From Chelatococcus sambhunathii (GTDB lineage: Bacteria; Pseudomonadota; Alphaproteobacteria; Rhizobiales; Beijerinckiaceae), in contig NZ_LIOL01000002.1 of the NCBI RefSeq assembly GCF_001418005.1, forward strand, positions 242,990 to 306,989: 64,000 bases of DNA. Direction: 5' to 3'. Shown one piece after another: positions 1 to 64,000 of this stretch. The translations under genes were made by a program, and so were the position numbers. The notes under the pieces were generated by a model. The model was not told where the DNA came from. It did not search any database and saw nothing but the letters and a program-made list of their open reading frames with translations. Position 1 is the first letter of the stretch. Each line of letters opens with the position of its first letter.

Positions 1-276
1 CAGCCGCCGCGCTTCGCGATCATGGTGGAGAACGTCGAGCAGATCGGCAACGTCTATCAGATGCAGGTGGTGGTAACTAACGAGGGAGACGTCACCGCAT
101 CGGACGTGAGGCTGCGCGCGGTGCTGCACCAGGACGTGGGTCCGGACGAGGCGAGGGAGCTGCGCTTCGACTACCTGCCGCAGCGGTCGCAGCGGCGCGG
201 CGCCTTCGTCTTCGAACGGGATCCGCGCAGCGGCGTGACGGTGGACTTGTCCGTGACCAGCTATGTCGAGCCGTGA
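1..276 (+). CDS. TIGR02588-like hypothetical protein (3' part)
   Basis: The open frame runs in from the left edge and stops at 276, so only the last 91 residues are visible. They read as a single beta-rich domain with the features VVVTNEGDVTASDVRLRA and DYLPQRSQRRGAFVFERDP. From memory this resembles the TIGR02588 family, small proteins with an N-terminal membrane helix that sit beside a TIGR02587 membrane protein in rhizobia. The expected helix would lie outside the window. Function is unknown. An internal ATG at 22 is in frame, but the frame stays open upstream of it. The family call is by recall; the coding call is firm. Confidence 0.6.
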   Translation, partial: QPPRFAIMVENVEQIGNVYQMQVVVTNEGDVTASDVRLRAVLHQDVGPDEARELRFDYLPQRSQRRGAFVFERDPRSGVTVDLSVTSYVEP

Positions 277-289
277 GATGGGGTGCCGG

Positions 290-877
290 TCACCGTGGAA
301 CGGATTTGGGCAGGGACGCTGTCGGAAAAGTCTCGGTCCGCTCGATGCAGCTCGAGGCCGACTGCTCGTCGAGCTCTTCCAGCAGCCGCAGCCGCGCACG
401 GCTGAGTCGGCTCTTCACCGTGCCGAGGGCACAGCCGCAGATCTCGCCCGCTTCTTCGTAGCTCATGCCGAGAACGCCCACGAGCACGATGATCTCGCGG
501 TGCTGGGGCGGCAGGCGCTGGATGGCTTCATAAAGCTCGCGCCCGCGGGTCGACCATTCCTGCGTCGCGTCGACGCGCAGGCGCGTCGACGCGCAGTCGC
601 TCACCCCCGGGGCCTCCCGTCGGGCAAGCTTCGCCTGCGTGTAGAACGTGTTGCGCATGATGGTGAACAGCCACGATTTCAGGCTGGTGCCGGCTTCGAA
701 CTGCTCGATCTTGGCGAGAGCCTTGGTCAAAGTCTCCTGTACGAGGTCGTCAGCATCGCTGGTGTTGCGGCAGAACGTGCGCGCGAAGGCACGCAGGGCA
801 GGAATGAGCGCGACGATCTCGGAGCTAGATTGTTGGTGCGAGGCGTGTCCTTTCTCGAGCCTTCGGTCAGGCTGCAT
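290..877 (-). CDS. ecfG: EcfG-type RNA polymerase sigma factor (general stress response)
   Basis: A 195-residue ECF sigma factor. Region 2 covers about residues 22-88 and includes DDLVQETL at 43-50. Region 4 covers about 115-168, with a helix-turn-helix around SYEEAGEICGCALGTVKSR. The motifs LIPALRAFAR, SWLFTIMRNTFY and ICGCALGTVKSR are typical of EcfG, the alphaproteobacterial general stress sigma factor released when phosphorylated PhyR captures NepR. I chose the ATG at 877 because GGAGG lies 8 nt before it; an in-frame ATG at 910 would add 11 residues. A nepR-like gene lies upstream on the same strand. No phyR or its kinase is in the window. A weak EcfG-like promoter (944-968) precedes it, so autoregulation is possible. 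Confidence 0.9.
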   Translation of the reverse strand: MQPDRRLEKGHASHQQSSSEIVALIPALRAFARTFCRNTSDADDLVQETLTKALAKIEQFEAGTSLKSWLFTIMRNTFYTQAKLARREAPGVSDCASTRLRVDATQEWSTRGRELYEAIQRLPPQHREIIVLVGVLGMSYEEAGEICGCALGTVKSRLSRARLRLLEELDEQSASSCIERTETFPTASLPKSVPR

Positions 878-1254
878 GGCGATTGCCTCCGCAGAATCGT
901 GTGCTGGCATCCGAGCCGCCCCTCCGGCCCGTCCTCTTGGGACAATGTTCGCCCCGTCCGATAGTTCCGCGATCTCGGGGAAAAATCGATGCCGCCGAGG
1001 CGCTGGTCTCGGGCTGGGGGCGGGTTGGGCCGGCGGGGCAAGGCGAGCCGGTCGTCGCCGCGCTATACGATCGATCCGGGGAACTGGTTCATGACGAACC
1101 GGCTGCGGTCGAAGCCGTGTTGCGCAGCGCCAGCTTCGTCATCACCGACCCGCTGGAGCGGCGTTATCTCTTCAAGGCGCGGTCAACGGCACGACGCGAC
1201 CGAACGGCCGCTGTCTTGGCCGCCCTGACGGCAGTCGACACCGCCGTAATCTCG
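878..1254. other. Spacer between ecfG and nepR
   Basis: This 377-nt gap holds the weak EcfG-like promoter at 944-968. On the plus strand, about 1030-1250 reads as a protein-like stretch (for example SFVITDPLERRYLF), but that frame continues antisense through nepR and has no convincing start or ribosome binding site. It may be a coding remnant or chance. I see no other gene here. Confidence 0.4.
944..968 (-). promoter_or_regulatory. Possible EcfG-type promoter of ecfG
   Basis: Read on the minus strand this is GGAAC (968-964), a 16-bp spacer, then CATT (947-944). The EcfG consensus is GGAAC-N16/17-CGTT, so the -35 element is exact and the -10 element has one mismatch. Transcription would start near 937, about 60 nt before the chosen ecfG start. 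Sigma factors of this class often control themselves. The match is imperfect and could be chance. Confidence 0.35.
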
Positions 1255-1434
1255 TCAACCCTGGTCCTTCTCGCGCCGCTGCCTCGTCAGCGCCTCCTGG
1301 AGCTCGAGGGCAAGCACGAGCAGTCGCTCGGGCACCGGTTCGCGCTCGATTTCGTCGAGCAGCAACCGGATGTCTCTCGCGCACGTCGCCGAGGCAGTCG
1401 GTTCCTTCATGTGCTTGCCGATATTCTCGCCCAT
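1255..1434 (-). CDS. nepR: NepR-like anti-sigma factor
   Basis: A 59-residue protein that falls below usual ORF length cut-offs. Residues 22-42 read IRLLLDEIEREPVPERLLV. They match the conserved NepR core (LYDEVVNEPVPDRF-type), in which two helices flank an EPVP turn that binds EcfG. The rest is a short acidic/basic tail ending in RREKDQG. In the known system NepR holds EcfG inactive until phosphorylated PhyR binds NepR. It sits upstream of ecfG on the same strand, as expected, but with an unusually long 377-nt gap. A 12-bp palindrome lies just before the start. The ribosome site is weak (AGGG). Assignment rests on the EPVPERLL motif plus synteny. Confidence 0.8.
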   Translation of the reverse strand: MGENIGKHMKEPTASATCARDIRLLLDEIEREPVPERLLVLALELQEALTRQRREKDQG

Positions 1435-1442
1435 GACGGCCC

Positions 1443-1454
1443 TAACAATTGTTA
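1443..1454. promoter_or_regulatory. 12-bp perfect palindrome before nepR
   Basis: TAACAATTGTTA is self-complementary and lies 8 bp upstream of the nepR ATG. It could be an operator or shape the 5' untranslated region. It is AT-rich against a GC-rich background. No binding protein can be assigned. Confidence 0.4.
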
Positions 1455-2055
1455 ATCACATGAGCCTCGCCCCTTGCCGTCGCGATTGCAAGCGAAACAT
1501 CACCATTTGACAGAGATTTCAAGGTGTTCCGATCTGTCGGCTGGTATCAGGAGAAGGCGCGCCGCGGGTTCTGGATCGGCGGATCGCCCGGTGCCAGAGG
1601 GCCGGACCGTCCGTTTCGTCGGAATTGCGACCAAGCCCGCCGCCCAGCAGGCTATGGGGCTTCGGCTCCTCCACAGGCGGATGGGCAGTGGGCGGGGAAT
1701 CGGAGTGGGCGACTGGGGTGCGGAGGCCGAGCCCGGGCGGGGATGGGCCCATCTCGCGGGGGCGGATCTCCGGGACAGGCAGACGAAGGTATGATGCATT
1801 GGCATGCTTCGCTTCCTTCACGATCGTGGCGGCGGCGCGTGTCGGCGCGGAGAAGCTCGCGGCCCTAACCGTCGACGCGGCGGCCTGTTCCAGCCTCGGT
1901 TGCGGGACGGGCGCAGGCTATGAGGCAGTCGCCTGTATCCGTCCCGAGCGAGCCGTGGCTGCGCCGGTCATCCGTGTCGACTGGCCGCCGGCCGGCGATC
2001 GCTGCGCCCGTAGCGTCTCGCCCGTCTCGTAGCCGGCGCCGAAGGGGCGGGAGAA

Positions 2056-2080
2056 GGAACATCCGCGCCGCGAAGCCGTT
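2056..2080 (+). promoter_or_regulatory. EcfG-type promoter of ku-ligD
   Basis: GGAAC (2056-2060), 16 bp, then CGTT (2077-2080) is an exact match to the alphaproteobacterial general-stress promoter. It ends 43 nt before the ku ATG, leaving room for a leader of about 35 nt with AGGAG at the correct place. Together with ecfG and nepR next door it suggests stress-induced end joining. Matching is by eye. Confidence 0.7.
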
Positions 2081-2123
2081 GAGGGAAAGGACCATTTAGC
2101 AGGGATCAGCCGAGGAGCAGGCC

Positions 2124-3002
2124 ATGGCCGAGCGCCCGGTCTGGAAGGGCCAGCTGCGTTTGTCGCTCGTCTCCATTCCGGTGGAGATGTATTCGGCGAC
2201 GAACACGTCGGCGCGCATCTCCTTCCGCCAGATACACAAGCCCTCGGGCAAGCGCGTGCAGTACCAGAAAGTCGTGCCCGGCGTCGGACCGGTGAAGAAC
2301 GACGATGTCTGGAAGGGCTACGAGGTCGAGGACGACGAATATGTGCTGATCGATCCGGATGAGATCGACGCCATCAGGCTCGAGACGAAGAAGACGCTCG
2401 AGCTCGTGCATTTCGTTGATGTCTGCGAGATCCCTCCGCTCTACTTCGACCGTCCGTATTTCCTCGCCCCCACCGACGAACTGGCGGAAGACGCCTTCCG
2501 GGTGGTGCGTGACGCGCTCGCGGAGACGCGCAAGGCGGGGCTCGGCCAGCTCGCCATGCGCGGCCGGGAATATCTCGTCGCCGTGCGGCCGTGCGGCAGC
2601 GGCCTTTTGGCGGAGACGCTCCACTACGAGGAAGAGATTCGCAAGACCGACGCCTTCTTCTCCTCGATCTCGCGCAAGGCCGCCGAGAAGGACCTGCTCG
2701 AGGTCGCCAAGCAGTTGATTGACCGCAAGAGCGGCCCCTTCGACGCGAGCGCCTTCGAGGACCGCTATGCCGAGGCCATCCGGACCCTGATCGACGAGAA
2801 GGTCAAGGGGCGCAAGCCGAAGCGCGTGAGGGCCGAGGAGGAGGCCCGGCCGCGCGGCGGCAATGTCGTCGACCTGATGTCGGCCCTCAAGGAGAGCCTC
2901 GAGAAATCCGGCACGCAGCCGTCGTCGCCGAAGAAGCGGCCGGCGCAGAAGAAGCCGGCCGGGAAGGCGGCCCCGGCCTCGCGGCGCAAGAAGTCGGCGT
3001 GA
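2124..3002 (+). CDS. ku: Non-homologous end joining protein Ku
   Basis: A 292-residue bacterial Ku, which forms homodimeric rings on broken DNA ends and recruits LigD. The N-terminal 200 or so residues carry the Ku core, starting WKGQLRLSLVSIPVEMYSA and including LETKKTLELVHFVDVCEIPP. The last 45 residues are rich in lysine and arginine (SPKKRPAQKKPAGKAA), the usual DNA-binding tail. AGGAG lies 6 nt before the ATG. ligD starts 7 nt downstream, so the two form an operon. An exact EcfG-type promoter lies upstream. Length and motifs are normal for the family. Confidence 0.95.
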   Translation: MAERPVWKGQLRLSLVSIPVEMYSATNTSARISFRQIHKPSGKRVQYQKVVPGVGPVKNDDVWKGYEVEDDEYVLIDPDEIDAIRLETKKTLELVHFVDVCEIPPLYFDRPYFLAPTDELAEDAFRVVRDALAETRKAGLGQLAMRGREYLVAVRPCGSGLLAETLHYEEEIRKTDAFFSSISRKAAEKDLLEVAKQLIDRKSGPFDASAFEDRYAEAIRTLIDEKVKGRKPKRVRAEEEARPRGGNVVDLMSALKESLEKSGTQPSSPKKRPAQKKPAGKAAPASRRKKSA

Positions 3003-3009
3003 GGGGCCC

Positions 3010-5550
3010 ATGGCCGAGGTGCGGCATCTGCTCAGGGAATACCGGGAGCGGCGGGATTTCACCAGGACAGCCGAACCCGACGTCACGGCCGAGGCCCGCA
3101 CCGGCGAGGGGCTGCTCTTCGTCGTGCAGAAACATGCCGCGACGCGCCTCCACTACGATTTCCGCCTCGAATGGCAGGGTGTTCTGAAGAGCTGGGCGGT
3201 GACGCGCGGCCCGAGCCTCGACCCTGCCGACAAGCGGCTCGCGGTGCGGACCGAGGACCATCCGCTCGCCTATGGCGACTTCGAGGGCATCATTCCCAAG
3301 GGCCAGTACGGCGGCGGCACGGTCATGCTGTGGGACCGCGGCACCTGGGAGCCTGTCGGCGACCCTGACGAGGGCCTGCGCCGCGGCAAGCTGACCTTTC
3401 GCCTTCACGGCGAGCGGCTGTCGGGCGAATGGGCCCTCGTGCGCATGGCGCCGAAGCCGGGCGACAAGCGCGAGAACTGGCTGCTGATCAAGCATCAGGA
3501 GGAAACCTCCGGCCGGCGCCGCCCGCCGGACATTCTGACGCGCCATACCCGCAGCGTCGCCTCCGGGCACACGATGGAGGAAATCGCCGCTGAGGGGCGC
3601 ACGATCGCCCCCGAGGATGTGGCGCCGGAGCGACGCGCCCGGCGGCCGGCGGCGAAGGCTGCGGAGAAAAAGGCCCGCAAGGGCGGCCGGGGCGGGCATG
3701 CGCTGCCGCGCTGGGTGGAGCCGCAGCTCGCTACGCTGGTCGACGCCGCGCCCGAGGGCGGGCAATGGCTGTCGGAGATGAAATACGACGGCTACCGCGC
3801 CCTGGTCGCCATCGGCGGCGGCACCTGCCGCGTCTATACCCGCAACGGCAAGGACTGGACCGATCGCTTCCCCGAGGTCGCGCAGGCGGCCGGCCGTCTC
3901 GACACGTCGGGCACCCTGATCGATGGCGAGATCGTCGCCTTCGACGAGAAGGGCAAGACCGACTTTTCCACCCTGCAGGCGGCGTTGCAGGAGGGCAGGA
4001 GAGGACTGACGTTCTTCGCCTTCGATCTCCTGTGGCTCGACGGCGAGGACGTCCGCGGGCGTCCCCTCACCGAGCGCAAGGACCTGCTGCAGCAGCTCCT
4101 CGGCGAGGCCGGGCCGCCGCTCATCTATTCGACGCATGTCGTCGGCAACGCGTCCGAGGTGAACCGGCGGCTGTGCGCGGCCGGGCACGAGGGAATCGTC
4201 GCCAAGCGGGCGGAGGACGCCTACCGCTCCGGCCGCGGGCGCAGCTGGCTGAAGGTGAAATGCGGAGCGCGCCAGGAGTTCGTCATCGGCGGCTATAGGC
4301 CGAGCGACAAGAAGGGCCGCACCGTCGCCTCGCTGCTGATCGGCGTCAACGAGGGAGGCAAGCTCGTCTACAAAGGACGGGTGGGGGCCTTCGAGGGCGA
4401 CCATCTGGCGCGGCTGGAGCAGCTCCTCGCCAGCCGCGGCCGCAAGACCTCGCCCTTCGCCGAGCTGCCGCGCGATATCGCTCGACGGGCTCGCTTCGTG
4501 CGGCCGGACATCGTCGTCGAAGTCGGCTTTACTGAATTCACGCGCGAAGGCGCCGTCCGCCACGGCGTTCTGAAGGGCATCCGCGAGGACAAGCCGGCGC
4601 GCGAGGTGGTGTTGGAGACACCCAGGGGGACGGCCATGCAGGAGCACGAAGCGCGGGATGTCATCGCCGGCATCAGGCTGTCCAACCCGGACAAGGTGCT
4701 CTTCGCCGAGCAGGGCGTGACGAAGGCCGATCTGGCGGCCCATTACGAGCGCGTGGCCGGGCGGATCCTGCCCTTCGTCTCGGAACGTCTTCTCAGCCTC
4801 GTGCGCTGCCCCGAGGGGGCCGGCACACAGTGCTTCTTCCAGAAGCACGGCAACAAGACCGTGGCCCGCGAGCTCAAGCGCCGCGAGATCACCGAGAGCG
4901 ACGGCGAGCGCGGCGTCTATCTCTATGTCGACGACCTCGCGGGTCTCGTCGCCGGCGTGCAGATGGGGACGCTCGAATATCACATCTGGGGCTCGCGCAT
5001 CGATCGCCTCGACCAGCCGGACCGGCTGGTCTTCGATCTCGATCCCGACGAGGGGCTCGACTTCGCCGCCGTGCGCGCCGCCGCCTTCGACCTGCGCGAG
5101 CGGCTCGCGACGCTCGGCCTTCAGACCGTGCCGCTGCTGACCGGCGGCAAGGGCATCCATGTCATCGCCCCCCTCGTGCGCCGGGCGGACTGGCCGATGG
5201 TCAAGGCCTTCGCCCGCGGCTTCGCCCGGCTCATCGCCGGGGAAGAGCCGGACCGCTATGTCGCCCAGGCCTCGAAGGCCAAGCGCGCCGGCCGCATCTT
5301 CGTCGACTGGCTGCGCAACGAGCGCGGCTCCACCGCCATCGCGCCCTATTCGACGCGGGCGAAGAAGAACGCGCCGGTCGCGACCCCTGTGGGCTGGGAC
5401 GAGTTGCGGACCATCGACACCGCCCAGGCCTTCACCATTGCCGACATGGAGAGACGCCTGTCGATGCCGGATCCCTGGGCGGGTGAAGCCGAGGGGCGCC
5501 AGGCGATCACGAAGACCATGCTCGGGAAGGTGGGTGCCGAGGAGGGCTGA
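3010..5550 (+). CDS. ligD: ATP-dependent DNA ligase D (PE-LIG-POL)
   Basis: An 846-residue multifunctional end-joining enzyme. The N-terminal phosphoesterase domain (about 30-180) has H42, H48, D50, R52, H84 and Y88, the same residues and numbering as I recall for the Pseudomonas LigD metal site. The ligase domain (about 230-540) has the nucleophile K258 in EMKYDG. The primase-polymerase domain (about 560-846) has metal-binding D676 and D678 in VFDLDPDEG, plus LLTGGKGIHVI. It trims, fills and seals ends brought by Ku. GAGGGG precedes the ATG. A basic linker (about 205-228) separates the first two domains. All three active sites look intact. Confidence 0.96.
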   Translation: MAEVRHLLREYRERRDFTRTAEPDVTAEARTGEGLLFVVQKHAATRLHYDFRLEWQGVLKSWAVTRGPSLDPADKRLAVRTEDHPLAYGDFEGIIPKGQYGGGTVMLWDRGTWEPVGDPDEGLRRGKLTFRLHGERLSGEWALVRMAPKPGDKRENWLLIKHQEETSGRRRPPDILTRHTRSVASGHTMEEIAAEGRTIAPEDVAPERRARRPAAKAAEKKARKGGRGGHALPRWVEPQLATLVDAAPEGGQWLSEMKYDGYRALVAIGGGTCRVYTRNGKDWTDRFPEVAQAAGRLDTSGTLIDGEIVAFDEKGKTDFSTLQAALQEGRRGLTFFAFDLLWLDGEDVRGRPLTERKDLLQQLLGEAGPPLIYSTHVVGNASEVNRRLCAAGHEGIVAKRAEDAYRSGRGRSWLKVKCGARQEFVIGGYRPSDKKGRTVASLLIGVNEGGKLVYKGRVGAFEGDHLARLEQLLASRGRKTSPFAELPRDIARRARFVRPDIVVEVGFTEFTREGAVRHGVLKGIREDKPAREVVLETPRGTAMQEHEARDVIAGIRLSNPDKVLFAEQGVTKADLAAHYERVAGRILPFVSERLLSLVRCPEGAGTQCFFQKHGNKTVARELKRREITESDGERGVYLYVDDLAGLVAGVQMGTLEYHIWGSRIDRLDQPDRLVFDLDPDEGLDFAAVRAAAFDLRERLATLGLQTVPLLTGGKGIHVIAPLVRRADWPMVKAFARGFARLIAGEEPDRYVAQASKAKRAGRIFVDWLRNERGSTAIAPYSTRAKKNAPVATPVGWDELRTIDTAQAFTIADMERRLSMPDPWAGEAEGRQAITKTMLGKVGAEEG

Positions 5551-5663
5551 GAAGGTCCGGGCCGCGTCATCGGGCCGGGGACAGTCCGCTTGGGGAGTGG
5601 TTGGGGGGCACACGCGCGTCTCCGGGCGCCCTTTCGCAACGGCCCGCAAGCAAGGTGAGTCCC

Positions 5664-5989
5664 ATGAAACGGGCACGACCGACGCAGGTGCTGCCGCCCG
5701 AAGCGCCGGGACCGTGGAGCGTCTGCGGCGCTACATCGACCTCGGAAAGACGGGGGACAAGGTGCCCTTTCCCGACCCCGCAGCCGCGCCGCTCGGCACC
5801 GACGACGAGGCGGCCGGAACGCCCACCACGGCTGCGGAAGTGCACTCGGAGAGTCGCACGTTGACGCCGCAGCCGCACAGCCGCCGCGCCATCATCGTCG
5901 CGGCCGGGATCGCGGGCGCGGCGGTCGTCTTCATCATGCTGTCGCGGCCCTCGGGTGAGGAGCCGCGACAGGCCGTGGGCGGGGCGTGA
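5664..5989 (+). pseudogene. Small membrane protein with probable frameshift
   Basis: An ATG at 5664 with AAGGTG 6 nt upstream opens a frame reading MKRARPTQVLPPEAPGP. This leaves the coding frame near 5711. The next frame, from a GTG at 5714 to 5989, reads VERLRRYIDLGKTGDKVPF, then PDPAAAPLGTDDEAAGTP, and ends with a membrane helix (IIVAAGIAGAAVVFIML). The motif YIDxGxTGDKV..DPAAAPLGTDDEAAGTP occurs, from memory, in short rhizobial proteins of unknown function. One extra G in the run at about 5708-5710 would join the two halves. The alternative is an intact 91-residue protein starting at GTG 5714. It could belong to the ku-ligD transcript. Confidence 0.55.
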
Positions 5990-6326
5990 TTGGGTGTCGC
6001 TTCAGGCCGGCACCGCCGTACTTCGAGACAGCAGGCGCCGGAAAAAGGGGCCCAGCCGGCGTCCGCTACATCGCAGACCAGGGGAAGGGGATGGGGGCGA
6101 CGCACCACCGCCGGCTGGACGTCAACCAACGATCGATGACGGGCATTGTTCCGCTCCGCGACTAAAAATCGCATAAAAATTTCTGCGGGTCGCCCGGCGG
6201 CAGGCTCTCTGGGCTTCGGAACCTTTCCGGCCCCGTCAAGGTTCGGGGGCATTCACGGTGGCGGCCCGCGACAGCGTGCAGAGCGGGCTGTGCCGGACCT
6301 CAAGGAGACCAAGAAGGGTACGGACA
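5990..6326. other. Spacer before the BON-domain gene
   Basis: A 337-nt gap without a recognisable gene. It includes an AT-rich run near 6165-6182 and the EcfG-like promoter at 6218-6243. A GTG at 6258 could extend the BON-domain gene by 23 codons, but it lies too close to the predicted transcription start. Confidence 0.5.
6218..6243 (+). promoter_or_regulatory. EcfG-like promoter of the BON-domain gene
   Basis: GGAAC (6218-6222), 17 bp, then GGTT (6240-6243). One mismatch to GGAAC-N16/17-CGTT. The predicted start near 6250 supports translation from the ATG at 6327 rather than the GTG at 6258. Confidence 0.5.
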
Positions 6327-7034
6327 ATGCCGAGAGAACGATCCCCCTGGTACGGCGACGACCGGGAGTATTTCGAAACCGACGACCTGCGCTATCGCGA
6401 CCGTGACTACGGGCCGATGAGCGAGGATGAATGGGCGCGGCAGGTGCGCCGCAACAACCCCTACGAGGACTATTACGAGCGCCGCTACGGCCGTGGCTAC
6501 AACGAGTGGCCGCGCCGCGACCCGCGCTATGACCTCGCCCCGACCGGGGCCGGGCGCTATTCGGCCCTCTATGAGGGCACCTACGGCACCGGCGGGCGCC
6601 GCCAGCGCCAGCCCTACGGCGGACGGGAACACTACGCGCGCGACTATCATGCCCGCCGGCCCGAGGAGCGCGACTTCTGGGACAAGGCGAGTGACGAGAT
6701 CTCGTCCTGGTTCGGCGACGAGGAGGCCGAGAGGCGGCGGCGGCAGGACCAGTACCGCGGTCACGGCCCGAAGGGCTACACCCGCTCGGACGAACGCATC
6801 AAGGAGGATGTGAGCGACCGCTTGAGCGACGACCCCTCGCTCGATGCATCGGGCATCGAGGTGAGTGTCGAATCGCATGAGGTGACCCTCTCCGGCGAGG
6901 TCTACAGCCGTTACGACAAGCGGCGGGCCGAAGATATCGCCGAGGACGTGTCGGGCGTCACCCATGTCCAGAACAATCTGAGGGTGAACGCCAGAGCGAC
7001 GGGCCCGGACACGGGCGTGAACACGACCTTCTGA
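6327..7034 (+). CDS. BON domain-containing protein
   Basis: A 235-residue protein in two parts. The first 140 or so residues are rich in Arg, Tyr, Asp and Gly with low-complexity runs (DYYERRYGRGYNEW, RDPRYD) and look disordered. The C-terminal 75 residues form a BON domain (TRSDERIKEDVSDRL, then IEVSVESHEVTLSGEV, then VSGVTHVQNNLRV). BON domains bind phospholipid or occur in stress-related envelope proteins such as OsmY. No signal peptide is visible. I chose the ATG at 6327 because AGAAGGG precedes it and the EcfG-like promoter fits. Expression under envelope or osmotic stress is an inference from the domain and promoter. Confidence 0.8.
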   Translation: MPRERSPWYGDDREYFETDDLRYRDRDYGPMSEDEWARQVRRNNPYEDYYERRYGRGYNEWPRRDPRYDLAPTGAGRYSALYEGTYGTGGRRQRQPYGGREHYARDYHARRPEERDFWDKASDEISSWFGDEEAERRRRQDQYRGHGPKGYTRSDERIKEDVSDRLSDDPSLDASGIEVSVESHEVTLSGEVYSRYDKRRAEDIAEDVSGVTHVQNNLRVNARATGPDTGVNTTF

Positions 7035-7063
7035 CACTTTCCGGATCGGCAGCCCGCCGTCCT

Positions 7064-7091
7064 GCGCCGGCCGGCTCGCGGCCGGCGCTTT
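7064..7091 (+). terminator. GC-rich hairpin after the BON-domain gene
   Basis: A perfect 10-bp stem, GCGCCGGCCG (7064-7073) and CGGCCGGCGC (7079-7088), with a 5-nt loop followed by TTTCG. It lies 30 nt after the BON stop. The T-tract is short, so termination may be partial. The topoisomerase gene starts 15 nt after the stem. Confidence 0.45.
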
Positions 7092-7102
7092 CGTGAGACG
7101 CC

Positions 7103-8179
7103 ATGCTCGCCCATGCGCAAACGGCTTCCGTCCTCCCGCCCGATCCGCCTGCGAGCGCGGAGGCCGCCGATCTTCTCTACATCAACGACGGGGAGCCGGG
7201 CATCCGGCGCAGGCGCGCCGGGCGCGGCTTCTTTTATGTCGATGCCGCCGGCCGGCGTGTCGAGGACGAGGCGACGATGGCGCGCATCCGTAGCCTCGCC
7301 ATTCCGCCCGCATGGACCGACGTGTGGATCGCCCCGACGGGCCGCGGCCATATCCAGGCGACGGGGCGGGACCAGCGCGGCCGCAAGCAATATCGCTATC
7401 ATCCGCTCTGGACAGCCTGCCGCGACGAGGTGAAATACGCGACGCTCGCCGCCTTCGCCCGCGCCCTGCCGCGGATGCGCCGGCGGGTGCGGCGCGACCT
7501 CGCGCTGAAGGGGGTGCCGCGCGAGCGGGTGCTGGCCGCGGTCGTATGGCTGCTCGACCGCGCCATGATCAGGATCGGCAACGAGACCTATCGGCGCCAG
7601 AACAAGAGCTTCGGCCTGACCACGCTGCGGGCGCGCCATGTCGCGGTGCGCGGCGCGTCGCTGCGCTTCGCCTTCCGCGGCAAGTCCGGCAAGGAATGGA
7701 ATCTCGGGATCGAGGACCGGCGCATCGCCAAGGTGATCCGCAGCGTCCAGGACCTGCCGGGGCAGCATCTCTTCCAGTATCGCGACGAGGACGGCAGCCG
7801 TCGCCCGGTCTCTTCTCAGGACGTGAACGACTACATCCGCGCCGCGAGCGGCGGCGAGCCCTTCAGCTCCAAGCAGTTCCGCACATGGGGCGGTACGGTG
7901 CTGGCTGCCCGCCTCCTCTCGGGGACGCCGCTTCCGGTAACGAAACGTGAAAGGGCGCGGAGCCTCAACGAGGTGATCGACGCCGTGGCCGCCCAGCTCG
8001 GCAACACGCGGGCGATCTGCCGGCGCTGCTACATCCATCCCGGGCTGATCAGCGCGTGGGAGGACGGCCGGCTCGCCGAGGAACTCGCGAATGCGCGCGC
8101 CGGGCTCGGCCGCACACCCGCGGGGTTGGCACGCGACGAGGCGGCGGTCCTCGCCTGGCTCGATCGGCAAGAGGGATAG
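7103..8179 (+). CDS. DNA topoisomerase IB
   Basis: A 358-residue poxvirus-like type IB topoisomerase, which relaxes supercoils through a transient 3'-phosphotyrosine. The nucleophile is probably Y310 in CRRCYIHPGL. Other active-site motifs are LLDRAMIRIGNE (about 151-161, with R157), FRGKSGKEW (about 191-199) and KQFRTWGGTVLAA (R260). The N-terminal part contains IPPAWTDVWIAP, a family signature. The start has no good ribosome site; the ATG at 7103 matches the family length. It follows the BON gene by 68 nt. Its place beside ku-ligD suggests a role in DNA stress, but that is inference. Confidence 0.92.
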   Translation: MLAHAQTASVLPPDPPASAEAADLLYINDGEPGIRRRRAGRGFFYVDAAGRRVEDEATMARIRSLAIPPAWTDVWIAPTGRGHIQATGRDQRGRKQYRYHPLWTACRDEVKYATLAAFARALPRMRRRVRRDLALKGVPRERVLAAVVWLLDRAMIRIGNETYRRQNKSFGLTTLRARHVAVRGASLRFAFRGKSGKEWNLGIEDRRIAKVIRSVQDLPGQHLFQYRDEDGSRRPVSSQDVNDYIRAASGGEPFSSKQFRTWGGTVLAARLLSGTPLPVTKRERARSLNEVIDAVAAQLGNTRAICRRCYIHPGLISAWEDGRLAEELANARAGLGRTPAGLARDEAAVLAWLDRQEG

Positions 8180-8306
8180 ACGGCCTCAAGCGAGCTACAT
8201 GAGGAGGGGCCCGCCAACGGCACGACGGGCACGGCAATGCGGTACGCGCGATCACATCCTGCGCGCTGGCTGCCGGCGTTGCCGCTTTCGCGATCACGTG
8301 CCACGG

Positions 8307-8323
8307 CGCCAATGACATTGGCG
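8307..8323. repeat. 17-bp palindrome in a convergent spacer
   Basis: CGCCAATG and CATTGGCG flank a single A. It lies in the 225-nt gap between the convergent stops of the topoisomerase and DUF2783 genes. It could help terminate on either strand, but there is no T-tract. Confidence 0.3.
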
Positions 8324-8404
8324 TGAAACGAACCTTGCCCGGCGCAGACGCCGGCTCCATGGGTCGCAAGTGCCGGTACGCCGCTTGGGGCGGAAGCGTC
8401 GGCC

Positions 8405-8617
8405 TCACGACTGGCGGCTTTGAGGGCCAGTCTGCCGGCTGATGGCAATGGCCTCGCCGATGACCTCGGGATCGCCGATATGGTTGATGAGCGCCAGGAC
8501 CAGGCGGGACCAGGTCTTCAGGCTTTCAGCCTCGCTCAAGCCATCGTGCAGACGCACGAGCCGTTCGTAGATGTCGTCCGGGTTGGACAGGTTGGGGGCG
8601 GTGATCAGTTGCGCCAT
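8405..8617 (-). CDS. DUF2783 domain-containing protein
   Basis: A 70-residue protein starting MAQLITAPNLSNPDDIYERL and continuing VRLHDGLSEAES. It matches DUF2783, small proteins of unknown function that, as I recall, sit beside FAD-dependent aromatic monooxygenases in alpha- and betaproteobacteria. Its start overlaps the end of the monooxygenase gene by 13 nt, so the two are translationally linked. A partner or regulatory subunit of the monooxygenase is plausible but unproven. Confidence 0.8.
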   Translation of the reverse strand: MAQLITAPNLSNPDDIYERLVRLHDGLSEAESLKTWSRLVLALINHIGDPEVIGEAIAISRQTGPQSRQS

Positions 8618-10206
8618 GTCTCTCGTCCCATGTCTGCCGCGCGACCCATGGCGCGGGCGAGTGCTGCTGCGATCTTCGTCGCATCCGGCCGTTTCCAGCG
8701 GGCCGCGACATACTGGTCGGGACGCACCAGGCAGGCGGCTCCCTCCTCAAGCGACAGGCGGTCGGCGGCCATCCCGGTGACGGGCACGACCCGCAGCCCG
8801 GCCGGTACGTCGCCCCGCCAGCCGCGGGTCAGGAGTACAAAGTCGTCGCCCAGCTGATCTAGCAGCCAGCCGTCGCCGTGGGGGGCGTCCAGCATCGGGC
8901 TGCCGGGGGGCACGCCGCCTCGCCAGTCGTCCTCGTCCTGGGTCGAGAGCCGGCTTGCGGGATAGCTCACCGGCGTCGACAGCCGGCCGGAGTTCACGAA
9001 GGGGCGGGCGAAGGCATGGTCATGCGCCAGTTCCAGCACCGCATCGCGCAGCGCCCGGCTCGCCGTCGATTTCGGCGTCAGGAAATCGGTCGATCGGGTC
9101 GAGTTCAGGATGTTCTCGTCCGCCGTGACGGTCGCCTCCTCGTTATAGGTCTCGATCAGTTCCTCGCCGGCCTTGCCGCGCAGGACGAGATCGAGCTTCC
9201 AGCCGAGGTTGTCGATATCGGCGAAGCCGCCGTTGCAGCCCCGGGCCCCGAAGGGCGAGACGAGATGGGCTGCGTCGCCGGCGAAGATGGTCCGGCCGTG
9301 GACGAAGCGTGCCATGCGGCGGCACTGGAAGGTGTAGACGCTGTACCATTCTCGCTCGAAGGCGACGTCCTCACCGAGCATGGCGCGGATATAGGGCTCC
9401 ACGTTCTCGGGGCGGATGGCCGCCTCGCGGTCGATGTTCCAGCCGAGCTGGAAGTCGAGCCGCCAGACGTCGTCGGGCTGGCGGTGCATCAGTGCCGACT
9501 TGCCGGGGTTGAAGGGCGGATCGAACCAGAACCAGCGCTCGCAAGGCATCTCGCGGTTCTTCATGCGGATGTCGGCGATCAGGAAGTTGTCCTCGAAGAC
9601 GCGCCCCTCGAAATCGAGCCCCAGCCGATCGCGCACGGTCGAGCGCGAGCCGTCGCAGGCGATCAGCCATTCCGTCCGGAGCCTGTAGCGACCGTCGGCG
9701 GTCGCGATCTCCAGCGCGACACCGTCGTTCGCGGGCTTAACGCCCTCGACCGTGTGGCCCCAGCGGATCTCGACATTGGGCAAGGCGCTGAGCTCGTCGA
9801 GCAGATATTCCTCGAGATAGTACTGCTGGAGATTGATGAAGCCGGGACGCTTCTGGTCCTTCACCGGCAGCATGTCGAACTGGTAGACGGGGGTATCGTT
9901 CGCGCCCCAGAAGACCTTGCCGACATTCCAGGTCACGCCCTTTTCCACGACCGGGTCGCCCACGCCGAGGCGGTCTAGAATGTCCAGCGAGCGCTTTGAG
10001 AAGCAGATCGCTTTCGAGCAATGCGCGATGTAGTCCAGCTTGGTCACGACCGTCACCGGATGGCCGCGGCGGCCGAGGTCGAGCGCCATGGCAAGGCCCA
10101 CCGGCCCGGCCCCAACGATCACGACGCGGGCGCGATCCTCTGGTGCGGCGGGGGCAGGGGTGGCGCCGATCTTCTTGTACACGGGGATGCCCTGAGCATT
10201 CACCAT
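8605..10206 (-). CDS. FAD-dependent aromatic-ring monooxygenase (PheA/TfdB, MhpA-like)
   Basis: A 533-residue class A flavoprotein hydroxylase. The Rossmann motif VIVGAGPVGLAMALDLGRRG starts near residue 28. The second FAD motif is GRTIFAGDAAHLVSPFGARG, as in para-hydroxybenzoate hydroxylase relatives. Such enzymes use NAD(P)H and O2 to hydroxylate a phenolic ring. The gene sits in a homogentisate cluster, so a substrate such as a hydroxyphenylacetate converted to homogentisate is a fair guess. I chose ATG 10206 because GGAGG lies 6 nt upstream; the frame stays open to 10356. The MBL-fold gene ends 20 nt upstream, giving one transcript with DUF2783. Confidence 0.85.
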   Translation of the reverse strand: MVNAQGIPVYKKIGATPAPAAPEDRARVVIVGAGPVGLAMALDLGRRGHPVTVVTKLDYIAHCSKAICFSKRSLDILDRLGVGDPVVEKGVTWNVGKVFWGANDTPVYQFDMLPVKDQKRPGFINLQQYYLEEYLLDELSALPNVEIRWGHTVEGVKPANDGVALEIATADGRYRLRTEWLIACDGSRSTVRDRLGLDFEGRVFEDNFLIADIRMKNREMPCERWFWFDPPFNPGKSALMHRQPDDVWRLDFQLGWNIDREAAIRPENVEPYIRAMLGEDVAFEREWYSVYTFQCRRMARFVHGRTIFAGDAAHLVSPFGARGCNGGFADIDNLGWKLDLVLRGKAGEELIETYNEEATVTADENILNSTRSTDFLTPKSTASRALRDAVLELAHDHAFARPFVNSGRLSTPVSYPASRLSTQDEDDWRGGVPPGSPMLDAPHGDGWLLDQLGDDFVLLTRGWRGDVPAGLRVVPVTGMAADRLSLEEGAACLVRPDQYVAARWKRPDATKIAAALARAMGRAADMGRETWRN

Positions 10207-10226
10207 GATGTCCTCCCGACCACCGG

Positions 10227-11186
10227 TCAGCCCTGCAGCTTGGCCCAGACCTCGCGATCGCGCTCGGCCGTCCAGATGCGCGGATGCTCGATGCCGTCGT
10301 ATTCGTCCCACAGGCGCTGCACGTCGAAGGGCAGGCAATGTTCGAAGATCGGCCACGAGCCGAATTCGGGCGCGAGGGCGTCGCGGGTGGCCTCGAAGGC
10401 TTCCTTCAAACTGCCGCCCGCCTTGTGGACGCGCCCGACGTTCTCGATCATGCCGTTCAGGAACTTGCGGGTCTGTTCGACCGCCGCATCGGTCTCCGCG
10501 ACGCCGCGCGCCACGGCGCCGCGCCCGCCGATCAGGTTCTCGGCGCGGTAGGCCTTGACGTTGTCGAGCGTCTTGCCGACCCAGTCGAAATGATAGGCAT
10601 CGCCCGTGTAGAGCGCGGCCTTTGCTTCGACGAGGTCGCCCGCATAGAGCGTGCGCGTCTTATCGTGCCATACGGTGATGTCGCCGCCGGTATGACCGCG
10701 GCCCAGGAAGCGCAGCGCGAGCCGGCCGCGCCCGCCGCCGAGCTCGATGTCGTATTCGCTCTCGAAGGTGATCGTCGGCCAGGTCAGGCCAGGCACCTCT
10801 TCGGCATTCTTGGCGAGGCGCGGCATGCGGCCGAACTCGCTCTTCCAGTCCTCCTCGCCGCGCTCCGCCACCAGATCGCGGGAGGCGCGGGACATGATGA
10901 TGTCCTGTGCTTCGAAGGCGCTGGCGCCCAGCACACGCACGGCATGATAGTGGGTGAGGATGAGGTAGCGGACCGGCTTGTCGGTATGCTCGCGCAGGAT
11001 CTTCAGCCAGTCGCGCGAGGCCGCCGGCGTGGCGCGCGACTCGATGGCGACGACGAAATCCTCCCCCTCGACGGCGCCGACATTGGGATCGCCCTCGGCA
11101 GTCAGCGCATAGACGCCGTCGGCGAGAATCTCGAGCGTGTCGGTCTTGCGGGCGGTGTCGGCTGAGGATGCGAACGGCTTGCCCAT
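10227..11186 (-). CDS. MBL-fold metallo-hydrolase with altered metal motif
   Basis: A 319-residue metallo-beta-lactamase-fold protein. The usual HxHxDH metal motif reads H79-Y-H81-A-V83-R84 in LTHYHAVRVLGAS, so the aspartate and last histidine are absent. Later motifs are present: GRGHTGGDITVWH and YAGDLVE. I recall the THYHAVRVLGAS form in relatives found beside aromatic monooxygenases, so it may be a family trait rather than decay. The reaction is unknown; hydrolysis of a lactone or thioester intermediate is possible. ATG 11186 follows GGAGACAACC. It heads the operon MBL, monooxygenase, DUF2783, with a homogentisate-type operator (11232-11246) upstream. Confidence 0.8.
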   Translation of the reverse strand: MGKPFASSADTARKTDTLEILADGVYALTAEGDPNVGAVEGEDFVVAIESRATPAASRDWLKILREHTDKPVRYLILTHYHAVRVLGASAFEAQDIIMSRASRDLVAERGEEDWKSEFGRMPRLAKNAEEVPGLTWPTITFESEYDIELGGGRGRLALRFLGRGHTGGDITVWHDKTRTLYAGDLVEAKAALYTGDAYHFDWVGKTLDNVKAYRAENLIGGRGAVARGVAETDAAVEQTRKFLNGMIENVGRVHKAGGSLKEAFEATRDALAPEFGSWPIFEHCLPFDVQRLWDEYDGIEHPRIWTAERDREVWAKLQG

Positions 11187-11231
11187 GGTTGTCTCCTCTT
11201 CCATGCTTCCGGCTGGAATGTCTTCGAAATA

Positions 11232-11246
11232 ATTTCTAATGAAACG
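11232..11246. promoter_or_regulatory. Candidate homogentisate-regulon operator (MBL/LuxR promoter region)
   Basis: ATTTCTAATGAAACG lies between the divergent MBL and LuxR-type genes. It shares the TAATGAAACG/AAATGAAACG half with the site before fahA and resembles those before hmgA. It is the weakest of the set. An overlapping longer inverted repeat, CTAATG at 11236-11241 and CATTAG at 11263-11268, may instead serve the LuxR-type regulator. Confidence 0.4.
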
Positions 11247-11320
11247 ATCGCGGGCTGTATGTCATTAGGTCTGACGACAGCGACCGGCGCCTTGCGACGG
11301 CGAGGGAAGAGAAGGGACCC

Positions 11321-12058
11321 ATGTCTTCGGCCGGCTTGATCGACCCGGACCGCGCCGCGGCCTTGCTCGATACGCGCGATCCGGCGGTGTTTTCGGACCG
11401 CCTGCTCGAGGCCGCGCACACGGTCGCCGGGATCGAGGAGCTCTTCGCCTTTCGCGTCGGCGAGGGTGCGCCCGAGACGCTGGCCTTGTCCAGCGAGCTG
11501 GCCGAAGCACCCGAGCGGGCGGGGGCCTATGCGCGACGCTTTCATCGCAGCGACCCCGCCGTTTCCGCGCGCCTCGCGGCACGCCAGGGAACCGGCTTCG
11601 TCTGCCGCATTCCCGCCGCTGCGATCGCGCTCGGCACCTACCGCAGGCTCTGTTTCGAGCGCCCGCGCTTCTCGGAGAAGATCTGCTTCGGCTGGCGCGC
11701 GCCCGCGCACAGCCTCGTGGTGAACTTCTACCTGCGCCGGACAGGGGCCGAGGTGGACATGGCGCAGCTCGGCGCGCTGGCGCAGGTCGCCATCACCGGA
11801 CTGACGCGCCTGATGCGACAGCGTGCCGAGGGCGCTCCGCTCGTGCAGCAGGTGGAGCGCCGCCTGGCCGAAGCCCATCGCAGGCTGACCCCGCGCGAGC
11901 GCGAGGTCTGCGCCCGCACGCTCGCCGGCCGGACGGCGCGTGAGATCGGCGAGGAACTGGGGCTGGGGGTCGGGACGGTGCTGACCTATCGCCAGCGCGC
12001 CTATCAGAAGCTCGGCGTATCGAAGGCGAACGATCTGCTCGCCGCCGTCATCGAGTGA
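11321..12058 (+). CDS. LuxR-type helix-turn-helix regulator
   Basis: A 245-residue regulator with a GerE/LuxR DNA-binding domain at about 182-245 (RLTPREREVCARTLAG, AREIGEELGLGVGTVLTYRQ). The N-terminal 170 residues are not a clear acyl-homoserine-lactone domain or receiver domain, so the signal it senses is unknown. It is divergent from the MBL-monooxygenase operon with a 134-nt shared spacer, and lies upstream of fahA. It probably controls one or both. The ATG at 11321 is supported by GAAGGGACCC just before it. Confidence 0.8.
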   Translation: MSSAGLIDPDRAAALLDTRDPAVFSDRLLEAAHTVAGIEELFAFRVGEGAPETLALSSELAEAPERAGAYARRFHRSDPAVSARLAARQGTGFVCRIPAAAIALGTYRRLCFERPRFSEKICFGWRAPAHSLVVNFYLRRTGAEVDMAQLGALAQVAITGLTRLMRQRAEGAPLVQQVERRLAEAHRRLTPREREVCARTLAGRTAREIGEELGLGVGTVLTYRQRAYQKLGVSKANDLLAAVIE

Positions 12059-12150
12059 CGGCGGGCGCGGATCGCCCGGTTTTTCAAGTGGTTGTGCATT
12101 TTCGCCCGGTCCATCGTTGCCGCTTGTCGCCGCGCCTCGGCAAGAGTGTT

Positions 12151-12165
12151 GTTGCAAATGAAACG
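12151..12165. promoter_or_regulatory. Candidate operator before fahA
   Basis: GTTGCAAATGAAACG lies 95 nt before the fahA ATG. It matches GTTGTAAATGCAACG before hmgA at 13 of 15 positions. The GTTG-N6-AAAC shape is a near-palindrome of the type bound by MarR dimers. Confidence 0.55.
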
Positions 12166-12259
12166 AAAAGTGAGGTAGGAGAGTCGCACCACGACGATCT
12201 GCCGCCGCGCCGCCGAGGCGTGCCTGCGAGCGCAGACACACCAGGGAGATACGACGCCG

Positions 12260-13471
12260 ATGGCCGGGAAGCCGTTGCGCAGCTGGGTGCCGGCAGCGAA
12301 TGCGGACGATTGCGATTTTCCCATCCAGAACCTGCCCTATGGCGTGTTTTCCACGCGGGGCGGGGCGCCGCGCTGCGGTGTCGCCATCGGCGACATGATC
12401 GTCGATATGGCGGCGTGCGAGGCGCGGGGTCTTGTTGATGCCGGCGGCACCTTTGCGCAGCCGCAGTTGAACGAGTTCATCGCTCTGGGGCGCGGCAAGT
12501 GGGACGAGGTGCGCGCCAGACTGACGGCGCTCCTCGCTGAAGGCGGCGACGAGAGCCTGCCGCTCGTGCCGATGGCGGCAGCGCGGATGCATCTGCCGAT
12601 CCGGGTGACCGAGTTCACCGATTTCTATGCCTCGAAGAACCACGCCTTCAACGTGGGCGTGCTGTTCCGCGGGCCCGAGAATGCGCTGCCGCCGCAATGG
12701 ACGCACATGCCAATCGGCTACAACGGGCGGGCGTCCTCGGTCGTGGTCTCGGGCACGCCGATCCGGCGGCCGATGGGACAGGTCAGGGGAGAGGACGGGC
12801 CGGTCTGGAGCCGCTGCCGGCGGCTGGACCTCGAGCTGGAGCTCGGCGCCATCGTCGGCGCCGACAGCCGCATGGGCGAGCGTGTCAGCGTCGAGGAGGC
12901 CGAGGCGATGATCTTCGGCTATGTGCTGCTGAACGACTGGTCGGCCCGCGACATCCAGGCCTGGGAATACCAGCCCCTCGGCCCGTTCCAGTCGAAGGCG
13001 CTCGGGACCACCATCGGCGCATGGGTGGTGACGCAGGCCGCGCTCGAGCCGTTCCGCTGCCAGGGGGCCGAGCGGGTTGCACCGCTGTTGCCCTATCTGC
13101 GTGAGGAGCGCCCCGGCTTCTATGACCTCATCGTCGGCTGGACCATGAATGGCCAGGCGATGGGAAGGACGAACTACAACGTCATGTACTATTCGAGCGC
13201 CCAGCAACTGGCGCATCACACGGTATCGGGCTGTCCGATGCGGGTGGGCGACCTCATCGGCTCCGGCACGATCTCGGGGCCGACCCTCGGCGAGACAGGG
13301 GCGCTGCTGGAGATGACGCAGGGCGGCAAGAACCCTGTCGTTGTCAACGGCGAGGAGCGCACCTTCATTGAGGATGGCGACGAGATCGGGCTCTATGCCT
13401 ATGCTCGGGGCGATGGCTACCGCATCGGTTTTGGCCCCTGCACGGGGCGCATCCTGCCGGCGCAGGAGTGA
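12260..13471 (+). CDS. fahA: Fumarylacetoacetase
   Basis: A 403-residue enzyme that cleaves fumarylacetoacetate to fumarate and acetoacetate, the last step of tyrosine/homogentisate breakdown. The N-terminus (SWVPAANADDCDFPIQNLPY, GVFSTRGG) is the SH3-like region of fumarylacetoacetases. The metal/active-site region includes EFTDFYASKNHAFNVG and NDWSARDIQAWEYQPLG. The C-terminus ends GFGPCTGRILPA. Length is normal. The gene starts an operon with maiA (starting 5 nt after its stop) and the TRAP transporter. A GGGAGA lies somewhat far (13 nt) before the ATG. A candidate operator is 95 nt upstream. Confidence 0.94.
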   Translation: MAGKPLRSWVPAANADDCDFPIQNLPYGVFSTRGGAPRCGVAIGDMIVDMAACEARGLVDAGGTFAQPQLNEFIALGRGKWDEVRARLTALLAEGGDESLPLVPMAAARMHLPIRVTEFTDFYASKNHAFNVGVLFRGPENALPPQWTHMPIGYNGRASSVVVSGTPIRRPMGQVRGEDGPVWSRCRRLDLELELGAIVGADSRMGERVSVEEAEAMIFGYVLLNDWSARDIQAWEYQPLGPFQSKALGTTIGAWVVTQAALEPFRCQGAERVAPLLPYLREERPGFYDLIVGWTMNGQAMGRTNYNVMYYSSAQQLAHHTVSGCPMRVGDLIGSGTISGPTLGETGALLEMTQGGKNPVVVNGEERTFIEDGDEIGLYAYARGDGYRIGFGPCTGRILPAQE

Positions 13472-13476
13472 GTGCG

Positions 13477-14154
13477 ATGGCGGCCGCACGGGTGCTACTG
13501 CACGACTACTGGCGCTCTTCCGCCTCCTTCCGGGTGCGAATCGCCCTCGCGCTCAAGGGCATCGCCTATGAACGCGCACCGGTGGATCTGGTCGCGGGGG
13601 TGCAGCATGGTGCAGCGCATCGGGCGCTGAACCCGCAGGGGCTGGTGCCCGTGCTGGAGATCGACGGCCTCCGGCTGACACAGTCGCTGGCGATCCTCGA
13701 ATATCTCGAGGAGACCCGGCCCGAGCCGCCGCTGCTGCCGCGGGACGCAGGCGCACGCGCGCATGTGCGGGCACTGGCCCTGGCGATCGCTTGCGAGATC
13801 CACCCGGTTTCGAACCTTGCCGTGCTGGCGCGGGTGGAGCGGCTGGCAGGGAGCGAGGCCCGGGCAGCCTGGAACCGCGACAACATCGCCGAGGGTCTCG
13901 CCGCCTTCGAGCAGATGCTTGACCATCCGGGCTTCGCCGGCCGCTTCTGTCACGGCGAGCAGCCGGGCCTCGCCGACTGCGTGCTCATCCCGCAACTCTA
14001 CAACGCTGCGCGCTGGGGCGTCGCTTTCGGCCATTTGCCGCGCGTCTCGGTCGTGGCGCGCGCCTGCGAGACCGTGCCCGCCTTCGCCGAAGCCCATCCG
14101 GACAAATTCGACCCTTCGCGGGAGACGAAGGGCATTCAGGGAGAGAAACCATGA
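13477..14154 (+). CDS. maiA: Maleylacetoacetate isomerase
   Basis: A 225-residue zeta-class glutathione transferase that turns maleylacetoacetate into fumarylacetoacetate. The signature LHDYWRSSASFRVRIALALKG near the N-terminus has the SSxS active-site serines. The segment ALNPQGLVPVLEIDG is the glutathione-binding loop. The ATG at 13477 has AGGAG 8 nt upstream; a GTG at 13468 is possible but overlaps the fahA stop. Its own stop overlaps the TRAP substrate-binding gene by 4 nt. Confidence 0.94.
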   Translation: MAAARVLLHDYWRSSASFRVRIALALKGIAYERAPVDLVAGVQHGAAHRALNPQGLVPVLEIDGLRLTQSLAILEYLEETRPEPPLLPRDAGARAHVRALALAIACEIHPVSNLAVLARVERLAGSEARAAWNRDNIAEGLAAFEQMLDHPGFAGRFCHGEQPGLADCVLIPQLYNAARWGVAFGHLPRVSVVARACETVPAFAEAHPDKFDPSRETKGIQGEKP

Positions 14155-15155
14155 AATCGCTGAAGCTGGCTCTCACCGGGCTCATCCTGTCGTCGGCACC
14201 GCTGATGGCGGAAGAGCTCATCATGTCATCGTGGCTGCCGCCCAAGCACCCCATCGTCGTGAATGCCTTCGAGCCCTGGGCCAAGGAGGTGGAGAAGGTC
14301 ACCGAGGGCCGCGTGAGCGTGCGGATCATGGGTAAGCCGCTCGGCAGCCCGCCGGCGCATTTCGACATGGCGCGCGACGGCATCGCCGACATCACCTACG
14401 GGCTGCATTCCTTTACCGAGGACGACCGCTTCAAGCGCGCCCGCCTGGGGCAGTTCAGTTTCCTCGGCGACGACGCCATCGCCAATTCCAAGGCCTACTG
14501 GACGATCTACGGCGGCAAGCTGGATGCGGCGAGCGAGCACAAGGGCACACATCTCCTCGGCCTCTTCATGCACGGCCCCGGCCTGCTGCACAACAACAAG
14601 CGCAAGATCGAGAAGCCCGAGGACATGGCCGGCCTGAAGCTGCGTGTGCCGGGCGGCTATGTCGGCGATCTCGTCTCGGCGTTGAAGGCGACACCGCTCT
14701 TCATGTCCTCGCCGGAGGTCTACGAGAAGCTGTCGCGCGGCGTGATCGACGGGGTGGCTTTCACCTACGAGGCGATGACGGCGTTCAACCTCGTCGACTA
14801 CATCAAATATTCCATGACCGTGCCGGGCGGCATCTACAACACCACCTGGTTCTTTGTCATCAACGAAGCCAAGTGGAACGGCCTGTCGGAGAAGGACCGC
14901 GCCGCCATCGATGCGATTTCCGGTGAAGCCTTCGCCGAGCGCGTCGGTCGGGCTTGGAACGATGCCGACGTCGTGGCCGAAAAGAAGGTCGGGGACAAGG
15001 TTCTCTTCTACAAGGCCAGCCCCGAGGTGGTCGCGGCCCTGCGCGAGGCGGCCGCCAAGCTGGAAAAGGCGTGGGCGGACAGCCTCGGCAACGACTATGA
15101 CGGCGCCGCCGCCTTGGCCGAGTTCCGCGAGATGACCGGGGTCGGAAGCGAATGA
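14151..15155 (+). CDS. TRAP transporter substrate-binding protein (DctP family)
   Basis: A 334-residue periplasmic solute receptor. A signal peptide covers the first 20 residues (LKLALTGLILSSAPLMAEE). The DctP-type features include LRVPGGYVGDLVSALKATP and VIDGVAFTYEAM. It starts within the maiA stop (ATGA overlap) and overlaps the small permease gene in the same way, so the whole set is translationally coupled. Given the operon, the substrate is probably an aromatic acid such as a hydroxyphenylacetate or homogentisate; sequence alone cannot prove this. Confidence 0.9.
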   Translation: MKSLKLALTGLILSSAPLMAEELIMSSWLPPKHPIVVNAFEPWAKEVEKVTEGRVSVRIMGKPLGSPPAHFDMARDGIADITYGLHSFTEDDRFKRARLGQFSFLGDDAIANSKAYWTIYGGKLDAASEHKGTHLLGLFMHGPGLLHNNKRKIEKPEDMAGLKLRVPGGYVGDLVSALKATPLFMSSPEVYEKLSRGVIDGVAFTYEAMTAFNLVDYIKYSMTVPGGIYNTTWFFVINEAKWNGLSEKDRAAIDAISGEAFAERVGRAWNDADVVAEKKVGDKVLFYKASPEVVAALREAAAKLEKAWADSLGNDYDGAAALAEFREMTGVGSE

Positions 15156-15667
15156 GCCGTTCCGGCCCCATGGCCGACGATCCGCCCCCGGACATGATCC
15201 CGGGGCGGAGCCAGCATCGGCAGGCGGGCTGGTACCGTCTGCTCGCAGGCATCGCGGCCCTGCTGATCCTGATGCTGATCGGCGTCACCTGTATCGATGT
15301 TGTCGGCCGCTATCTGCTGAACCGGCCCTTCGGCGGTGCCTATGAACTGACGCAGATGCTGCTCGCGGCGCTCGTCTTCATGGCGCTGCCGCTGACAAGT
15401 GCCGACGGCGGCCACGTCGAAGTGGACCTTGCGCTGCATCTCGTCCCGCGCGGTTTCCAGCGCCTGCTGGGCCGGCTCGCCGGCCTCGTCGCGGCGGTGG
15501 TGCTCGCCTATTTCGCCTGGCGGCTGATTGCAATCGGCATGGATCAGCTGCGCGAGGGCACACGCAGTGCCTCGCTTGCCGTGCCGATGGCGCCGCTCGC
15601 CTTCCTGGCGGCGGTGAGCTGCGCGGTCTCGGCCCTCGTCATGGTCTTGCGGCGGGAGGAGCCATGA
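15152..15667 (+). CDS. TRAP transporter small permease (DctQ)
   Basis: A 171-residue membrane protein with four predicted helices, starting near GIAALLILMLIGVTCIDVVG. The region FGGAYELTQMLLAALVFMAL and the HVEVDL stretch are standard for DctQ subunits. It partners the large permease of the next gene. Both borders are 4-nt ATGA overlaps. Confidence 0.9.
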   Translation: MSRSGPMADDPPPDMIPGRSQHRQAGWYRLLAGIAALLILMLIGVTCIDVVGRYLLNRPFGGAYELTQMLLAALVFMALPLTSADGGHVEVDLALHLVPRGFQRLLGRLAGLVAAVVLAYFAWRLIAIGMDQLREGTRSASLAVPMAPLAFLAAVSCAVSALVMVLRREEP

Positions 15668-16974
15668 CCATTTCCCTGATCGCCTTCGCCATCCTGCTCG
15701 TCATGGTCTTCGCTCGCATCCCCATAGCCTTCGCGATGGCCATCGTGGGCGGCGTTGGCTTCGCGCTGCTGCGCGGCTGGGGCCCGGCGGGGGCCATGGT
15801 GGGCAACGCGGTCTTCGAGACCGGGCTCAACTATTCGCTGTCCGTGGTGCCGCTGTTCATCTTCATGGGCAACGTGCTGGCCGGATCAGGCATCGCCCAG
15901 GGCCTGTTCTCCGCCGCGGACCGGGTCTTCGGGCGGATGCGCGGCGGGCTCGCCATGGCCACGGTCCTGTCCTGCGGCGGCTTTTCGGCGGTGTGCGGAT
16001 CGTCGCTCGCCACAGCGGCGACGATGTCCAAGGTGACGATGCCGTCGATGCGCCGCTTCGGCTATGCCGACAGCCTGGCGACCGGTGCCATCGCCGCGGG
16101 CGGCACGCTCGGCATCCTGATCCCGCCCTCGGTCGTGCTGATCATCTTCGGCCTCCTGACCGAGGCCGATATCGGCAAGCTGTTCCTCGCGGGCATCATC
16201 CCCGGTATCGTCGGCATCGTCGGCTACCTGCTCGCCGTGATGGTCGCGGTGCGGCTCAACCCGGAACAGGCGCCGCCAGTGCGCGAGGTGCATCCGATGA
16301 CGCGGCGCGACGCCGTCAGCGTGGCCGCGGTGCTTGGGCTCTTCGCCTTCATCATGACAGGCATCTATGGCGGGCTCTTCACGCCCATCGAGGCGGCCGG
16401 CATGGGCGCTGCCGCCGCTCTGGCGATCGCCTTCGCAACGGGTGGCCTTGCCCGTGCCGCGCTGTGGCGCGCCTTCCTCGACAGCGCCACCGCCTCGGCG
16501 ATGATCTTCGCCATCATCATCGGCGCCGAGATCTTCAGCAATTTCGTGACCTTTGCGGGCCTGCCCGACAGCCTCTCGACCATGGTCGAAAATCTCGGCC
16601 TGTCACCATGGGCGGTGCTTCTCGCAATCGTGCTGATCTACATCGTCCTCGGCTGCTTTCTCGAAAGCCTGTCGATGATCCTGCTGACGGTGCCAGTCTT
16701 CTATCCGCTCGTCTCGGAACTCGATTTCGGGCTCGCCATCCTGCAGGATCGGGAAGCGGTCCTCATCTGGTTCGCCATCATTGTCGTCGTGGTGACCGAG
16801 ATCAGCCTGATCACGCCCCCGATCGGCATGAATGTATTCGTGCTGCGCTCGGTTCTGCCCGACGTGCCGCTACGCACCATCTTCCGCGGGGTCTACGTCT
16901 TCTGGATGGCCGACATCGTCCGCCTGGCGCTGATCATCGGCCTGCCGGCGCTGTCGCTCTATCTCGTCACCTGA
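15664..16974 (+). CDS. TRAP transporter large permease (DctM)
   Basis: A 436-residue protein with about 12 membrane helices, the Na+/H+-driven channel subunit of a TRAP importer. Family features include LSVVPLFIFMGNVLAGSGIA, CGSSLATAATM and GTLGILIPPSVVLI. It completes the DctPQM set and ends 80 nt before a MarR-type gene on the same strand. Normal length. Confidence 0.93.
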   Translation: MTISLIAFAILLVMVFARIPIAFAMAIVGGVGFALLRGWGPAGAMVGNAVFETGLNYSLSVVPLFIFMGNVLAGSGIAQGLFSAADRVFGRMRGGLAMATVLSCGGFSAVCGSSLATAATMSKVTMPSMRRFGYADSLATGAIAAGGTLGILIPPSVVLIIFGLLTEADIGKLFLAGIIPGIVGIVGYLLAVMVAVRLNPEQAPPVREVHPMTRRDAVSVAAVLGLFAFIMTGIYGGLFTPIEAAGMGAAAALAIAFATGGLARAALWRAFLDSATASAMIFAIIIGAEIFSNFVTFAGLPDSLSTMVENLGLSPWAVLLAIVLIYIVLGCFLESLSMILLTVPVFYPLVSELDFGLAILQDREAVLIWFAIIVVVVTEISLITPPIGMNVFVLRSVLPDVPLRTIFRGVYVFWMADIVRLALIIGLPALSLYLVT

Positions 16975-17054
16975 CGCGGGGCAGGGCGGTTGATTTCGGG
17001 CAAGGCGCCAAGCATCCCTACCATCCGAACTATCTGTCTCTTCCGGCGGTCCTC

Positions 17055-17546
17055 ATGCGCATCGAGCTCTTCTTTCCCTATCGCCTTGCGGTCGTCGCCG
17101 AGGCCTTCTCGCGCCAGCTCGCCGCCGTCTACGGCCGTGAGCACGGGCTCTCCCGGGAGGAATGGCGCCTGCTCTTCCTCCTGGAGGACGCCGGGGTGCT
17201 CGATTCGCTACAGCTGTCGCAGCGCACGTCACTCGGAAAGGTGCAGGTCAGTCGCGCGGCTTCGCGGCTCGAAGAGAAGGGGTTGATCACGCGCGAAGTG
17301 CTGGGATCGGACCGGCGGTTGCGAAACTATGCCATCACCGATGTGGGGCGGGATCTGTTCCAGCGGGCCTTCGGCGGCGTCGAGGCCCGCGCGCAGGAAA
17401 TCCTTAACGCCATGTCGGCTCAAGATCGCGCTGCGCTGGAGCGGGGCATCACGGCATTGGACCAGGCGATCGCCGCGGTAACGGAGCCCGAAAAGGGACG
17501 CGGTGCCAGTTTCCCGCGCCCGGGGCCATCGCCCCGCAAGGAATGA
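17055..17546 (+). CDS. MarR-family regulator 1
   Basis: A 163-residue winged-helix regulator. The helix-turn-helix region includes LQLSQRTSLGKVQVSRAASR and the wing LITREVLGSDRRLRNYAIT. It follows the TRAP genes and probably shares their transcript. It is closely related in layout to the MarR gene that ends 2 nt away on the opposite strand (compare FFPYRLAVVAEAFSRQLAA with FLPYRLSVAATLVSRRFAA). MarR dimers of this sort usually repress and are released by phenolic ligands. The frame is open far upstream; the ATG at 17055 gives normal family length. Confidence 0.85.
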   Translation: MRIELFFPYRLAVVAEAFSRQLAAVYGREHGLSREEWRLLFLLEDAGVLDSLQLSQRTSLGKVQVSRAASRLEEKGLITREVLGSDRRLRNYAITDVGRDLFQRAFGGVEARAQEILNAMSAQDRAALERGITALDQAIAAVTEPEKGRGASFPRPGPSPRKE

Positions 17547-17548
17547 GG

Positions 17549-17974
17549 TCAGACGCCTCGCGCGATCAGGCGGTCGAGGGCTCTGTCCAGCCCCGCCGCG
17601 TCGGGGCCGAGTTCGGCGAGGAGTTCGGCCTGGAAGGCATCGGCGATACGGCCGAGGCGGCCCATCAGCTCCTGCCCTTTCGGCGTCAGTTCCAGCGCGA
17701 TCAGCCGCCGGTCTCCTGAGTGACCGGCCTTGCGTACGAGCCCAGCCTGTTCGAGGCGCGATGCGGCCCGGCTGACGATCGACTTGTCGAGATTCACCCG
17801 CACATTGATGTCGCGCACGCTGACCGCGCCCGAGCGGTTGAGATGTGCCAGCACCCGCCACTCCGGGATGGTCAGCCCCGCTTCGGCGCCATACAGCGCG
17901 GCGAAGCGACGGCTGACCAGGGTCGCGGCGACTGACAGGCGATAGGGCAGAAATCCCTCCAGATCGAACGACAT
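17549..17974 (-). CDS. MarR-family regulator 2 (probable hmgA regulator)
   Basis: A 141-residue MarR protein with helix-turn-helix region VRDINVRVNLDKSIVSRAAS and wing LVRKAGHSGDRRLIALELT. GAGGAG precedes the ATG at 17974. It is divergent from hmgA, and the 150-nt spacer holds three palindromic sites, one at its own promoter. This is the normal layout for a repressor of hmgA that also controls itself. Its stop is 2 nt from that of the other MarR gene. Confidence 0.85.
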   Translation of the reverse strand: MSFDLEGFLPYRLSVAATLVSRRFAALYGAEAGLTIPEWRVLAHLNRSGAVSVRDINVRVNLDKSIVSRAASRLEQAGLVRKAGHSGDRRLIALELTPKGQELMGRLGRIADAFQAELLAELGPDAAGLDRALDRLIARGV

Positions 17975-18008
17975 GCGCTGCTCCTCTTTCACCGAATATG
18001 AGCGGAAA

Positions 18009-18028
18009 TTTGTTGCGGCGACAACAAA
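18009..18028. promoter_or_regulatory. Operator-like palindrome near marR2
   Basis: TTTGTTG and CAACAAA flank a 6-bp spacer. It has the same GTTG-N6-CAAC geometry as the two hmgA sites and lies 35 nt before the MarR start, suited to autorepression. Confidence 0.6.
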
Positions 18029-18052
18029 GGGCGGCCCGGTCGGGAGGGGCAG

Positions 18053-18080
18053 TTGACATCGTTGCAATAGCAACGATAAT
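18053..18080 (+). promoter_or_regulatory. hmgA promoter
   Basis: TTGACA (18053-18058), 16 bp, then GATAAT (18075-18080), close to the sigma-70 consensus. The first operator fills the spacer and the second covers the expected start near 18087, so a bound repressor would block polymerase. Confidence 0.65.
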
Positions 18081-18097
18081 CCGTTGTAAATGCAACG
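18058..18097. promoter_or_regulatory. Two tandem operators at hmgA
   Basis: Site 1 (18058-18077) is ATCGTTGC-AATA-GCAACGAT, a perfect 8-bp inverted repeat. Site 2 (18082-18097) is CGTTGT-AAAT-GCAACG, with one mismatch. Their centres are about 22 bp apart, two helical turns, so two dimers would lie on the same face. Confidence 0.65.
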
Positions 18098-18124
18098 AGC
18101 GTGGATCGCGCTGGGAGAGAAACG

Positions 18125-19492
18125 ATGACGAAGCATGAGTTGCCGCGCGGCATGGTCCGGGCAACGATCACCACCGGCACGCACGAGGGCTACATGCCCG
18201 GCTTCGGCAACGACTTCGAGACCGAGGCGCTGCCGGGCGCGCTGCCACAGGGGCAGAACTCGCCGCAGAAATGCAACTACGGGCTCTATGCAGAGCAATT
18301 GTCGGGCACCGCCTTCACCGCCCCGCGCGGCCAGAACGAGCGAACCTGGTGCTATCGCATCCGCCCCTCCGTCCGGCATACCGGCGCCTTCGCCGAGATT
18401 TCGGTGCCTTACTGGAAGACAGCGCCGAATATCCTGCCCGGCGTCGTCAGCCTTGGCCAGTATCGCTGGGATCCGGTGCCGCTGCCCGCGGCGGACGAGG
18501 ACCTGACCTGGATCACCGGGATGCGCACCATGACGACGGCGGGCGACGTGAACACCCAGGTCGGCATGGCGAGCCACATCTATCTCGTCACCCGCTCGAT
18601 GGAGGACGAATATTTCTTCTCGGCCGACGGCGAGCTCCTGGTGGTGCCCCAGGAGGGCCGGTTGCGCTTCTGTACCGAGCTGGGCGTCATCGATCTCGAG
18701 CCCAAGGAGATCGCCATCATCCCGCGCGGTCTCGTCTACCGCGTCGAGGTGCTGGAGGGGCCGGCGCGCGGCTTCGTATGCGAGAACTACGGCCAGAAGT
18801 TCGACCTGCCGAACCGTGGCCCAATCGGCGCCAACTGCCTGGCGAACCCGCGTGATTTCAAGACGCCCGTGGCGGCCTTCGAGGACCGCGAGGCGCGCTC
18901 GCGGGTCATCATCAAGTGGTGCGGGCGCTTCCACGAGACCTGGATCGACCATTCACCGCTCGATGTAGTCGCCTGGCACGGCAACTACTGCCCCTGCAAA
19001 TACGACCTGCGCACCTACAGCCCGGTCGGCGCCATCCTGTTCGACCATCCGGACCCGTCGATTTTCACGGTACTCACGGCGCCTTCGGGGCAGGAGGGGA
19101 CGGCCAACATCGACTTCGTGCTGTTCCGCGAGCGCTGGATGGTGGCCGAGCACAGCTTCCGCCCGCCCTGGTATCACAAGAACATCATGTCCGAGCTGAT
19201 GGGCAACATCTACGGCATCTACGACGCCAAGCCACAGGGCTTCGCGCCGGGCGGCATGAGTCTGCACAACTGCATGCTGCCGCACGGGCCGGATCGCAAC
19301 GCGTTCGAGGGGGCCACCAATGCCGAATTGAAGCCCGAGAAGCTGGACGAGACCATGAGCTTCATGTTCGAGACCCGCTTTCCGCAGCATCTGACGGAAT
19401 TCGCCGCGAAGGAGGCCCCGATGCAGCAGGACTACATCGAGGTCTGGCAGCAGCTCGAGAAGAAGTTCGACGGCACGCCAGGCGTGAAGTGA
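18125..19492 (+). CDS. hmgA: Homogentisate 1,2-dioxygenase
   Basis: A 455-residue non-haem iron enzyme that opens the homogentisate ring to maleylacetoacetate. It begins near [26 protein letters not shown], the family hallmark. The iron-site region includes [20 protein letters not shown] and [15 protein letters not shown]. The ATG at 18125 follows GGGAGAGAAACG; a GTG at 18101 falls inside the promoter region. Two operators and a strong promoter lie upstream. Together with maiA and fahA it completes conversion of homogentisate to fumarate and acetoacetate. Confidence 0.96.
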
Positions 19493-19590
19493 CGGCGAGC
19501 GGATCACTCTACTCTCGTCGCCGCCAATGATCTCTTGAAGCCGGGATCAGCACCCGGCGCCGAGCCGAAAGACGTGCGCCGGGGCGGGGC

Positions 19591-20475
19591 TCAGTTCAGG
19601 TGACGGTTGAACCAGTCGATGGTGCGTTCCCACGCCAGCTTGGCCGCCGCTTCGTCGTAGCGTGGTGTCGAATCGTTGTGGAATCCGTGGTTCGTGCCCG
19701 GATAGACATGTGCCTCATAGATCTTGCCGTGCTGCTTCAGCGCCGCCTCGTAGGCCGGCCAGCCGGCGTTGACATTGTCGTCGTGCTCGGCGAAGTGCAG
19801 CAGGAGCGGCGCCTTGATCCTGGGTACATCCTCCACCGGCGCCTGCCGCCCATAGAAGGGGACCGCCGCCGCGAGTTCTGGATAGGCCACGGCGGCCGCA
19901 TTCGACACGCCGCCTCCGTAGCAGAAGCCGACGATGCCGATCTTGCCGGTGGTCAGTTCATGGTCGTCCAGAAATTCGATCGCCGCGAAGAAGTCGTTCA
20001 TCAGCTTCGTCGGGTCGACCTGACGTTGCAGTTCGCGCCCCTTCTCGTCGTTGCCGGGATAGCCGCCGACTGACGTCAGCCCATCGGGCGCGAGCGCCAC
20101 GAACCCCGCCTTGGCCAGCCGGCGGGCAACATCCTCGATATAGGGATTGAGGCCGCGATTCTCGTGTACCACGACCACCCCCGGCACTGGGCCCGTGGCC
20201 TTTGACGGCCGCACCAGATAGCCGCGTACCTCTCCGTGCCCGTTGGGGGAGGGATAGGTGATATATTCCGCGACGATGTCGGGATCGGTGAAGGCCACCT
20301 GCTGGGCCAGGGCATAGTCCGGGCTGAGCATGGCAAGAAGCGTCGCGGCCGTCATTCCCCCGACCGCAAACTTGCCCGCCCTGTCGAGGAATTCGCGCTT
20401 GGTGATCCGCCCGTGAGCATAGAAGTCGTAGAGCTCGAGCAGTTCCTGCGGAAAGTCTTTGGCTGTCAGTCTCAC
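19591..20475 (-). CDS. Dienelactone hydrolase family protein, exported
   Basis: A 294-residue alpha/beta hydrolase of the dienelactone hydrolase (carboxymethylenebutenolidase) family. The nucleophile is the cysteine of VGFCYGGG, with Asp in [10 protein letters not shown] and His in [10 protein letters not shown]. The N-terminus has [16 protein letters not shown] followed by a hydrophobic stretch and ALAQQ, like a Tat signal in which the first arginine is lysine. I chose the GTG at 20475 because GGAGG lies 7 nt upstream; an ATG at 20505 is upstream of that site. It converges on hmgA. The substrate is unknown; a lactone from aromatic breakdown is plausible. Confidence 0.85.
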
Positions 20476-20698
20476 CGTCGTGCCTCCCTGAAATTGCCGG
20501 CGCATGATAGAGCGTTCCGGACAAGCGGGAGGTCACGCTTGCGCTATCGTCACGGCTGCCCACCGGCATGAAGGCCTGCGATGATAGAAGGCCGGCGAAA
20601 TGAGCGGCAGCAGTGTCACCGGCGTCAAGGCCGCGGAAGCTCATGGGCCGTGACCGCGGGCCCTCCGTCCTGACGGGACGCGCCCGGCGATCCCGCGG

Positions 20699-21994
20699 TC
20701 AGACGATGCCGCCGCCGCCCGACGCGATGGCCGGGCGCTGTTCAGCCACCTTGCGGCGATAGCCGCTCGCTCGATAGGCGGCGATCGGATCGATGGCGCC
20801 GCCGGTCCTCAACCGTGCCTGGGCCAGGATAGGCTCGACATCGGTGCGGAAGGCGGCCTTCAGCGTCTCGGACGCCATGAGCGCGTCGTTGTCCTCCTGG
20901 AATGTATCAAGCGCCGCCCGGTCGACGATCAGCGCCTGGGCATAAGCGCGCCGGATCTCATTGGCGCTGCGCATCAGACTTTCCACCGGATCGGTGACAT
21001 TGTGCGACTGGTCGATCATATGCGCCGGGGCGAAGCCTTCGGAGCGCCGCTCCTCCGCATCGACCAGCTCGTTGAAGACGAGGAAGAGCCGGAACGGGTC
21101 GACGGATCCGGTGTCGAGGTCGTCGTCGCCGTATTTCGAATCGTTGAAGTGGAAACCACCCAGCTTCCCGAACTGGATGAGGCGGGCGACGATCATCTCG
21201 ATGTTGACGTTCGGCGCATGGTGGCCGAGGTCGACGAGGCAGAAGGCCTTCTCCCCGAGCTCGGTGGCGATGAGATAGTTGGTGCCCCAGTCCTGCACGA
21301 CCGTCGAATAGAAGGCCGGCTCGTACATCTTGTGTTCGGTGAACAGACGCCAGTTCGCGGGCAGATGCTGATAGATGGCTTTCATGGAATCGAGATAGCG
21401 TTCGAAGCTCCGGGTGAAATGCGACTGGCCCGGGAAGTTCGACCCGTCGCCGATCCACACCGTCAGAGCCTTGGAGCCGAGCGCACGGCCGATTTCGATA
21501 CATTCGATGTTGTGTTCGACCGCCTGCCGGCGTGTCGCCGCGTCGGTGTGGCTGAGGGAGCCGAACTTGTAGCTCTTCTCCTGTCCCGGCGCGTCGGAGA
21601 AGGTATTGGAATTCATGGCGTCGAAGCCGAGTCCAAGGGCATCCGCATGGGCCTTGAGGCGGCGCGGATCGTCCACCTTGTCCCACGGGATGTGCAGGGA
21701 GACCGTGGGCGTGGCACGGGTCAGCTGATGAATGACGGCGCAATCGTCGAGCTTGTCGAAGATGTCATGCGGCTCGCCCGGAGCGGGAAAACGTGCAAAG
21801 CGCGTGCCGCCGGTGCCGACGCCCCAGGAGGGCACGGCGACGTGGAAGCTGGCGACCTTCTGCGTGATGACCTCGATGTCGATGCCGTCGCGGTCGAGCT
21901 TCTCGCCGAGCGTCGCGTAATCGGCGTTCAGCGCAGCGGCGCGTCTGTCGTTGTCGGCGGCGACCACGTCGGCCGCGATGCGCTGTTCCGTCAT
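20699..21994 (-). CDS. rhaI: L-rhamnose isomerase (RhaI type)
   Basis: A 431-residue xylose-isomerase-like TIM barrel converting L-rhamnose to L-rhamnulose. The metal site is spread over features such as ALTVWIGDGSNFPGQ, FTEHKMYEPAFYSTVVQDWG, CLVDLGHHAPNVNIEMIV and FHFNDSKYGDDDLDTG. This is the RhaI form found in rhizobia and Pseudomonas rather than the E. coli RhaA form. It lies downstream of rhaD on the same strand with a 133-nt gap, so the pair is probably one operon. Confidence 0.93.
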   Translation of the reverse strand: MTEQRIAADVVAADNDRRAAALNADYATLGEKLDRDGIDIEVITQKVASFHVAVPSWGVGTGGTRFARFPAPGEPHDIFDKLDDCAVIHQLTRATPTVSLHIPWDKVDDPRRLKAHADALGLGFDAMNSNTFSDAPGQEKSYKFGSLSHTDAATRRQAVEHNIECIEIGRALGSKALTVWIGDGSNFPGQSHFTRSFERYLDSMKAIYQHLPANWRLFTEHKMYEPAFYSTVVQDWGTNYLIATELGEKAFCLVDLGHHAPNVNIEMIVARLIQFGKLGGFHFNDSKYGDDDLDTGSVDPFRLFLVFNELVDAEERRSEGFAPAHMIDQSHNVTDPVESLMRSANEIRRAYAQALIVDRAALDTFQEDNDALMASETLKAAFRTDVEPILAQARLRTGGAIDPIAAYRASGYRRKVAEQRPAIASGGGGIV

Positions 21995-22054
21995 GATGTG
22001 CTCCCGCGTGCCTTTGGTGTCTTAAAGGGTGGCAACTTGGCCAGATCGCCGCCA

Positions 22055-22078
22055 CTCCCTGTCCGCCCAGGCAGGGAG
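22055..22078. repeat. Inverted repeat between rhaD and rhaI
   Basis: CTCCCTG (22055-22061) and CAGGGAG (22072-22078) flank 10 bp. It lies in the 133-nt gap of the rhaDI operon and may reduce or stabilise part of the transcript. It resembles short palindromic repeats often seen in Hyphomicrobiales spacers. Confidence 0.4.
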
Positions 22079-22127
22079 AGGGAGTTACGGCGTCTGCGTT
22101 TTGGGGCTAACGCTCCCAACCGTTTTC

Positions 22128-24230
22128 TCACCGCGTGAATGAGGTCGCGTTGCCCGCATCCACGTTGATGATGTTGCCGGTCGACTTCGCCGAGGCGTCC
22201 GAGGCGAGGAAGTAGATCGCCTCGGCGATATCCTCGGGAAAGACGTTGAGCTTCAGGAGCGAGCGCTTGCGATAGTGCTCCTCCAGTTCATCCACGGCGA
22301 GGTTGGAGGAGGCGGCGCGCTGCTCGCGCCATTCGCCCGACCAGATCTTGGAGCCGCGCAGCACCGCATCCGGATTGACCGTATTGACCCGGATGCCGGC
22401 TTCGGCCCCTTCCAGCGCCAGGCAGCGGGCAAGGTGGATCTCGGCCGCCTTCGCCGTGCAATAGGCCGCAGCATTGGGCGAGGAGGCGAGGCCGTTCTTC
22501 GACGAGACGAAGACGACGGTGCCGCCGAGCCCCTGGCGGCGGAAGAGGCGGAAGGCTTCGCGCGAGACGAGGAAATAGCCCGTCGCCAGGATGTCGATGT
22601 TGCGGTTCCACATGGCAAGGTCCGTCTCCTCCACCGGGGCGGAGGAGGCGATGCCGGCATTCGAGACGAGGATGTCGACGCCACCGAATTCGATGCAGGC
22701 GCTGCGGAAGGCGGCGATCACCTCCTCCTCGCGGGTGACGTCCAGCGTCACGCCGCGCACGGCATCGCGGCTGAAGCGGCCGGCAAACTCCTCGACCGTC
22801 GCGTTCAGACCTGCCGCGTCGATATCCGCGAGCACGATCGAGGCGCCTTCGCCGGCGAGGCGCTCGGCCGTGGCGCGGCCGATGCCGCCGGCGCCGCCGG
22901 TGATGAAGGCGACGCGGCCGGCGAGGCTCCTGGGCTTGGGCATGCGCTGGAGCTTCGCTTCCTCCAGCAGCCAGTATTCGATGTCGAAGGCCTCCTGCTC
23001 CGGCAGGCCCCGGTATTCGGACACGGCCGAGGCGCCGCGCATGACATTGATGGCGTTGACGTAGAACTCGCCGGCGATGCGGGCGGTCGCCTTGTCGCGC
23101 GCGAAGGACAGCATGCCGACGCCGGGCACGAGGAAGACCACCGGGTTGGGATCGCGCACCTTCGGGCTGTCCGGCCGCTTGCAGGCCTCGTAATAGCGCG
23201 TGTAGTCGGCGCGATAGGCCTCGAGCGCGGCGTCGAGCTTGGCGACGACGGCGTCGATGTCGGGCGCCCGCGGATCGAAATCGAGCACCAGCGGGCGGAT
23301 CTTGGTGCGCAAAAAATGGTCCGGGCAGCTCGTGCCGAGCGCGGCGAGGGGCTTCAGGGCGGCGGAATTGACGAAGTCGAGCACCGCCTCCTGATCGTCG
23401 AAATGGCCGAGCTTGCGCTCCCCCTTGCCGATGCGCCCGCGGATCTCGGGCATCAGCCGCGCCGCGATCGCCCGCCGCTCGGCCGGCGGCAGGCTCGTCG
23501 TAACCGCGCCGCCGAAGGCGGGCCGGTCTGCCGTCCTCTCGGCGAACCAGGCGATGGCCTTGTTGATGACGCTGAGCGTCAGTTCGTAGACGTCCTTCGC
23601 CGTGTCCGCCCAGGTGAAGAGGCCGTGGCTTTCGAGCACGACGCCTTTGGCGCGCGGGTTGGCGCGGGCGAAGGCTTCGAGATCGAGGCCGAGCTGGAAG
23701 CCTGGGCGCCGCCACGGCAACCAGCCAATCTCGTCGCCGAAGATTTCCCGCGTCAGGACGCGCGAGTCCTTCGATGCGGCGATGGCGATGATCGCGTCCG
23801 GGTGCATGTGGTCGACGTGCCGATAGGGCAGGAAGCCGTGCAGCGGCGTGTCGATGGAGGCGGCGCGCGGGTTGAGGTTGAAGGTGGCGTGCGGCAGGAG
23901 GCCGACCATGCGGTCCTCGTCCTCGATGCCTCTGTAGAGGCTCTTCAGCGCCGTGAGCTTGTCGAGATAAAGCGTGGCGAAGCCATCGCGCTTCATGGTG
24001 CCGACGTCGCCGCCGGACCCCTTGACCCACAGTACCTCGACCTTTTCGCCCGTCAGCGGGTCCGTCTCCATCACCTTGGCCGAGGTGTTGCCGCCGCCGT
24101 AGTTGGTGATCCGCTTGTCGGCGCCGAGCAGGTTGGAGCGGTAGAGCAGCAGCCCCGGCTCGTCGAGGCCGGCCGCCGCGCTATCGTCCCAGAGATTGTC
24201 CAGCAGCTTCGTTTTCGGTGCGATGTCCAC
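22128..24230 (-). CDS. rhaD: Bifunctional rhamnulose-1-phosphate aldolase / short-chain dehydrogenase
   Basis: A 700-residue fusion. The N-terminal half (about 1-420) is a class II aldolase (NYGGGNTSAKV near residue 43, HATFNLNPRAAS, FLPYRHVDHMHPDAII) that splits rhamnulose-1-phosphate to dihydroxyacetone phosphate and L-lactaldehyde. The C-terminal half (about 430-700) is an SDR with FITGGAGGIGRATAERLAGE and catalytic Tyr/Lys in AAYCTAKAAEI, able to oxidise the lactaldehyde. The start codon is GTG with GAGGG 7 nt upstream. It is divergent from rhaR across a spacer with repeat operators. This fused RhaD is typical of rhizobia. Confidence 0.94.
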   Translation of the reverse strand: MDIAPKTKLLDNLWDDSAAAGLDEPGLLLYRSNLLGADKRITNYGGGNTSAKVMETDPLTGEKVEVLWVKGSGGDVGTMKRDGFATLYLDKLTALKSLYRGIEDEDRMVGLLPHATFNLNPRAASIDTPLHGFLPYRHVDHMHPDAIIAIAASKDSRVLTREIFGDEIGWLPWRRPGFQLGLDLEAFARANPRAKGVVLESHGLFTWADTAKDVYELTLSVINKAIAWFAERTADRPAFGGAVTTSLPPAERRAIAARLMPEIRGRIGKGERKLGHFDDQEAVLDFVNSAALKPLAALGTSCPDHFLRTKIRPLVLDFDPRAPDIDAVVAKLDAALEAYRADYTRYYEACKRPDSPKVRDPNPVVFLVPGVGMLSFARDKATARIAGEFYVNAINVMRGASAVSEYRGLPEQEAFDIEYWLLEEAKLQRMPKPRSLAGRVAFITGGAGGIGRATAERLAGEGASIVLADIDAAGLNATVEEFAGRFSRDAVRGVTLDVTREEEVIAAFRSACIEFGGVDILVSNAGIASSAPVEETDLAMWNRNIDILATGYFLVSREAFRLFRRQGLGGTVVFVSSKNGLASSPNAAAYCTAKAAEIHLARCLALEGAEAGIRVNTVNPDAVLRGSKIWSGEWREQRAASSNLAVDELEEHYRKRSLLKLNVFPEDIAEAIYFLASDASAKSTGNIINVDAGNATSFTR

Positions 24231-24321
24231 GGGGGTCCCTCGTGCCTTCTCGGGGATGGCGAACGGCCTCAGAATTCGGGCGGAAGCATCGACAGGCCCT
24301 CCGGCCTTGTCAACCAGATTT

Positions 24322-24347
24322 GATCATGAACGATCATAATCAATCAT
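24322..24347. promoter_or_regulatory. Three direct repeats at the rhaD/rhaR divergent promoter
   Basis: GATCAT (24322-24327), GATCAT (24332-24337) and AATCAT (24342-24347) repeat every 10 bp, one helical turn. They lie about 95-120 nt from the rhaD start. A related stretch, GATTGTGATTGACGATG, follows at about 24365-24381. DeoR-type regulators often bind direct repeats phased in this way. Confidence 0.5.
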
Positions 24348-24478
24348 ATTGCAACGCAGCAAGATCGATTGTGATTGACGATGGCTCGAAAATGGTCAAG
24401 CCTTGCCTCCGGCTTGCGCGAAGCTGAATGGTCTTCGACCGTTCTCATCCCTCTTTCCGCGCAGATCCATGAGGCACC

Positions 24479-25291
24479 ATGCACGAACGTGAGAGGCACC
24501 GGATCATTCTGAGCGCGGTTCAGGAGAAGCCGGTGGCGACCATTCAGGATCTCGTCGAGCTCACCTCCGCTTCGGAGGCAACGATCCGCCGCGACATCGC
24601 GGCGCTGCATGTGCAGGGCCGCTTGAGGCGCGTGCGCGGCGGGGCGGAGGCGCTCAATCCGGCGCATATCGGCAGCCTCGCTGCCAAGCCCTTCCGCGTG
24701 TCCGAGGGCGAGCACCTGGCGCAGAAGCGGGCGATTGCCCGCGAGGCCGTGGCCCTGTGCACGGACGGCGACCCCATCATCCTCAATGGCGGCACCACCA
24801 CCTTCCAGATGGTGCATTATCTGACGAGCCGGCGCCTGCAGGTCTTCACCAATTCCTTCGCTATCGCGGAGCATCTGGTGAAGCACTCGAAGAACCAGGT
24901 GACCTTGCCGGGCGGGGCGATCTACCGCGACCAGAGCATCATCCTGTCGCCCTTCGACAATGACGTGACGCGCAACTTCTACGCCCGGCGCATGTTCATG
25001 GGCGCGCAGGGCGTCGGGCCAATCGGCGTGATGGAGCGGGACGCGCTCATCATCCAGGCGGAGCAGAAGCTGATCAACCAGGCGGACGAACTGGTGCTGA
25101 TGGTCGATTCGAGCAAGTTCTCGCGCCGCTCCAGTCTCATTCTTTGCCCGCTCGAGCGCGTCTCGACGCTGATCACAGACGACGGCATCCCGGATGCCGC
25201 CCGCGCCATGATCGAGGATGCGGGCATCAGGCTCATCGTCGCCGCAACGACGGCGGCGGAACAGGCGGTGGAACCCTCGTCGGCGGCGTGA
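24479..25291 (+). CDS. rhaR: DeoR-family regulator of rhamnose catabolism
   Basis: A 270-residue DeoR/GlpR-type protein. The N-terminal helix-turn-helix is TIQDLVELTSASEATIRRDI with the following GRLRRVRGGAEAL. The C-terminal domain (about 80-245) is the sugar-phosphate sensor with DPIILNGGTTTFQMVHYL. It heads the transport/kinase operon and faces rhaD, matching the Rhizobium leguminosarum rhaR position. A rhamnose phosphate intermediate is the likely effector. The periplasmic receptor gene follows after 38 nt. Confidence 0.9.
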   Translation: MHERERHRIILSAVQEKPVATIQDLVELTSASEATIRRDIAALHVQGRLRRVRGGAEALNPAHIGSLAAKPFRVSEGEHLAQKRAIAREAVALCTDGDPIILNGGTTTFQMVHYLTSRRLQVFTNSFAIAEHLVKHSKNQVTLPGGAIYRDQSIILSPFDNDVTRNFYARRMFMGAQGVGPIGVMERDALIIQAEQKLINQADELVLMVDSSKFSRRSSLILCPLERVSTLITDDGIPDAARAMIEDAGIRLIVAATTAAEQAVEPSSAA

Positions 25292-25329
25292 CGCCGGCGA
25301 AACAACAAGAGCCAATTGGGAGGAAAACG

Positions 25330-26325
25330 ATGAAATTGTTCGCCAGACTCGCCCTCGGCACGGCGCTCGGGCTCGCCCTCGTCACGGGTGCGGCCAGCGC
25401 CGAGACGGTCAAGATCGGCCTCGTGGTCAAGTCCCTCGGCAACGGCTTCTTCGAGGCCGCCAACAAGGGCGCGCAGGAAGCGGCCAAGGAGCTCGGCGAC
25501 GTCGAGGTGATCTACACCGGGCCGACGAGCACGACGGCCGAGGGCCAGATCGAGGTGATCAATGCCCTCATCGCCCAGAAGGTCGATGCCATCGCCGTCT
25601 CGGCCAACGACCCCGACGCGGTCGTGCCGGCGCTGAAGAAGGCGATGCAGCGCGGCATCAAGGTCATCTCCTGGGATTCGGCGGTCGGCAAGGACGGGCG
25701 CATCCTGCACCTCAATCCGTCCTCCAACGAGCTCATCGGCAACATGTGCCTGAAGCTCGCCGCCGCGCACCTGCCGGACGGCAAGGGCGACTTCGCCATT
25801 CTCTCGGCCACCACCACCTCGACGAACCAGAACACCTGGATCGCCGAGATGAAGAAGCAGCTGCCGAAATATCCGGGCCTCAACCTCGTCACCACGGTCT
25901 ATGGCGACGACCTCGCCGACAAGAGCTACCGCGAGGCGCAGGGCCTCCTCTCCACCCATCCCAACGTCAAGGTCATCGTCGCCCCGACGACGGTCGGCGT
26001 GCTCGCCGCCTCGCAGGCGGTGAAGGATGCGGGCAAGATCGGCGAGGTCTTCGTCACCGGCCTCGGCCTGCCGTCGGAGATGGCGGGCGCTGTGCATTCC
26101 GGCGCGACGAAGGAATTCGCCATCTGGAACCCGATCGACCTCGGCTATTCGGCGACGCAGATCGCCTACCGCCTCGTGAAGAAGGAGAGCGACGGCAAGC
26201 CGGGCTCCGAGATCGACGCCAGCCGCATGGGCAAGATCAAGATCGGCGCCGACGGCGAGGCCGCCATGGCCGATCCCTTCGTCTACGACAAGAGCAACGT
26301 CGACGAGTTCGCCAAGATCTTCTGA
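25330..26325 (+). CDS. rhaS: Rhamnose ABC transporter, periplasmic binding protein
   Basis: A 331-residue sugar-binding protein of the RbsB/LacI-fold group. It has a signal peptide ending ALVTGAASAET and the core KIGLVVKSLGNGFFEAANKG, typical of the first strand and helix of these receptors. The ATG at 25330 has GGAGG 7 nt upstream. Normal family length. A REP-like palindrome follows within 75 nt of its stop. Confidence 0.92.
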   Translation: MKLFARLALGTALGLALVTGAASAETVKIGLVVKSLGNGFFEAANKGAQEAAKELGDVEVIYTGPTSTTAEGQIEVINALIAQKVDAIAVSANDPDAVVPALKKAMQRGIKVISWDSAVGKDGRILHLNPSSNELIGNMCLKLAAAHLPDGKGDFAILSATTTSTNQNTWIAEMKKQLPKYPGLNLVTTVYGDDLADKSYREAQGLLSTHPNVKVIVAPTTVGVLAASQAVKDAGKIGEVFVTGLGLPSEMAGAVHSGATKEFAIWNPIDLGYSATQIAYRLVKKESDGKPGSEIDASRMGKIKIGADGEAAMADPFVYDKSNVDEFAKIF

Positions 26326-26372
26326 TCGGGCGGGGCTGAGGCTCCGGCGGCCGAAGCCGTAGCCGGCCGGAG

Positions 26373-26398
26373 CCCTCTCCCCGCACGCGGGGAGAGGG
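26373..26398. repeat. REP-like perfect palindrome between rhaS and rhaT
   Basis: CCCTCTCCCCGC and GCGGGGAGAGGG flank AC, a 12-bp perfect stem. It starts 47 nt after the rhaS stop. Palindromes of this exact kind are common in Hyphomicrobiales. Here it may protect the upstream receptor mRNA or partly stop transcription, raising receptor over ATPase levels. Confidence 0.65.
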
Positions 26399-26457
26399 AG
26401 CTAGCCACCGGCGCTCCATTTGCTCCTCTGATCACGCATTACGCGGCAGGACTGTCC

Positions 26458-27975
26458 ATGTCGGTCGTTGAAGCGGTCGCCGAGCCGGCCCATCCCCTCC
26501 TGGAGATGCGTGGCATCTCGAAGTCCTTCCCGGGCGTCAAGGCGCTCGACGGGGTCGATGTCGCTCTTTACGCCGGCACCGTCACCGCGCTCATCGGGGA
26601 GAACGGCGCCGGCAAGTCGACGCTGGTCAAGGTTCTCACCGGCATCTACCAGCCGGACGCCGGCGACATTCTCGTCGACGGGGCGCCGGTCCGTTTTGCC
26701 GATGCCCAGGCGGCGATGCGCGCGGGCATCACCGCCATCCACCAGGAGACGGTGCTGTTCGACGAACTGACGGTGGCCGAGAACATCTTTCTCGGCCATG
26801 CGCCGAAGTCACGGCTCGGCCTCGTCGACTGGGCGGCGATGCGGGCGCGTGCCGGGGCGCTGCTGCACGCCATCGATGCGCCGATCAGCCCCTATGCGCG
26901 GCTGAAGGATCTTTCCATTGCCCAGCGCCATCTCGTCGCCATCGCGCGGGCGCTCTCCGTCGAGGCGCGTGTCGTCATCATGGACGAGCCGACGGCGGCG
27001 CTCTCCCACAAGGAGGTGGAGGACCTCTTCCGCATCATCGAGCGGCTGAAGGGGCAGGGAAAGGCGATCCTCTTCATCAGCCACAAGTTCGAGGAGATCT
27101 ATGAGATCGCGGAGCGCTTCGTGGTCTTCCGCGACGGCCGCTCGGTCGGGGCAGGGCGTCTCGCCGAGACGGGGCAGGACGAGATCGTGCGCATGATGGT
27201 CGGCCGTTCGGTCGAGCACGTCTTCCCGAAGGCGGAGGTCGCCATCGGCGGGCCGGTGCTCGAGGTTGCCGGCTATTCGCACCCCACCGAATTCGCCGAC
27301 ATCTCCTTCACGCTGAGGCGCGGCGAGATCCTCGGCCTCTACGGCCTCGTCGGCGCCGGGCGCTCCGAATTCTGCCAGGCGCTGTTCGGCATCACCCGCC
27401 CGAGCGCCGGGCGCCTCACGCTGGAGGGCAAGGCCCTCGCCATCCGCTCGCCGCAGGATGCGATCGCCGCCGGCATCGTCTATGTGCCGGAGGAGCGCGG
27501 GCGGCACGGGGCCGTGCTGCCGATGCCGATCTTCCAGAACGTTTCCATGGCCGTGCTCGGCCGCACCACGCGGGCGGGCTTCCTGCGCCTTGCGGAGGAA
27601 TTCACGCTCGCCCGCCGCTATGCCGAGCGGCTCGACCTGCGCGCGGCAGCTCTATCCGTGCCGGTCGGCACGCTGTCGGGCGGCAACCAGCAGAAGGTCG
27701 TCATCGCCAAATGGCTGGCGACATTGCCGAAGGTCATCATCCTCGACGAGCCGACGAAGGGCATCGACATCGGCTCCAAGGCCGCCGTGCACGCCTTCAT
27801 GAGCGAGCTCGCAGCCGAGGGCCTGTCGGTCATCATGGTCTCGTCGGAACTGCCCGAGATCCTCGGCATGTCGGACCGCGTGATGGTGATGCGCGAGGGC
27901 CGCCTGGCAGGCATCTGGGAGCGTGACGGGCTCGACGCCGAGACCCTGGTGCGCGCGGCAACGGGTAATGCGTGA
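26458..27975 (+). CDS. rhaT: Rhamnose ABC transporter, ATP-binding protein
   Basis: A 505-residue protein with two ABC cassettes, as in RbsA/XylG. Cassette 1 has a full Walker A (GENGAGKSTLVKVL), Walker B (VIMDEPTAALS) and a degenerate signature (LSIAQRHLVAIARAL). Cassette 2 has an altered Walker A (GLVGAGRSEF), a good signature (LSGGNQQKVVIAKWL) and Walker B (IILDEPTKGID). This asymmetry is normal for the carbohydrate-2 class. It powers the RhaPQ permeases. Confidence 0.93.
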   Translation: MSVVEAVAEPAHPLLEMRGISKSFPGVKALDGVDVALYAGTVTALIGENGAGKSTLVKVLTGIYQPDAGDILVDGAPVRFADAQAAMRAGITAIHQETVLFDELTVAENIFLGHAPKSRLGLVDWAAMRARAGALLHAIDAPISPYARLKDLSIAQRHLVAIARALSVEARVVIMDEPTAALSHKEVEDLFRIIERLKGQGKAILFISHKFEEIYEIAERFVVFRDGRSVGAGRLAETGQDEIVRMMVGRSVEHVFPKAEVAIGGPVLEVAGYSHPTEFADISFTLRRGEILGLYGLVGAGRSEFCQALFGITRPSAGRLTLEGKALAIRSPQDAIAAGIVYVPEERGRHGAVLPMPIFQNVSMAVLGRTTRAGFLRLAEEFTLARRYAERLDLRAAALSVPVGTLSGGNQQKVVIAKWLATLPKVIILDEPTKGIDIGSKAAVHAFMSELAAEGLSVIMVSSELPEILGMSDRVMVMREGRLAGIWERDGLDAETLVRAATGNA

Positions 27976-28021
27976 GGGCGAGACAGCCATGATCCCAAAG
28001 CACCGGCCGGTACCTCTCAGG

Positions 28022-28112
28022 CGTCATGCCCGCGCTCGTCGCGGGCATCCACGGCTCGCCGGGCCACGCGACATCAACGGCGTGGACGGCCGCGACACGC
28101 GCGGCCATGACG
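28022..28112. repeat. Pair of inverted REP-like elements between rhaT and rhaP
   Basis: Element 1 (28022-28053) contains ATGCCCGCG-CTCGT-CGCGGGCAT. Element 2 (28081-28112) is the same element in inverted orientation, 27 of 32 positions alike. The pair has the layout of a BIME (bacterial interspersed mosaic element). A third relative is at 40023-40051. The pair fills most of the 174-nt gap. Confidence 0.65.
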
Positions 28113-28149
28113 AGAGCCGCAGCTTGAGAAGGATAAACGAAGGCACGGC

Positions 28150-29166
28150 ATGATGATGAGCCGCATCCTGAAATACCGGGAGCTCCTGCTGGGGGCGATC
28201 ATCCTCGCCCTCATCGCGGCCTTCAGCCTGCGCGCACCCGGATTCGCAACACCGAGAAACCTCGCCGGCATCTTCAACGACACCTCGATCCTCATCATTC
28301 TGGCGCTCGGCCAGATGGCGGTGATACTGACGAAGTCGATCGACCTCTCGGTCGCGGCCAATCTCGCCTTCACCGGCATGGCGGTGGCGATGCTGAACGC
28401 CGCCTATCCCGGCATCCCGCTGCCGCTGCTGATCGGGGCGGCGATGGCGATCGGCGCCGTGCTCGGCGCCGTCAACGGCTTCATGGTGTGGATCATCGGC
28501 ATTCCCCCGATCGTCGCCACGCTCGGCACGCTCACCATCTATCGCGGCCTTGCCTTCGTCCTCTCCGGCGGGGCGTGGGTCAACCAGACGCAGATGACGA
28601 GCGCCTTTCTCGACACGCCGCGCATTCCGCTCCTCGGCCTGCCGCTCAACGGCTGGACGGCGCTGCTCGTCATCGCCGTCATCGCCGTCGTCTTCATGCG
28701 CACGGGCTTCGGCCGGGCGCTCTACGCCTCGGGCGGCAACCCGACGGCGGCGCTCTATGCCGGCATCGACGTGGGGCGCACGCGCTTCTTCGCCTTCGTC
28801 CTGTCGGGGACGCTCGCCGGGCTCTGCGGCTATCTCTGGGTGGCGCGCTACGCCGTCGCCTATGTCGACATCGCCGCCGGCTTCGAGCTCGACACGGTGG
28901 CGGCCTGCGTCATCGGCGGCATCTCGACGCTCGGGGGCATCGGCTCCGTGGCCGGGGCGGTGCTCGGGGCGCTCTTCCTCGGCGTCATCAAGAACGCACT
29001 GCCGGTGATCGACATCTCGCCCTTCTGGCAGATGGCCATCTCCGGCCTCGTCATCATCATCGCCGTGCTCTTCAACGCCCGGCAGGAGCGGCGCAAGGGA
29101 CGGCTCATCCTGCGCGATGCGGCCCGCAGTCCCGCGCCTGCCGCAGCGGAGGGAGCCGCCGCATGA
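28150..29166 (+). CDS. rhaP: Rhamnose ABC transporter, permease 1
   Basis: A 338-residue inner-membrane protein of the RbsC type, with about 8-10 helices. Family features are [20 protein letters not shown], and [20 protein letters not shown] near the C-terminus. It overlaps rhaQ by 4 nt (ATGA), so the two permeases are made together and probably form a heterodimer. Three consecutive ATG/ATG codons lie at the start; AAGGCACGGC is a weak ribosome site. Confidence 0.92.
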
Positions 29167-30203
29167 GCACCATGCCTCTCGACAAGCCAACCGTGCGACG
29201 CATTCCCGACAAGCTGTCGACGCCCACCGCGCGCCTTCTCGGCAGCTGGGAGAGCCTGCTCGCGGCCGTGGCCATCGCGATCTTCTTCGCCAATTCGCTG
29301 GCGTCGCCGCATTTTCTCGATCCTTGGAACCTGTCGGACGCCACCTACAACTTCACCGAGAAGGCGATGATCGCCTTCGCGATGACGCTGCTCATCATCT
29401 CCGGCGAGATCGACCTGTCGGTTGCCGCCATCATCGCGCTCGCCTCGACCGCGATGGGGGCGGCGGCACAGATGGGCTTCGGCGCGCCGGCGCTCGTGGG
29501 CATCGGGCTCGGCGCCGGGCTCCTGTGCGGGGCTTTCAACGGCCTGCTGGTGGCACGCATCGGCCTGCCGTCGATCGTCGTCACCATCGGCACCATGAGC
29601 CTCTTCCGCGGCATTGCGCAGATCGTGCTGGGCGACAAGGCCTATGGCGGCTATCCGGCCGACTTCGCCTGGTTCGGCCAGGGCTACATGTCCGATCTCT
29701 CGTGGTGGCCGTCATGGCACGCCTTCGAGGTGGTGACCTTCGAGATGGTCGCCTTCCTCGTCTTCGCGCTCCTCTTCGGCGTCCTGCTGCACATGACCGC
29801 CTTCGGCCGGCGCATCTATGCCATCGGCAACAACGCCTTTGCTGCGGAGTTCTCCGGCATCCCGGTCAGGCGCACCAAGTTCGTCCTCTTCCTTCTGACG
29901 GGCCTCATGAGCGGGGTCGCGGCCGTGTGCCTCACCTCACGCCTCGGCTCGACGCGCCATTCGATCGCGGCAGGCTGGGAGCTCGAGATCATCACCATGA
30001 CGGTGCTCGGCGGCGTCAGCATCCTCGGCGGCTCCGGCAGCATCGGCGGCGTCGTGCTCGCGGCCATCGTCATGGGGCTCGTCACCTTCGGCCTCGGGCT
30101 GCTCAACGTGCCCGGCATCGTCATGTCGATCTTCACGGGCCTTCTGCTCATCCTCGTGATCGCGCTGCCCATCGTCGTCCGCCGCCTCAGGGCTTCGTCA
30201 TGA
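29163..30203 (+). CDS. rhaQ: Rhamnose ABC transporter, permease 2
   Basis: A 346-residue RbsC-type permease related to RhaP ([40 protein letters not shown]). The first 35 residues are cytoplasmic. Start and end both overlap neighbours by 4 nt, giving coupled translation rhaP-rhaQ-rhaU. Confidence 0.92.
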
Positions 30204-30523
30204 CCGGAAAAGAGAAATACGCCTTCAAGATGCAGCTCAACCCGGGCATGGAGGCGGAATACCGCCGCCGGCACGACGCCATCTGGCCGGAGCTGCTGGC
30301 GCTCCTGAAGGAAGCTGGCATCGAGGACTATTCCATCCACCTCGACCCGGAGACGAACATCCTCTTCGGCGTGCTGTGGCGGCGGGAGGACCATGGCATG
30401 GACGACCTGCCGAACCACCCCGTGATGCAGCGCTGGTGGGCCCACATGGCCGACCTCATGGTGACGAACCCCGACCATTCGCCGGTGGCGAAGCCCCTCG
30501 TCACCGTCTTTCACATGGCCTGA
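30200..30523 (+). CDS. rhaU: L-rhamnose mutarotase
   Basis: A 107-residue dimeric alpha/beta barrel (RhaM/RhaU family, formerly DUF718) that interconverts the alpha and beta anomers of L-rhamnose. Features include [20 protein letters not shown], with the active-site His, and WWAHMADLM near the C-terminus. In R. leguminosarum rhaU is needed for normal growth on rhamnose. It overlaps rhaQ and precedes rhaK by 3 nt. Confidence 0.93.
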
Positions 30524-30526
30524 TCC

Positions 30527-31888
30527 ATGTACGTTGCAGTGCTCGACGTCGGCAAAACGAACGTCAAGGCGGTCGTGGTCGACACGGCGACCGGCCGTGA
30601 ACTTGCGGCGCGCACCCGGCCCAACCGGGTGCTGACGGAAGGGCCCTATCCCCATTTCGATGTCGAGGGCATCTTCGCCTTCTTCATCGAGGCGCTGCGG
30701 GAGCTCTACGCCACGCTCGGCTTCGCGGCGATCTCGCTCACCGCTCACGGAGCCTGCGGCGCGCTCTTGAGCGACGAAGGCTTGGCGCTGCCGGTGCTCG
30801 ACTACGAACATCGCTATCCGGCCGAAATCGAGGCGGCCTATGACGCGATCCGGCCGCCCTTTGCCGAAACCTTCTCGCCGCGCCTGCCGGGCGGGCTCAA
30901 CCTCGGCGCCCAGCTCCACTACCTGAAATCCGCTTTTCCCGAGGCCTTCGCCCGAGTGCGCAGCATCGTCACTTGGCCGCAATACTGGGGCTGGCGGCTG
31001 ACGGGTGTCGCCGCCTGCGACGTCACCTCGCTCGGCTGCCACACGGACCTGTGGCGGCCGCATGAAGGGCGCTTGTCGTCACTCGTCGAGCGGCTCGGCA
31101 TCGCCGGCCGGCTCGCGCCCGTGCGGCGGCCGTCGGACGTCCTCGGCCCGGTCGCGGCCGACATCGCGCGGCAGATCGGTCTCGATCGGCCGGTGCCGGT
31201 CCATTGCGGCATTCACGATTCCAATGCATCGCTGCTGCCGCATCTCGGCCGCGAGCCGCCGTTCGCTGTTGTCTCGACGGGGACCTGGGTCGTGACCTTC
31301 GCCGTCGGCGGCGATCTCGCCCGGCTCGATCCGGCGCGCGACACGCTGGCCAATGTCGATGCCTTCGGCCGCGCCGTGCCCTCCGCCCGTTTCATGGGCG
31401 GGCGTGAATTCGAAATCCTGACCGGCGGAAGCGGGCAGGGGACGTCCGCCGCCCTGGCGCGCGTCGTCGGCGCGCCCATCCTCGTCATGCCCGGGGTGGT
31501 GCCCGGCTGCGGGCCGTTCCCACGGGCGACCGCCCGGCCCGCCGAGGCCCTGCAGGGTCTCGACGCGGACGAGGCCCATGTGGCGGCCTCGCTGTACGCG
31601 GCCATGATGACGAAGACCTGCCTCGATCTGACCGGTGCCGCCGGGCCGGTCATCGTGGAGGGGCCGTTCGCCCGCAACCGGCTCTTCTGCGAGGCGCTGG
31701 CCGACGCGGCGGGCCGTCCCGTCATGCCGATGGCGGGGGCGACGGGCACGAGCGTGGGCGCAGCGCTGCTGGCGACAGGCGCGCCGACGACGCCACCGGT
31801 GCCCGAAGCCGTCGTCGCGCCCGGCTCGCTGCCGGCGGCGTTCGCATCCTATCGAACCGAGTGGGAGAAGGCGGCGCAGGCACGATAG
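30527..31888 (+). CDS. rhaK: Rhamnulokinase / FGGY-family sugar kinase
   Basis: A 453-residue FGGY kinase. The N-terminal phosphate-binding loop is VLDVGKTNVKAVVVD; the C-terminal domain contains MAGATGTSVGAALLATG. It phosphorylates rhamnulose (or rhamnose) to feed RhaD. In R. leguminosarum RhaK is also reported to influence uptake through the ABC transporter. It is the last gene of the operon, converging on a GFA-family gene 13 nt away. Confidence 0.9.
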   Translation: MYVAVLDVGKTNVKAVVVDTATGRELAARTRPNRVLTEGPYPHFDVEGIFAFFIEALRELYATLGFAAISLTAHGACGALLSDEGLALPVLDYEHRYPAEIEAAYDAIRPPFAETFSPRLPGGLNLGAQLHYLKSAFPEAFARVRSIVTWPQYWGWRLTGVAACDVTSLGCHTDLWRPHEGRLSSLVERLGIAGRLAPVRRPSDVLGPVAADIARQIGLDRPVPVHCGIHDSNASLLPHLGREPPFAVVSTGTWVVTFAVGGDLARLDPARDTLANVDAFGRAVPSARFMGGREFEILTGGSGQGTSAALARVVGAPILVMPGVVPGCGPFPRATARPAEALQGLDADEAHVAASLYAAMMTKTCLDLTGAAGPVIVEGPFARNRLFCEALADAAGRPVMPMAGATGTSVGAALLATGAPTTPPVPEAVVAPGSLPAAFASYRTEWEKAAQAR

Positions 31889-31901
31889 ATGAGCCTCTCG
31901 G

Positions 31902-32294
31902 CTACTCCTCGAAGCGACCCGAGTTGTCCCGGTCGCGCTCATATCGTCTCTTGAGCGGAAATGGGGGCAGCCAGGACTCGCGGCGGATGATCCAGCTTTC
32001 GTAGGTCGGCGTCAGCTGGTCGGAGGCATCGAGCGATCCGAGGTTCACTTCGACTTCATCACCGGTGCGCGCGAAAACGGACGAGCCGCAGCGGGGGCAG
32101 AAGAACCGCCCGGCATAGTCCCGCGTTTCGCCGTCGATCGTCACGGCATCTTGAGGGAATATGGCGGACGCGTGGAAAAGCGCCCCGTGATGCTTGCGGC
32201 AGTCAAGGCAGTGGCAAAGGCCGACGCGGTAGGGGCGCCCTGATGCCACAATTCGGACATTGCCGCACAGGCAACCGCCGGTGAACCGGTCCAT
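31902..32294 (-). CDS. GFA-family zinc protein
   Basis: A 130-residue protein of the GFA (Mss4-like) fold. The Zn ligands are CLCG near residue 8, CHCLDCRKHHG and CPRCGSSVF. Family members include the glutathione-dependent formaldehyde-activating enzyme, but most are of unknown function. It is a single gene, convergent with rhaK and on the same strand as the IclR gene. Confidence 0.85.
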   Translation of the reverse strand: MDRFTGGCLCGNVRIVASGRPYRVGLCHCLDCRKHHGALFHASAIFPQDAVTIDGETRDYAGRFFCPRCGSSVFARTGDEVEVNLGSLDASDQLTPTYESWIIRRESWLPPFPLKRRYERDRDNSGRFEE

Positions 32295-32410
32295 GCCGTG
32301 TCTCCTTCAGATCGAACGGCTCGTCTGTCTGCAACGAGCGCGGTCAGCCGTCGATGAAGAGCCTTCCATCCGGGACGAGGATACGATTTGCGCGGAATGG
32401 CCGCCGCCCT

Positions 32411-33235
32411 TCACGTCTCGACATTGCTCAGGCTGCGCGAGGGATAGCGCAGCGACACGTCGAACGGGTTGAGGCCGGCGGCCAGCGTGGCCGCCTCCGC
32501 CTGCAGGATGTGCACCACGCTCGGCAGGCGCTGCGGCCCGAGCCGCTCGGCGAGCGTGCCGACGCTGAGCGCCGCCACGGGCCGGCCCTGGGCGTCGATG
32601 ACCGGCACGCCGACGCCCGCCATGCCGGGGATGAGGCCGGTGTTGAGATTGACCCAGCCCTGGCGCCGCGCCTCGGCGAGCGCCGTCCTGAGTCCCGCCT
32701 CGTCGAGAAAGCCGCGGTCGAGAAGGCGGGGGACGTTGAAGCGGATCACCTCCTCCTGCTCCGCCTCCGGCAGATGGGCGAGAATGGCGAGGCTGCCCTG
32801 GCCGAGGCCGAGCGGCACCCGCCCGCCGATATCGCCGGTGAACGAACGGATGGGGAAGGGGCCCTCCACCCTGTCGAGGCAGACGGCATCATAGCCGTGC
32901 CGAACCAGGAGGAAGATCGTGTCGCTCAAGGTGGCGGCGAGGCGCAGCAACACCGGCCGGGCGAGGTCGCGGATGCCGCTGCCCTGCCCGGCCTTCGCCG
33001 CCAAGACGAAGAAGTCGAGCGACAGGCGATAGCGCTTGCCGCCCGCCGCCTGCTCGACGAAGCCCTCCGCCATCAGGTCCTGCAGCGCCCGGTGCGCCGT
33101 CGGCTGGCTGCAGCGGGCCGCCTCGGCGATGTCCTTCAGCCGCATCCCGTCGGCATCGCTGGTGGCGACGATGCGCAGCAGACCGAGCGCGCGGCGGAGG
33201 CTGGAGGTGGTCGGCGCGTCTTCCATCATTCGCAT
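32411..33235 (-). CDS. IclR-family regulator
   Basis: A 274-residue IclR regulator. The N-terminal winged helix is MRLKDIAEAARCSQPTAHRA and the C-terminal effector domain includes GYDAVCLDRVEGPFPIRS, FTGDIGGRVPLGLGQGSLAI and GVGVPVIDAQGRPVAALSV. The frame is open to 33274, but the extra 13 residues are hydrophobic and unlike the family; ATGs at 33235 and 33226 are both possible and the ribosome site is poor. It is divergent from the ABC/dehydrogenase operon across an AT-rich spacer with inverted repeats and probably controls it. Confidence 0.88.
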   Translation of the reverse strand: MRMMEDAPTTSSLRRALGLLRIVATSDADGMRLKDIAEAARCSQPTAHRALQDLMAEGFVEQAAGGKRYRLSLDFFVLAAKAGQGSGIRDLARPVLLRLAATLSDTIFLLVRHGYDAVCLDRVEGPFPIRSFTGDIGGRVPLGLGQGSLAILAHLPEAEQEEVIRFNVPRLLDRGFLDEAGLRTALAEARRQGWVNLNTGLIPGMAGVGVPVIDAQGRPVAALSVGTLAERLGPQRLPSVVHILQAEAATLAAGLNPFDVSLRYPSRSLSNVET

Positions 33236-33265
33236 AATGAAAAAAGCAAAGGAAAAGAATGGCAA

Positions 33266-33316
33266 AAATTTCATATATCAGAATTATGTCAAGATAAATT
33301 CATATGAATGAAATTT
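33266..33316. promoter_or_regulatory. AT-rich inverted repeats between iclR and the ABC operon
   Basis: AAATTTCAT (33266-33274) is mirrored by ATGAAATTT (33308-33316), and a perfect 12-bp palindrome ATTCATATGAAT lies at 33298-33309. This 50-bp stretch is strikingly AT-rich for the window. It is the natural place for the IclR operator and both divergent promoters. Confidence 0.55.
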
Positions 33317-33384
33317 GGCATTGACCAGGCTCTGCCGCATGCCGCCTCCTTGTGGCAGCGTGACGGTGTGAGGCAGGGCGGGGC

Positions 33385-34437
33385 ATGGGTTTCCTGACGC
33401 TCGAAGGAGTGAGCAAGGTCTACGGCGGGCTCGCCGCCGTGCGCGACGTCGATCTGGCGGTGGCCAGGGGCGAATTCGTCTCGCTGCTCGGGCCTTCCGG
33501 CTGCGGCAAGACGACGACCCTGCAGATGATCGCCGGGCTGGTGGAGCCGACGGCCGGGCGCATCGGCCTCGACGGGCGCGACATTACCCGCGAGAAGCCG
33601 AACCGCCGCGGCCTCGGCGTCGTCTTCCAGAGTTACGCGCTCTTTCCGCACATGACGGTGGCTGAAAACGTCGCCTTCGGCCTCGAGATGCGCAAGGTGC
33701 CGCGCGCCGAGCGCGACAGGCGCGTCGCCGAGATGCTCGCGCTCGTCCACCTCGCCAATCTGGCGGAGCGCTATCCGCGCCAGCTCTCCGGCGGCCAGCG
33801 CCAGCGCGTCGCCATCGCGCGCGCCCTCGTCATCGCCCCGCCCGTGCTGCTGCTCGACGAGCCCTTGTCCAACCTTGACGCCAAGCTGCGCGAGGAAATG
33901 CAGTTCGAGCTGCGGCGCATCCAGCGCAGCGTCGGCACCACCACCATCATGGTGACGCACGACCAGGCCGAGGCCTTGTCCATCAGCGACCGGGTCGTGG
34001 TGATGGAAGCCGGGCGCATGACGCAGATCGACGCGCCCTATCGTCTCTACGAGCAGCCGGCGACGGCTTTCATCTCGACCTTCGTCGGCAAGATGAACCG
34101 GCTTGCCGGGGTCTGGGGTGACGGCGGCGTGGCGGTCGCCGGCACGGTGCTGGCCAGTGCGCCGGCCGATGTCGCCGCCGGGACGGCGGTGACGGCCTGG
34201 ATCCGCCCCGAGAAGCTCCACCTGCGCCCTATGGGCGAGGGGCGCCTCGCCGGGCGGGTGGCGAGCCGTTTCTTCCTCGGCGGGCACTGGCTCCTCACGG
34301 TCGGGACCGAGGCCGGCGACATTCTGGTCTCGGTACCGAACACGGGCGAGGAGCCGGCGCGCGAGGGCGAGCCGATCGGTCTCGACTGGGAGCCGGCCAG
34401 CCTGCGCGTCGAAGCCGGCGCCGGGGCCGCCGCATGA
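33385..34437 (+). CDS. Polyamine/opine-type ABC transporter ATPase
   Basis: A 350-residue PotA-like ATPase. Walker A is GPSGCGKTTT, the signature LSGGQRQRVAIARAL, Walker B LLLDEPLSNLD and the switch histidine in MVTHDQAEAL. The C-terminal 100 residues are a TOBE domain. It is the first gene of an eight-gene set with two permeases, three redox subunits and a binding protein. The next gene overlaps by 4 nt. Confidence 0.92.
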   Translation: MGFLTLEGVSKVYGGLAAVRDVDLAVARGEFVSLLGPSGCGKTTTLQMIAGLVEPTAGRIGLDGRDITREKPNRRGLGVVFQSYALFPHMTVAENVAFGLEMRKVPRAERDRRVAEMLALVHLANLAERYPRQLSGGQRQRVAIARALVIAPPVLLLDEPLSNLDAKLREEMQFELRRIQRSVGTTTIMVTHDQAEALSISDRVVVMEAGRMTQIDAPYRLYEQPATAFISTFVGKMNRLAGVWGDGGVAVAGTVLASAPADVAAGTAVTAWIRPEKLHLRPMGEGRLAGRVASRFFLGGHWLLTVGTEAGDILVSVPNTGEEPAREGEPIGLDWEPASLRVEAGAGAAA

Positions 34438-35285
34438 ACCGGTCGGTCGCCACGCCCCTGATGCTCGCGTCGCCTGGCGCGGTGCTGTTCGCTGGGCTCG
34501 TCATTGTCCCGCTCGTGCTGACGCTGATCCTGTCCTTCCTCGCCTATGACCACGGCACCGGCATCAAGGACAGCTGGACGCTGGCGCATTACATGCACGT
34601 GCTGTCCGACAGCTACTATCTCGGCATCTTCTGGCGCACGCTGCGGCTCGCGGCGCTGACGACGCTGATCTGCGCCCTCATCGGCGCACCGGAGGCCTAT
34701 ATCCTCTCGCGCATGCGGAGCCCGTGGCGCTCCGTCTTCCTGCTCGTCATCATCGGGCCATTGCTCGTGTCGGTTGTCGTGCGGGCTTTCGGCTGGAGCA
34801 TGCTGCTCGGCTCCACCGGCCTCGTGAACGCGGCGCTCGCCGCCGTCGGCCTCGGCCCGGTGCGGCTGCTCTATACCGAGACGGCGATCGTCATCGCCCT
34901 CGTCCACGTCATGCTGCCGTTCATGGTCATCCCTGTGTGGACGGCGCTGCAGAAGCTCGACCCCATGGTCGAGGCGGCGGCCTGGACGCTGGGGGCCTCG
35001 CGCTTCTCCGCCCTGCGCCGCGTGGTCATGCCGCAGGTGTCCATGGGGCTTCTCTCCGGCAGCCTCATCGTCTTCGGCCTGTCGGCGAGCGCCTTCGCCA
35101 TCCCGGGCCTGCTCGGCGGACGGCGGCTCAAGATGGCGGCGACGCTCGTCTATGACGAATACATGCACGAGCTCAACTGGCCGCTGGGTGCCGCCATCGC
35201 CATCCTCGTGCTCGTTGCCAACCTCGTCATCATGCTCGCCTACAACAGGGCCGTCGAAGCGCGCGCCCGCCGCATGCTCGGGTGA
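34434..35285 (+). CDS. ABC transporter permease (PotB-like)
   Basis: A 283-residue permease with six predicted helices and the EAA loop MVEAAAWTLGASRFSALRRV. It belongs to the spermidine/putrescine/opine group. It overlaps the ATPase gene and ends 4 nt before the second permease. Confidence 0.9.
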   Translation: MNRSVATPLMLASPGAVLFAGLVIVPLVLTLILSFLAYDHGTGIKDSWTLAHYMHVLSDSYYLGIFWRTLRLAALTTLICALIGAPEAYILSRMRSPWRSVFLLVIIGPLLVSVVVRAFGWSMLLGSTGLVNAALAAVGLGPVRLLYTETAIVIALVHVMLPFMVIPVWTALQKLDPMVEAAAWTLGASRFSALRRVVMPQVSMGLLSGSLIVFGLSASAFAIPGLLGGRRLKMAATLVYDEYMHELNWPLGAAIAILVLVANLVIMLAYNRAVEARARRMLG

Positions 35286-35289
35286 GGCC

Positions 35290-36084
35290 ATGCAGAAGAA
35301 CGGCCCCGTCGCGCTCCTCTTTCACGCCCTCGTCGTCGCCTTCGTCCTGGCGCCGCTCGTCGTCATCTGCCTCGTGGCGTTCACGCCAGAGAACACGCTG
35401 ACGATGCCGACCACCGCGTTCTCGCTGCGCTGGTTCCGGGCCGTGTTCGAGCATCCCGATTTCGTCACCGCCTTCGGCAACTCGCTGTGGCTCGCCACGA
35501 TTGCCGCCAGCATCTCCGTCGCGATCGCGGTGCCGGCGGGCCTCGCCATCGACCGCTACCGCTTTCCCGGACGCGATGCGCTCAACGGGCTTTTTCTCTC
35601 GCCGCTCATCATCCCGCACCTCGTGCTCGGCGTCGCCTTCCTGAGGCTCTTCGCCCTCATCGGCGCCACCGGCTCCTTCGCCTGGCTCGTGCTGAGCCAC
35701 GTCATCATCGTCACGCCCTATGTGCTGCGCCTCGTGCTCGCGGCGCTGTCGGGGCTCGACCGCAGCGCCGAGCAGGCGGCGATGACGCTGGGCGCCTCGC
35801 GTTTCACGGTTTTCCGGCGCGTCACCGCGCCGATGATCCTGCCCGGCATCAGCGGCGGCTGGCTCATCGCCTTCATCAACAGCTTCGACGAACTGACGAT
35901 GTCGATCTTCGTGACCTCGCCCGCCACCGTGACCCTGCCGGTGCGCATGTACATGTACGCCACCGAATCCATCGACCCGATGATGGCCGCGGTCTCGGCG
36001 CTGATGATCGCGCTCACCGCCCTCGCCATGCTCGCGCTCGACCGCGTCTTCGGTCTCGACAAGATCCTCGTCGGCGAGAAGTGA
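35290..36084 (+). CDS. ABC transporter permease (PotC-like)
   Basis: A 264-residue permease with six helices and the EAA loop AEQAAMTLGASRFTVFRRVT. The ATG at 35290 follows GGTGAGGCC. With the PotB-like gene it forms the membrane channel. The ferredoxin-like gene starts 8 nt after its stop, unusual for a transporter operon and evidence that uptake and oxidation are linked. Confidence 0.9.
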   Translation: MQKNGPVALLFHALVVAFVLAPLVVICLVAFTPENTLTMPTTAFSLRWFRAVFEHPDFVTAFGNSLWLATIAASISVAIAVPAGLAIDRYRFPGRDALNGLFLSPLIIPHLVLGVAFLRLFALIGATGSFAWLVLSHVIIVTPYVLRLVLAALSGLDRSAEQAAMTLGASRFTVFRRVTAPMILPGISGGWLIAFINSFDELTMSIFVTSPATVTLPVRMYMYATESIDPMMAAVSALMIALTALAMLALDRVFGLDKILVGEK

Positions 36085-36092
36085 GGCGCGGC

Positions 36093-36377
36093 ATGTCCCT
36101 CTTTCACCGCATCGCCCGCAGCGACCATGCGCCGGTCCGCTTCCTGCTCGACGGCGTGCCCTGCGAGGGCCGCGAGGGCGACACCCTGCTCACCGCCATC
36201 CTGACCCATGTCGACAAGGTGCGCGTCAGCGACTTCTCCGGCGCACCGCGGGCCGGCTTCTGCCAGATAGGCGTCTGCCAGGATTGCTGGGTGACGCTGG
36301 CGGACGGAGAGCGCGTGCGCGCCTGCACGACGCCGCTTACGGCCGGCATGTCTGTCGTGACGGGAGCTGCCGCATGA
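36093..36377 (+). CDS. (2Fe-2S)-binding subunit of a three-part dehydrogenase
   Basis: A 94-residue protein of the Fer2_4 type. The cluster ligands are the cysteines of GFCQIGVCQDCW and RACTT. Such small subunits occur in D-hydroxyproline dehydrogenase, octopine/nopaline oxidase and HcnABC cyanide synthase, where they relay electrons from the catalytic flavin. It overlaps the next gene by 4 nt. Confidence 0.88.
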   Translation: MSLFHRIARSDHAPVRFLLDGVPCEGREGDTLLTAILTHVDKVRVSDFSGAPRAGFCQIGVCQDCWVTLADGERVRACTTPLTAGMSVVTGAAA

Positions 36378-37747
36378 GCCGCCCGCAGCCGCTCGTCGTC
36401 GGTGCCGGTCCCGCCGGCGTGCGCGCCGCCGAGACGCTCGTGAAGGCGGGCCTTCGCCCGCTCGTTGTCGACGAGGCGCCTGCCTGTGGCGGCCAGATCT
36501 ATCGCCGTCCGCTCGTGAAGGACGAACGCGATGCACGCGCGCTCTACGGGTCGGAAGCCGGCAAGGCGCAGCGCCTGCACGGCGCCTTCGCCGCTCTGGC
36601 GGGCCGCATCGAACACTGGCCCCGCGCGCTCGTCTGGAACCTGCGCGACGGCCGCGCCGATATCGCCGTCGCCGGCGAGAGCCGTGCGGTCGCCTACGAT
36701 GGGCTCATCCTCGCCACGGGCGCGAGCGACCGCGTGCTGCCGGTCCCAGGCTGGACTCTGCCCGGAGTCTTCACCCTCGGCGGGGCGCAGGTCGCCCTGA
36801 AGGCGCAGGGCTGCGCCATCGGCCAGCGCGTCGTTTTCGCCGGCTCCGGGCCGCTGCTCTATCTCGTCGCCTGGCAGTACATGAAGGCAGGCGTCAAGGT
36901 GGTCGCGGTGCTCGATGCCGCGCCGCTCGCGGCCAAGCGCCACCTGCTGCGGGGACTGGCGCTCGCGCCCGATATCGTCCTGCGCGGCATGCGCTTTGCC
37001 GCCGAACTGCGACTCAACGGCGTCATGCTGCGCCATGGCATCTGCGATCTCGCCTTCGAGGGGGAGGGCAGGGTGGCCGGCGTGCGCTGGCGTGAGGGGA
37101 GGCGTGAACGGCACCTCTTCTGCGATGGCGCCGGCTATGGCCTGTCGCTCCGGTCGGAGACGCAACTCGCCGATCTTGCCGGATGCGCCTTCGCGTTCAA
37201 CCAGCGCGACCGGGCCTTCCTGCCGCAACGGGACCCGTCCGGCCGCACCAGTGTCCGCGGCGTCTATATCGCCGGCGACGGCGCCGGCATTGCCGGGGCG
37301 GATGCGGCGGAGCTCGCCGGCGAGCGGGCGGCGCTCGCGCTCCTCGAGGACCGCGGCCTGCCGCATGCGCCGGAGCGGGCGGCGGACCTGGAACGAAAGC
37401 TCGCCCGGATCGGCCGTTTCCGCGACGTGCTGGAGGCTGCCTTCCCCTTTCCCGCCCAATGGGCGGCGCGCGTGAAGGACGAAACCGTCGTCTGCCGCTG
37501 CGAGGAGGTGAGCGCCGGCGCCCTGCGCAACGCAGTGCGCGACTTTTCGCTCGACGAGATCAACCGCCTCAAGGCCGTCAGCCGCATCGGCATGGGCCGT
37601 TGCCAGGGCCGCTTCTGCGGCGCGGCGGCGGCCGAACTTCTCGCTGTCGAGACAGGACGCGGCGTCGAGGCTGTCGGCCGGCTCAGAAGCCAGCCGCCGG
37701 TCAAGCCGGTGCCGCTTACGCTGATGCCGCGGGAGGCCGCGGAATGA
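36374..37747 (+). CDS. FAD/NAD(P)-binding oxidoreductase with BFD-like 2Fe-2S domain
   Basis: A 457-residue subunit. It has a dinucleotide-binding motif VVGAGPAGVRAAETL at the N-terminus, a second LILATGASDRVLPVPG and GVYIAGDGAGIAGADAAELAG. The C-terminal 100 residues are a BFD-like domain with CRCEEV and GMGRCQGRFC, giving four cysteine ligands. It matches the A subunit of opine oxidases and HcnB. It probably transfers electrons to the respiratory chain. 4-nt overlaps on both sides. Confidence 0.88.
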   Translation: MSRPQPLVVGAGPAGVRAAETLVKAGLRPLVVDEAPACGGQIYRRPLVKDERDARALYGSEAGKAQRLHGAFAALAGRIEHWPRALVWNLRDGRADIAVAGESRAVAYDGLILATGASDRVLPVPGWTLPGVFTLGGAQVALKAQGCAIGQRVVFAGSGPLLYLVAWQYMKAGVKVVAVLDAAPLAAKRHLLRGLALAPDIVLRGMRFAAELRLNGVMLRHGICDLAFEGEGRVAGVRWREGRRERHLFCDGAGYGLSLRSETQLADLAGCAFAFNQRDRAFLPQRDPSGRTSVRGVYIAGDGAGIAGADAAELAGERAALALLEDRGLPHAPERAADLERKLARIGRFRDVLEAAFPFPAQWAARVKDETVVCRCEEVSAGALRNAVRDFSLDEINRLKAVSRIGMGRCQGRFCGAAAAELLAVETGRGVEAVGRLRSQPPVKPVPLTLMPREAAE

Positions 37748-38928
37748 GCACGCGCCTTCACGTCGATGTCGCCGTGATCGGCGGCGGGCTCGTCGGCAGT
37801 TCGGCGGCTCTGGCCCTCAGCCAGATGGGCATGAGCGTGGCGCTGCTCGACCGGCGTTACTGCGGCGCGCAGGCGAGCGGGGTCAATTACGGCGGCGTGC
37901 GGCGGCAGGGCCGGCCGCCCGAGCAGTTGCCGCTGTCCCAGCGTGCCCATGCCGTCTGGCCACGGCTCAAGGCTCTCATCGGCATCGACGGCGAGTTTCT
38001 GCGCTCGGGCCATCTCAAGCTCGCGATGAGCGAGGCCGACATGGCGTCGCTCGAAGCCTATGCGGCGAAGGTCGCCGACTGCGGCCTCGATCTTGAACTC
38101 CTCGGTCACAACGAGTTGCACCGACGCTTTCCGTGGCTCGGCGACGCAGTCGGCGGCTCCTTCTGCGCGGGGGACGGTCATGCCAATCCGCGCCTCGTGG
38201 CGACCGGCTTTGCCGCCGCCGCCCGCCGCGCCGGCGTCCACGTTCTCGAGAACACGCCCGTCACGGGCGTTGCCCGCAATGGCGCGGGCTTTGCGCTGGA
38301 GGCGGGGGAGGGGCTGAAGCTCACGGCCGGCACCGTCATCAACAGCGCCGGCGCCTGGGCTGATCGTTTCGCGGCCGAGTTTGGCGAGCCGGTGCCGCTC
38401 CGGCGCATCTATCCGTCCATGGTGGTGACGGAGCCGCTCGAGCCGGTGCTCACTGTCAACATTGGCATGGAGGGCGGCGGCATCTACGCCCGGCAGGTCG
38501 AGCGCGGCAACTGCATCGTCGGCGGCGAGCGGGCCGAAGCGCTGACGGATGCGGACTTCTCGCGCCCCCGTTCGGATGGGGCGCTCGCCATCATGAGCCG
38601 TGCCGCCGCGCTCTTTCCCGGCCTTGCGAAGGCCCAGGCCATCCGCTTCTGGAGCGGCACCGAGGCCGAGATGCCGGACAGGAACCCGGTCATCGGCCCG
38701 AGCCTGACGACGCCGGGCCTCATCCACGCCTTCGGCTTCTCCGGTGCCGGCTTCCAGATCGCACCGGGCGTCGGCGAGGTGCTGGCGGAGCTCGTCCGCG
38801 ACGGCCGGACCACCACGCCGATCGAGGCCTTTTCCATCGCCCGCTTCGTGGCGGGCACAGCGACCGACCGCACCACCCTCGGCTCGGGTGCGGGGAAGGA
38901 GCAAGAGCCGCAAAGAAGGGGAGCCTGA
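37744..38928 (+). CDS. FAD-dependent amino-acid/amine oxidase subunit (DAO family)
   Basis: A 394-residue DAO-fold flavoprotein, the likely catalytic subunit. The FAD motif is VAVIGGGLVGSSAALAL; later signatures are TVINSAGAWADRFAAEFGEP and IHAFGFSGAGFQIAPGVGEV. Relatives oxidise the C-N bond of D-amino acids, sarcosine, hydroxyproline or opines. No racemase, dehydratase or aldehyde dehydrogenase accompanies it here, so the substrate cannot be named. A binding-protein gene begins 2-5 nt after it. Confidence 0.88.
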   Translation: MSTRLHVDVAVIGGGLVGSSAALALSQMGMSVALLDRRYCGAQASGVNYGGVRRQGRPPEQLPLSQRAHAVWPRLKALIGIDGEFLRSGHLKLAMSEADMASLEAYAAKVADCGLDLELLGHNELHRRFPWLGDAVGGSFCAGDGHANPRLVATGFAAAARRAGVHVLENTPVTGVARNGAGFALEAGEGLKLTAGTVINSAGAWADRFAAEFGEPVPLRRIYPSMVVTEPLEPVLTVNIGMEGGGIYARQVERGNCIVGGERAEALTDADFSRPRSDGALAIMSRAAALFPGLAKAQAIRFWSGTEAEMPDRNPVIGPSLTTPGLIHAFGFSGAGFQIAPGVGEVLAELVRDGRTTTPIEAFSIARFVAGTATDRTTLGSGAGKEQEPQRRGA

Positions 38929-38930
38929 CA

Positions 38931-39983
38931 GTGATGACGAACCGCACCATCCTCTTGGCCGGGGCCGCGGCCCTCGCCCTCGGCCACGCCACCGCCGTGT
39001 CCGCTGAGACGAAGACGCTCTATGTCGGCATGAACGGCGGCAATTTCGAGCGCACCTACACCCAGGCCGTCTTCCCGGACTTCGAGAAGGCCAACGACGT
39101 CAAGATCGTCGTCGTGCCGGGCACCTCGTCCGACATCCTTGCCAAGGCGACGGCGGCCAAGGACAAGCCGCAGATGCACGTCATGTTCCTTGACGACGGC
39201 GTCATGGTGCGTGCCGTCGGCGCAGGGCTGTGCGAGAAGCTGAAGCCGAGCCCGGAGCTCGACGAAATCCTGCCCAACGCGCGGCTCAAGGGCGACATGG
39301 CGGCGGGCGTCGACCTCGGCATGACGGGCCTCGCCTACAACAAGAAGCTGTTCGACGAGAACGGCTGGGCGGCGCCGACCTCGTGGATGGACCTCGCCGA
39401 CCCGAAGTTTCAGGGCAAGGTCGTCTTCCAGTCCGCCGCCGCCTCGTCCTTCGGCCTGCACGCGTTCCTCATGTTCAACCGCATCCAGGGCGGCAGCGAG
39501 GACAACGTCGAGCCCGGCTTCGAGAAGTTCCGCGACACCATTGGCAAGAACGTCATCGAATTCATCCCCAATTCGTCGAAGATCTCGGAGATGGTGCAGA
39601 CCGGCGAAGCCGCCATCTTCCCGCTGACGCCGACCTCCGTCGCGACGCTGAAGGACAAGGGCATCCCCGTCGAATACGCCCAGCCGAAGGAAGGCTCGGT
39701 GGTACTGATGGTGGCCGAATGCGTCATTGCCGGCAATTCGGAGCCCGAGCTCGCCCAGAAGCTCGCCGCCTATCTCTTGTCGGCCGAGGCCCAGTCGAAC
39801 GCGCTCGCCGCCGGCAATATCGTGCCATCGAACCCGAAGGCGAAGGCGCGCACGCCAGAGGCGGAGAAGAAGCTCGAGGTCTTCCACGGCTACATGAAGA
39901 CCGCCGTGACGCTCGACTGGGACGTGATCAACGCCAAGCGGCCGGAGTGGAATAGCCGCTGGAACAAGACGATCGAGCAGTAG
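38931..39983 (+). CDS. ABC transporter substrate-binding protein (PotD-like)
   Basis: A 350-residue extracellular solute-binding protein with a signal peptide ending ATAVSAET. Features KTLYVGMNGGNFERTYTQAV and AAGVDLGMTGLAYNKKLFDE place it in the polyamine/iron/opine cluster D. It is the last gene of the operon, where receptors are more often first or second. Two ATGs stand in tandem (38931 reads GTG-ATG-ACG, with 38934 as the ATG). A palindrome 40 nt after its stop may end the transcript. Confidence 0.9.
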   Translation: MMTNRTILLAGAAALALGHATAVSAETKTLYVGMNGGNFERTYTQAVFPDFEKANDVKIVVVPGTSSDILAKATAAKDKPQMHVMFLDDGVMVRAVGAGLCEKLKPSPELDEILPNARLKGDMAAGVDLGMTGLAYNKKLFDENGWAAPTSWMDLADPKFQGKVVFQSAAASSFGLHAFLMFNRIQGGSEDNVEPGFEKFRDTIGKNVIEFIPNSSKISEMVQTGEAAIFPLTPTSVATLKDKGIPVEYAQPKEGSVVLMVAECVIAGNSEPELAQKLAAYLLSAEAQSNALAAGNIVPSNPKAKARTPEAEKKLEVFHGYMKTAVTLDWDVINAKRPEWNSRWNKTIEQ

Positions 39984-40317
39984 GGCACGCTGCCGCCCGC
40001 TCCATCGAGGGGTGTTGCTGGTGACATGCCCGCGCTCGTGGCGGGCATGTCGGTCCGTCACGCCGGTCCGCGCCGGTGGCGATGTACAGCGTCGAAAATC
40101 GCATAAGGAAGATTATGGAACTTATTAGAACGAGCCGAGGTCTCTGTCGGTGGTATAGCGCTATCTCCCATCCCGGGCGGCCGGCGATCGCGTCGTCTTC
40201 ATTTTTTCCCTTTGGTTGAAAGTCCATCTCGTTGCACCGCGGTGCCCCAGGGCTAGACTTGGCTTAAAGCTCGGTCATGCGGCAGCGCATGTTTTGGTTG
40301 TGATCCTGGAGGTTGTG
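39984..40317. other. Spacer before malate synthase G
   Basis: This 334-nt gap carries the REP-like palindrome at 40023-40051 and then an AT-richer part (about 40090-40130) that may hold the glcB promoter. No gene is visible. A GGAAC at 40115 has no matching CGTT. Confidence 0.5.
40023..40051. repeat. REP-like palindrome after the ABC/dehydrogenase operon
   Basis: GACATGCCCGC and GCGGGCATGTC flank GCTCGTG, an 11-bp perfect stem. It shares ATGCCCGCGCTCGT with the rha element at 28022. It may act as a transcript-end stabiliser or a weak terminator; no T-tract follows. Confidence 0.6.
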
Positions 40318-42510
40318 ATGGGCGGTTCCGGCCAGATGGCGAATGGATATTTCGCATGCGGCAAGCTCCGGGTCGCTGCACCGCTTCATGCCTTCATCGC
40401 CGAGGAAGCGCTGGTGGGCACGGGCATCGCGCCCGCCGATTTCTGGCAGAGACTGGAATCGATCATCGCAACCTTCGCGCCGCAAAATCGGGCGCTGCTG
40501 GCGAAACGGGACGCACTACAGGCGCAGATCGACGCGTGGCACCGCAGCCGCGCCGGTGCCCCACACGAAGCCGCGGCTTATGAGCTGTTCTTGAAGGAAA
40601 TCGGCTACATCGTTGATGATGAAGGAGATTTCTCCGTAGGAACCACGAGCGCCGATCCGGAGATCGCCGAGCTCGCCGGGCCGCAGCTCGTCGTGCCGGT
40701 GATGAACGCGCGCTATGCGCTCAATGCCGCCAATGCCCGCTGGGGCAGCCTCTATGATGCGCTCTACGGCACCGATGGGCTCGACGGCACGAAGCCACCG
40801 CCGGGCCCTTACGATCCGGCGCGCGGCGTCAGAGTCATCGCTTTCGGCCGACGGGTGCTCGACCAGCACGTGCCGCTGGCTTCCGGCTCGCATGCTGAAG
40901 CCCGGCGCTACGCTGTCGATGGTGCCACGCTCACCGTGCAGCTTGCGGACGGCAGCATCACGGGTCTTGCAGATGCAGCGCAATTCGTCGGCTTTGCCGG
41001 GGGGCACGGAGCCCCGGAGGCGCTCGTCTTCACAAAGCACGGCCTTCACCTTGTCGTACATTTCGACCGCGGCCACCCAATAGGCCGCACCGACGCGGCC
41101 GGCATCAGCGATATCGAGCTCGAGGCGGCGCTGTCGACCATCATGGACTGCGAGGATTCCGTCGCGGCCGTGGACGCGGAGGACAAGGTCGCCGTTTATC
41201 GCAACTGGCTCGGCCTGATGCGCGGTGATCTTGTCGAGACCTTTGTGAAAGGCGGCCGCACCGTGACGCGCCGCCTGGCGGCGGATCGGCTCTACAAGCG
41301 CCCGGATGGCGGGGAACTGCGCCTCAAGGGGCGCAGCCTGATGCTCGTGCGCAATGTCGGCCACCTGATGACGACGGATGCGGTGCTGGACGACAACGGC
41401 GGCGAGATCCCAGAAGGCATCCTCGACGGCATGGTGACCGCGGCCATCGCCCTGCACGACATCGGCCCGGCTGGCCGGAGGGCGAATTCGGCCAAGGGCC
41501 AGATGTACATCGTCAAGCCCAAGATGCATGGGCCCGAGGAGGTTGCCTTCGCCGATGCACTCTTCGCTGCCTTCGAGGATGCCCTGGGCCTTGCGCGCAA
41601 CACGCTCAAGATGGGTGTGATGGATGAGGAGCGCCGCACGAGCGTCAACCTCAAGGCTGCGATCCGCGCCGCCAGAGATCGCATCTGCTTCATCAACACG
41701 GGCTTCCTCGACCGCACGGGTGACGAGATTCACACCTCCATGGAGGCGGGTCCCATGGTCCGCAAGGCGGACATGAAAGCATCCACCTGGATCAAGGCGT
41801 ATGAGGACGGCAATGTCGATATCGGCCTTGCCGTCGGTCTCGACGGCCACGGCCAGATCGGCAAGGGCATGTGGGCCATGCCCGACCTGATGCACGCCAT
41901 GCTCGAGCAAAAGCTCAGCCATCCGCTCGCCGGCGCGACCACCGCCTGGGTGCCCTCGCCCACAGCGGCGACCCTGCACGCGCTCCACTATCTGGCGGTC
42001 GATGTCGCCGCCCGGCAGGCGGAGATCCGCAAGCGTCCCCAAGCCCGGCGGTCGGATCTCCTCACGCTGCCCCTGGTCGACCGCGTGAACTGGTCGCCGG
42101 AAGAAATCGCAGAGGAGGTCGACACGAACGTCCAGAGCCTTCTCGGCTACGTGGTGCGCTGGGTGGATCAGGGGGTCGGTTGCTCCAAGGTACCGGACAT
42201 TCACGACGTCGGCCTGATGGAGGACCGCGCCACGCTGCGCATCTCGGCGCAGCATCTCGCCAACTGGCTGCGCCACGGCATTGTCTCGCGCGATCACGTA
42301 ATGGAGGCCTTGAAGCGGCTCGCGGCGGTCGTCGACCGTCAGAATGCGGGCGATCCCGCCTATCGACCGATGGCACCCGATTTCGAGGCTTCGCTGGCCT
42401 TCCAGGCGGCTTGCGCTCTCGTCTTCGAGGGAACGCGCCAGCCGAACGGCTATACCGAGCCGCTGCTTCACCGCTTCCGCCGCCTGCGCAAGGAGAAGGA
42501 CCGGGCCTGA
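40318..42510 (+). CDS. glcB: Malate synthase G
   Basis: A 730-residue enzyme condensing glyoxylate with acetyl-CoA to malate. Features include [40 protein letters not shown] and [14 protein letters not shown]. The ATG at 40318 is fixed by GGAGG ending 5 nt before it, though the frame is open to 40216; family length is near 720-730. It stands alone here, without isocitrate lyase or glycolate oxidase. It could serve the glyoxylate or acetoacetate products of the neighbouring pathways, but no operon links them. Confidence 0.95.
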
Positions 42511-42556
42511 GCGATCCCCTCACCCCGCCTGCCCGGGCTACCGGGCGGGTGCGGCC

Positions 42557-42582
42557 GGAACCGCATGGTGGTGCGCGGCGTT
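42557..42582 (+). promoter_or_regulatory. EcfG-type promoter of a small acidic protein gene
   Basis: GGAAC (42557-42561), 17 bp, then CGTT (42579-42582), an exact consensus match. It lies 58 nt before the ATG at 42641, which has AAGGAG. Confidence 0.7.
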
Positions 42583-42640
42583 GCTTCCCATATGACCAGT
42601 GAGGTCTTTTGGCACTGCGTCGAAACCGAAGGAGCCAAGC

Positions 42641-42811
42641 ATGGGCGATCCGCGCAAGACCCGCAATGAGCAGGAGCGCGACAAGGCTGAGAAGAAGCAG
42701 CATCAGGACGAACTGCTGGACGAGGCGCTGGAGGAATCCTTCCCCGCCAGCGATCCGCCATCACAGACCCAGCCTACACCAAGGCATAAGAAAGATAGCA
42801 AGAGCAGCTAG
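42641..42811 (+). CDS. Small charged protein with FPASDPPS motif
   Basis: A 56-residue hydrophilic protein. The N-terminal half is charged and probably helical (NEQERDKAEKKQHQDELLDE). The C-terminal half contains ALEESFPASDPPSQTQPTP, a motif I recall from many small rhizobial proteins of unknown function. AAGGAG lies 7 nt before the ATG. An exact EcfG promoter precedes it, so it is probably a general-stress protein. It converges on the MBL gene with a 13-nt gap. An in-frame start at 42599 would add 14 residues but lacks a ribosome site. Confidence 0.75.
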   Translation: MGDPRKTRNEQERDKAEKKQHQDELLDEALEESFPASDPPSQTQPTPRHKKDSKSS

Positions 42812-42824
42812 TTATAGACTGTTC

Positions 42825-43631
42825 TTAATCATAAGTCGTAATCGTCATGCCGTCATAGGCCGGCTCGACATGGGCTGGAACCTGCCGGCGCAGGGTGGCG
42901 TAGTCGAGATCGGTGTGCAGATTGGTGAGCACGGCGCGCCGCGGCCCCAACTCGTCGATCAGCGCCAGCGCTTCTGCGAGGCTGAAATGGCTCGGGTGCG
43001 GCGTGTAGCGCAGCGCGTCGATGATCAGCACGTCGAGGCCGCGCAGCAGCGCCTTCGCCTCCTCCGGCATGGCGCTGACGTCGCTCGCATAGGCGAGCCC
43101 GCCGAAGCGGAAGCCGAGCGCGTCGATATTCCCGTGTACCATGCGAAAGGGCAAGGCAGCGAGCGTGCCGCCCGGCCCGTCGATGTGCACCTCGCGCCCG
43201 CTTGTGAGGCGATGCTCGACGAGGATGGGCGGATAGTCGCTGCCGGGCGGCGTGATGAAGCAATAGCCGAACCGGGTGCGCACCTGCGCGCTGGTGCGCT
43301 CGTCGAGATAGACGTCGATGCAGCGGCGCATCGTCAGGACGAGCGGCCGCAGGTCGTCGATGCCGTGGGTATGGTCGGCGTGCTCGTGCGTGAAGAGGAC
43401 GGCATCGAGGTGGCGCACGTCGCTGTCGAGCAGTTGCTCGCGCAGGTCGGGTGAGGTGTCGACGAGCACCGTCGTCGCCGCGTCCCTCGCTTCGCGCCGC
43501 TTCTCGACCAGAATCGAGCAGCGGCGGCGCCTGTTGCGCGGCTCGGCAGGGTCGCAGGCTCCCCATCCCATGCCGACGCGTGGCACCCCGCCGGATGATC
43601 CGCAACCGAGAATGGTCACGGTCAGCGTCAT
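42825..43631 (-). CDS. PhnP-like MBL-fold hydrolase
   Basis: A 268-residue metallo-beta-lactamase-fold protein with an intact metal motif, THEHADHTHGIDDLRPL, and N-terminal ILGCGSSGGVPRVG. PhnP is a cyclic-phosphate phosphodiesterase; relatives next to metG-tatD in alphaproteobacteria are uncharacterised. It is the last gene of the rlpA-to-MBL cluster and overlaps tatD by 4 nt. Confidence 0.88.
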   Translation of the reverse strand: MTLTVTILGCGSSGGVPRVGMGWGACDPAEPRNRRRRCSILVEKRREARDAATTVLVDTSPDLREQLLDSDVRHLDAVLFTHEHADHTHGIDDLRPLVLTMRRCIDVYLDERTSAQVRTRFGYCFITPPGSDYPPILVEHRLTSGREVHIDGPGGTLAALPFRMVHGNIDALGFRFGGLAYASDVSAMPEEAKALLRGLDVLIIDALRYTPHPSHFSLAEALALIDELGPRRAVLTNLHTDLDYATLRRQVPAHVEPAYDGMTITTYD

Positions 43632-44431
43632 GCGGCGCTTTCCCCGGCCCCCTGGCCGAGATCGGCTTTGGTGAAGAGGCGCCGGAAGTTGTCGGTGGTG
43701 ATCGCGGCCATCTCGGCCGCCGTCACGCCGTGCACCTCGGCCAGCACTTTGGCCGTATGCACAACGAAGGCGGGCTCGTTGCGCTTGCCGCGATTGGGAA
43801 CGGGGGCGAGATAGGGCGCATCCGTCTCGACGAGCAGCCGCTCGCGCGGCACGCGCGCCGCGATGTCGCGCAGCTCCTGCGAGCCCTTGAAGGTCAGGAT
43901 GCCGGAGAAGGAGACATGGAGCCCGAGCTCGACGCCGACGCGGGCAAGCTCCGGCCCGGACGAGAAGCAGTGCAGGATGGCCTGGAATGCGCCCTTCCCC
44001 ATCTCGTCACGGAGAATGGCGATCATGTCCTCGTCGGCGGCACGCGCATGGATGACGAGCGGCAGGCCCGTCTCCCGCGCCGCAGCGATATGGGTGCGGA
44101 ACACCGCCTGCTGCACGTCCCGAGGGCTGCGATCGTAGTGGTAGTCGAGCCCCGCCTCGCCGATGGCGATGCAGCGCGGGTGGCGCGACAACGCAACGAG
44201 CTCGGCCGCCGTGACGTCAGGCTCCTCGCCAGCATTGTGCGGATGGGTCCCGACCGTGCAGGAGACGCCCGCAAAACGCTCGGCAAGGGCCGCGTAGGCG
44301 GGAAACTGCCCGACGCGCGTCGAGATGGTGACGAGATGGCCGACACCGGCCGCACGCGCCCGCGCCACCACGGCATCGAGCTCGCTGGCGAAATCCGGGA
44401 AGTCGAGGTGGCAGTGACTGTCGACCAGCAT
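43628..44431 (-). CDS. tatD: TatD-family metal-dependent deoxyribonuclease
   Basis: A 267-residue TIM-barrel hydrolase. Metal ligands are DSHCHLDF at the N-terminus, IGEAGLDYHY, and ETDAPYLAPVP. TatD/YcfH proteins are 3'-5' exonucleases linked to DNA repair. It shares one nucleotide with the metG stop (TGATG) and overlaps the MBL gene, so translation is coupled. Confidence 0.92.
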   Translation of the reverse strand: MLVDSHCHLDFPDFASELDAVVARARAAGVGHLVTISTRVGQFPAYAALAERFAGVSCTVGTHPHNAGEEPDVTAAELVALSRHPRCIAIGEAGLDYHYDRSPRDVQQAVFRTHIAAARETGLPLVIHARAADEDMIAILRDEMGKGAFQAILHCFSSGPELARVGVELGLHVSFSGILTFKGSQELRDIAARVPRERLLVETDAPYLAPVPNRGKRNEPAFVVHTAKVLAEVHGVTAAEMAAITTDNFRRLFTKADLGQGAGESAA

Positions 44432-46002
44432 CAGGCCTTCGCCTCCTGCGGCTCCTCCTCCACGAAACGCGGGAAGATGGGCGCGGGGGCCGGCAGCACG
44501 CTGCCCGCGACAAGGCGACCGGCGGGGCCGAGCGCGTCGAACCGACGCCGATCTTCGTCGACGGCGAGAAGGTCGAGCAGGCGCGCGGCGGCGGTCGGCG
44601 TGACGGGCTGCGCGAGGATGGCGACGTTGCGCAGCACCTCCGCCGTCACGTAGAGCACGGTCGCCATGCGGGTGGGATCGCTCTTGCGCAGCGCCCAGGG
44701 TTCCTGGCCGGCGAAATAGCGATTCGCCTCGCTCACCACCGCCCAGACGTCGGCGAGAACGGTATGCAGGGCATAATTCTGCATTGCCGCCCGCGCCTTG
44801 GCGAGGAGCCCGTCGGCTGCGCCGAGCAGCGCCTCGTCCGCGGCGGTGAAGGCGCCGGGTTCGGGCACCCTGCCGGCGCAGTTCTTGGCGATCATCGACA
44901 GGGAACGCTGGGCGAGATTGCCGAGGTCGTTGGCGAGATCCGCGTTGATGCGGTTGACGATGGCCTCATGGCTGTAGTTGCCGTCCTGGCCGAACGGCAC
45001 CTCGCGCAGGAAGAAGTAGCGCAGCTGGTCCACGCCATAGGTGCCGGCAAGCGCGAAGGGGTCGATGACATTGCCGACCGACTTCGACATCTTCTCGCCG
45101 CGGTTGAACAGGAAGCCGTGGCCGAAGACGCGCTTCGGCACAGGCAGCCCGGCCGACATGAGGAAGGCAGGCCAGTAGACAGCGTGGAAGCGCACGATAT
45201 CCTTGCCGATGATGTGCACGTCCGCCGGCCAGTAGCGCCAGCGCGGCGAGCCCTCGGTGTCGGGATAGCCGAGCCCGGTGATGTAGTTGGTGAGCGCGTC
45301 GACCCACACATACATGACGTGGCCGGGCGCGTCCGGCACCGGCACGCCCCAGGTCAGTGTGGTGCGCGAGATCGAGAGGTCCTGCAGCCCGCCCCTGACG
45401 AAGCTCATCACCTCGTTTCGCCGGCCTTCCGGGCCGATGAAGTCGGGATTGCTCTCGTAGAGCGCGAGGAGCCGGTCCTGATAGGCCGAGAGGCGGAAGA
45501 AGTAGGTCTTCTCCTCCGTCCATTCCACCGGCGTGCCTTGCGGGCCGAGGCGCACGCCGTCGGCGTTCAGCGTGGTCTCGCTCTCGTCGTAGAAGGCCTC
45601 GTCGCGGACCGAGTACCAGCCCGCGTAGGTGTCGAGATAGATGTCGCCGGCATCCGCCATGCGCTTCCACAGTGCCTGCGAGGCCACGTAATGGGCAGGT
45701 TCCGTCGTGCGGATGAAACGGTCGCGCGCGACGGCGAGCGTATCGCACATCTTCTCGAAGAGCGCTGTGTTGCGGTCGGACAGTTCGCGCGGGCCGATGC
45801 CTTCCTTCGCCGCCGTCTGCGTCATCTTGAGGCCGTGCTCATCGACGCCGGTCATGAAGAAGACGTCGTAGCCATCGAGCCGCTTGAAGCGGGCGATGGC
45901 GTCGGCCGCCACCGCCTCGTAGGCGTGGCCGATGTGCGGCGCGCCATTCGGATAGGAGATGGCGGTCGTGATGTAGAAGGTCTCGGGATGGCCCATGCCC
46001 AA
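44431..46002 (-). CDS. metG: Methionine--tRNA ligase
   Basis: A 523-residue class I tRNA synthetase charging tRNA-Met. The HIGH motif is H23-H26 in [10 protein letters not shown], and KMSKS lies in [14 protein letters not shown] near residue 300. It lacks the C-terminal tRNA-binding dimer domain of longer forms, as is usual in alphaproteobacteria. An internal ATG two codons downstream is an alternative start. It lies between holB and tatD. Confidence 0.96.
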
Positions 46003-46023
46003 TCGTGTCCGAATGTCGCTGGC

Positions 46024-47109
46024 TCAGGCGGCTTCGCCGTGACGGAGGGCGCCTGCCAGGTCGCTGAATATCGACAGAACCAGGGGGCGGCGGTCGAGAT
46101 GGAACACCTGCGCTTCACGCGCCGCACCGCGGCTCTTCTCCCACACCTCGACCAAGGGCGCAAGGCGAGCTGCACCTTCCCCCGCCCGGGCATGAATGGT
46201 CTGCGTGACGAACATGTCGATGGTCGCCATGAGGGCCGCAAACGCCTCCTCGCCGTCCCTGCCTGCGCAGGTCTCGGCAAGACCGAGCACCTCGCCCATA
46301 TCGAACGCCGGCAGGCGGGCGAGCATGGTCCGCACCCGCTCGATGACGGCGATGCGCTCCTCGTCGAGGAGGTCGAGCGCGCCTTGCACCGAGCCCTGTG
46401 CCAGGGCGGCCGCGCGCGCCCTGAGGCCGGGCTCGATCGCATCCCAGGGCGCCCCGAGTCCCTCGACCACCCGCTCGATCTCGTCCGGCAGCAGCTCTCC
46501 GAGCGCCAGCTTGCGGCAGCGCGAGCGGATCGTGGCCATGACGCGGCCGGGGTTGTGCGTGACGATGAGGAAGATCGAGCGCGGCGGCGGCTCCTCCACG
46601 ACCTTGAGCAGCGCGTTGGCGCTGGCGATATTGAGGTCCTCGGCGCTGTCGACGATGCAGATGCGATAGCCCCCCGCCCCCGCGGTGGAGCCGAAGACGG
46701 CAAGGGCGCGGCGCACGGACTCGATAGCGATGACGCTGGACGGGCCTTTCTTGTCGGTGCCCGGCGTCCGCCGCAGGACGACGAGGTCGGGATGCGACAG
46801 GGCCGCGACCTTGCGCGCCACCGGATGGTCCGGCGCGACGGCGAGGTCCCGCACCGCAGGCGCCACGGCGGGATCGGGATTGGCGAGCAGGAAACGCGCC
46901 GCCCTGTAGGCGAAGGTTGCCTTGCCGATGCCGCGCGGCCCGCCGATGAGCCAGGCATGGTGCAGGCGGCCGGCCCGCCAGGCGTCGAGAAAAGCGCGCT
47001 CGGCCTCGCCATGGCCAACGAGATCGAAATGCTTGCGCGGGTGCGGCGTGAGGCCGTAGCGGTCCGGCTCGGCGCCTTCTTGCTGCGTGGACACCGGTTC
47101 ACGCGCCAT
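46024..47109 (-). CDS. holB: DNA polymerase III subunit delta prime
   Basis: A 361-residue clamp-loader subunit. The AAA+ core begins LHHAWLIGGPRGIGKATFAY and continues with SFAED-like CIVDSAEDLNIASANALLKV and the arginine-finger-like region EEPPPRSIFLIVTHNP. The ATG at 47109 has GGAGG 6 nt upstream; another ATG directly precedes it. The start overlaps the tmk end by about 11 nt. Confidence 0.93.
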   Translation of the reverse strand: MAREPVSTQQEGAEPDRYGLTPHPRKHFDLVGHGEAERAFLDAWRAGRLHHAWLIGGPRGIGKATFAYRAARFLLANPDPAVAPAVRDLAVAPDHPVARKVAALSHPDLVVLRRTPGTDKKGPSSVIAIESVRRALAVFGSTAGAGGYRICIVDSAEDLNIASANALLKVVEEPPPRSIFLIVTHNPGRVMATIRSRCRKLALGELLPDEIERVVEGLGAPWDAIEPGLRARAAALAQGSVQGALDLLDEERIAVIERVRTMLARLPAFDMGEVLGLAETCAGRDGEEAFAALMATIDMFVTQTIHARAGEGAARLAPLVEVWEKSRGAAREAQVFHLDRRPLVLSIFSDLAGALRHGEAA

Positions 47110-47785
47110 CATCCGCCTCCCCGACCGGGGCCCCGAGAAGCCGGGCTTCCACATGTGACCAGATGTCGGCCGCGACGGCGTCGGCCTCGCGGCTCGCGTC
47201 GATGACGACGCAGCGCGCCGGCTCCTCCTGCGCTATCGTGAGGAAGGCGGCGCGAAGCGCTTGATGAAAGCCAATGTCCTCCGCCTCGAAGCGGTCTGTG
47301 GCCTCGCTGAGCGCCTGCCGGCGCGCATCGGCCCGTGCGAGGCCTAATTCAGGGGGTAGATCGAGAATGAACGTCAGGTCCGGCCGCGTGGGACCGACAA
47401 CGACCTCCTCGAGGCGGGCGAGGAAGGTCGGATCGAGATCGCCCAGCGCGCCCTGATAGGCGCGGGTCGAATCGCAGAAGCGGTCGCACAGCACCCATTG
47501 CCCGCGCGCCAGTGCCGGGCGGATGGTCGTCTCAAGGTGGTCGTTGCGGGCGGCCGAGAAAAGGATGGCTTCCGCCGCCGGTCCGAGCGCCTTGGCCTTG
47601 CCGGCGAGCAGGAAGTCGCGAATGCGCTCGGCCCGCGGCGCGCCGCCCGGCTCCCGTGTCGCGATGGCGTCGATGCCGTGTTGCGACAGGCGGCCGCGCA
47701 GGCGCTCCACCTGGGTGGACTTGCCTGCCCCCTCGCCGCCTTCGAAGGTGATGAACCGGCCCCGCGACCGCGTTTCTCCCGGCAA
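47099..47785 (-). CDS. tmk: Thymidylate kinase
   Basis: A 228-residue kinase making dTDP from dTMP. The P-loop is FEGGEGAGKSTQVERL near residue 14, the DR motif is CDRFCDSTRAYQGALG and the LID region includes ARADARRQALSEATDRFE. It sits in the conserved dacA-tmk-holB order, 9 nt after dacA. Confidence 0.95.
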   Translation of the reverse strand: MPGETRSRGRFITFEGGEGAGKSTQVERLRGRLSQHGIDAIATREPGGAPRAERIRDFLLAGKAKALGPAAEAILFSAARNDHLETTIRPALARGQWVLCDRFCDSTRAYQGALGDLDPTFLARLEEVVVGPTRPDLTFILDLPPELGLARADARRQALSEATDRFEAEDIGFHQALRAAFLTIAQEEPARCVVIDASREADAVAADIWSHVEARLLGAPVGEADDGA

Positions 47786-47794
47786 GACGGCCTC

Positions 47795-49012
47795 TTACAA
47801 TAGCTTGCTCAGCGCATCGCGAATGGCGCCGGTGCTGAGTTCAAACAGCGCGTCGAAGGCGCGCTGCGACAGGCTGCCCGACTCTACCGCCTCGCCTGTG
47901 TATAGCGGGACGACGAGCGCGTCGACATCATCGCGCGTGACGCGCAGGTGGCCGACCTCCATCCCCGCGGCGACCGGCGCCCGCAACGGACCGCGATAGA
48001 CGACCTTCACGTCGAGGCGGTCGCTTGTGCCGCGCGGCACCAGCACGCGCACCGCTTCTCGGGCGAGGAGCGGGACGCGGCCCTTCGCGCCCCCGTAGAC
48101 CTGGGCCTCGTCGATCACCTCGCCGGACCTGAAGAGCTCGCGGGTCTCGAAATTGTTGAAGCCCCAGTCGATCAGTTTGCGCCCCTCGTTGGCCCGCTCG
48201 CGCGCGTTGGGCAGGCCGTTGAGCACGACGACCAGCCGCTGGCCGTCGCGCACCGCCGAACCGACCAGTCCGTAACCGGATTCCGCGAGATTGCCTGTCT
48301 TCAGCCCGTCCGCACCGATATCCATGGCGAGCAGCGGATTGCGGTTCTGCTGACGGATCTTGTTCCAGGTGAATTCCCGCTCGCCGAATATGGCGTAAAG
48401 ATCGGGGAAATTCTCGACGAGGTAGAGCGAGAGTTGAGCAAGATCGCGCGCCGTCGTCCGCTGCTCGGGGTCGGCATAGCCGGTCGCGTTGCGAAACGTG
48501 CTGTTTCGCAGCCCGATCGCCCTCGCCCGCTCGTTCATGAGGCGGGCAAAGTTCTCCTCGGTGCCGGCGATGCCCTCTGCCAGCGCAATGGCCGCGTCGT
48601 TGCCGGACTGGACAATGAGCCCGCGCAGCAGATCGGCGACCGAGACGCGGCTGTTGACGATGGCGAACATGGTCGAGCCGCCCGACGGCGCACCTCCGCG
48701 TCGCCAGGCGTTCTCGGACACGATGAATGTGTCCTCGAGCGACAGCCGGCCGGCTTTGATCTCCTCGAAGACCACCGCTGCGGTCATGATCTTGACGAGG
48801 CTGGCCGGGACCATCGGTGCATCCGGCGCCTTGGCGAACAGGATGCCGCGCGTGCGCGCATCCATCAGGATGGCGAAATCGGCTGCGGTCTGGAAAGTCT
48901 GCGCCGTGGCTGCTCCCGCTGCGACGGCGAGCCACGCAAAGGCCGCGAGGCCGGCAAACAGACGCCGGCAAATGCACCGGCCGCGACCCGATACGGACAA
49001 CGAAACCGACAT
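47795..49012 (-). CDS. dacA: D-alanyl-D-alanine carboxypeptidase (DacA/DacC type)
   Basis: A 405-residue penicillin-binding protein 5-like enzyme that trims pentapeptides in peptidoglycan. It has a signal peptide (to about residue 38, ATAQ), the SxxK motif S71-L-V-K74, SGN at 136-138 and KTG at 238-240. The C-terminal 80 residues include the PBP5 beta domain and an end helix (AFDALFELSTGAIRDALSKLL) that could anchor it to the membrane. GGGGGAG is very close to the ATG at 49012. rlpA lies 70 nt upstream. Confidence 0.93.
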   Translation of the reverse strand: MSVSLSVSGRGRCICRRLFAGLAAFAWLAVAAGAATAQTFQTAADFAILMDARTRGILFAKAPDAPMVPASLVKIMTAAVVFEEIKAGRLSLEDTFIVSENAWRRGGAPSGGSTMFAIVNSRVSVADLLRGLIVQSGNDAAIALAEGIAGTEENFARLMNERARAIGLRNSTFRNATGYADPEQRTTARDLAQLSLYLVENFPDLYAIFGEREFTWNKIRQQNRNPLLAMDIGADGLKTGNLAESGYGLVGSAVRDGQRLVVVLNGLPNARERANEGRKLIDWGFNNFETRELFRSGEVIDEAQVYGGAKGRVPLLAREAVRVLVPRGTSDRLDVKVVYRGPLRAPVAAGMEVGHLRVTRDDVDALVVPLYTGEAVESGSLSQRAFDALFELSTGAIRDALSKLL

Positions 49013-49082
49013 CGCTCCCCCATATGGAGGGGGAATGTGCGATGCCGGCGCCGCAAAATCAACGGATGCGGCGAAGCTGCCC

Positions 49083-50252
49083 TCAGTTGGCCGCCGTTCC
49101 CTTGCGGAACGACACGAAGCGCTGCTCCTTGACGAGCGCGAACGGGGTCTCCGCCGCGAAGCGGGCGTTGGCGTTCTGCGGCGCCGCGTAGAAGAGGCTG
49201 GCGACGACGGGCTTGCCGGCGGGCGGCACGGCCACCGCCACCGGCACGCCGGCGTTGGGGATGGTGTTGAGGTCGATGAGGTCGTCGATGGTGGCGACCT
49301 CCGCCCGCTGGAGGTGAACCGCCGGCGCAGGCGGCGCGGAAGCCACCGCAACGCCTTGCTGACCGAAATCGGGCCGTGGCACGGGCATCGGAATGGCGCG
49401 GCTTGCGGCGGTGGCGACCGGCGCTGGCGCGGCCGCAGCAGGCGCATAAGCCATGCTCGGCGCGGCAACCGGGGGCGCCGGCTGGGCCGGTTCGGCCGAG
49501 GCGACCATGACAGGAGTCGCCACAGGCGCCGTCGGGGCACCGCCGACGGCCGGCCGGCCATCGATCTGCAGGGTGGCGAGCAGTTTGCGGTCGTCGCTGC
49601 CGCGCAGCGAGGCCCGACCCACGTATTCGACCTTCACCTGAGCCGTGCCCGCACGCCGGAAGTCGAGCGCATCGGCGACGCTGCGCGAGACGTCGATGAT
49701 GCGGCCGCCGTGGAACGGGCCGCGATCGTTGACGCGCACCACCATCGATCGGTTGTTTGCAAGGTTGGTGACGCGCACGTAGCTCGGCAGAGGCAGCGTG
49801 GGATGGGCGGCGGCGATCGAGTGTTTGTCGAACACCTCGCCATTCGCTGTCAGACGACCGTGGAAGTCGGCGCCGTACCAGGAGGCCGTGCCGGTGGCCG
49901 TGTATTTCTCGTTAAGCTTCGGGACATAGGTCTTGCCGGCCACCTGGTAGGGCTTGCCGGTGTGATCACGTCCACCGCCCTTGGGGACCGGCTTGCCGTC
50001 GGCGACGACACGCGGACTGGGGGCGACGCCGTATTTCGGGTCGATCTTGGCAGAGTTCACCTTCTGCGTCGCGCTGCTGCAGTTGGCGAGGCCGAGCGCC
50101 AAGACCACGATGCCAGCGCTCTGCAGCGCGAAGCGGAGGGGCGACCGCCCCGTGTCGAAGCTTTCGGATCTGGAAAATGCCGATGAGATGGACGGGGAAA
50201 CGTTCGCTTTGGTGGCGCCAAGCTCAGTTGTCGCACGATCCATCTGCTGCAT
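49083..50252 (-). CDS. rlpA: RlpA-family septal ring lytic transglycosylase (lipoprotein)
   Basis: A 389-residue protein. The double-psi beta-barrel is at about 120-205 with GTASWYGADFHGRLTANGE and VRVNDRGPFHGGRIIDVSRS. A lipobox LALGLANC puts the lipidated cysteine at residue 58, after an unusually long leader, so the true start may be downstream with a non-ATG codon. The C-terminal half is Ala/Pro-rich and no SPOR domain is evident. RlpA cuts denuded glycan strands at the division site, which fits the neighbouring dacA. Confidence 0.88.
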   Translation of the reverse strand: MQQMDRATTELGATKANVSPSISSAFSRSESFDTGRSPLRFALQSAGIVVLALGLANCSSATQKVNSAKIDPKYGVAPSPRVVADGKPVPKGGGRDHTGKPYQVAGKTYVPKLNEKYTATGTASWYGADFHGRLTANGEVFDKHSIAAAHPTLPLPSYVRVTNLANNRSMVVRVNDRGPFHGGRIIDVSRSVADALDFRRAGTAQVKVEYVGRASLRGSDDRKLLATLQIDGRPAVGGAPTAPVATPVMVASAEPAQPAPPVAAPSMAYAPAAAAPAPVATAASRAIPMPVPRPDFGQQGVAVASAPPAPAVHLQRAEVATIDDLIDLNTIPNAGVPVAVAVPPAGKPVVASLFYAAPQNANARFAAETPFALVKEQRFVSFRKGTAAN

Positions 50253-50611
50253 CGGCTCGTTCCGTTCTTGCCTGTCGGTGGCCGCACGCTGCCGTCGGAA
50301 GGGCGCGACCGATGCGCCGGACCTTGGACTTGAACACCACCGAAGTGTCGCTGTAATCCGATGAATGGAGCGTTAAGGCCTCACATCCGACAAAGCAAGC
50401 TTGCAATGCGACGTGCAACCCACATTCCGAAGGCGAAACGAGCCTTCGGAATGCGACGAAATTGCGGCGCCTCTGCCCCATTGTCGTCGTGTCGTGCGTT
50501 GCAGGGTGTCGTGCCGGCCGCGTCGTTCAGCAGTAAAGCTGTCGTGTAGCGACTGTCTGATCGACTATAGCCTCGTCATCCGTCTTGGGCATCGGCGAAC
50601 CGGGAGACCTC
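50253..50611. other. Divergent spacer between rlpA and the PPOX-like gene
   Basis: This 359-nt gap has no gene I recognise on either strand. Its main feature is the 12-bp hairpin at 50423-50453. Promoters for both flanking genes must lie here, but I cannot place them. Confidence 0.5.
50423..50453. repeat. Perfect 12-bp stem hairpin in a divergent spacer
   Basis: CATTCCGAAGGC (50423-50434) and GCCTTCGGAATG (50442-50453) flank GAAACGA. No T-tract follows on either strand and both neighbouring genes point away, so it is unlikely to be a terminator. It could be an operator, a small-RNA structure or a repeat remnant. Confidence 0.6.
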
Positions 50612-51223
50612 ATGAAGACCATCGTGACCATCGCCGAACTCGAGGCCATCTATGGACAGCCCGGCGAGACGTCGACCGTCAAAGTGACCGATTATGTCAC
50701 GCCCCATTATGCCGCCTTCATCGAGGCATCGCCCTTTGTCGCCCTTGCGACGGTCGGTCCGGAGGGGCTCGATTGTTCGCCGCGCGGCGACGGCCGCGGC
50801 TTCGTGCGCCTCCACGATCCGCGCACCCTCATGCTGCCGGACCGGCACGGCAACAACCGCATCGATTCCCTGCGCAACATCGTGCGCGACCCGCGCGTGG
50901 CCCTGCTCTTCCTCATTCCCGGTGCCGGCAACACGCTGCGCGTCAATGGCCATGCCCGGCTGACAGTGGACGAAACTCTGCGCGCTTCCTTCGCCGTCGA
51001 AGGAAAGCAGCCGCGGACGGTCGTCGTCATCGAGGTGCGCGAGGTCTATTTCCAGTGCGCCCGCGCCATCATCCGCGCCGGCCTGTGGGATCCGTCCAGG
51101 CACGTGGCGCCGGACGCGCTGCCAACGCCGGGCGCCATCCTCGCCGCCCTGTCGCAGGACCGTGTCGGCGGTGATGAATACGACAAGGCCTGGCCGGAGC
51201 GGGCCAGACAATCGATGTGGTGA
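50612..51223 (+). CDS. Pyridoxamine 5'-phosphate oxidase-family FMN protein
   Basis: A 203-residue split-barrel flavin protein of the MSMEG_1061/PPOX group. Features are PFVALATVGPEGLDCSPRGD and LMLPDRHGNNRIDSLRNIV. The N- and C-terminal extensions differ from true PdxH, so it is probably an FMN- or F420-type reductase of unknown substrate. GGGAGA precedes the ATG at 50612. It converges on rimO with a 6-nt gap. Confidence 0.85.
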   Translation: MKTIVTIAELEAIYGQPGETSTVKVTDYVTPHYAAFIEASPFVALATVGPEGLDCSPRGDGRGFVRLHDPRTLMLPDRHGNNRIDSLRNIVRDPRVALLFLIPGAGNTLRVNGHARLTVDETLRASFAVEGKQPRTVVVIEVREVYFQCARAIIRAGLWDPSRHVAPDALPTPGAILAALSQDRVGGDEYDKAWPERARQSMW

Positions 51224-51229
51224 GAAGGC

Positions 51230-52558
51230 TCAGACCGCGGTGCCGTGCAGGTCGTAGGCGTCCGAGCGCTCGACCTTCACGGTGACGATGTCGCCGATGC
51301 GCAGCGGACGGCGCGAGGCGACGTAGACATTGCCGTCGATCTCCGGCGCATCCCACTTGGAGCGCCCCTTGGCGACCGTTGGTCCCGCCTCGTCGATGAT
51401 GACGGGAATGCGCCGGCCGATGCGGCCCTTCAGGCGCTGGGCGCTGACTTTGGCCTGGGCCTGCATGAAGCGGTGCCAACGCTCTTCCTTGACCTCGTCC
51501 GGCACCGGCGCGGCGATCTCGTTGGCGGGCGCCCCCGTCACCGGCTCGTAGCGGAAGCAGCCGACCCGGTCGAGCTTGGCCTCCTGCAGCCATTCGAGCA
51601 GGAAGTCGAAATCCTCGTCCGTCTCGCCCGGGAAGCCGACGATGAAGGTCGAGCGGATGGCAAGGTCCGGGCACTCCTCGCGCCAGCGGCGGATACGGTC
51701 GAGCGTCTTCTCCTGATGTGCCGGACGGCGCATGTTTCGCAGCACCGCCGGGGCGGCGTGCTGGAAAGGAATGTCGAGGTAGGGGAGCACTTTGCCTTCC
51801 GCCATGAGGCCGACGACCTCGTCGACATGCGGATAGGGATAGACATAGTGCAGTCGCACCCAGACGCCGAGTTCGCCGAGGGCCGCCGAAAGGTCGAGGA
51901 AACGCGCCCTCACCTCTCTGCCGCCATGGGTGCTCGGCGCATATTTGAGATCGAGGCCATAGGCGCTCGTGTCCTGCGAAATGACGAGCAGTTCCTTCAC
52001 GCCGGCCTTCACCAGGCGCTCGGCTTCCCGCAGCACATCCGCGGCCGGACGGCTGACGAGGTCGCCGCGCAGCTTCGGGATGATGCAGAAGGTGCAGCGG
52101 TTGTTGCAGCCTTCGGAGATCTTCAGATAGGCATAGTGGCGCGGCGTGAACTTGATGCCCTGCTCGGGGACGAGATCGATGAACGGATCATGCGCCGGCG
52201 GCACAGCCTCGTGCACCGCATCGACCACGGTCTCATATTGCTGCGGCCCGGTGATGGCGAGGACATCGGGGAACTGATCGCGGATCTGGCCCGGCTCGGC
52301 GCCCATGCAGCCCGTGACGATGACCTTGCCGTTCTTGGCCATGGCCTCGCCGATGGCGCCGAGCGATTCCGCTTTGGCCGAATCGAGGAAACCGCAGGTG
52401 TTGACGATGACGACATCCGCGCCCTCGTGCGTCTTCGTCAGTTCATAGCCCTCGGCCCTGAGGCGCGTGACGATGCGCTCGGAATCGACGAGCGCCTTCG
52501 GGCAGCCGAGGGAAACGAAACTGATCTTGGGAGCGTGCTCGCCCATGCCTGTCGCCAC
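51230..52558 (-). CDS. rimO: Ribosomal protein S12 methylthiotransferase
   Basis: A 442-residue radical SAM enzyme that methylthiolates an aspartate of S12. The N-terminal UPF0004 domain starts [19 protein letters not shown], with further cluster cysteines in NTCGFLD and TGCMGAEP. The radical SAM motif is [22 protein letters not shown] domain ends the protein. An internal ATG four codons in is an alternative start. Confidence 0.95.
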
Positions 52559-52997
52559 CGCTTGAGCGCCGGCATCGCGACGAGAGCCGCGGACGACGCA
52601 TCATGTCCTTGATAATGATCGTATTCTCGGATCGTGGGCCGGGCCTTCGCCACCCTGAAACGGCTCCAGCCAAAATCCGGGGCCTCGATTGGCACGGAAA
52701 GGGCGCCGACGCAACGGTCTTGATGCCGCAAGGTTTCACAAGAGAAGCCCGGCAGTACCTGACTGCCGGGCTCAAGGCTTCGGGAGGAGCCTGCCAAGAC
52801 CGCGTGGAAGAAGACTACATCGGCCCGTTGCCGAAGCAGCCAGCCAGACGAAGGCTTCATCACATGCAATATTCATAACAGATTCGCGCCGCTCTTGCCT
52901 CACGAAAATACCGCATCCGAAAGACAGCTTCCTCGCAACGCCCGCGTGCACTGCGCGGTGCCTCAGGATCGATTCAATTTTATTCTTCTGCGACCTG
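52559..52997. other. Spacer between rimO and the SDR gene
   Basis: A 439-nt region with no convincing gene. It holds the hairpin at 52746-52772 and, nearer the SDR end, AT-richer sequence (about 52860-52990). The rimO promoter must lie near 52570-52620 on the minus strand. Confidence 0.5.
52746..52772 (-). terminator. Probable terminator of the lactonase-SDR transcript
   Basis: AGCCCGGCAGT and ACTGCCGGGCT form an 11-bp perfect stem with a 5-nt loop. On the minus strand it is followed by TCTCTTGT, a weak pyrimidine tract. It lies about 225 nt after the SDR stop. Confidence 0.45.
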
Positions 52998-53825
52998 CTA
53001 CGACGCCCAGTTGTGCTGGAAATCGGCATAAAGGGTCAGGCCACCGCAGGCAAAGATCGTCTGACCCGTGATGTAGCGGGCCTCCTCCGAGGCGAGAAAG
53101 GCGAAGACGGGCGCCATATCATCGGCATCAGCGGCGAAACCCATGGGGATGTGACTTTCGACCGCCGCTCGCGACGCCGGATCCTCGACCCAGCCCCTGT
53201 TCAGCTCGGTCGCCGTGGCGCCCGGTCCGACGGCATTGACGCGGATCCCCCGGGCAGCGAACTCCAGCGCCAGCGTCCGCGTCAGGTTGGCGAGCCCGCC
53301 CTTGCTGATGGAATAGGCGAGATAGCCGGGCTTGGGGATGATCTCGTGCACGCTCGTCGTGTTGATGATCGCGCCGGGAGCCTTGCGCGCGAGAAGATGA
53401 CGCGCCACGGCGCGGGCGCAATTGGCCGCGCCGACGAGGTTGACCGCGAGGATGCGCACGAGCCGTTCATCCTCGAAGGCGTCCCCCGGCGTCGGCGCCT
53501 GGATGCCGGCATTGTTGACGAGGATGTCGACATGCCCCCAGGCGGAGACCGCCTCCTCGACCATCGCGTCGACCGCGCGCGGCAGGGATACGTCCGCTGC
53601 AAGTGCCAGATGCGGCCGCTCGCCGTGCCCGGCATCCGTCGCAGCGGTCCGCACCGCCGCCAGCGCTGCTGCCATCGCGTCGGCATCCGCCAGGTCGTTG
53701 ACGGCGACCGTCGCTCCCTCGGCGGCGAAGCGGCGCGCGACGGCGAGGCCAATGCCCCGCGCGCCGCCTGTCACGATGGCCGTGCGCCCTTCGAGACGCT
53801 GCGGATTGAGAGCGTGAAAGGTCAT
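52998..53825 (-). CDS. SDR-family oxidoreductase (glucose/sugar dehydrogenase-like)
   Basis: A 275-residue short-chain dehydrogenase. The cofactor motif is IVTGGARGIGLAVARRF, NNAG lies in VDILVNNAGIQAP and the catalytic Tyr/Lys in YLAYSISKGGL. It resembles glucose 1-dehydrogenases. The lactonase gene precedes it by 19 nt, and the two would oxidise a sugar to a lactone and then open it. The sugar is unknown. Confidence 0.88.
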   Translation of the reverse strand: MTFHALNPQRLEGRTAIVTGGARGIGLAVARRFAAEGATVAVNDLADADAMAAALAAVRTAATDAGHGERPHLALAADVSLPRAVDAMVEEAVSAWGHVDILVNNAGIQAPTPGDAFEDERLVRILAVNLVGAANCARAVARHLLARKAPGAIINTTSVHEIIPKPGYLAYSISKGGLANLTRTLALEFAARGIRVNAVGPGATATELNRGWVEDPASRAAVESHIPMGFAADADDMAPVFAFLASEEARYITGQTIFACGGLTLYADFQHNWAS

Positions 53826-53844
53826 GATGCGTCAGGTCCTGGCG

Positions 53845-54783
53845 TCAGAACGCGTGCGACTCGCCGGGCCGGGAAGCGCCCCTCGTGTTGAGGTAGACCG
53901 CGTAGAGCGACGTCGTTCCGCAGATGAAGAGGCGGTTACGCTTAGGACCGCCGAAGCAGACATTGGCCACCACCTCCGGTACCCGGATCTTGCCGATAAG
54001 CGAGCCGTCGGGGTCAAAGCAATGGACGCCGTCGCCGGCGCTCGTCCATACATTGCCGTGCACGTCGATGCGCAGGCCGTCGAAGAGGCCGTGGCTACAG
54101 GTGGCGAAGATCTCTCCGCCGCTGAGCCTCCCACCCGCGCCAACGTTGAAGCGGCGGATGTGACGCGGACCGTCGTCGACGTGGGTCGCGCCGGTGTCGA
54201 CCACATAGAGCAACTGCTCATCCGGCGAGAAGGCGATGCCGTTGGGCTTTACGAAATCTGTTGCCACGGCAGCGATCGTGCCGTCCGCCGGATCGAAGCG
54301 ATAGACGTATGATGCGCCGATCTCGGATGGTGCCGCATCGCCCTCGTAGTCGGAATCGATGCCGTAGGTCGGGTCCGTGAACCAGATCGTGCCGTCCGAT
54401 TTCACGACCACATCGTTCGGCGAGTTGAGCCGCTTGCCCTCGAAACGGTCGACCAGGATCCGCACGGAGCCGTCCGGCTCGGTGCGCGAGATGCAGCGTC
54501 CCTGATGCTCGCAGGAAACGAGGCGCCCTTCCCTGTCCACCGTATGGCCGTTGGTGTTTCGGGCCGGTTGGCGGAAGACGGAGACGGACCCGTCCGTCTC
54601 GTCCCAGCGCATGATGCGGTTGTTGGGAATATCCGACCAGATGAGATAGCGCCCCGCCGGGAAATAGGCCGGCCCCTCGGCCCAGCGGCATCCTGTATAG
54701 AGCTTTTCGAGATGGACATTGCCGAAGACGAGGCGCAAGAAGCGCGGGTCGATCACCTCGAAATCATTGCTCAGCATGGGCAT
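53845..54783 (-). CDS. SMP-30/gluconolactonase-family protein
   Basis: A six-bladed propeller of 312 residues. Metal-site features are CRWAEGPAYFPAGRYLIWSD, GRLVSCEHQGRCISR, SPNDVVVKSDGTIWFTDPTY and NGIAFSPDEQLLYVVDT. It hydrolyses sugar lactones. GGGAGAAA is next to two ATGs, at 54783 and 54777; either could be used. It forms an operon with the SDR. Confidence 0.88.
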   Translation of the reverse strand: MPMLSNDFEVIDPRFLRLVFGNVHLEKLYTGCRWAEGPAYFPAGRYLIWSDIPNNRIMRWDETDGSVSVFRQPARNTNGHTVDREGRLVSCEHQGRCISRTEPDGSVRILVDRFEGKRLNSPNDVVVKSDGTIWFTDPTYGIDSDYEGDAAPSEIGASYVYRFDPADGTIAAVATDFVKPNGIAFSPDEQLLYVVDTGATHVDDGPRHIRRFNVGAGGRLSGGEIFATCSHGLFDGLRIDVHGNVWTSAGDGVHCFDPDGSLIGKIRVPEVVANVCFGGPKRNRLFICGTTSLYAVYLNTRGASRPGESHAF

Positions 54784-54969
54784 TTTCTCCCGATCGCCGT
54801 TGTTCTCGAGAAGGCGCGCCCGGCCCGCCATCGGCTCAGACGATCGGCGCACGGGACGCAAGAGGCGTGAACGAGGCGAGATTGGGAGACTTGCCGGCGG
54901 AATGCAAGGCCGGCTCCGGACCGCTCCGTCCGGCAGAACTTGGAGGCAGGAGCGGCCGGAGATGAGCTG

Positions 54970-55323
54970 CTAGCTGTCGAGGATCCCCTCAAAGCCGCCA
55001 AAGATCATACGCTTGCCGTCGAAAGGCATCTGCTCGCCCATGGCGCGCATGCGCGGATCCGTCATGATCTTCTCATTGGCGGCATCGCGCGCCGCCCGCG
55101 TGGGATATTCCACCCAGCTGAAGACCACGACCTCGTTGTCCTTGGCCTGCACGGCCCGGCGGAAATCGGTGACCTTGCCCGCCGGCACGTCGTCGCCCCA
55201 GCATTCGACGACACGGGTGGCGCCGAGCTCCTTGAACAGCACCGCCGCCTCCGCGGCATGTTTGCGGTAGATTTCCTTGTTCTCGGCCGGCACGGCCGCA
55301 ACGAATCCTTCCACATAAGGCAT
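54970..55323 (-). CDS. DUF1428 domain-containing protein
   Basis: A 117-residue protein starting MPYVEGFVAAVPAENKEIYR. It is a dimeric alpha+beta-barrel-like protein of unknown function; the family includes E. coli YbaA. GGAGG lies 8 nt before the ATG at 55323. It is on the same strand as the lactonase but 190 nt from it and separated from the HxlR gene by 130 nt. Confidence 0.88.
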   Translation of the reverse strand: MPYVEGFVAAVPAENKEIYRKHAAEAAVLFKELGATRVVECWGDDVPAGKVTDFRRAVQAKDNEVVVFSWVEYPTRAARDAANEKIMTDPRMRAMGEQMPFDGKRMIFGGFEGILDS

Positions 55324-55456
55324 CGCGATGTCCTCCTTCGTGGCAGCGCTGACCATCCGGCCCGCAGCGTACCAATAAATCAGTTGATATCAACATAATC
55401 TGGCGTTGTCAAAGTCAGGGACGTGGGCGGCGCATTGTCGGGCGCGATGCCCGCCG

Positions 55457-55825
55457 TTACCCTCCTTGCAGCATGCCGACGCTCCGGGTTTTCGATGCGC
55501 CCGGTTCCGTGCCGGCGCCGGCGGCAGCCTCCCACCAGTCGCCGAGGGCATCGATCAGCGGCACGAGCCTCTCCCCCGCGGGCGTGAGGTCATATTCGAC
55601 GCGCAGGGGATAGCCGTCGAACTCCGTGCGCTTGACGATGCCGGCCGCCTCGAGCTTGCGCAGTTCGAACGACAGCATCTTGTGCGAGATCGTGGGGTTG
55701 TCCCGGCGCAGGTCGCTGAAACGCTTCGTGCCATCCTTCAGGTAGTAGATCAGGAGGGTCGGCCAGCGCCCGCTGAGCACCTGCATCACCTCCTCGATGG
55801 GGCAACGGGAGACAAGATCCTTCAT
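55457..55825 (-). CDS. HxlR-family regulator
   Basis: A 122-residue winged-helix regulator. The conserved start is CPIEEVMQVLSGRWPTLLIY, with a cysteine that in relatives senses electrophiles. DNA-binding helices lie in FSDLRRDNPTISHKMLSFEL. GAGG precedes the ATG at 55825. It is divergent from a GST gene across 107 nt, so it probably controls that gene in response to reactive aldehydes or quinones. Confidence 0.88.
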   Translation of the reverse strand: MKDLVSRCPIEEVMQVLSGRWPTLLIYYLKDGTKRFSDLRRDNPTISHKMLSFELRKLEAAGIVKRTEFDGYPLRVEYDLTPAGERLVPLIDALGDWWEAAAGAGTEPGASKTRSVGMLQGG

Positions 55826-55932
55826 CGGCGCCTCGTGGTTGCAAAAAAGTGCGTAATTTACACGGCTCACTGGTCGAGTAGGGTCCGGGCTCGCTGCGCA
55901 GCGTGATCACGAGAAATCACGGGAGATCGATC

Positions 55933-56637
55933 TTGGAGCCGATCCTACTTTACGGCTTCCCCTCGGGAAGCTCCATGGGACTTGTCGCGGCGCTCGAATG
56001 GCTGGGCAAGCCCTACCGGCTGTGCCGGGTGGACATGCTCGGCGACATGCGCGAGCCGTCGTACGCCCGGCTCAATCCGCGCCATGAGACCCCGGTCTTC
56101 ATCACGGACAAGGGTGAGTTGCTGACGGAGACCATGGCCATCGCCGCTTGGCTCGAGGCGCGGGATAGCGACCGGCGCATCAGCTTCGCCCCCCTGTCGC
56201 GTGAGGCGGACCGGATGCACCAGCTGATGGCCTTCGTGAACACGGGCTTTACCGGCGCCTTCTCGCCGCTGTGGGCCGCCCTCGAGATGGAAGATCCCGA
56301 CCCCGCCGTGCAGACGGCGCTGCGCGACTTCGGCCGCCGCGCCGTCATCGAGCGCCACGACAAGCTGGAAGGCATGATCGGGCAGGGCCCGTTCCTCGTC
56401 GGTGAGCGGCCGAGCCTCGCGGACGCCGTCCTCGTCGGCGTCGCCCGCTGGCTCGACTTCCACAAAGTCGCCGACCGCGGACGCTGGCCGAAGCTGTCCG
56501 CCCTGCGCGAGCGGCTGGAAGGCGATCCCGCCGTCATCCACGCCACGAAGCTGGAGAATGGCGAAGCCTCATCCGGCACGGGCGCCCTCCTCGGCCACAT
56601 GCCGCTTGACGAGGTGATCGAGAGGTTCGGCGTGTAG
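55933..56637 (+). CDS. Glutathione S-transferase
   Basis: A 234-residue GST. The N-terminal thioredoxin-like domain begins ILLYGFPSGSSMGLVAALEW, and the glutathione site includes NPRHETPVFITDKGELLTET. The C-terminal helical domain has FLVGERPSLADAVLVG. The likely start is TTG at 55933 with GGGAG 7 nt upstream; a GTG at 55903 is the alternative. A strong terminator follows 78 nt after the stop. Confidence 0.87.
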   Translation: MEPILLYGFPSGSSMGLVAALEWLGKPYRLCRVDMLGDMREPSYARLNPRHETPVFITDKGELLTETMAIAAWLEARDSDRRISFAPLSREADRMHQLMAFVNTGFTGAFSPLWAALEMEDPDPAVQTALRDFGRRAVIERHDKLEGMIGQGPFLVGERPSLADAVLVGVARWLDFHKVADRGRWPKLSALRERLEGDPAVIHATKLENGEASSGTGALLGHMPLDEVIERFGV

Positions 56638-56714
56638 GCCAGCGCGCAGCCCGGGAAAAGGCGGCGCCCTGTCTACGGCCCGGTCCTGCCCGCGATCGGG
56701 CACGCCATTCCTTG

Positions 56715-56745
56715 CCCGCCAGCCAGAAAAGCTGGCGGGTTTTTT
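56715..56745 (+). terminator. Rho-independent terminator after the GST gene
   Basis: CCCGCCAGC (56715-56723) and GCTGGCGGG (56731-56739) flank CAGAAAA and are followed by six Ts. A classic intrinsic terminator. Confidence 0.9.
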
Positions 56746-57609
56746 AGGTATCATGTTTCAGGGAAGATAAGACGAATGATTCGGAAGTTCTTGGGATGAA
56801 CCACGCCGAAGTGAAGCGCAATTATTGATCGGGCTAACTTGCCACCCATGTTCCCTACACATAGGCATTCGCCGCAGTTTTGGGAACAGCTTGGCCGCAC
56901 CATCACCATACTCAGCTTTCTGGAAGAAATATTGGGGAAAAATATTTGCGTTTACGGCAACACGACAATAGGGCGTCGAAGAAATAGACACGGCCTATAA
57001 AGCTTCGCTGCTGCAGCTTGAGCGATCCTTGACGGATCAGATTTTGAATTTGGCTTAATACTATGGAAGGGCCGCGCGATAAGCCCCGGATACCGCAACC
57101 GAAAACATAGACGAGCCGAGCGAAAACATTAAGAAGTTAACCGTTAATTCGTAGCGTGCTTTATCATGTCTCATGGCGAATGTCGGATGTAAACGGCGCG
57201 TCCATGCCGCTATCAATCAAACGAAAGAAAGTTGATGCAGCAATTGACCTTGCATGTTTGAGGCAGGTTCAGGGGCATGTCGTAGGATTGATTCGCAGCG
57301 TCATCGACACCGTGACGCATATGGGTTGGCAGTTTCCCAGCGCCGCAGGGCCGGGAAAGCCGATCATGTAGCGAAGTTAGGCGGTGAATCGCCGCATCCG
57401 CTATCTCGTTCAGCCCGCACTTTCGGTGATGCAGGCTTTCAGGAGTCCGCCGCGAGCCTCGCTGGCCGTTCACGTCCGCGTGATCGTCAGACCCGTGCGC
57501 GCCGCCAAGCGTGGGCATAAAGCCCGGAGCCTACCGCCCGAGTTCCTGATAGTTGCCCGTGAGCCGGATTTTCATAAAACCGAAAAATGACAATAAAATC
57601 AATGTCATT
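56746..57609. other. AT-richer gene-poor patch next to tRNA-Ser
   Basis: These 864 nt are visibly lower in GC than the rest of the window, with runs such as GAAATATTGGGGAAAAATAT and frequent stops in all frames. The longest frames (minus 56758-56991, plus 57180-57371) match nothing I know. The patch abuts the 3' end of tRNA-Ser, a common integration site, but I found no integrase and no repeat of the tRNA end. It may be a relic of an inserted element, or simply an untranslated region. Confidence 0.45.
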
Positions 57610-57699
57610 TGGCGGATGGGGTGGGATTCGAACCCACGGTACGGTTGCCCGCACGGCGGTTTTCAAGACCGCTGCCTTAAACCACTCGGCCACCCATCC
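57610..57699 (-). tRNA. tRNA-Ser (UGA)
   Basis: The minus strand folds as a 90-nt type II tRNA with encoded CCA. The acceptor arms are GGATGGG and CCCATCC with discriminator G. The anticodon loop CTTGAAA gives UGA, which reads UCA codons. A long variable arm and the T-loop GGTTCGAATCC are present. The CCA is at 57612-57610. Confidence 0.95.
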
Positions 57700-57829
57700 T
57701 CGCCGACTGCATTCTTCTGACGGCAGAGGCCGCCGTTGACAAGGGCCAAGGGCGCATCCGGGTCGGTCGATCCATGCAAGGCGCGCCGGCGCGGCCTTGC
57801 CGCCCGCGGGCGGCGTGGAAGATGGCGGC

Positions 57830-58429
57830 ATGGACGATGCTGGCGAAGCTGTCGCAAGCCTCTACGAGCGCCATGCCCACCCCTTCGACCGCTCGCGCGG
57901 CCGCAGCCTCCTCGAGCGCGGCTGGCTCGACCACTGCCTCGCCGCCGTCGGCGGGGAGCGGAGCGTGCTCGACCTCGGCTGCGGCGCGGGCGAGCCGCTG
58001 GCCTGCTATCCCGCGGCGAGCGGCTGCGCCGTCACCGGCGTCGATTCCGCGCCGAGCCTCATCGGGCGCTGCCGCACGCGCTTCCCTGCGCAGCAATGGC
58101 TCGTCGCCGACATGCGCTGCCTCGCCCTCGGCAGGACATTCGGCGGCATTCTCGCCTGTGACCGTTTCTTTCACCTGCAGCCGGACGACAAGCGCGCCAT
58201 GTTCGGCGTCTTCACGGCGCATGCGCGCAAGGGCACGGCGCTGATGTTCACGAGCGGCCCGGCGCGCGGCGAGGTTCTCGGCACCTTCGAGGGCGAGCCG
58301 CTCTACCACGCCAGCCTCGACGGCGCGGAATACGAGGCCCGCCTCGCCGCTGCCGGCTTCCGGGTGCTCGACCATGTGGTGGACGATCCATTCTGCAGCG
58401 GCCACACCGTCTGGCTCGCCGCGCGCTGA
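57830..58429 (+). CDS. Class I SAM-dependent methyltransferase
   Basis: A 199-residue methyltransferase. The SAM motif is VLDLGCGAGEPLACY, followed by VTGVDSAPSLIGRCR and the acidic post-motif. No N-terminal or C-terminal extra domain. The substrate is unknown. Ribosome site weak; an ATG at 57797 would add 11 residues of low complexity. Single gene. Confidence 0.85.
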   Translation: MDDAGEAVASLYERHAHPFDRSRGRSLLERGWLDHCLAAVGGERSVLDLGCGAGEPLACYPAASGCAVTGVDSAPSLIGRCRTRFPAQQWLVADMRCLALGRTFGGILACDRFFHLQPDDKRAMFGVFTAHARKGTALMFTSGPARGEVLGTFEGEPLYHASLDGAEYEARLAAAGFRVLDHVVDDPFCSGHTVWLAAR

Positions 58430-58457
58430 ACGGTCCGGCCGAAGCCGGCGGATGGCT

Positions 58458-58682
58458 TCAGGCTGCCCTGGAAGCCGGGCGCCTGCGGACGGCGGAATGC
58501 TTCAATGGTTCCGGCCGTGGCTCGGGAGCCACGATCCGGCCCCAGACGACGGGGACGGGGTCCGGCGCGAGCAGCCAGGGCTCGTCACTGTCGCAGCAGC
58601 GCCCGAAGGCGCGGCCGGCAGCCTCGGCGGCCCGGACAAGGTGGGCCTCGTGCATCTCCTTGAGCAGTGCGGCAGCGATCAT
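58458..58682 (-). CDS. Small protein of unknown function
   Basis: A 74-residue frame with GGAGG 6 nt before its ATG and a sensible protein composition (MIAAALLKEMHEAHLVRAA, then GRCCDSDEPWLLAPDP). No family recognised. It converges on the methyltransferase gene. A good ribosome site supports it as real, but conservation is untested. Confidence 0.5.
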   Translation of the reverse strand: MIAAALLKEMHEAHLVRAAEAAGRAFGRCCDSDEPWLLAPDPVPVVWGRIVAPEPRPEPLKHSAVRRRPASRAA

Positions 58683-58814
58683 GGCACCCTCCGACTGTCG
58701 CCATGAGAGATCATCATGGTTAACGCTTCCTGAAGGCGCTCGCCCCCGCGCCCATGGCCAAACGGCCGCCGGCGCGTCATTCTGTCACCGGGCAGCACCG
58801 AGGGGACAACAGCC

Positions 58815-59234
58815 ATGATCGCCGGCACCACATCCACGACCCCGACGCGAGCCGTCGGGCGCCTGTTCCTGCGTACCGCCGTCGTCGCCGGCCTGGCCGG
58901 CCTCAGCCTCGGCATCTTCATGGGCGCGTCGCACGACCACACCTTCCGCACCGTGCACGCGCACATCAATCTCGTCGGCTGGGTCTCACTCTTCCTGTTC
59001 GGGTTGTTCTACGCGCTGCTGGGAACGGCTTCGACCCGCCTGGCGAAGATCCATTACGGGTTGGCGACCGGCGCGCTCATCCTGTTCGCAGTCGGCCTTC
59101 CCAGCATCGCCCTAGGGCTGCCCTGGGGTGAGCCGGTCGCGATCCTGGCGTCCTTTGCGACCCTGTTTTCCATGGCGCTCTTCGCCTATGTGGTCTTCAC
59201 GGCCGGCGAGGCGGCGAATCCCGCCGCAGGCTAG
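58815..59234 (+). CDS. Small four-helix membrane protein with HAHINLVGW motif
   Basis: A 139-residue protein with four predicted membrane helices. The first helix ends near SLGIFMGASHDHTFRTVHAH and the second starts INLVGWVSLFLFGLFYALL. The HAHxNLxGW motif resembles a helix of haem-copper oxidases and nitric oxide reductases, and relatives are sometimes labelled cytochrome oxidase-like. Only a few histidines are present, so a complete catalytic site is unlikely. It may bind haem or copper. parE follows 152 nt downstream. Confidence 0.75.
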   Translation: MIAGTTSTTPTRAVGRLFLRTAVVAGLAGLSLGIFMGASHDHTFRTVHAHINLVGWVSLFLFGLFYALLGTASTRLAKIHYGLATGALILFAVGLPSIALGLPWGEPVAILASFATLFSMALFAYVVFTAGEAANPAAG

Positions 59235-59386
59235 CTGGCCCCGCGGGATTGGCGCCGTTCTGGGAAAAACAACCTTGACCGCGCCCCTGCCGACGTGGTG
59301 TTTCCGATCCGTTCCCGTCCCTGCGGCAGCCATGCGATACTGCCGGCGGGGCGAATCGGTTTTCCACGAGGGTTTGGACGGCGGCA

Positions 59387-61447
59387 ATGACGGATTCGGG
59401 CGATCTGTTCGGCGGTGGCGGCAACGCAGTGGCGGCCCGCAAGTCACGCCCGTCCGCGAAGCTCCCGGTGGACGAGGCGCCCTCGCCCGGCCGTGCCAAC
59501 GGCACGCCCACCGAGGCCGGCTACACCGCCGCCTCCATCGAGGTGCTCGAGGGGCTGGAGCCGGTGCGTCGGCGCCCCGGCATGTACATCGGCGGCACGG
59601 ACGAGAAGGCACTGCATCACCTCTTCGCGGAGGTTATCGACAATGCAATGGACGAGGCCGTGGCCGGCCATGCGACCTTCATCGAGGTCGAGCTCGAGGA
59701 GAGCGGCTTCCTGCGCGTGACGGACAACGGTCGCGGCATCCCCATCGATCCGCACCCGAAGTTCCCCGAGAAGTCGGCGCTCGAGGTCATCCTCACGACG
59801 CTGCACGCAGGCGGCAAGTTCGACTCCAAGGTCTACGAAACCTCCGGCGGCCTGCATGGTGTCGGCGTCTCCGTGGTCAACGCGCTGGCCGAGCGGCTCG
59901 AGGTGGAGGTGGCGCGCAGCCAGATGCTCTATCGCCAGGTCTATGCGCGCGGCGTCGCCATGGGGCCGCTGGAGACCGTCGGGCGGGTGCAGAACCGGCG
60001 CGGCACCACGGTGCGCTTCAAGCCCGATGCGGCCATCTTCAAGGAAGGCGCGACGTTCAATCCGCGCCGCCTGTTCAAGATGGCGCGCTCCAAGGCCTAT
60101 CTCTTCGGCGGCGTGGAGATCCGCTGGCGCTGCGCCCCCTCCCTCGCCGAGAAGCAGGAAGGCGTGCCGAGCGAAGCGACCTTCAAGTTTCCCGGCGGCC
60201 TCAAGGACTATCTCGCCCGCGAGATCGACGGCAGCGAACTTGTCTGCGACCAGATCTTCTCCGGCCGCGTCGACAAGCCGGGCGGGCACGGCTCGCTCGA
60301 ATGGGCGGTGGCGTGGCTGTCACGCGACGACGGCTTCGTATCTTCCTATTGCAACACCATCCCCACGCCTGAGGGGGGCACGCATGAGTCGGGCCTGCGC
60401 ATGGCCCTGCTGCGCGGCCTGCGCGACCATGCCGAGCGTGTCGGCCAGGCCAAGCGCGCCAGCCAGGTTACCACCGACGACGTGATGGCAACCTGCGCCG
60501 GCATGCTCTCGGTCTTCATCCGCGAGCCGGAATTCCAGGGCCAGACGAAAGACAAGCTGGCGACGCTGGAAGCATCGCGCATCGTCGAGGGCGCTGTGCG
60601 CGATGCCTTCGACCACTGGCTGGCGGCAGCGCCCCAGCAGGCCTCACGCCTTCTCGACTGGACCATCGAACGTGCCGAGGAGCGCCTGCGCCGCCGCGCC
60701 GAGAAGGAGGTGGCGCGCAAGACCGCGACGCGCAAGCTACGCCTGCCCGGCAAGCTCGCGGATTGCACCAATGCCGGCGCGGCGGGCTCCGAGCTCTTCA
60801 TCGTCGAGGGCGACTCGGCCGGTGGCAGCGCCAAGCAGGCGCGCGACCGCGCCACCCAGGCCGTCCTGCCGCTGCGCGGAAAGATCCTCAACGTCGCCTC
60901 GGCCGGCCGCGAAAAGCTGGCACAGAACCAGCAACTCACTGATCTCGTGCAAGCGCTCGGCTGCGGTACCGGCTCGCACTACCGCGACGACGACCTGCGC
61001 TACGAAAAGATCATCATCATGACGGACGCCGACGTCGACGGCGCCCACATCGCATCGCTGCTCATCACTTTCTTCTGGCAGCAGATGCCGCGGCTGATCG
61101 ACAACGGCCACCTCTATCTTGCCGTGCCGCCCCTCTATCGGCTGACGCACGGCGGCAAGACGGTCTATGCCCGCGATGATGCCCATCGCCAGGAGCTGAT
61201 GGACAGCGTGTTCAGGGGCAAAAAGGTCGAGATCGGGCGCTTCAAGGGCCTCGGCGAGATGCTGCCGGCGCAGCTCAAGGAGACGACCATGGCTCCGGCC
61301 AAGCGCCTCCTCTACAAGGTCGTCGTGCTGGCCGAGGCCAAAGGCGACACGACGGACACAGTCGACCGGCTCATGGGCAACAAGCCTGAGGCGCGCTTCG
61401 CCTTCATCCAGGAGCGCGCTGCTTTCGCGCGCGAACTCGATATCTGA
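59387..61447 (+). CDS. parE: DNA topoisomerase IV subunit B
   Basis: A 686-residue GHKL ATPase/TOPRIM subunit that decatenates chromosomes together with ParC. Features are LEPVRRRPGMYIGG, VIDNAMDEAVAG, GRGIPIDPHPKF, the TOPRIM motif IVEGDSAGGSAKQARDR and MTDADVDGAHIASLL. The length (under 700) and the ParE-type C-terminus distinguish it from GyrB. The first 45 residues are a variable leader. Confidence 0.95.
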   Translation: MTDSGDLFGGGGNAVAARKSRPSAKLPVDEAPSPGRANGTPTEAGYTAASIEVLEGLEPVRRRPGMYIGGTDEKALHHLFAEVIDNAMDEAVAGHATFIEVELEESGFLRVTDNGRGIPIDPHPKFPEKSALEVILTTLHAGGKFDSKVYETSGGLHGVGVSVVNALAERLEVEVARSQMLYRQVYARGVAMGPLETVGRVQNRRGTTVRFKPDAAIFKEGATFNPRRLFKMARSKAYLFGGVEIRWRCAPSLAEKQEGVPSEATFKFPGGLKDYLAREIDGSELVCDQIFSGRVDKPGGHGSLEWAVAWLSRDDGFVSSYCNTIPTPEGGTHESGLRMALLRGLRDHAERVGQAKRASQVTTDDVMATCAGMLSVFIREPEFQGQTKDKLATLEASRIVEGAVRDAFDHWLAAAPQQASRLLDWTIERAEERLRRRAEKEVARKTATRKLRLPGKLADCTNAGAAGSELFIVEGDSAGGSAKQARDRATQAVLPLRGKILNVASAGREKLAQNQQLTDLVQALGCGTGSHYRDDDLRYEKIIIMTDADVDGAHIASLLITFFWQQMPRLIDNGHLYLAVPPLYRLTHGGKTVYARDDAHRQELMDSVFRGKKVEIGRFKGLGEMLPAQLKETTMAPAKRLLYKVVVLAEAKGDTTDTVDRLMGNKPEARFAFIQERAAFARELDI

Positions 61448-61458
61448 CCCCTGGAAGA

Positions 61459-62196
61459 TCAGTTGCGCTGCAGCCAGGCGGCGAGGGCCGCATTGACCGC
61501 ATCCGGCCGCTCCATCGTCGAGAGATGACCGCAGCCGGGCACGACGACGAGCGACGACGCGGGGATGGCCGTCGCCATCTCTTCTGCGACCGATGGCGGC
61601 GTGATCTCATCCTCCTCCCCGACGAGAACGAGCGTCGGTACGGTGATCAGCGGCAGGTCGGGCCGCGCGTCGGGCCGCGCCATGATGGCGCGCTGCTGGC
61701 GGATGAAGGCCTGTGCGCCCGTCTCGACCATCATGCGCCGCACCTCCCCTTCGAGAAGCTTGTCCGCGAGCCGCCTCCGCGCGACGAGGCGCTGCCAGAG
61801 CACGGGATGCACCTCCTCGAAGCGCCCCTGCTCCGCGAGCGCGATGAGGCGCCGACGGTTGGCGCTCGCTTCCTCGGTGTCCGGCCGCGCCGTCGTGTCG
61901 AGCAATGCAAGCCGCGTCACGCGCTCAGGCGCCAGGCGCATGACTGCAAGCGCCACATAGCCGCCCATGGACAGACCGCCGAGGGCGAAGCGCTCCGGCG
62001 CTGCGGCGAGGAGGCGTCGTGCCATGCCTTCGAGCGTGTCGTCGAGCCGGTTTTCCGCCACCGTGACGGTGCGTTTCCCGGAGAGAGCGCGTATTTGCGG
62101 GGCGAAGAGCGTCCCCGTACAGTTGAGCCCAGGCACAAGCACCAGCGGCTCACCGCCAATGCTATGCAATCGTTCGACAACCGGCCTTTGCGACAT
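61459..62196 (-). CDS. Alpha/beta hydrolase
   Basis: A 245-residue hydrolase. The nucleophile is the Ser of LGGLSMGGYVALAV, the acid is in VLVGEEDEITPP and the His in GCGHLSTMERP. It resembles carboxylesterases and 3-oxoadipate enol-lactonases. Substrate unknown. It converges on parE with an 11-nt gap and is divergent from the helicase gene. Confidence 0.88.
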   Translation of the reverse strand: MSQRPVVERLHSIGGEPLVLVPGLNCTGTLFAPQIRALSGKRTVTVAENRLDDTLEGMARRLLAAAPERFALGGLSMGGYVALAVMRLAPERVTRLALLDTTARPDTEEASANRRRLIALAEQGRFEEVHPVLWQRLVARRRLADKLLEGEVRRMMVETGAQAFIRQQRAIMARPDARPDLPLITVPTLVLVGEEDEITPPSVAEEMATAIPASSLVVVPGCGHLSTMERPDAVNAALAAWLQRN

Positions 62197-62223
62197 TGAC
62201 TTTGCCCGTGATCCTCTTATGGT
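62196..62223 (+). promoter_or_regulatory. Putative promoter of the DEAD-box gene
   Basis: TTGACT (62196-62201), 16 bp, TATGGT (62218-62223). It would leave a leader of about 100 nt before the ATG at 62329, which is often seen in cold-regulated helicase genes. Confidence 0.4.
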
Positions 62224-62328
62224 CCGCGCAAGCGTAGCGGGCAGTGAGCGGCGACTGACGCGCCGTACGCGTCACGAGGTCTCCCTTGGCCTTAAACCCC
62301 ATCCGCAGACGCATAATCACGGACGTCG

Positions 62329-64000
<1,672 letters not shown>

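Follow-up and report, generated by a model that had tools for sequence, protein, structure and literature searches.

A predicted EcfG-type promoter ahead of ku-ligD in Chelatococcus sambhunathii and the recurrence of its motif before ku in Alphaproteobacteria

Introduction

Control of ku by the alphaproteobacterial general stress response (GSR) has been described in several species. In Sphingopyxis granuli TFA the ku-ligD genes (SGRAN_4136/4135) are directly GSR-regulated and form part of the EcfG1/EcfG2 regulon, as judged by transcriptomes of ecfG mutants (PMC7083833). Ku of Sphingomonas melonis Fr1 (#1102) is EcfG-dependent, with a log2 ratio of -3.2 in Table 1 of PMC6599016, a table of EcfG-regulated genes in which a Topoisomerase IB is also present; the same paper gives EcfG promoter motifs as enriched at no more than 100 bp from start codons. 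In Sinorhizobium meliloti the NHEJ genes (Ku2-LigD2 and Ku3/Ku4-LigD4) are induced by RpoE2, as told in PMC12844678. Accessory EcfG paralogues, e.g. SigU, EcfG2 and EcfG1-6 of M. extorquens, are treated in PMC4814048. The comparisons below are with the passages of these papers that concern ku and EcfG.

Since control of ku by EcfG has been published for S. granuli, S. melonis and S. meliloti, the wiring itself is known, and the ku-ligD genes of Chelatococcus sambhunathii add a further member. The primary paper on the RpoE2-induced NHEJ of S. meliloti is reportedly that of Dupuy et al. 2019. An earlier note on the DNA described here had mentioned stress-sigma control of Ku as reported for some rhizobia; this holds for Sinorhizobium, but the range is wider and takes in Sphingomonas and Sphingopyxis.

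Why should the timing of end joining matter? NHEJ mends breaks with no template to copy, at a cost in mutation, and can admit foreign DNA. The moment at which it is switched on thus decides the risk of mutation and of gene uptake that a cell runs. If the GSR governs ku throughout the class, the end joiners would be the stressed, dry or non-growing alphaproteobacteria.

The ku-ligD locus and its promoter

The locus lies near the beginning of the window, the 64-kb stretch of DNA that was analysed, which spans 242990-306989 of contig C2. Features from the sigma factor gene to ligD are as follows.

290-910, minus strand: ecfG2, accessory EcfG-type ECF sigma factor (PDB 5uxx_A 127.6 bits; PF22029 52.2 bits, PF08281, PF04542)
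944-968, minus strand: EcfG-type promoter of ecfG2, GGAAC-N16-CATT, present in all three ecfG2-bearing Chelatococcus, with the spacer altered
1255-1434, minus strand: 59-aa NepR-like ORF, a possible divergent anti-sigma factor (unproven; weak NepR alignment)
2056-2080, plus strand: EcfG-type promoter of ku-ligD, with -35 GGAAC at 2056-2060, a 16-nt spacer and -10 CGTT at 2077-2080
2124-3002, plus strand: ku, NHEJ end-binding protein (TIGR02772 Ku_bact 301.7 bits, PF02735 160.7 bits)
3010-5550, plus strand: ligD, with phosphoesterase, ligase and polymerase domains (NF004628 965.2 bits, PF13298, PF01068, PF04679, PF21686)

This ku is the sole one found in the 4.37-Mb genome. Both ku and ligD are complete, and with a gap of only 7 nt between them they look like a single operon and are probably co-transcribed. 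A ku together with a ligD that carries ligase, polymerase and phosphoesterase domains constitutes a two-component bacterial NHEJ system. S. meliloti, in the account of PMC12844678, resembles this case in that an EcfG-type stress sigma factor raises transcription of NHEJ genes, but it has several ku and ligD copies, whereas C. sambhunathii has a single ku in a single operon and an ecfG paralogue close by. Beyond Chelatococcus, the closest relatives of the ku are in Rhizobiaceae MAGs, Mesorhizobium and Chelativorans (74-81%), then in Rhodobacterales and Devosia; among the other genera of its own family, the best homologue in the genomes sampled reaches 46%. The operon thus has had a history that differs from that of the family's usual ku.

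The letters at 2056-2080 bear out the exact GGAAC-N16-CGTT that had been claimed 43 nt ahead of the ku start. The ATG of ku is at 2124, which leaves a gap of 43 nt (2081-2123); the match is thus on the same strand as ku and within ~100 bp upstream of its start codon, and it shows the GGAAC and CGTT boxes, 16-17 nt apart, by which EcfG-dependent promoters are recognized. No sigma-70-type site was found in 1400-6400. A bare match to the motif proves little, as the window holds three GGAAC-N15-18-CGTT sites where 1.20 are expected (13 of 100 shuffles reach three), and the genome holds 66 GGAAC-N16-17-CGTT sites versus 40 for the reversed pattern. The exact motif is expected 0.0013-0.0027 times per shuffled 200-bp ku upstream region.

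The neighbouring sigma factor and the core GSR locus

The earlier note placed an ecfG 1.2 kb, and a nepR 0.6 kb, from the motif. The first was found as claimed: the sigma factor gene at 290-910 (minus strand) is 1.15 kb away, and both PDB and PF22029 make it EcfG-type. The predicted protein consists of sigma2 and sigma4 with no large extensions, as in ECF15-type EcfG, and scores 127.6 bits with 5uxx_A versus 72.8 for the next PDB match; 5uxx we take to be the EcfG-NepR structure, its database title reading only 'RNA polymerase sigma factor'. The gene is 42% alike to the genome's own ecfG1, and its orthologues in C. caeni and C. composti stand at 98% and 90%.

The second claim was upheld in part. 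There is an ORF at 1255-1434, and it is NepR-like: tblastn with a small custom database aligns 56 aa of it at 34% (E 1.5e-4) with a gene of genome G007, which Pfam identifies as NepR (63 bits) and which overlaps the start of an ecfG. Its identity as nepR is unproven; it has no Pfam match even at E<=10 and is absent from the two PF18557 matches of the genome. The counterpart in C. caeni is at 93%, with four synonymous and four non-synonymous codon differences. Scanning the first 9 kb with the loose pattern revealed no fitting EcfG-type promoter directly ahead of the ORF.

Where, then, is the core of the stress response? The PF18557 search of the genome gave two NepR, and that with PF22029 gave PhyR, EcfG1, the ecfG2 of the window and one further gene on contig C3. 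PhyR, both NepR and EcfG1 lie together (nepR-ecfG1) on contig C1, which is not the window contig, and the organism carries the PhyR, NepR and EcfG that mark a host of the EcfG regulon. The window ecfG2 is not adjacent to nepR and phyR, as a core copy is, and with the core locus on C1 it represents an accessory paralogue. The neighbouring ecfG and nepR are therefore ruled out as core GSR genes, and the idea that the regulator of the GSR adjoins its target together with its anti-sigma factor found no support in that form; what lies beside ku is another EcfG, accompanied by an ORF whose NepR nature is unproven. Among the 66 genomic sites, an exact GGAAC-N16-CGTT is found before the core nepR ORF (nepR-ecfG1) and before phyR, so the consensus is in use in the genome's own GSR locus.

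The parallel with S. granuli TFA is close (PMC7083833), with ku-ligD as target, the consensus GGAAC-N16-CGTT and two EcfG paralogues in the genome. The TFA case is founded on ecfG-mutant transcriptomes, the Chelatococcus case on sequence, and ecfG2 adjoins the nepR2-ecfG1 unit in TFA but adjoins ku in Chelatococcus. Like sigU and ecfG2 in the passages of PMC4814048, the window ecfG2 is away from the phyR locus and under an EcfG-type promoter; set against those passages, linkage to ku-ligD is a feature of Chelatococcus. The neighbouring accessory ecfG2 is a lineage feature. The further EcfG-like gene, at C3:134000-140000 (L129), scores 56.6 bits with PF22029 and is 34% alike to ecfG2.

Conservation within Chelatococcus and the family

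Three congeners were sampled. In C. caeni the identical 25-mer promoter stands before ku, and in C. composti both boxes are retained around a spacer that has diverged in sequence and in length (N17), so the boxes are kept in both ku-bearing congeners; the third (G002) has no Ku among the matches listed. The distance between ku and ecfG2 is ~0.28 kb in C. composti, 1.25 kb in C. sambhunathii and 23 kb in C. caeni. The order ku, NepR-like ORF, ecfG2 and the orientation of these genes are alike in the window genome and C. caeni. In C. composti, ecfG2 and ku are divergent neighbours, and the NepR-like ORF has no match in the stretch searched.

Linkage in the family was assessed in 34 genomes, a part of the family, with ku and ecfG both listed on one contig. 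Among the matches listed, ku is 25 kb or less from an ecfG in 11 of the 34 (five genera), and in the other 23 the distance is at least 238 kb. In several genera of the family (L165-L172) ku and an ecfG are separated by 3-15 kb, which hints at a tendency of NHEJ and stress-sigma genes to cluster.

The motif before ku across Alphaproteobacteria

The scan took in the 200 bp preceding the Ku domain in four sets of ku loci: relatives (30), a class sample (58), the nearest named homologues (32) and the family (56). The exact motif was GGAAC-N16-CGTT, the loose motif GGAAC-N16/17-NNTT. Five of 35 ku places in the relatives set were without a locus and were dropped; the family set, among the matches listed, consists of 50 upstream regions and six linked loci, one region at a contig edge having been skipped; and L131 and L132, which repeat L033 and L034, were omitted. 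Set A contains one gene twice (L046 and L059), so that the distinct loci number 175, with 95 loose and 56 exact matches.

The earlier note had proposed a search for the motif upstream of ku in related genomes. It is there in both ku-bearing congeners, and its exact form precedes ku at 56 of the 176 loci scanned across Alphaproteobacteria, with 120 lacking it. By set, the exact motif was found in 14 of 30 relatives, 9 of 58 loci of the class sample, 12 of 32 named homologues and 21 of 56 family loci (among the matches listed), where dinucleotide shuffles of these sets of 30-58 gave means of 0.06-0.085 per set. The reversed pattern was found in none of the four sets. At 400-600 bp upstream the counts are 1, 0, 0 and 0 in the same order, and on the opposite strand 0, 1, 2 and 6, the latter taken as putative divergent promoters. 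The loose motif precedes 21 of 30, 22 of 58, 16 of 32 and 37 of 56 (again among the matches listed for the family), with shuffle means of 0.56-0.82 and opposite-strand counts of 4, 3, 6 and 9. Among named plasmid ku loci, it occurs in 11 of 18 from Alphaproteobacteria versus none of 12 from elsewhere. These 12 comprise 10 Streptomyces loci, out of 16 listed, and the two listed from Cupriavidus, with the Roseateles and Legionella rows left out. Four of the seven alphaproteobacterial plasmid loci without the motif are inner genes of ligD/ku operons.

Does the motif track NepR? In the class sample this expectation was contradicted, as there is no association for either the exact (3 of 20 NepR-negative and 6 of 38 NepR-positive loci) or the loose form (9 of 20 and 13 of 38). 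Missed NepR calls may account for part of the mismatch. At the level of genomes, NepR is present in 28 of 46 with Ku versus 30 of 243 without (Fisher p 1.3e-11, a value that ignores genome size and kinship), and in all 34 that have a near Ku homologue, a count to which the same applies. The 32 near named ku homologues are all in NepR-bearing genomes, yet only the 12 and 16 of them given above carry the exact and the loose motif.

ku-ligD as a probable target of the general stress response

Conservation in the genus, recurrence of the motif across the class, its absence from the 12 loci outside the class and the published EcfG dependence of ku together argue that 2056-2080 is very probably an EcfG-type promoter, which would make ku-ligD a direct target of the GSR. 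The distribution of the motif further suggests that such wiring of ku is widespread in Alphaproteobacteria. Stress would lead to phosphorylation of PhyR, which would remove NepR from EcfG; EcfG-RNA polymerase would then initiate the ku-ligD transcript a few bases past 2080, with a leader of ~35 nt, and the adjacent EcfG2, with an EcfG-type promoter of its own, may amplify the response. Sigma binding, the transcription start, induction by stress, the amplifier role of EcfG2 and the choice of the acting EcfG are what we infer here. Of the proposal that end joining is switched on as part of the GSR, the place of ku-ligD among the targets is thus supported by conservation, recurrence, the control loci and the literature, and the switching-on itself is a prediction.

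Could EcfG2 and the NepR-like ORF instead form a self-contained module, a dedicated regulator of ku-ligD apart from the core GSR? The common order and orientation in the window genome and C. caeni, the divergent pair in C. composti and the proximity of ku to an ecfG in those 11 of 34 family genomes, in five genera among the matches listed, speak for such a module. Nevertheless it is unlikely, as the ku-ecfG2 spacing ranges from 0.28 to 23 kb, the stretch searched in C. composti gave no NepR-like match, the core locus carries the same motif, and EcfG paralogues of M. extorquens recognize similar promoters according to the passages of PMC4814048.

Readout of 2056-2080 by some other ECF sigma factor is very improbable. 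GGAAC -35 boxes are common to several ECF groups, and the EcfG-like gene on C3 offers a candidate, but the passages on S. granuli and S. melonis give just this bipartite consensus, without deviation, for EcfG, and phyR and nepR of this genome are preceded by the same motif. The thought that the match arose by chance, with ku read from another, non-consensus promoter, is harder still to credit. It draws on the small genomic excess over the reversed pattern and on the class sample, where motif and NepR are not associated. However, only ~0.002 exact motifs are expected per ku upstream region, the boxes are conserved within the genus while the spacer has changed, the motif recurs before unrelated ku lineages, and the 12 ku loci outside the class lack it. 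Chance is thus rejected on place, conservation and controls, even though the motif by itself is a weak signal at the scale of the genome, and the EcfG-type promoter remains the preferred reading.

GANTC sites in ku promoters of other genera

GANTC is the target of CcrM. The promoter region of the window (1901-2200) has no GANTC, but ku promoters of other genera do. Of the 96 loose ku promoters, 18 have a GANTC directly after GGAAC, and 12 have two GANTC inside the 25-26 bp (spacer shuffles give a mean of 0.035 and at most 2). In 298 family genomes, GGAAC-GANTC-N5-8-GANTC-N0-2-GTT has 20 matches versus 2 for the reversed pattern, and 17 of the 20 precede ku (L278, L279, L289, L264, L265, L290, L268, L292, L297, L293, L294, L284, L272, L285, L274, L275 and L287, with the site near position 1501 in each). 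The single-GANTC form has 31 matches, 18 of them before ku, with 12 in the reversed control, in 24 genomes mostly picked for having the pattern. Eight plasmid ku loci of Rhizobium and Agrobacterium (L303, L304, L320-L324, L326) carry 6-7 GANTC per 200 bp before the Ku domain; the mean in the 12 non-alphaproteobacterial loci is 0.58. The paired sites were also considered as a strict operator palindrome, which was rejected, the middle bases being complementary in 17 of the 20 sites but not in three; the arrangement may be a dimer site or may stem from the spacing of GANTC alone. In PMC6599016 the ku promoter of S. melonis likewise bears GANTC and reads GGAACGACTC; there GANTC follows GGAAC and the -10 ends GAATT, whereas the window promoter has neither.

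These findings invite a broader speculation, which we regard as doubtful. End joining might be a standing output of the GSR, with unrelated ku lineages each put behind an EcfG promoter and with ku and ecfG drawn together in several genera. In Rhizobiaceae and in other genera of the window's family, GANTC, often as two sites in the spacer and almost confined to ku, might let methylation, and so replication state, gate stress-induced NHEJ, reserving it for cells that lack a newly made sister chromosome; the window promoter, free of GANTC, would be the plain version. The open-licence literature yielded no link of GANTC or CcrM with NHEJ, LigD, EcfG, RpoE2 or Ku; a candidate paper, PMC7788130, proved unrelated. 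With the paired GANTC sites one can test directly whether methylation tied to replication controls the choice of NHEJ.

Other features of the window

Three further features are found downstream of ligD.

6218-6243, plus strand: another possible EcfG-type promoter, GGAAC-N17-GGTT, upstream of the BON/SWFGD gene; the -10 is not consensus, and C. caeni has a matching site (locus L126)
6327-7034, plus strand: BON-domain / SWFGD protein, tentative (PF04972 73.8 bits, NF033157 50.7 bits); 99% in C. caeni
7103-8179, plus strand: topoisomerase IB, tentative (PF01028, PF21338)

The promoter at 6218-6243 and the BON/SWFGD gene are tentatively placed in the same stress cluster as ku-ligD. The BON/SWFGD and topoisomerase IB genes, both downstream of ku-ligD (6218-8179), are near-identical in C. 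caeni and have no match in the C. composti stretch searched. S. melonis is alike in having an EcfG-dependent ku with a GGAAC box, and the Topoisomerase IB listed beside it in PMC6599016 recalls the topoisomerase IB gene near the window ku. Another exact GGAAC-N16-CGTT, at 6128-6152 on the minus strand, is oriented back at ligD with no convincing gene downstream, and is perhaps a chance occurrence. The only Rfam match within the window is a tRNA gene at 57613-57699 on the minus strand.
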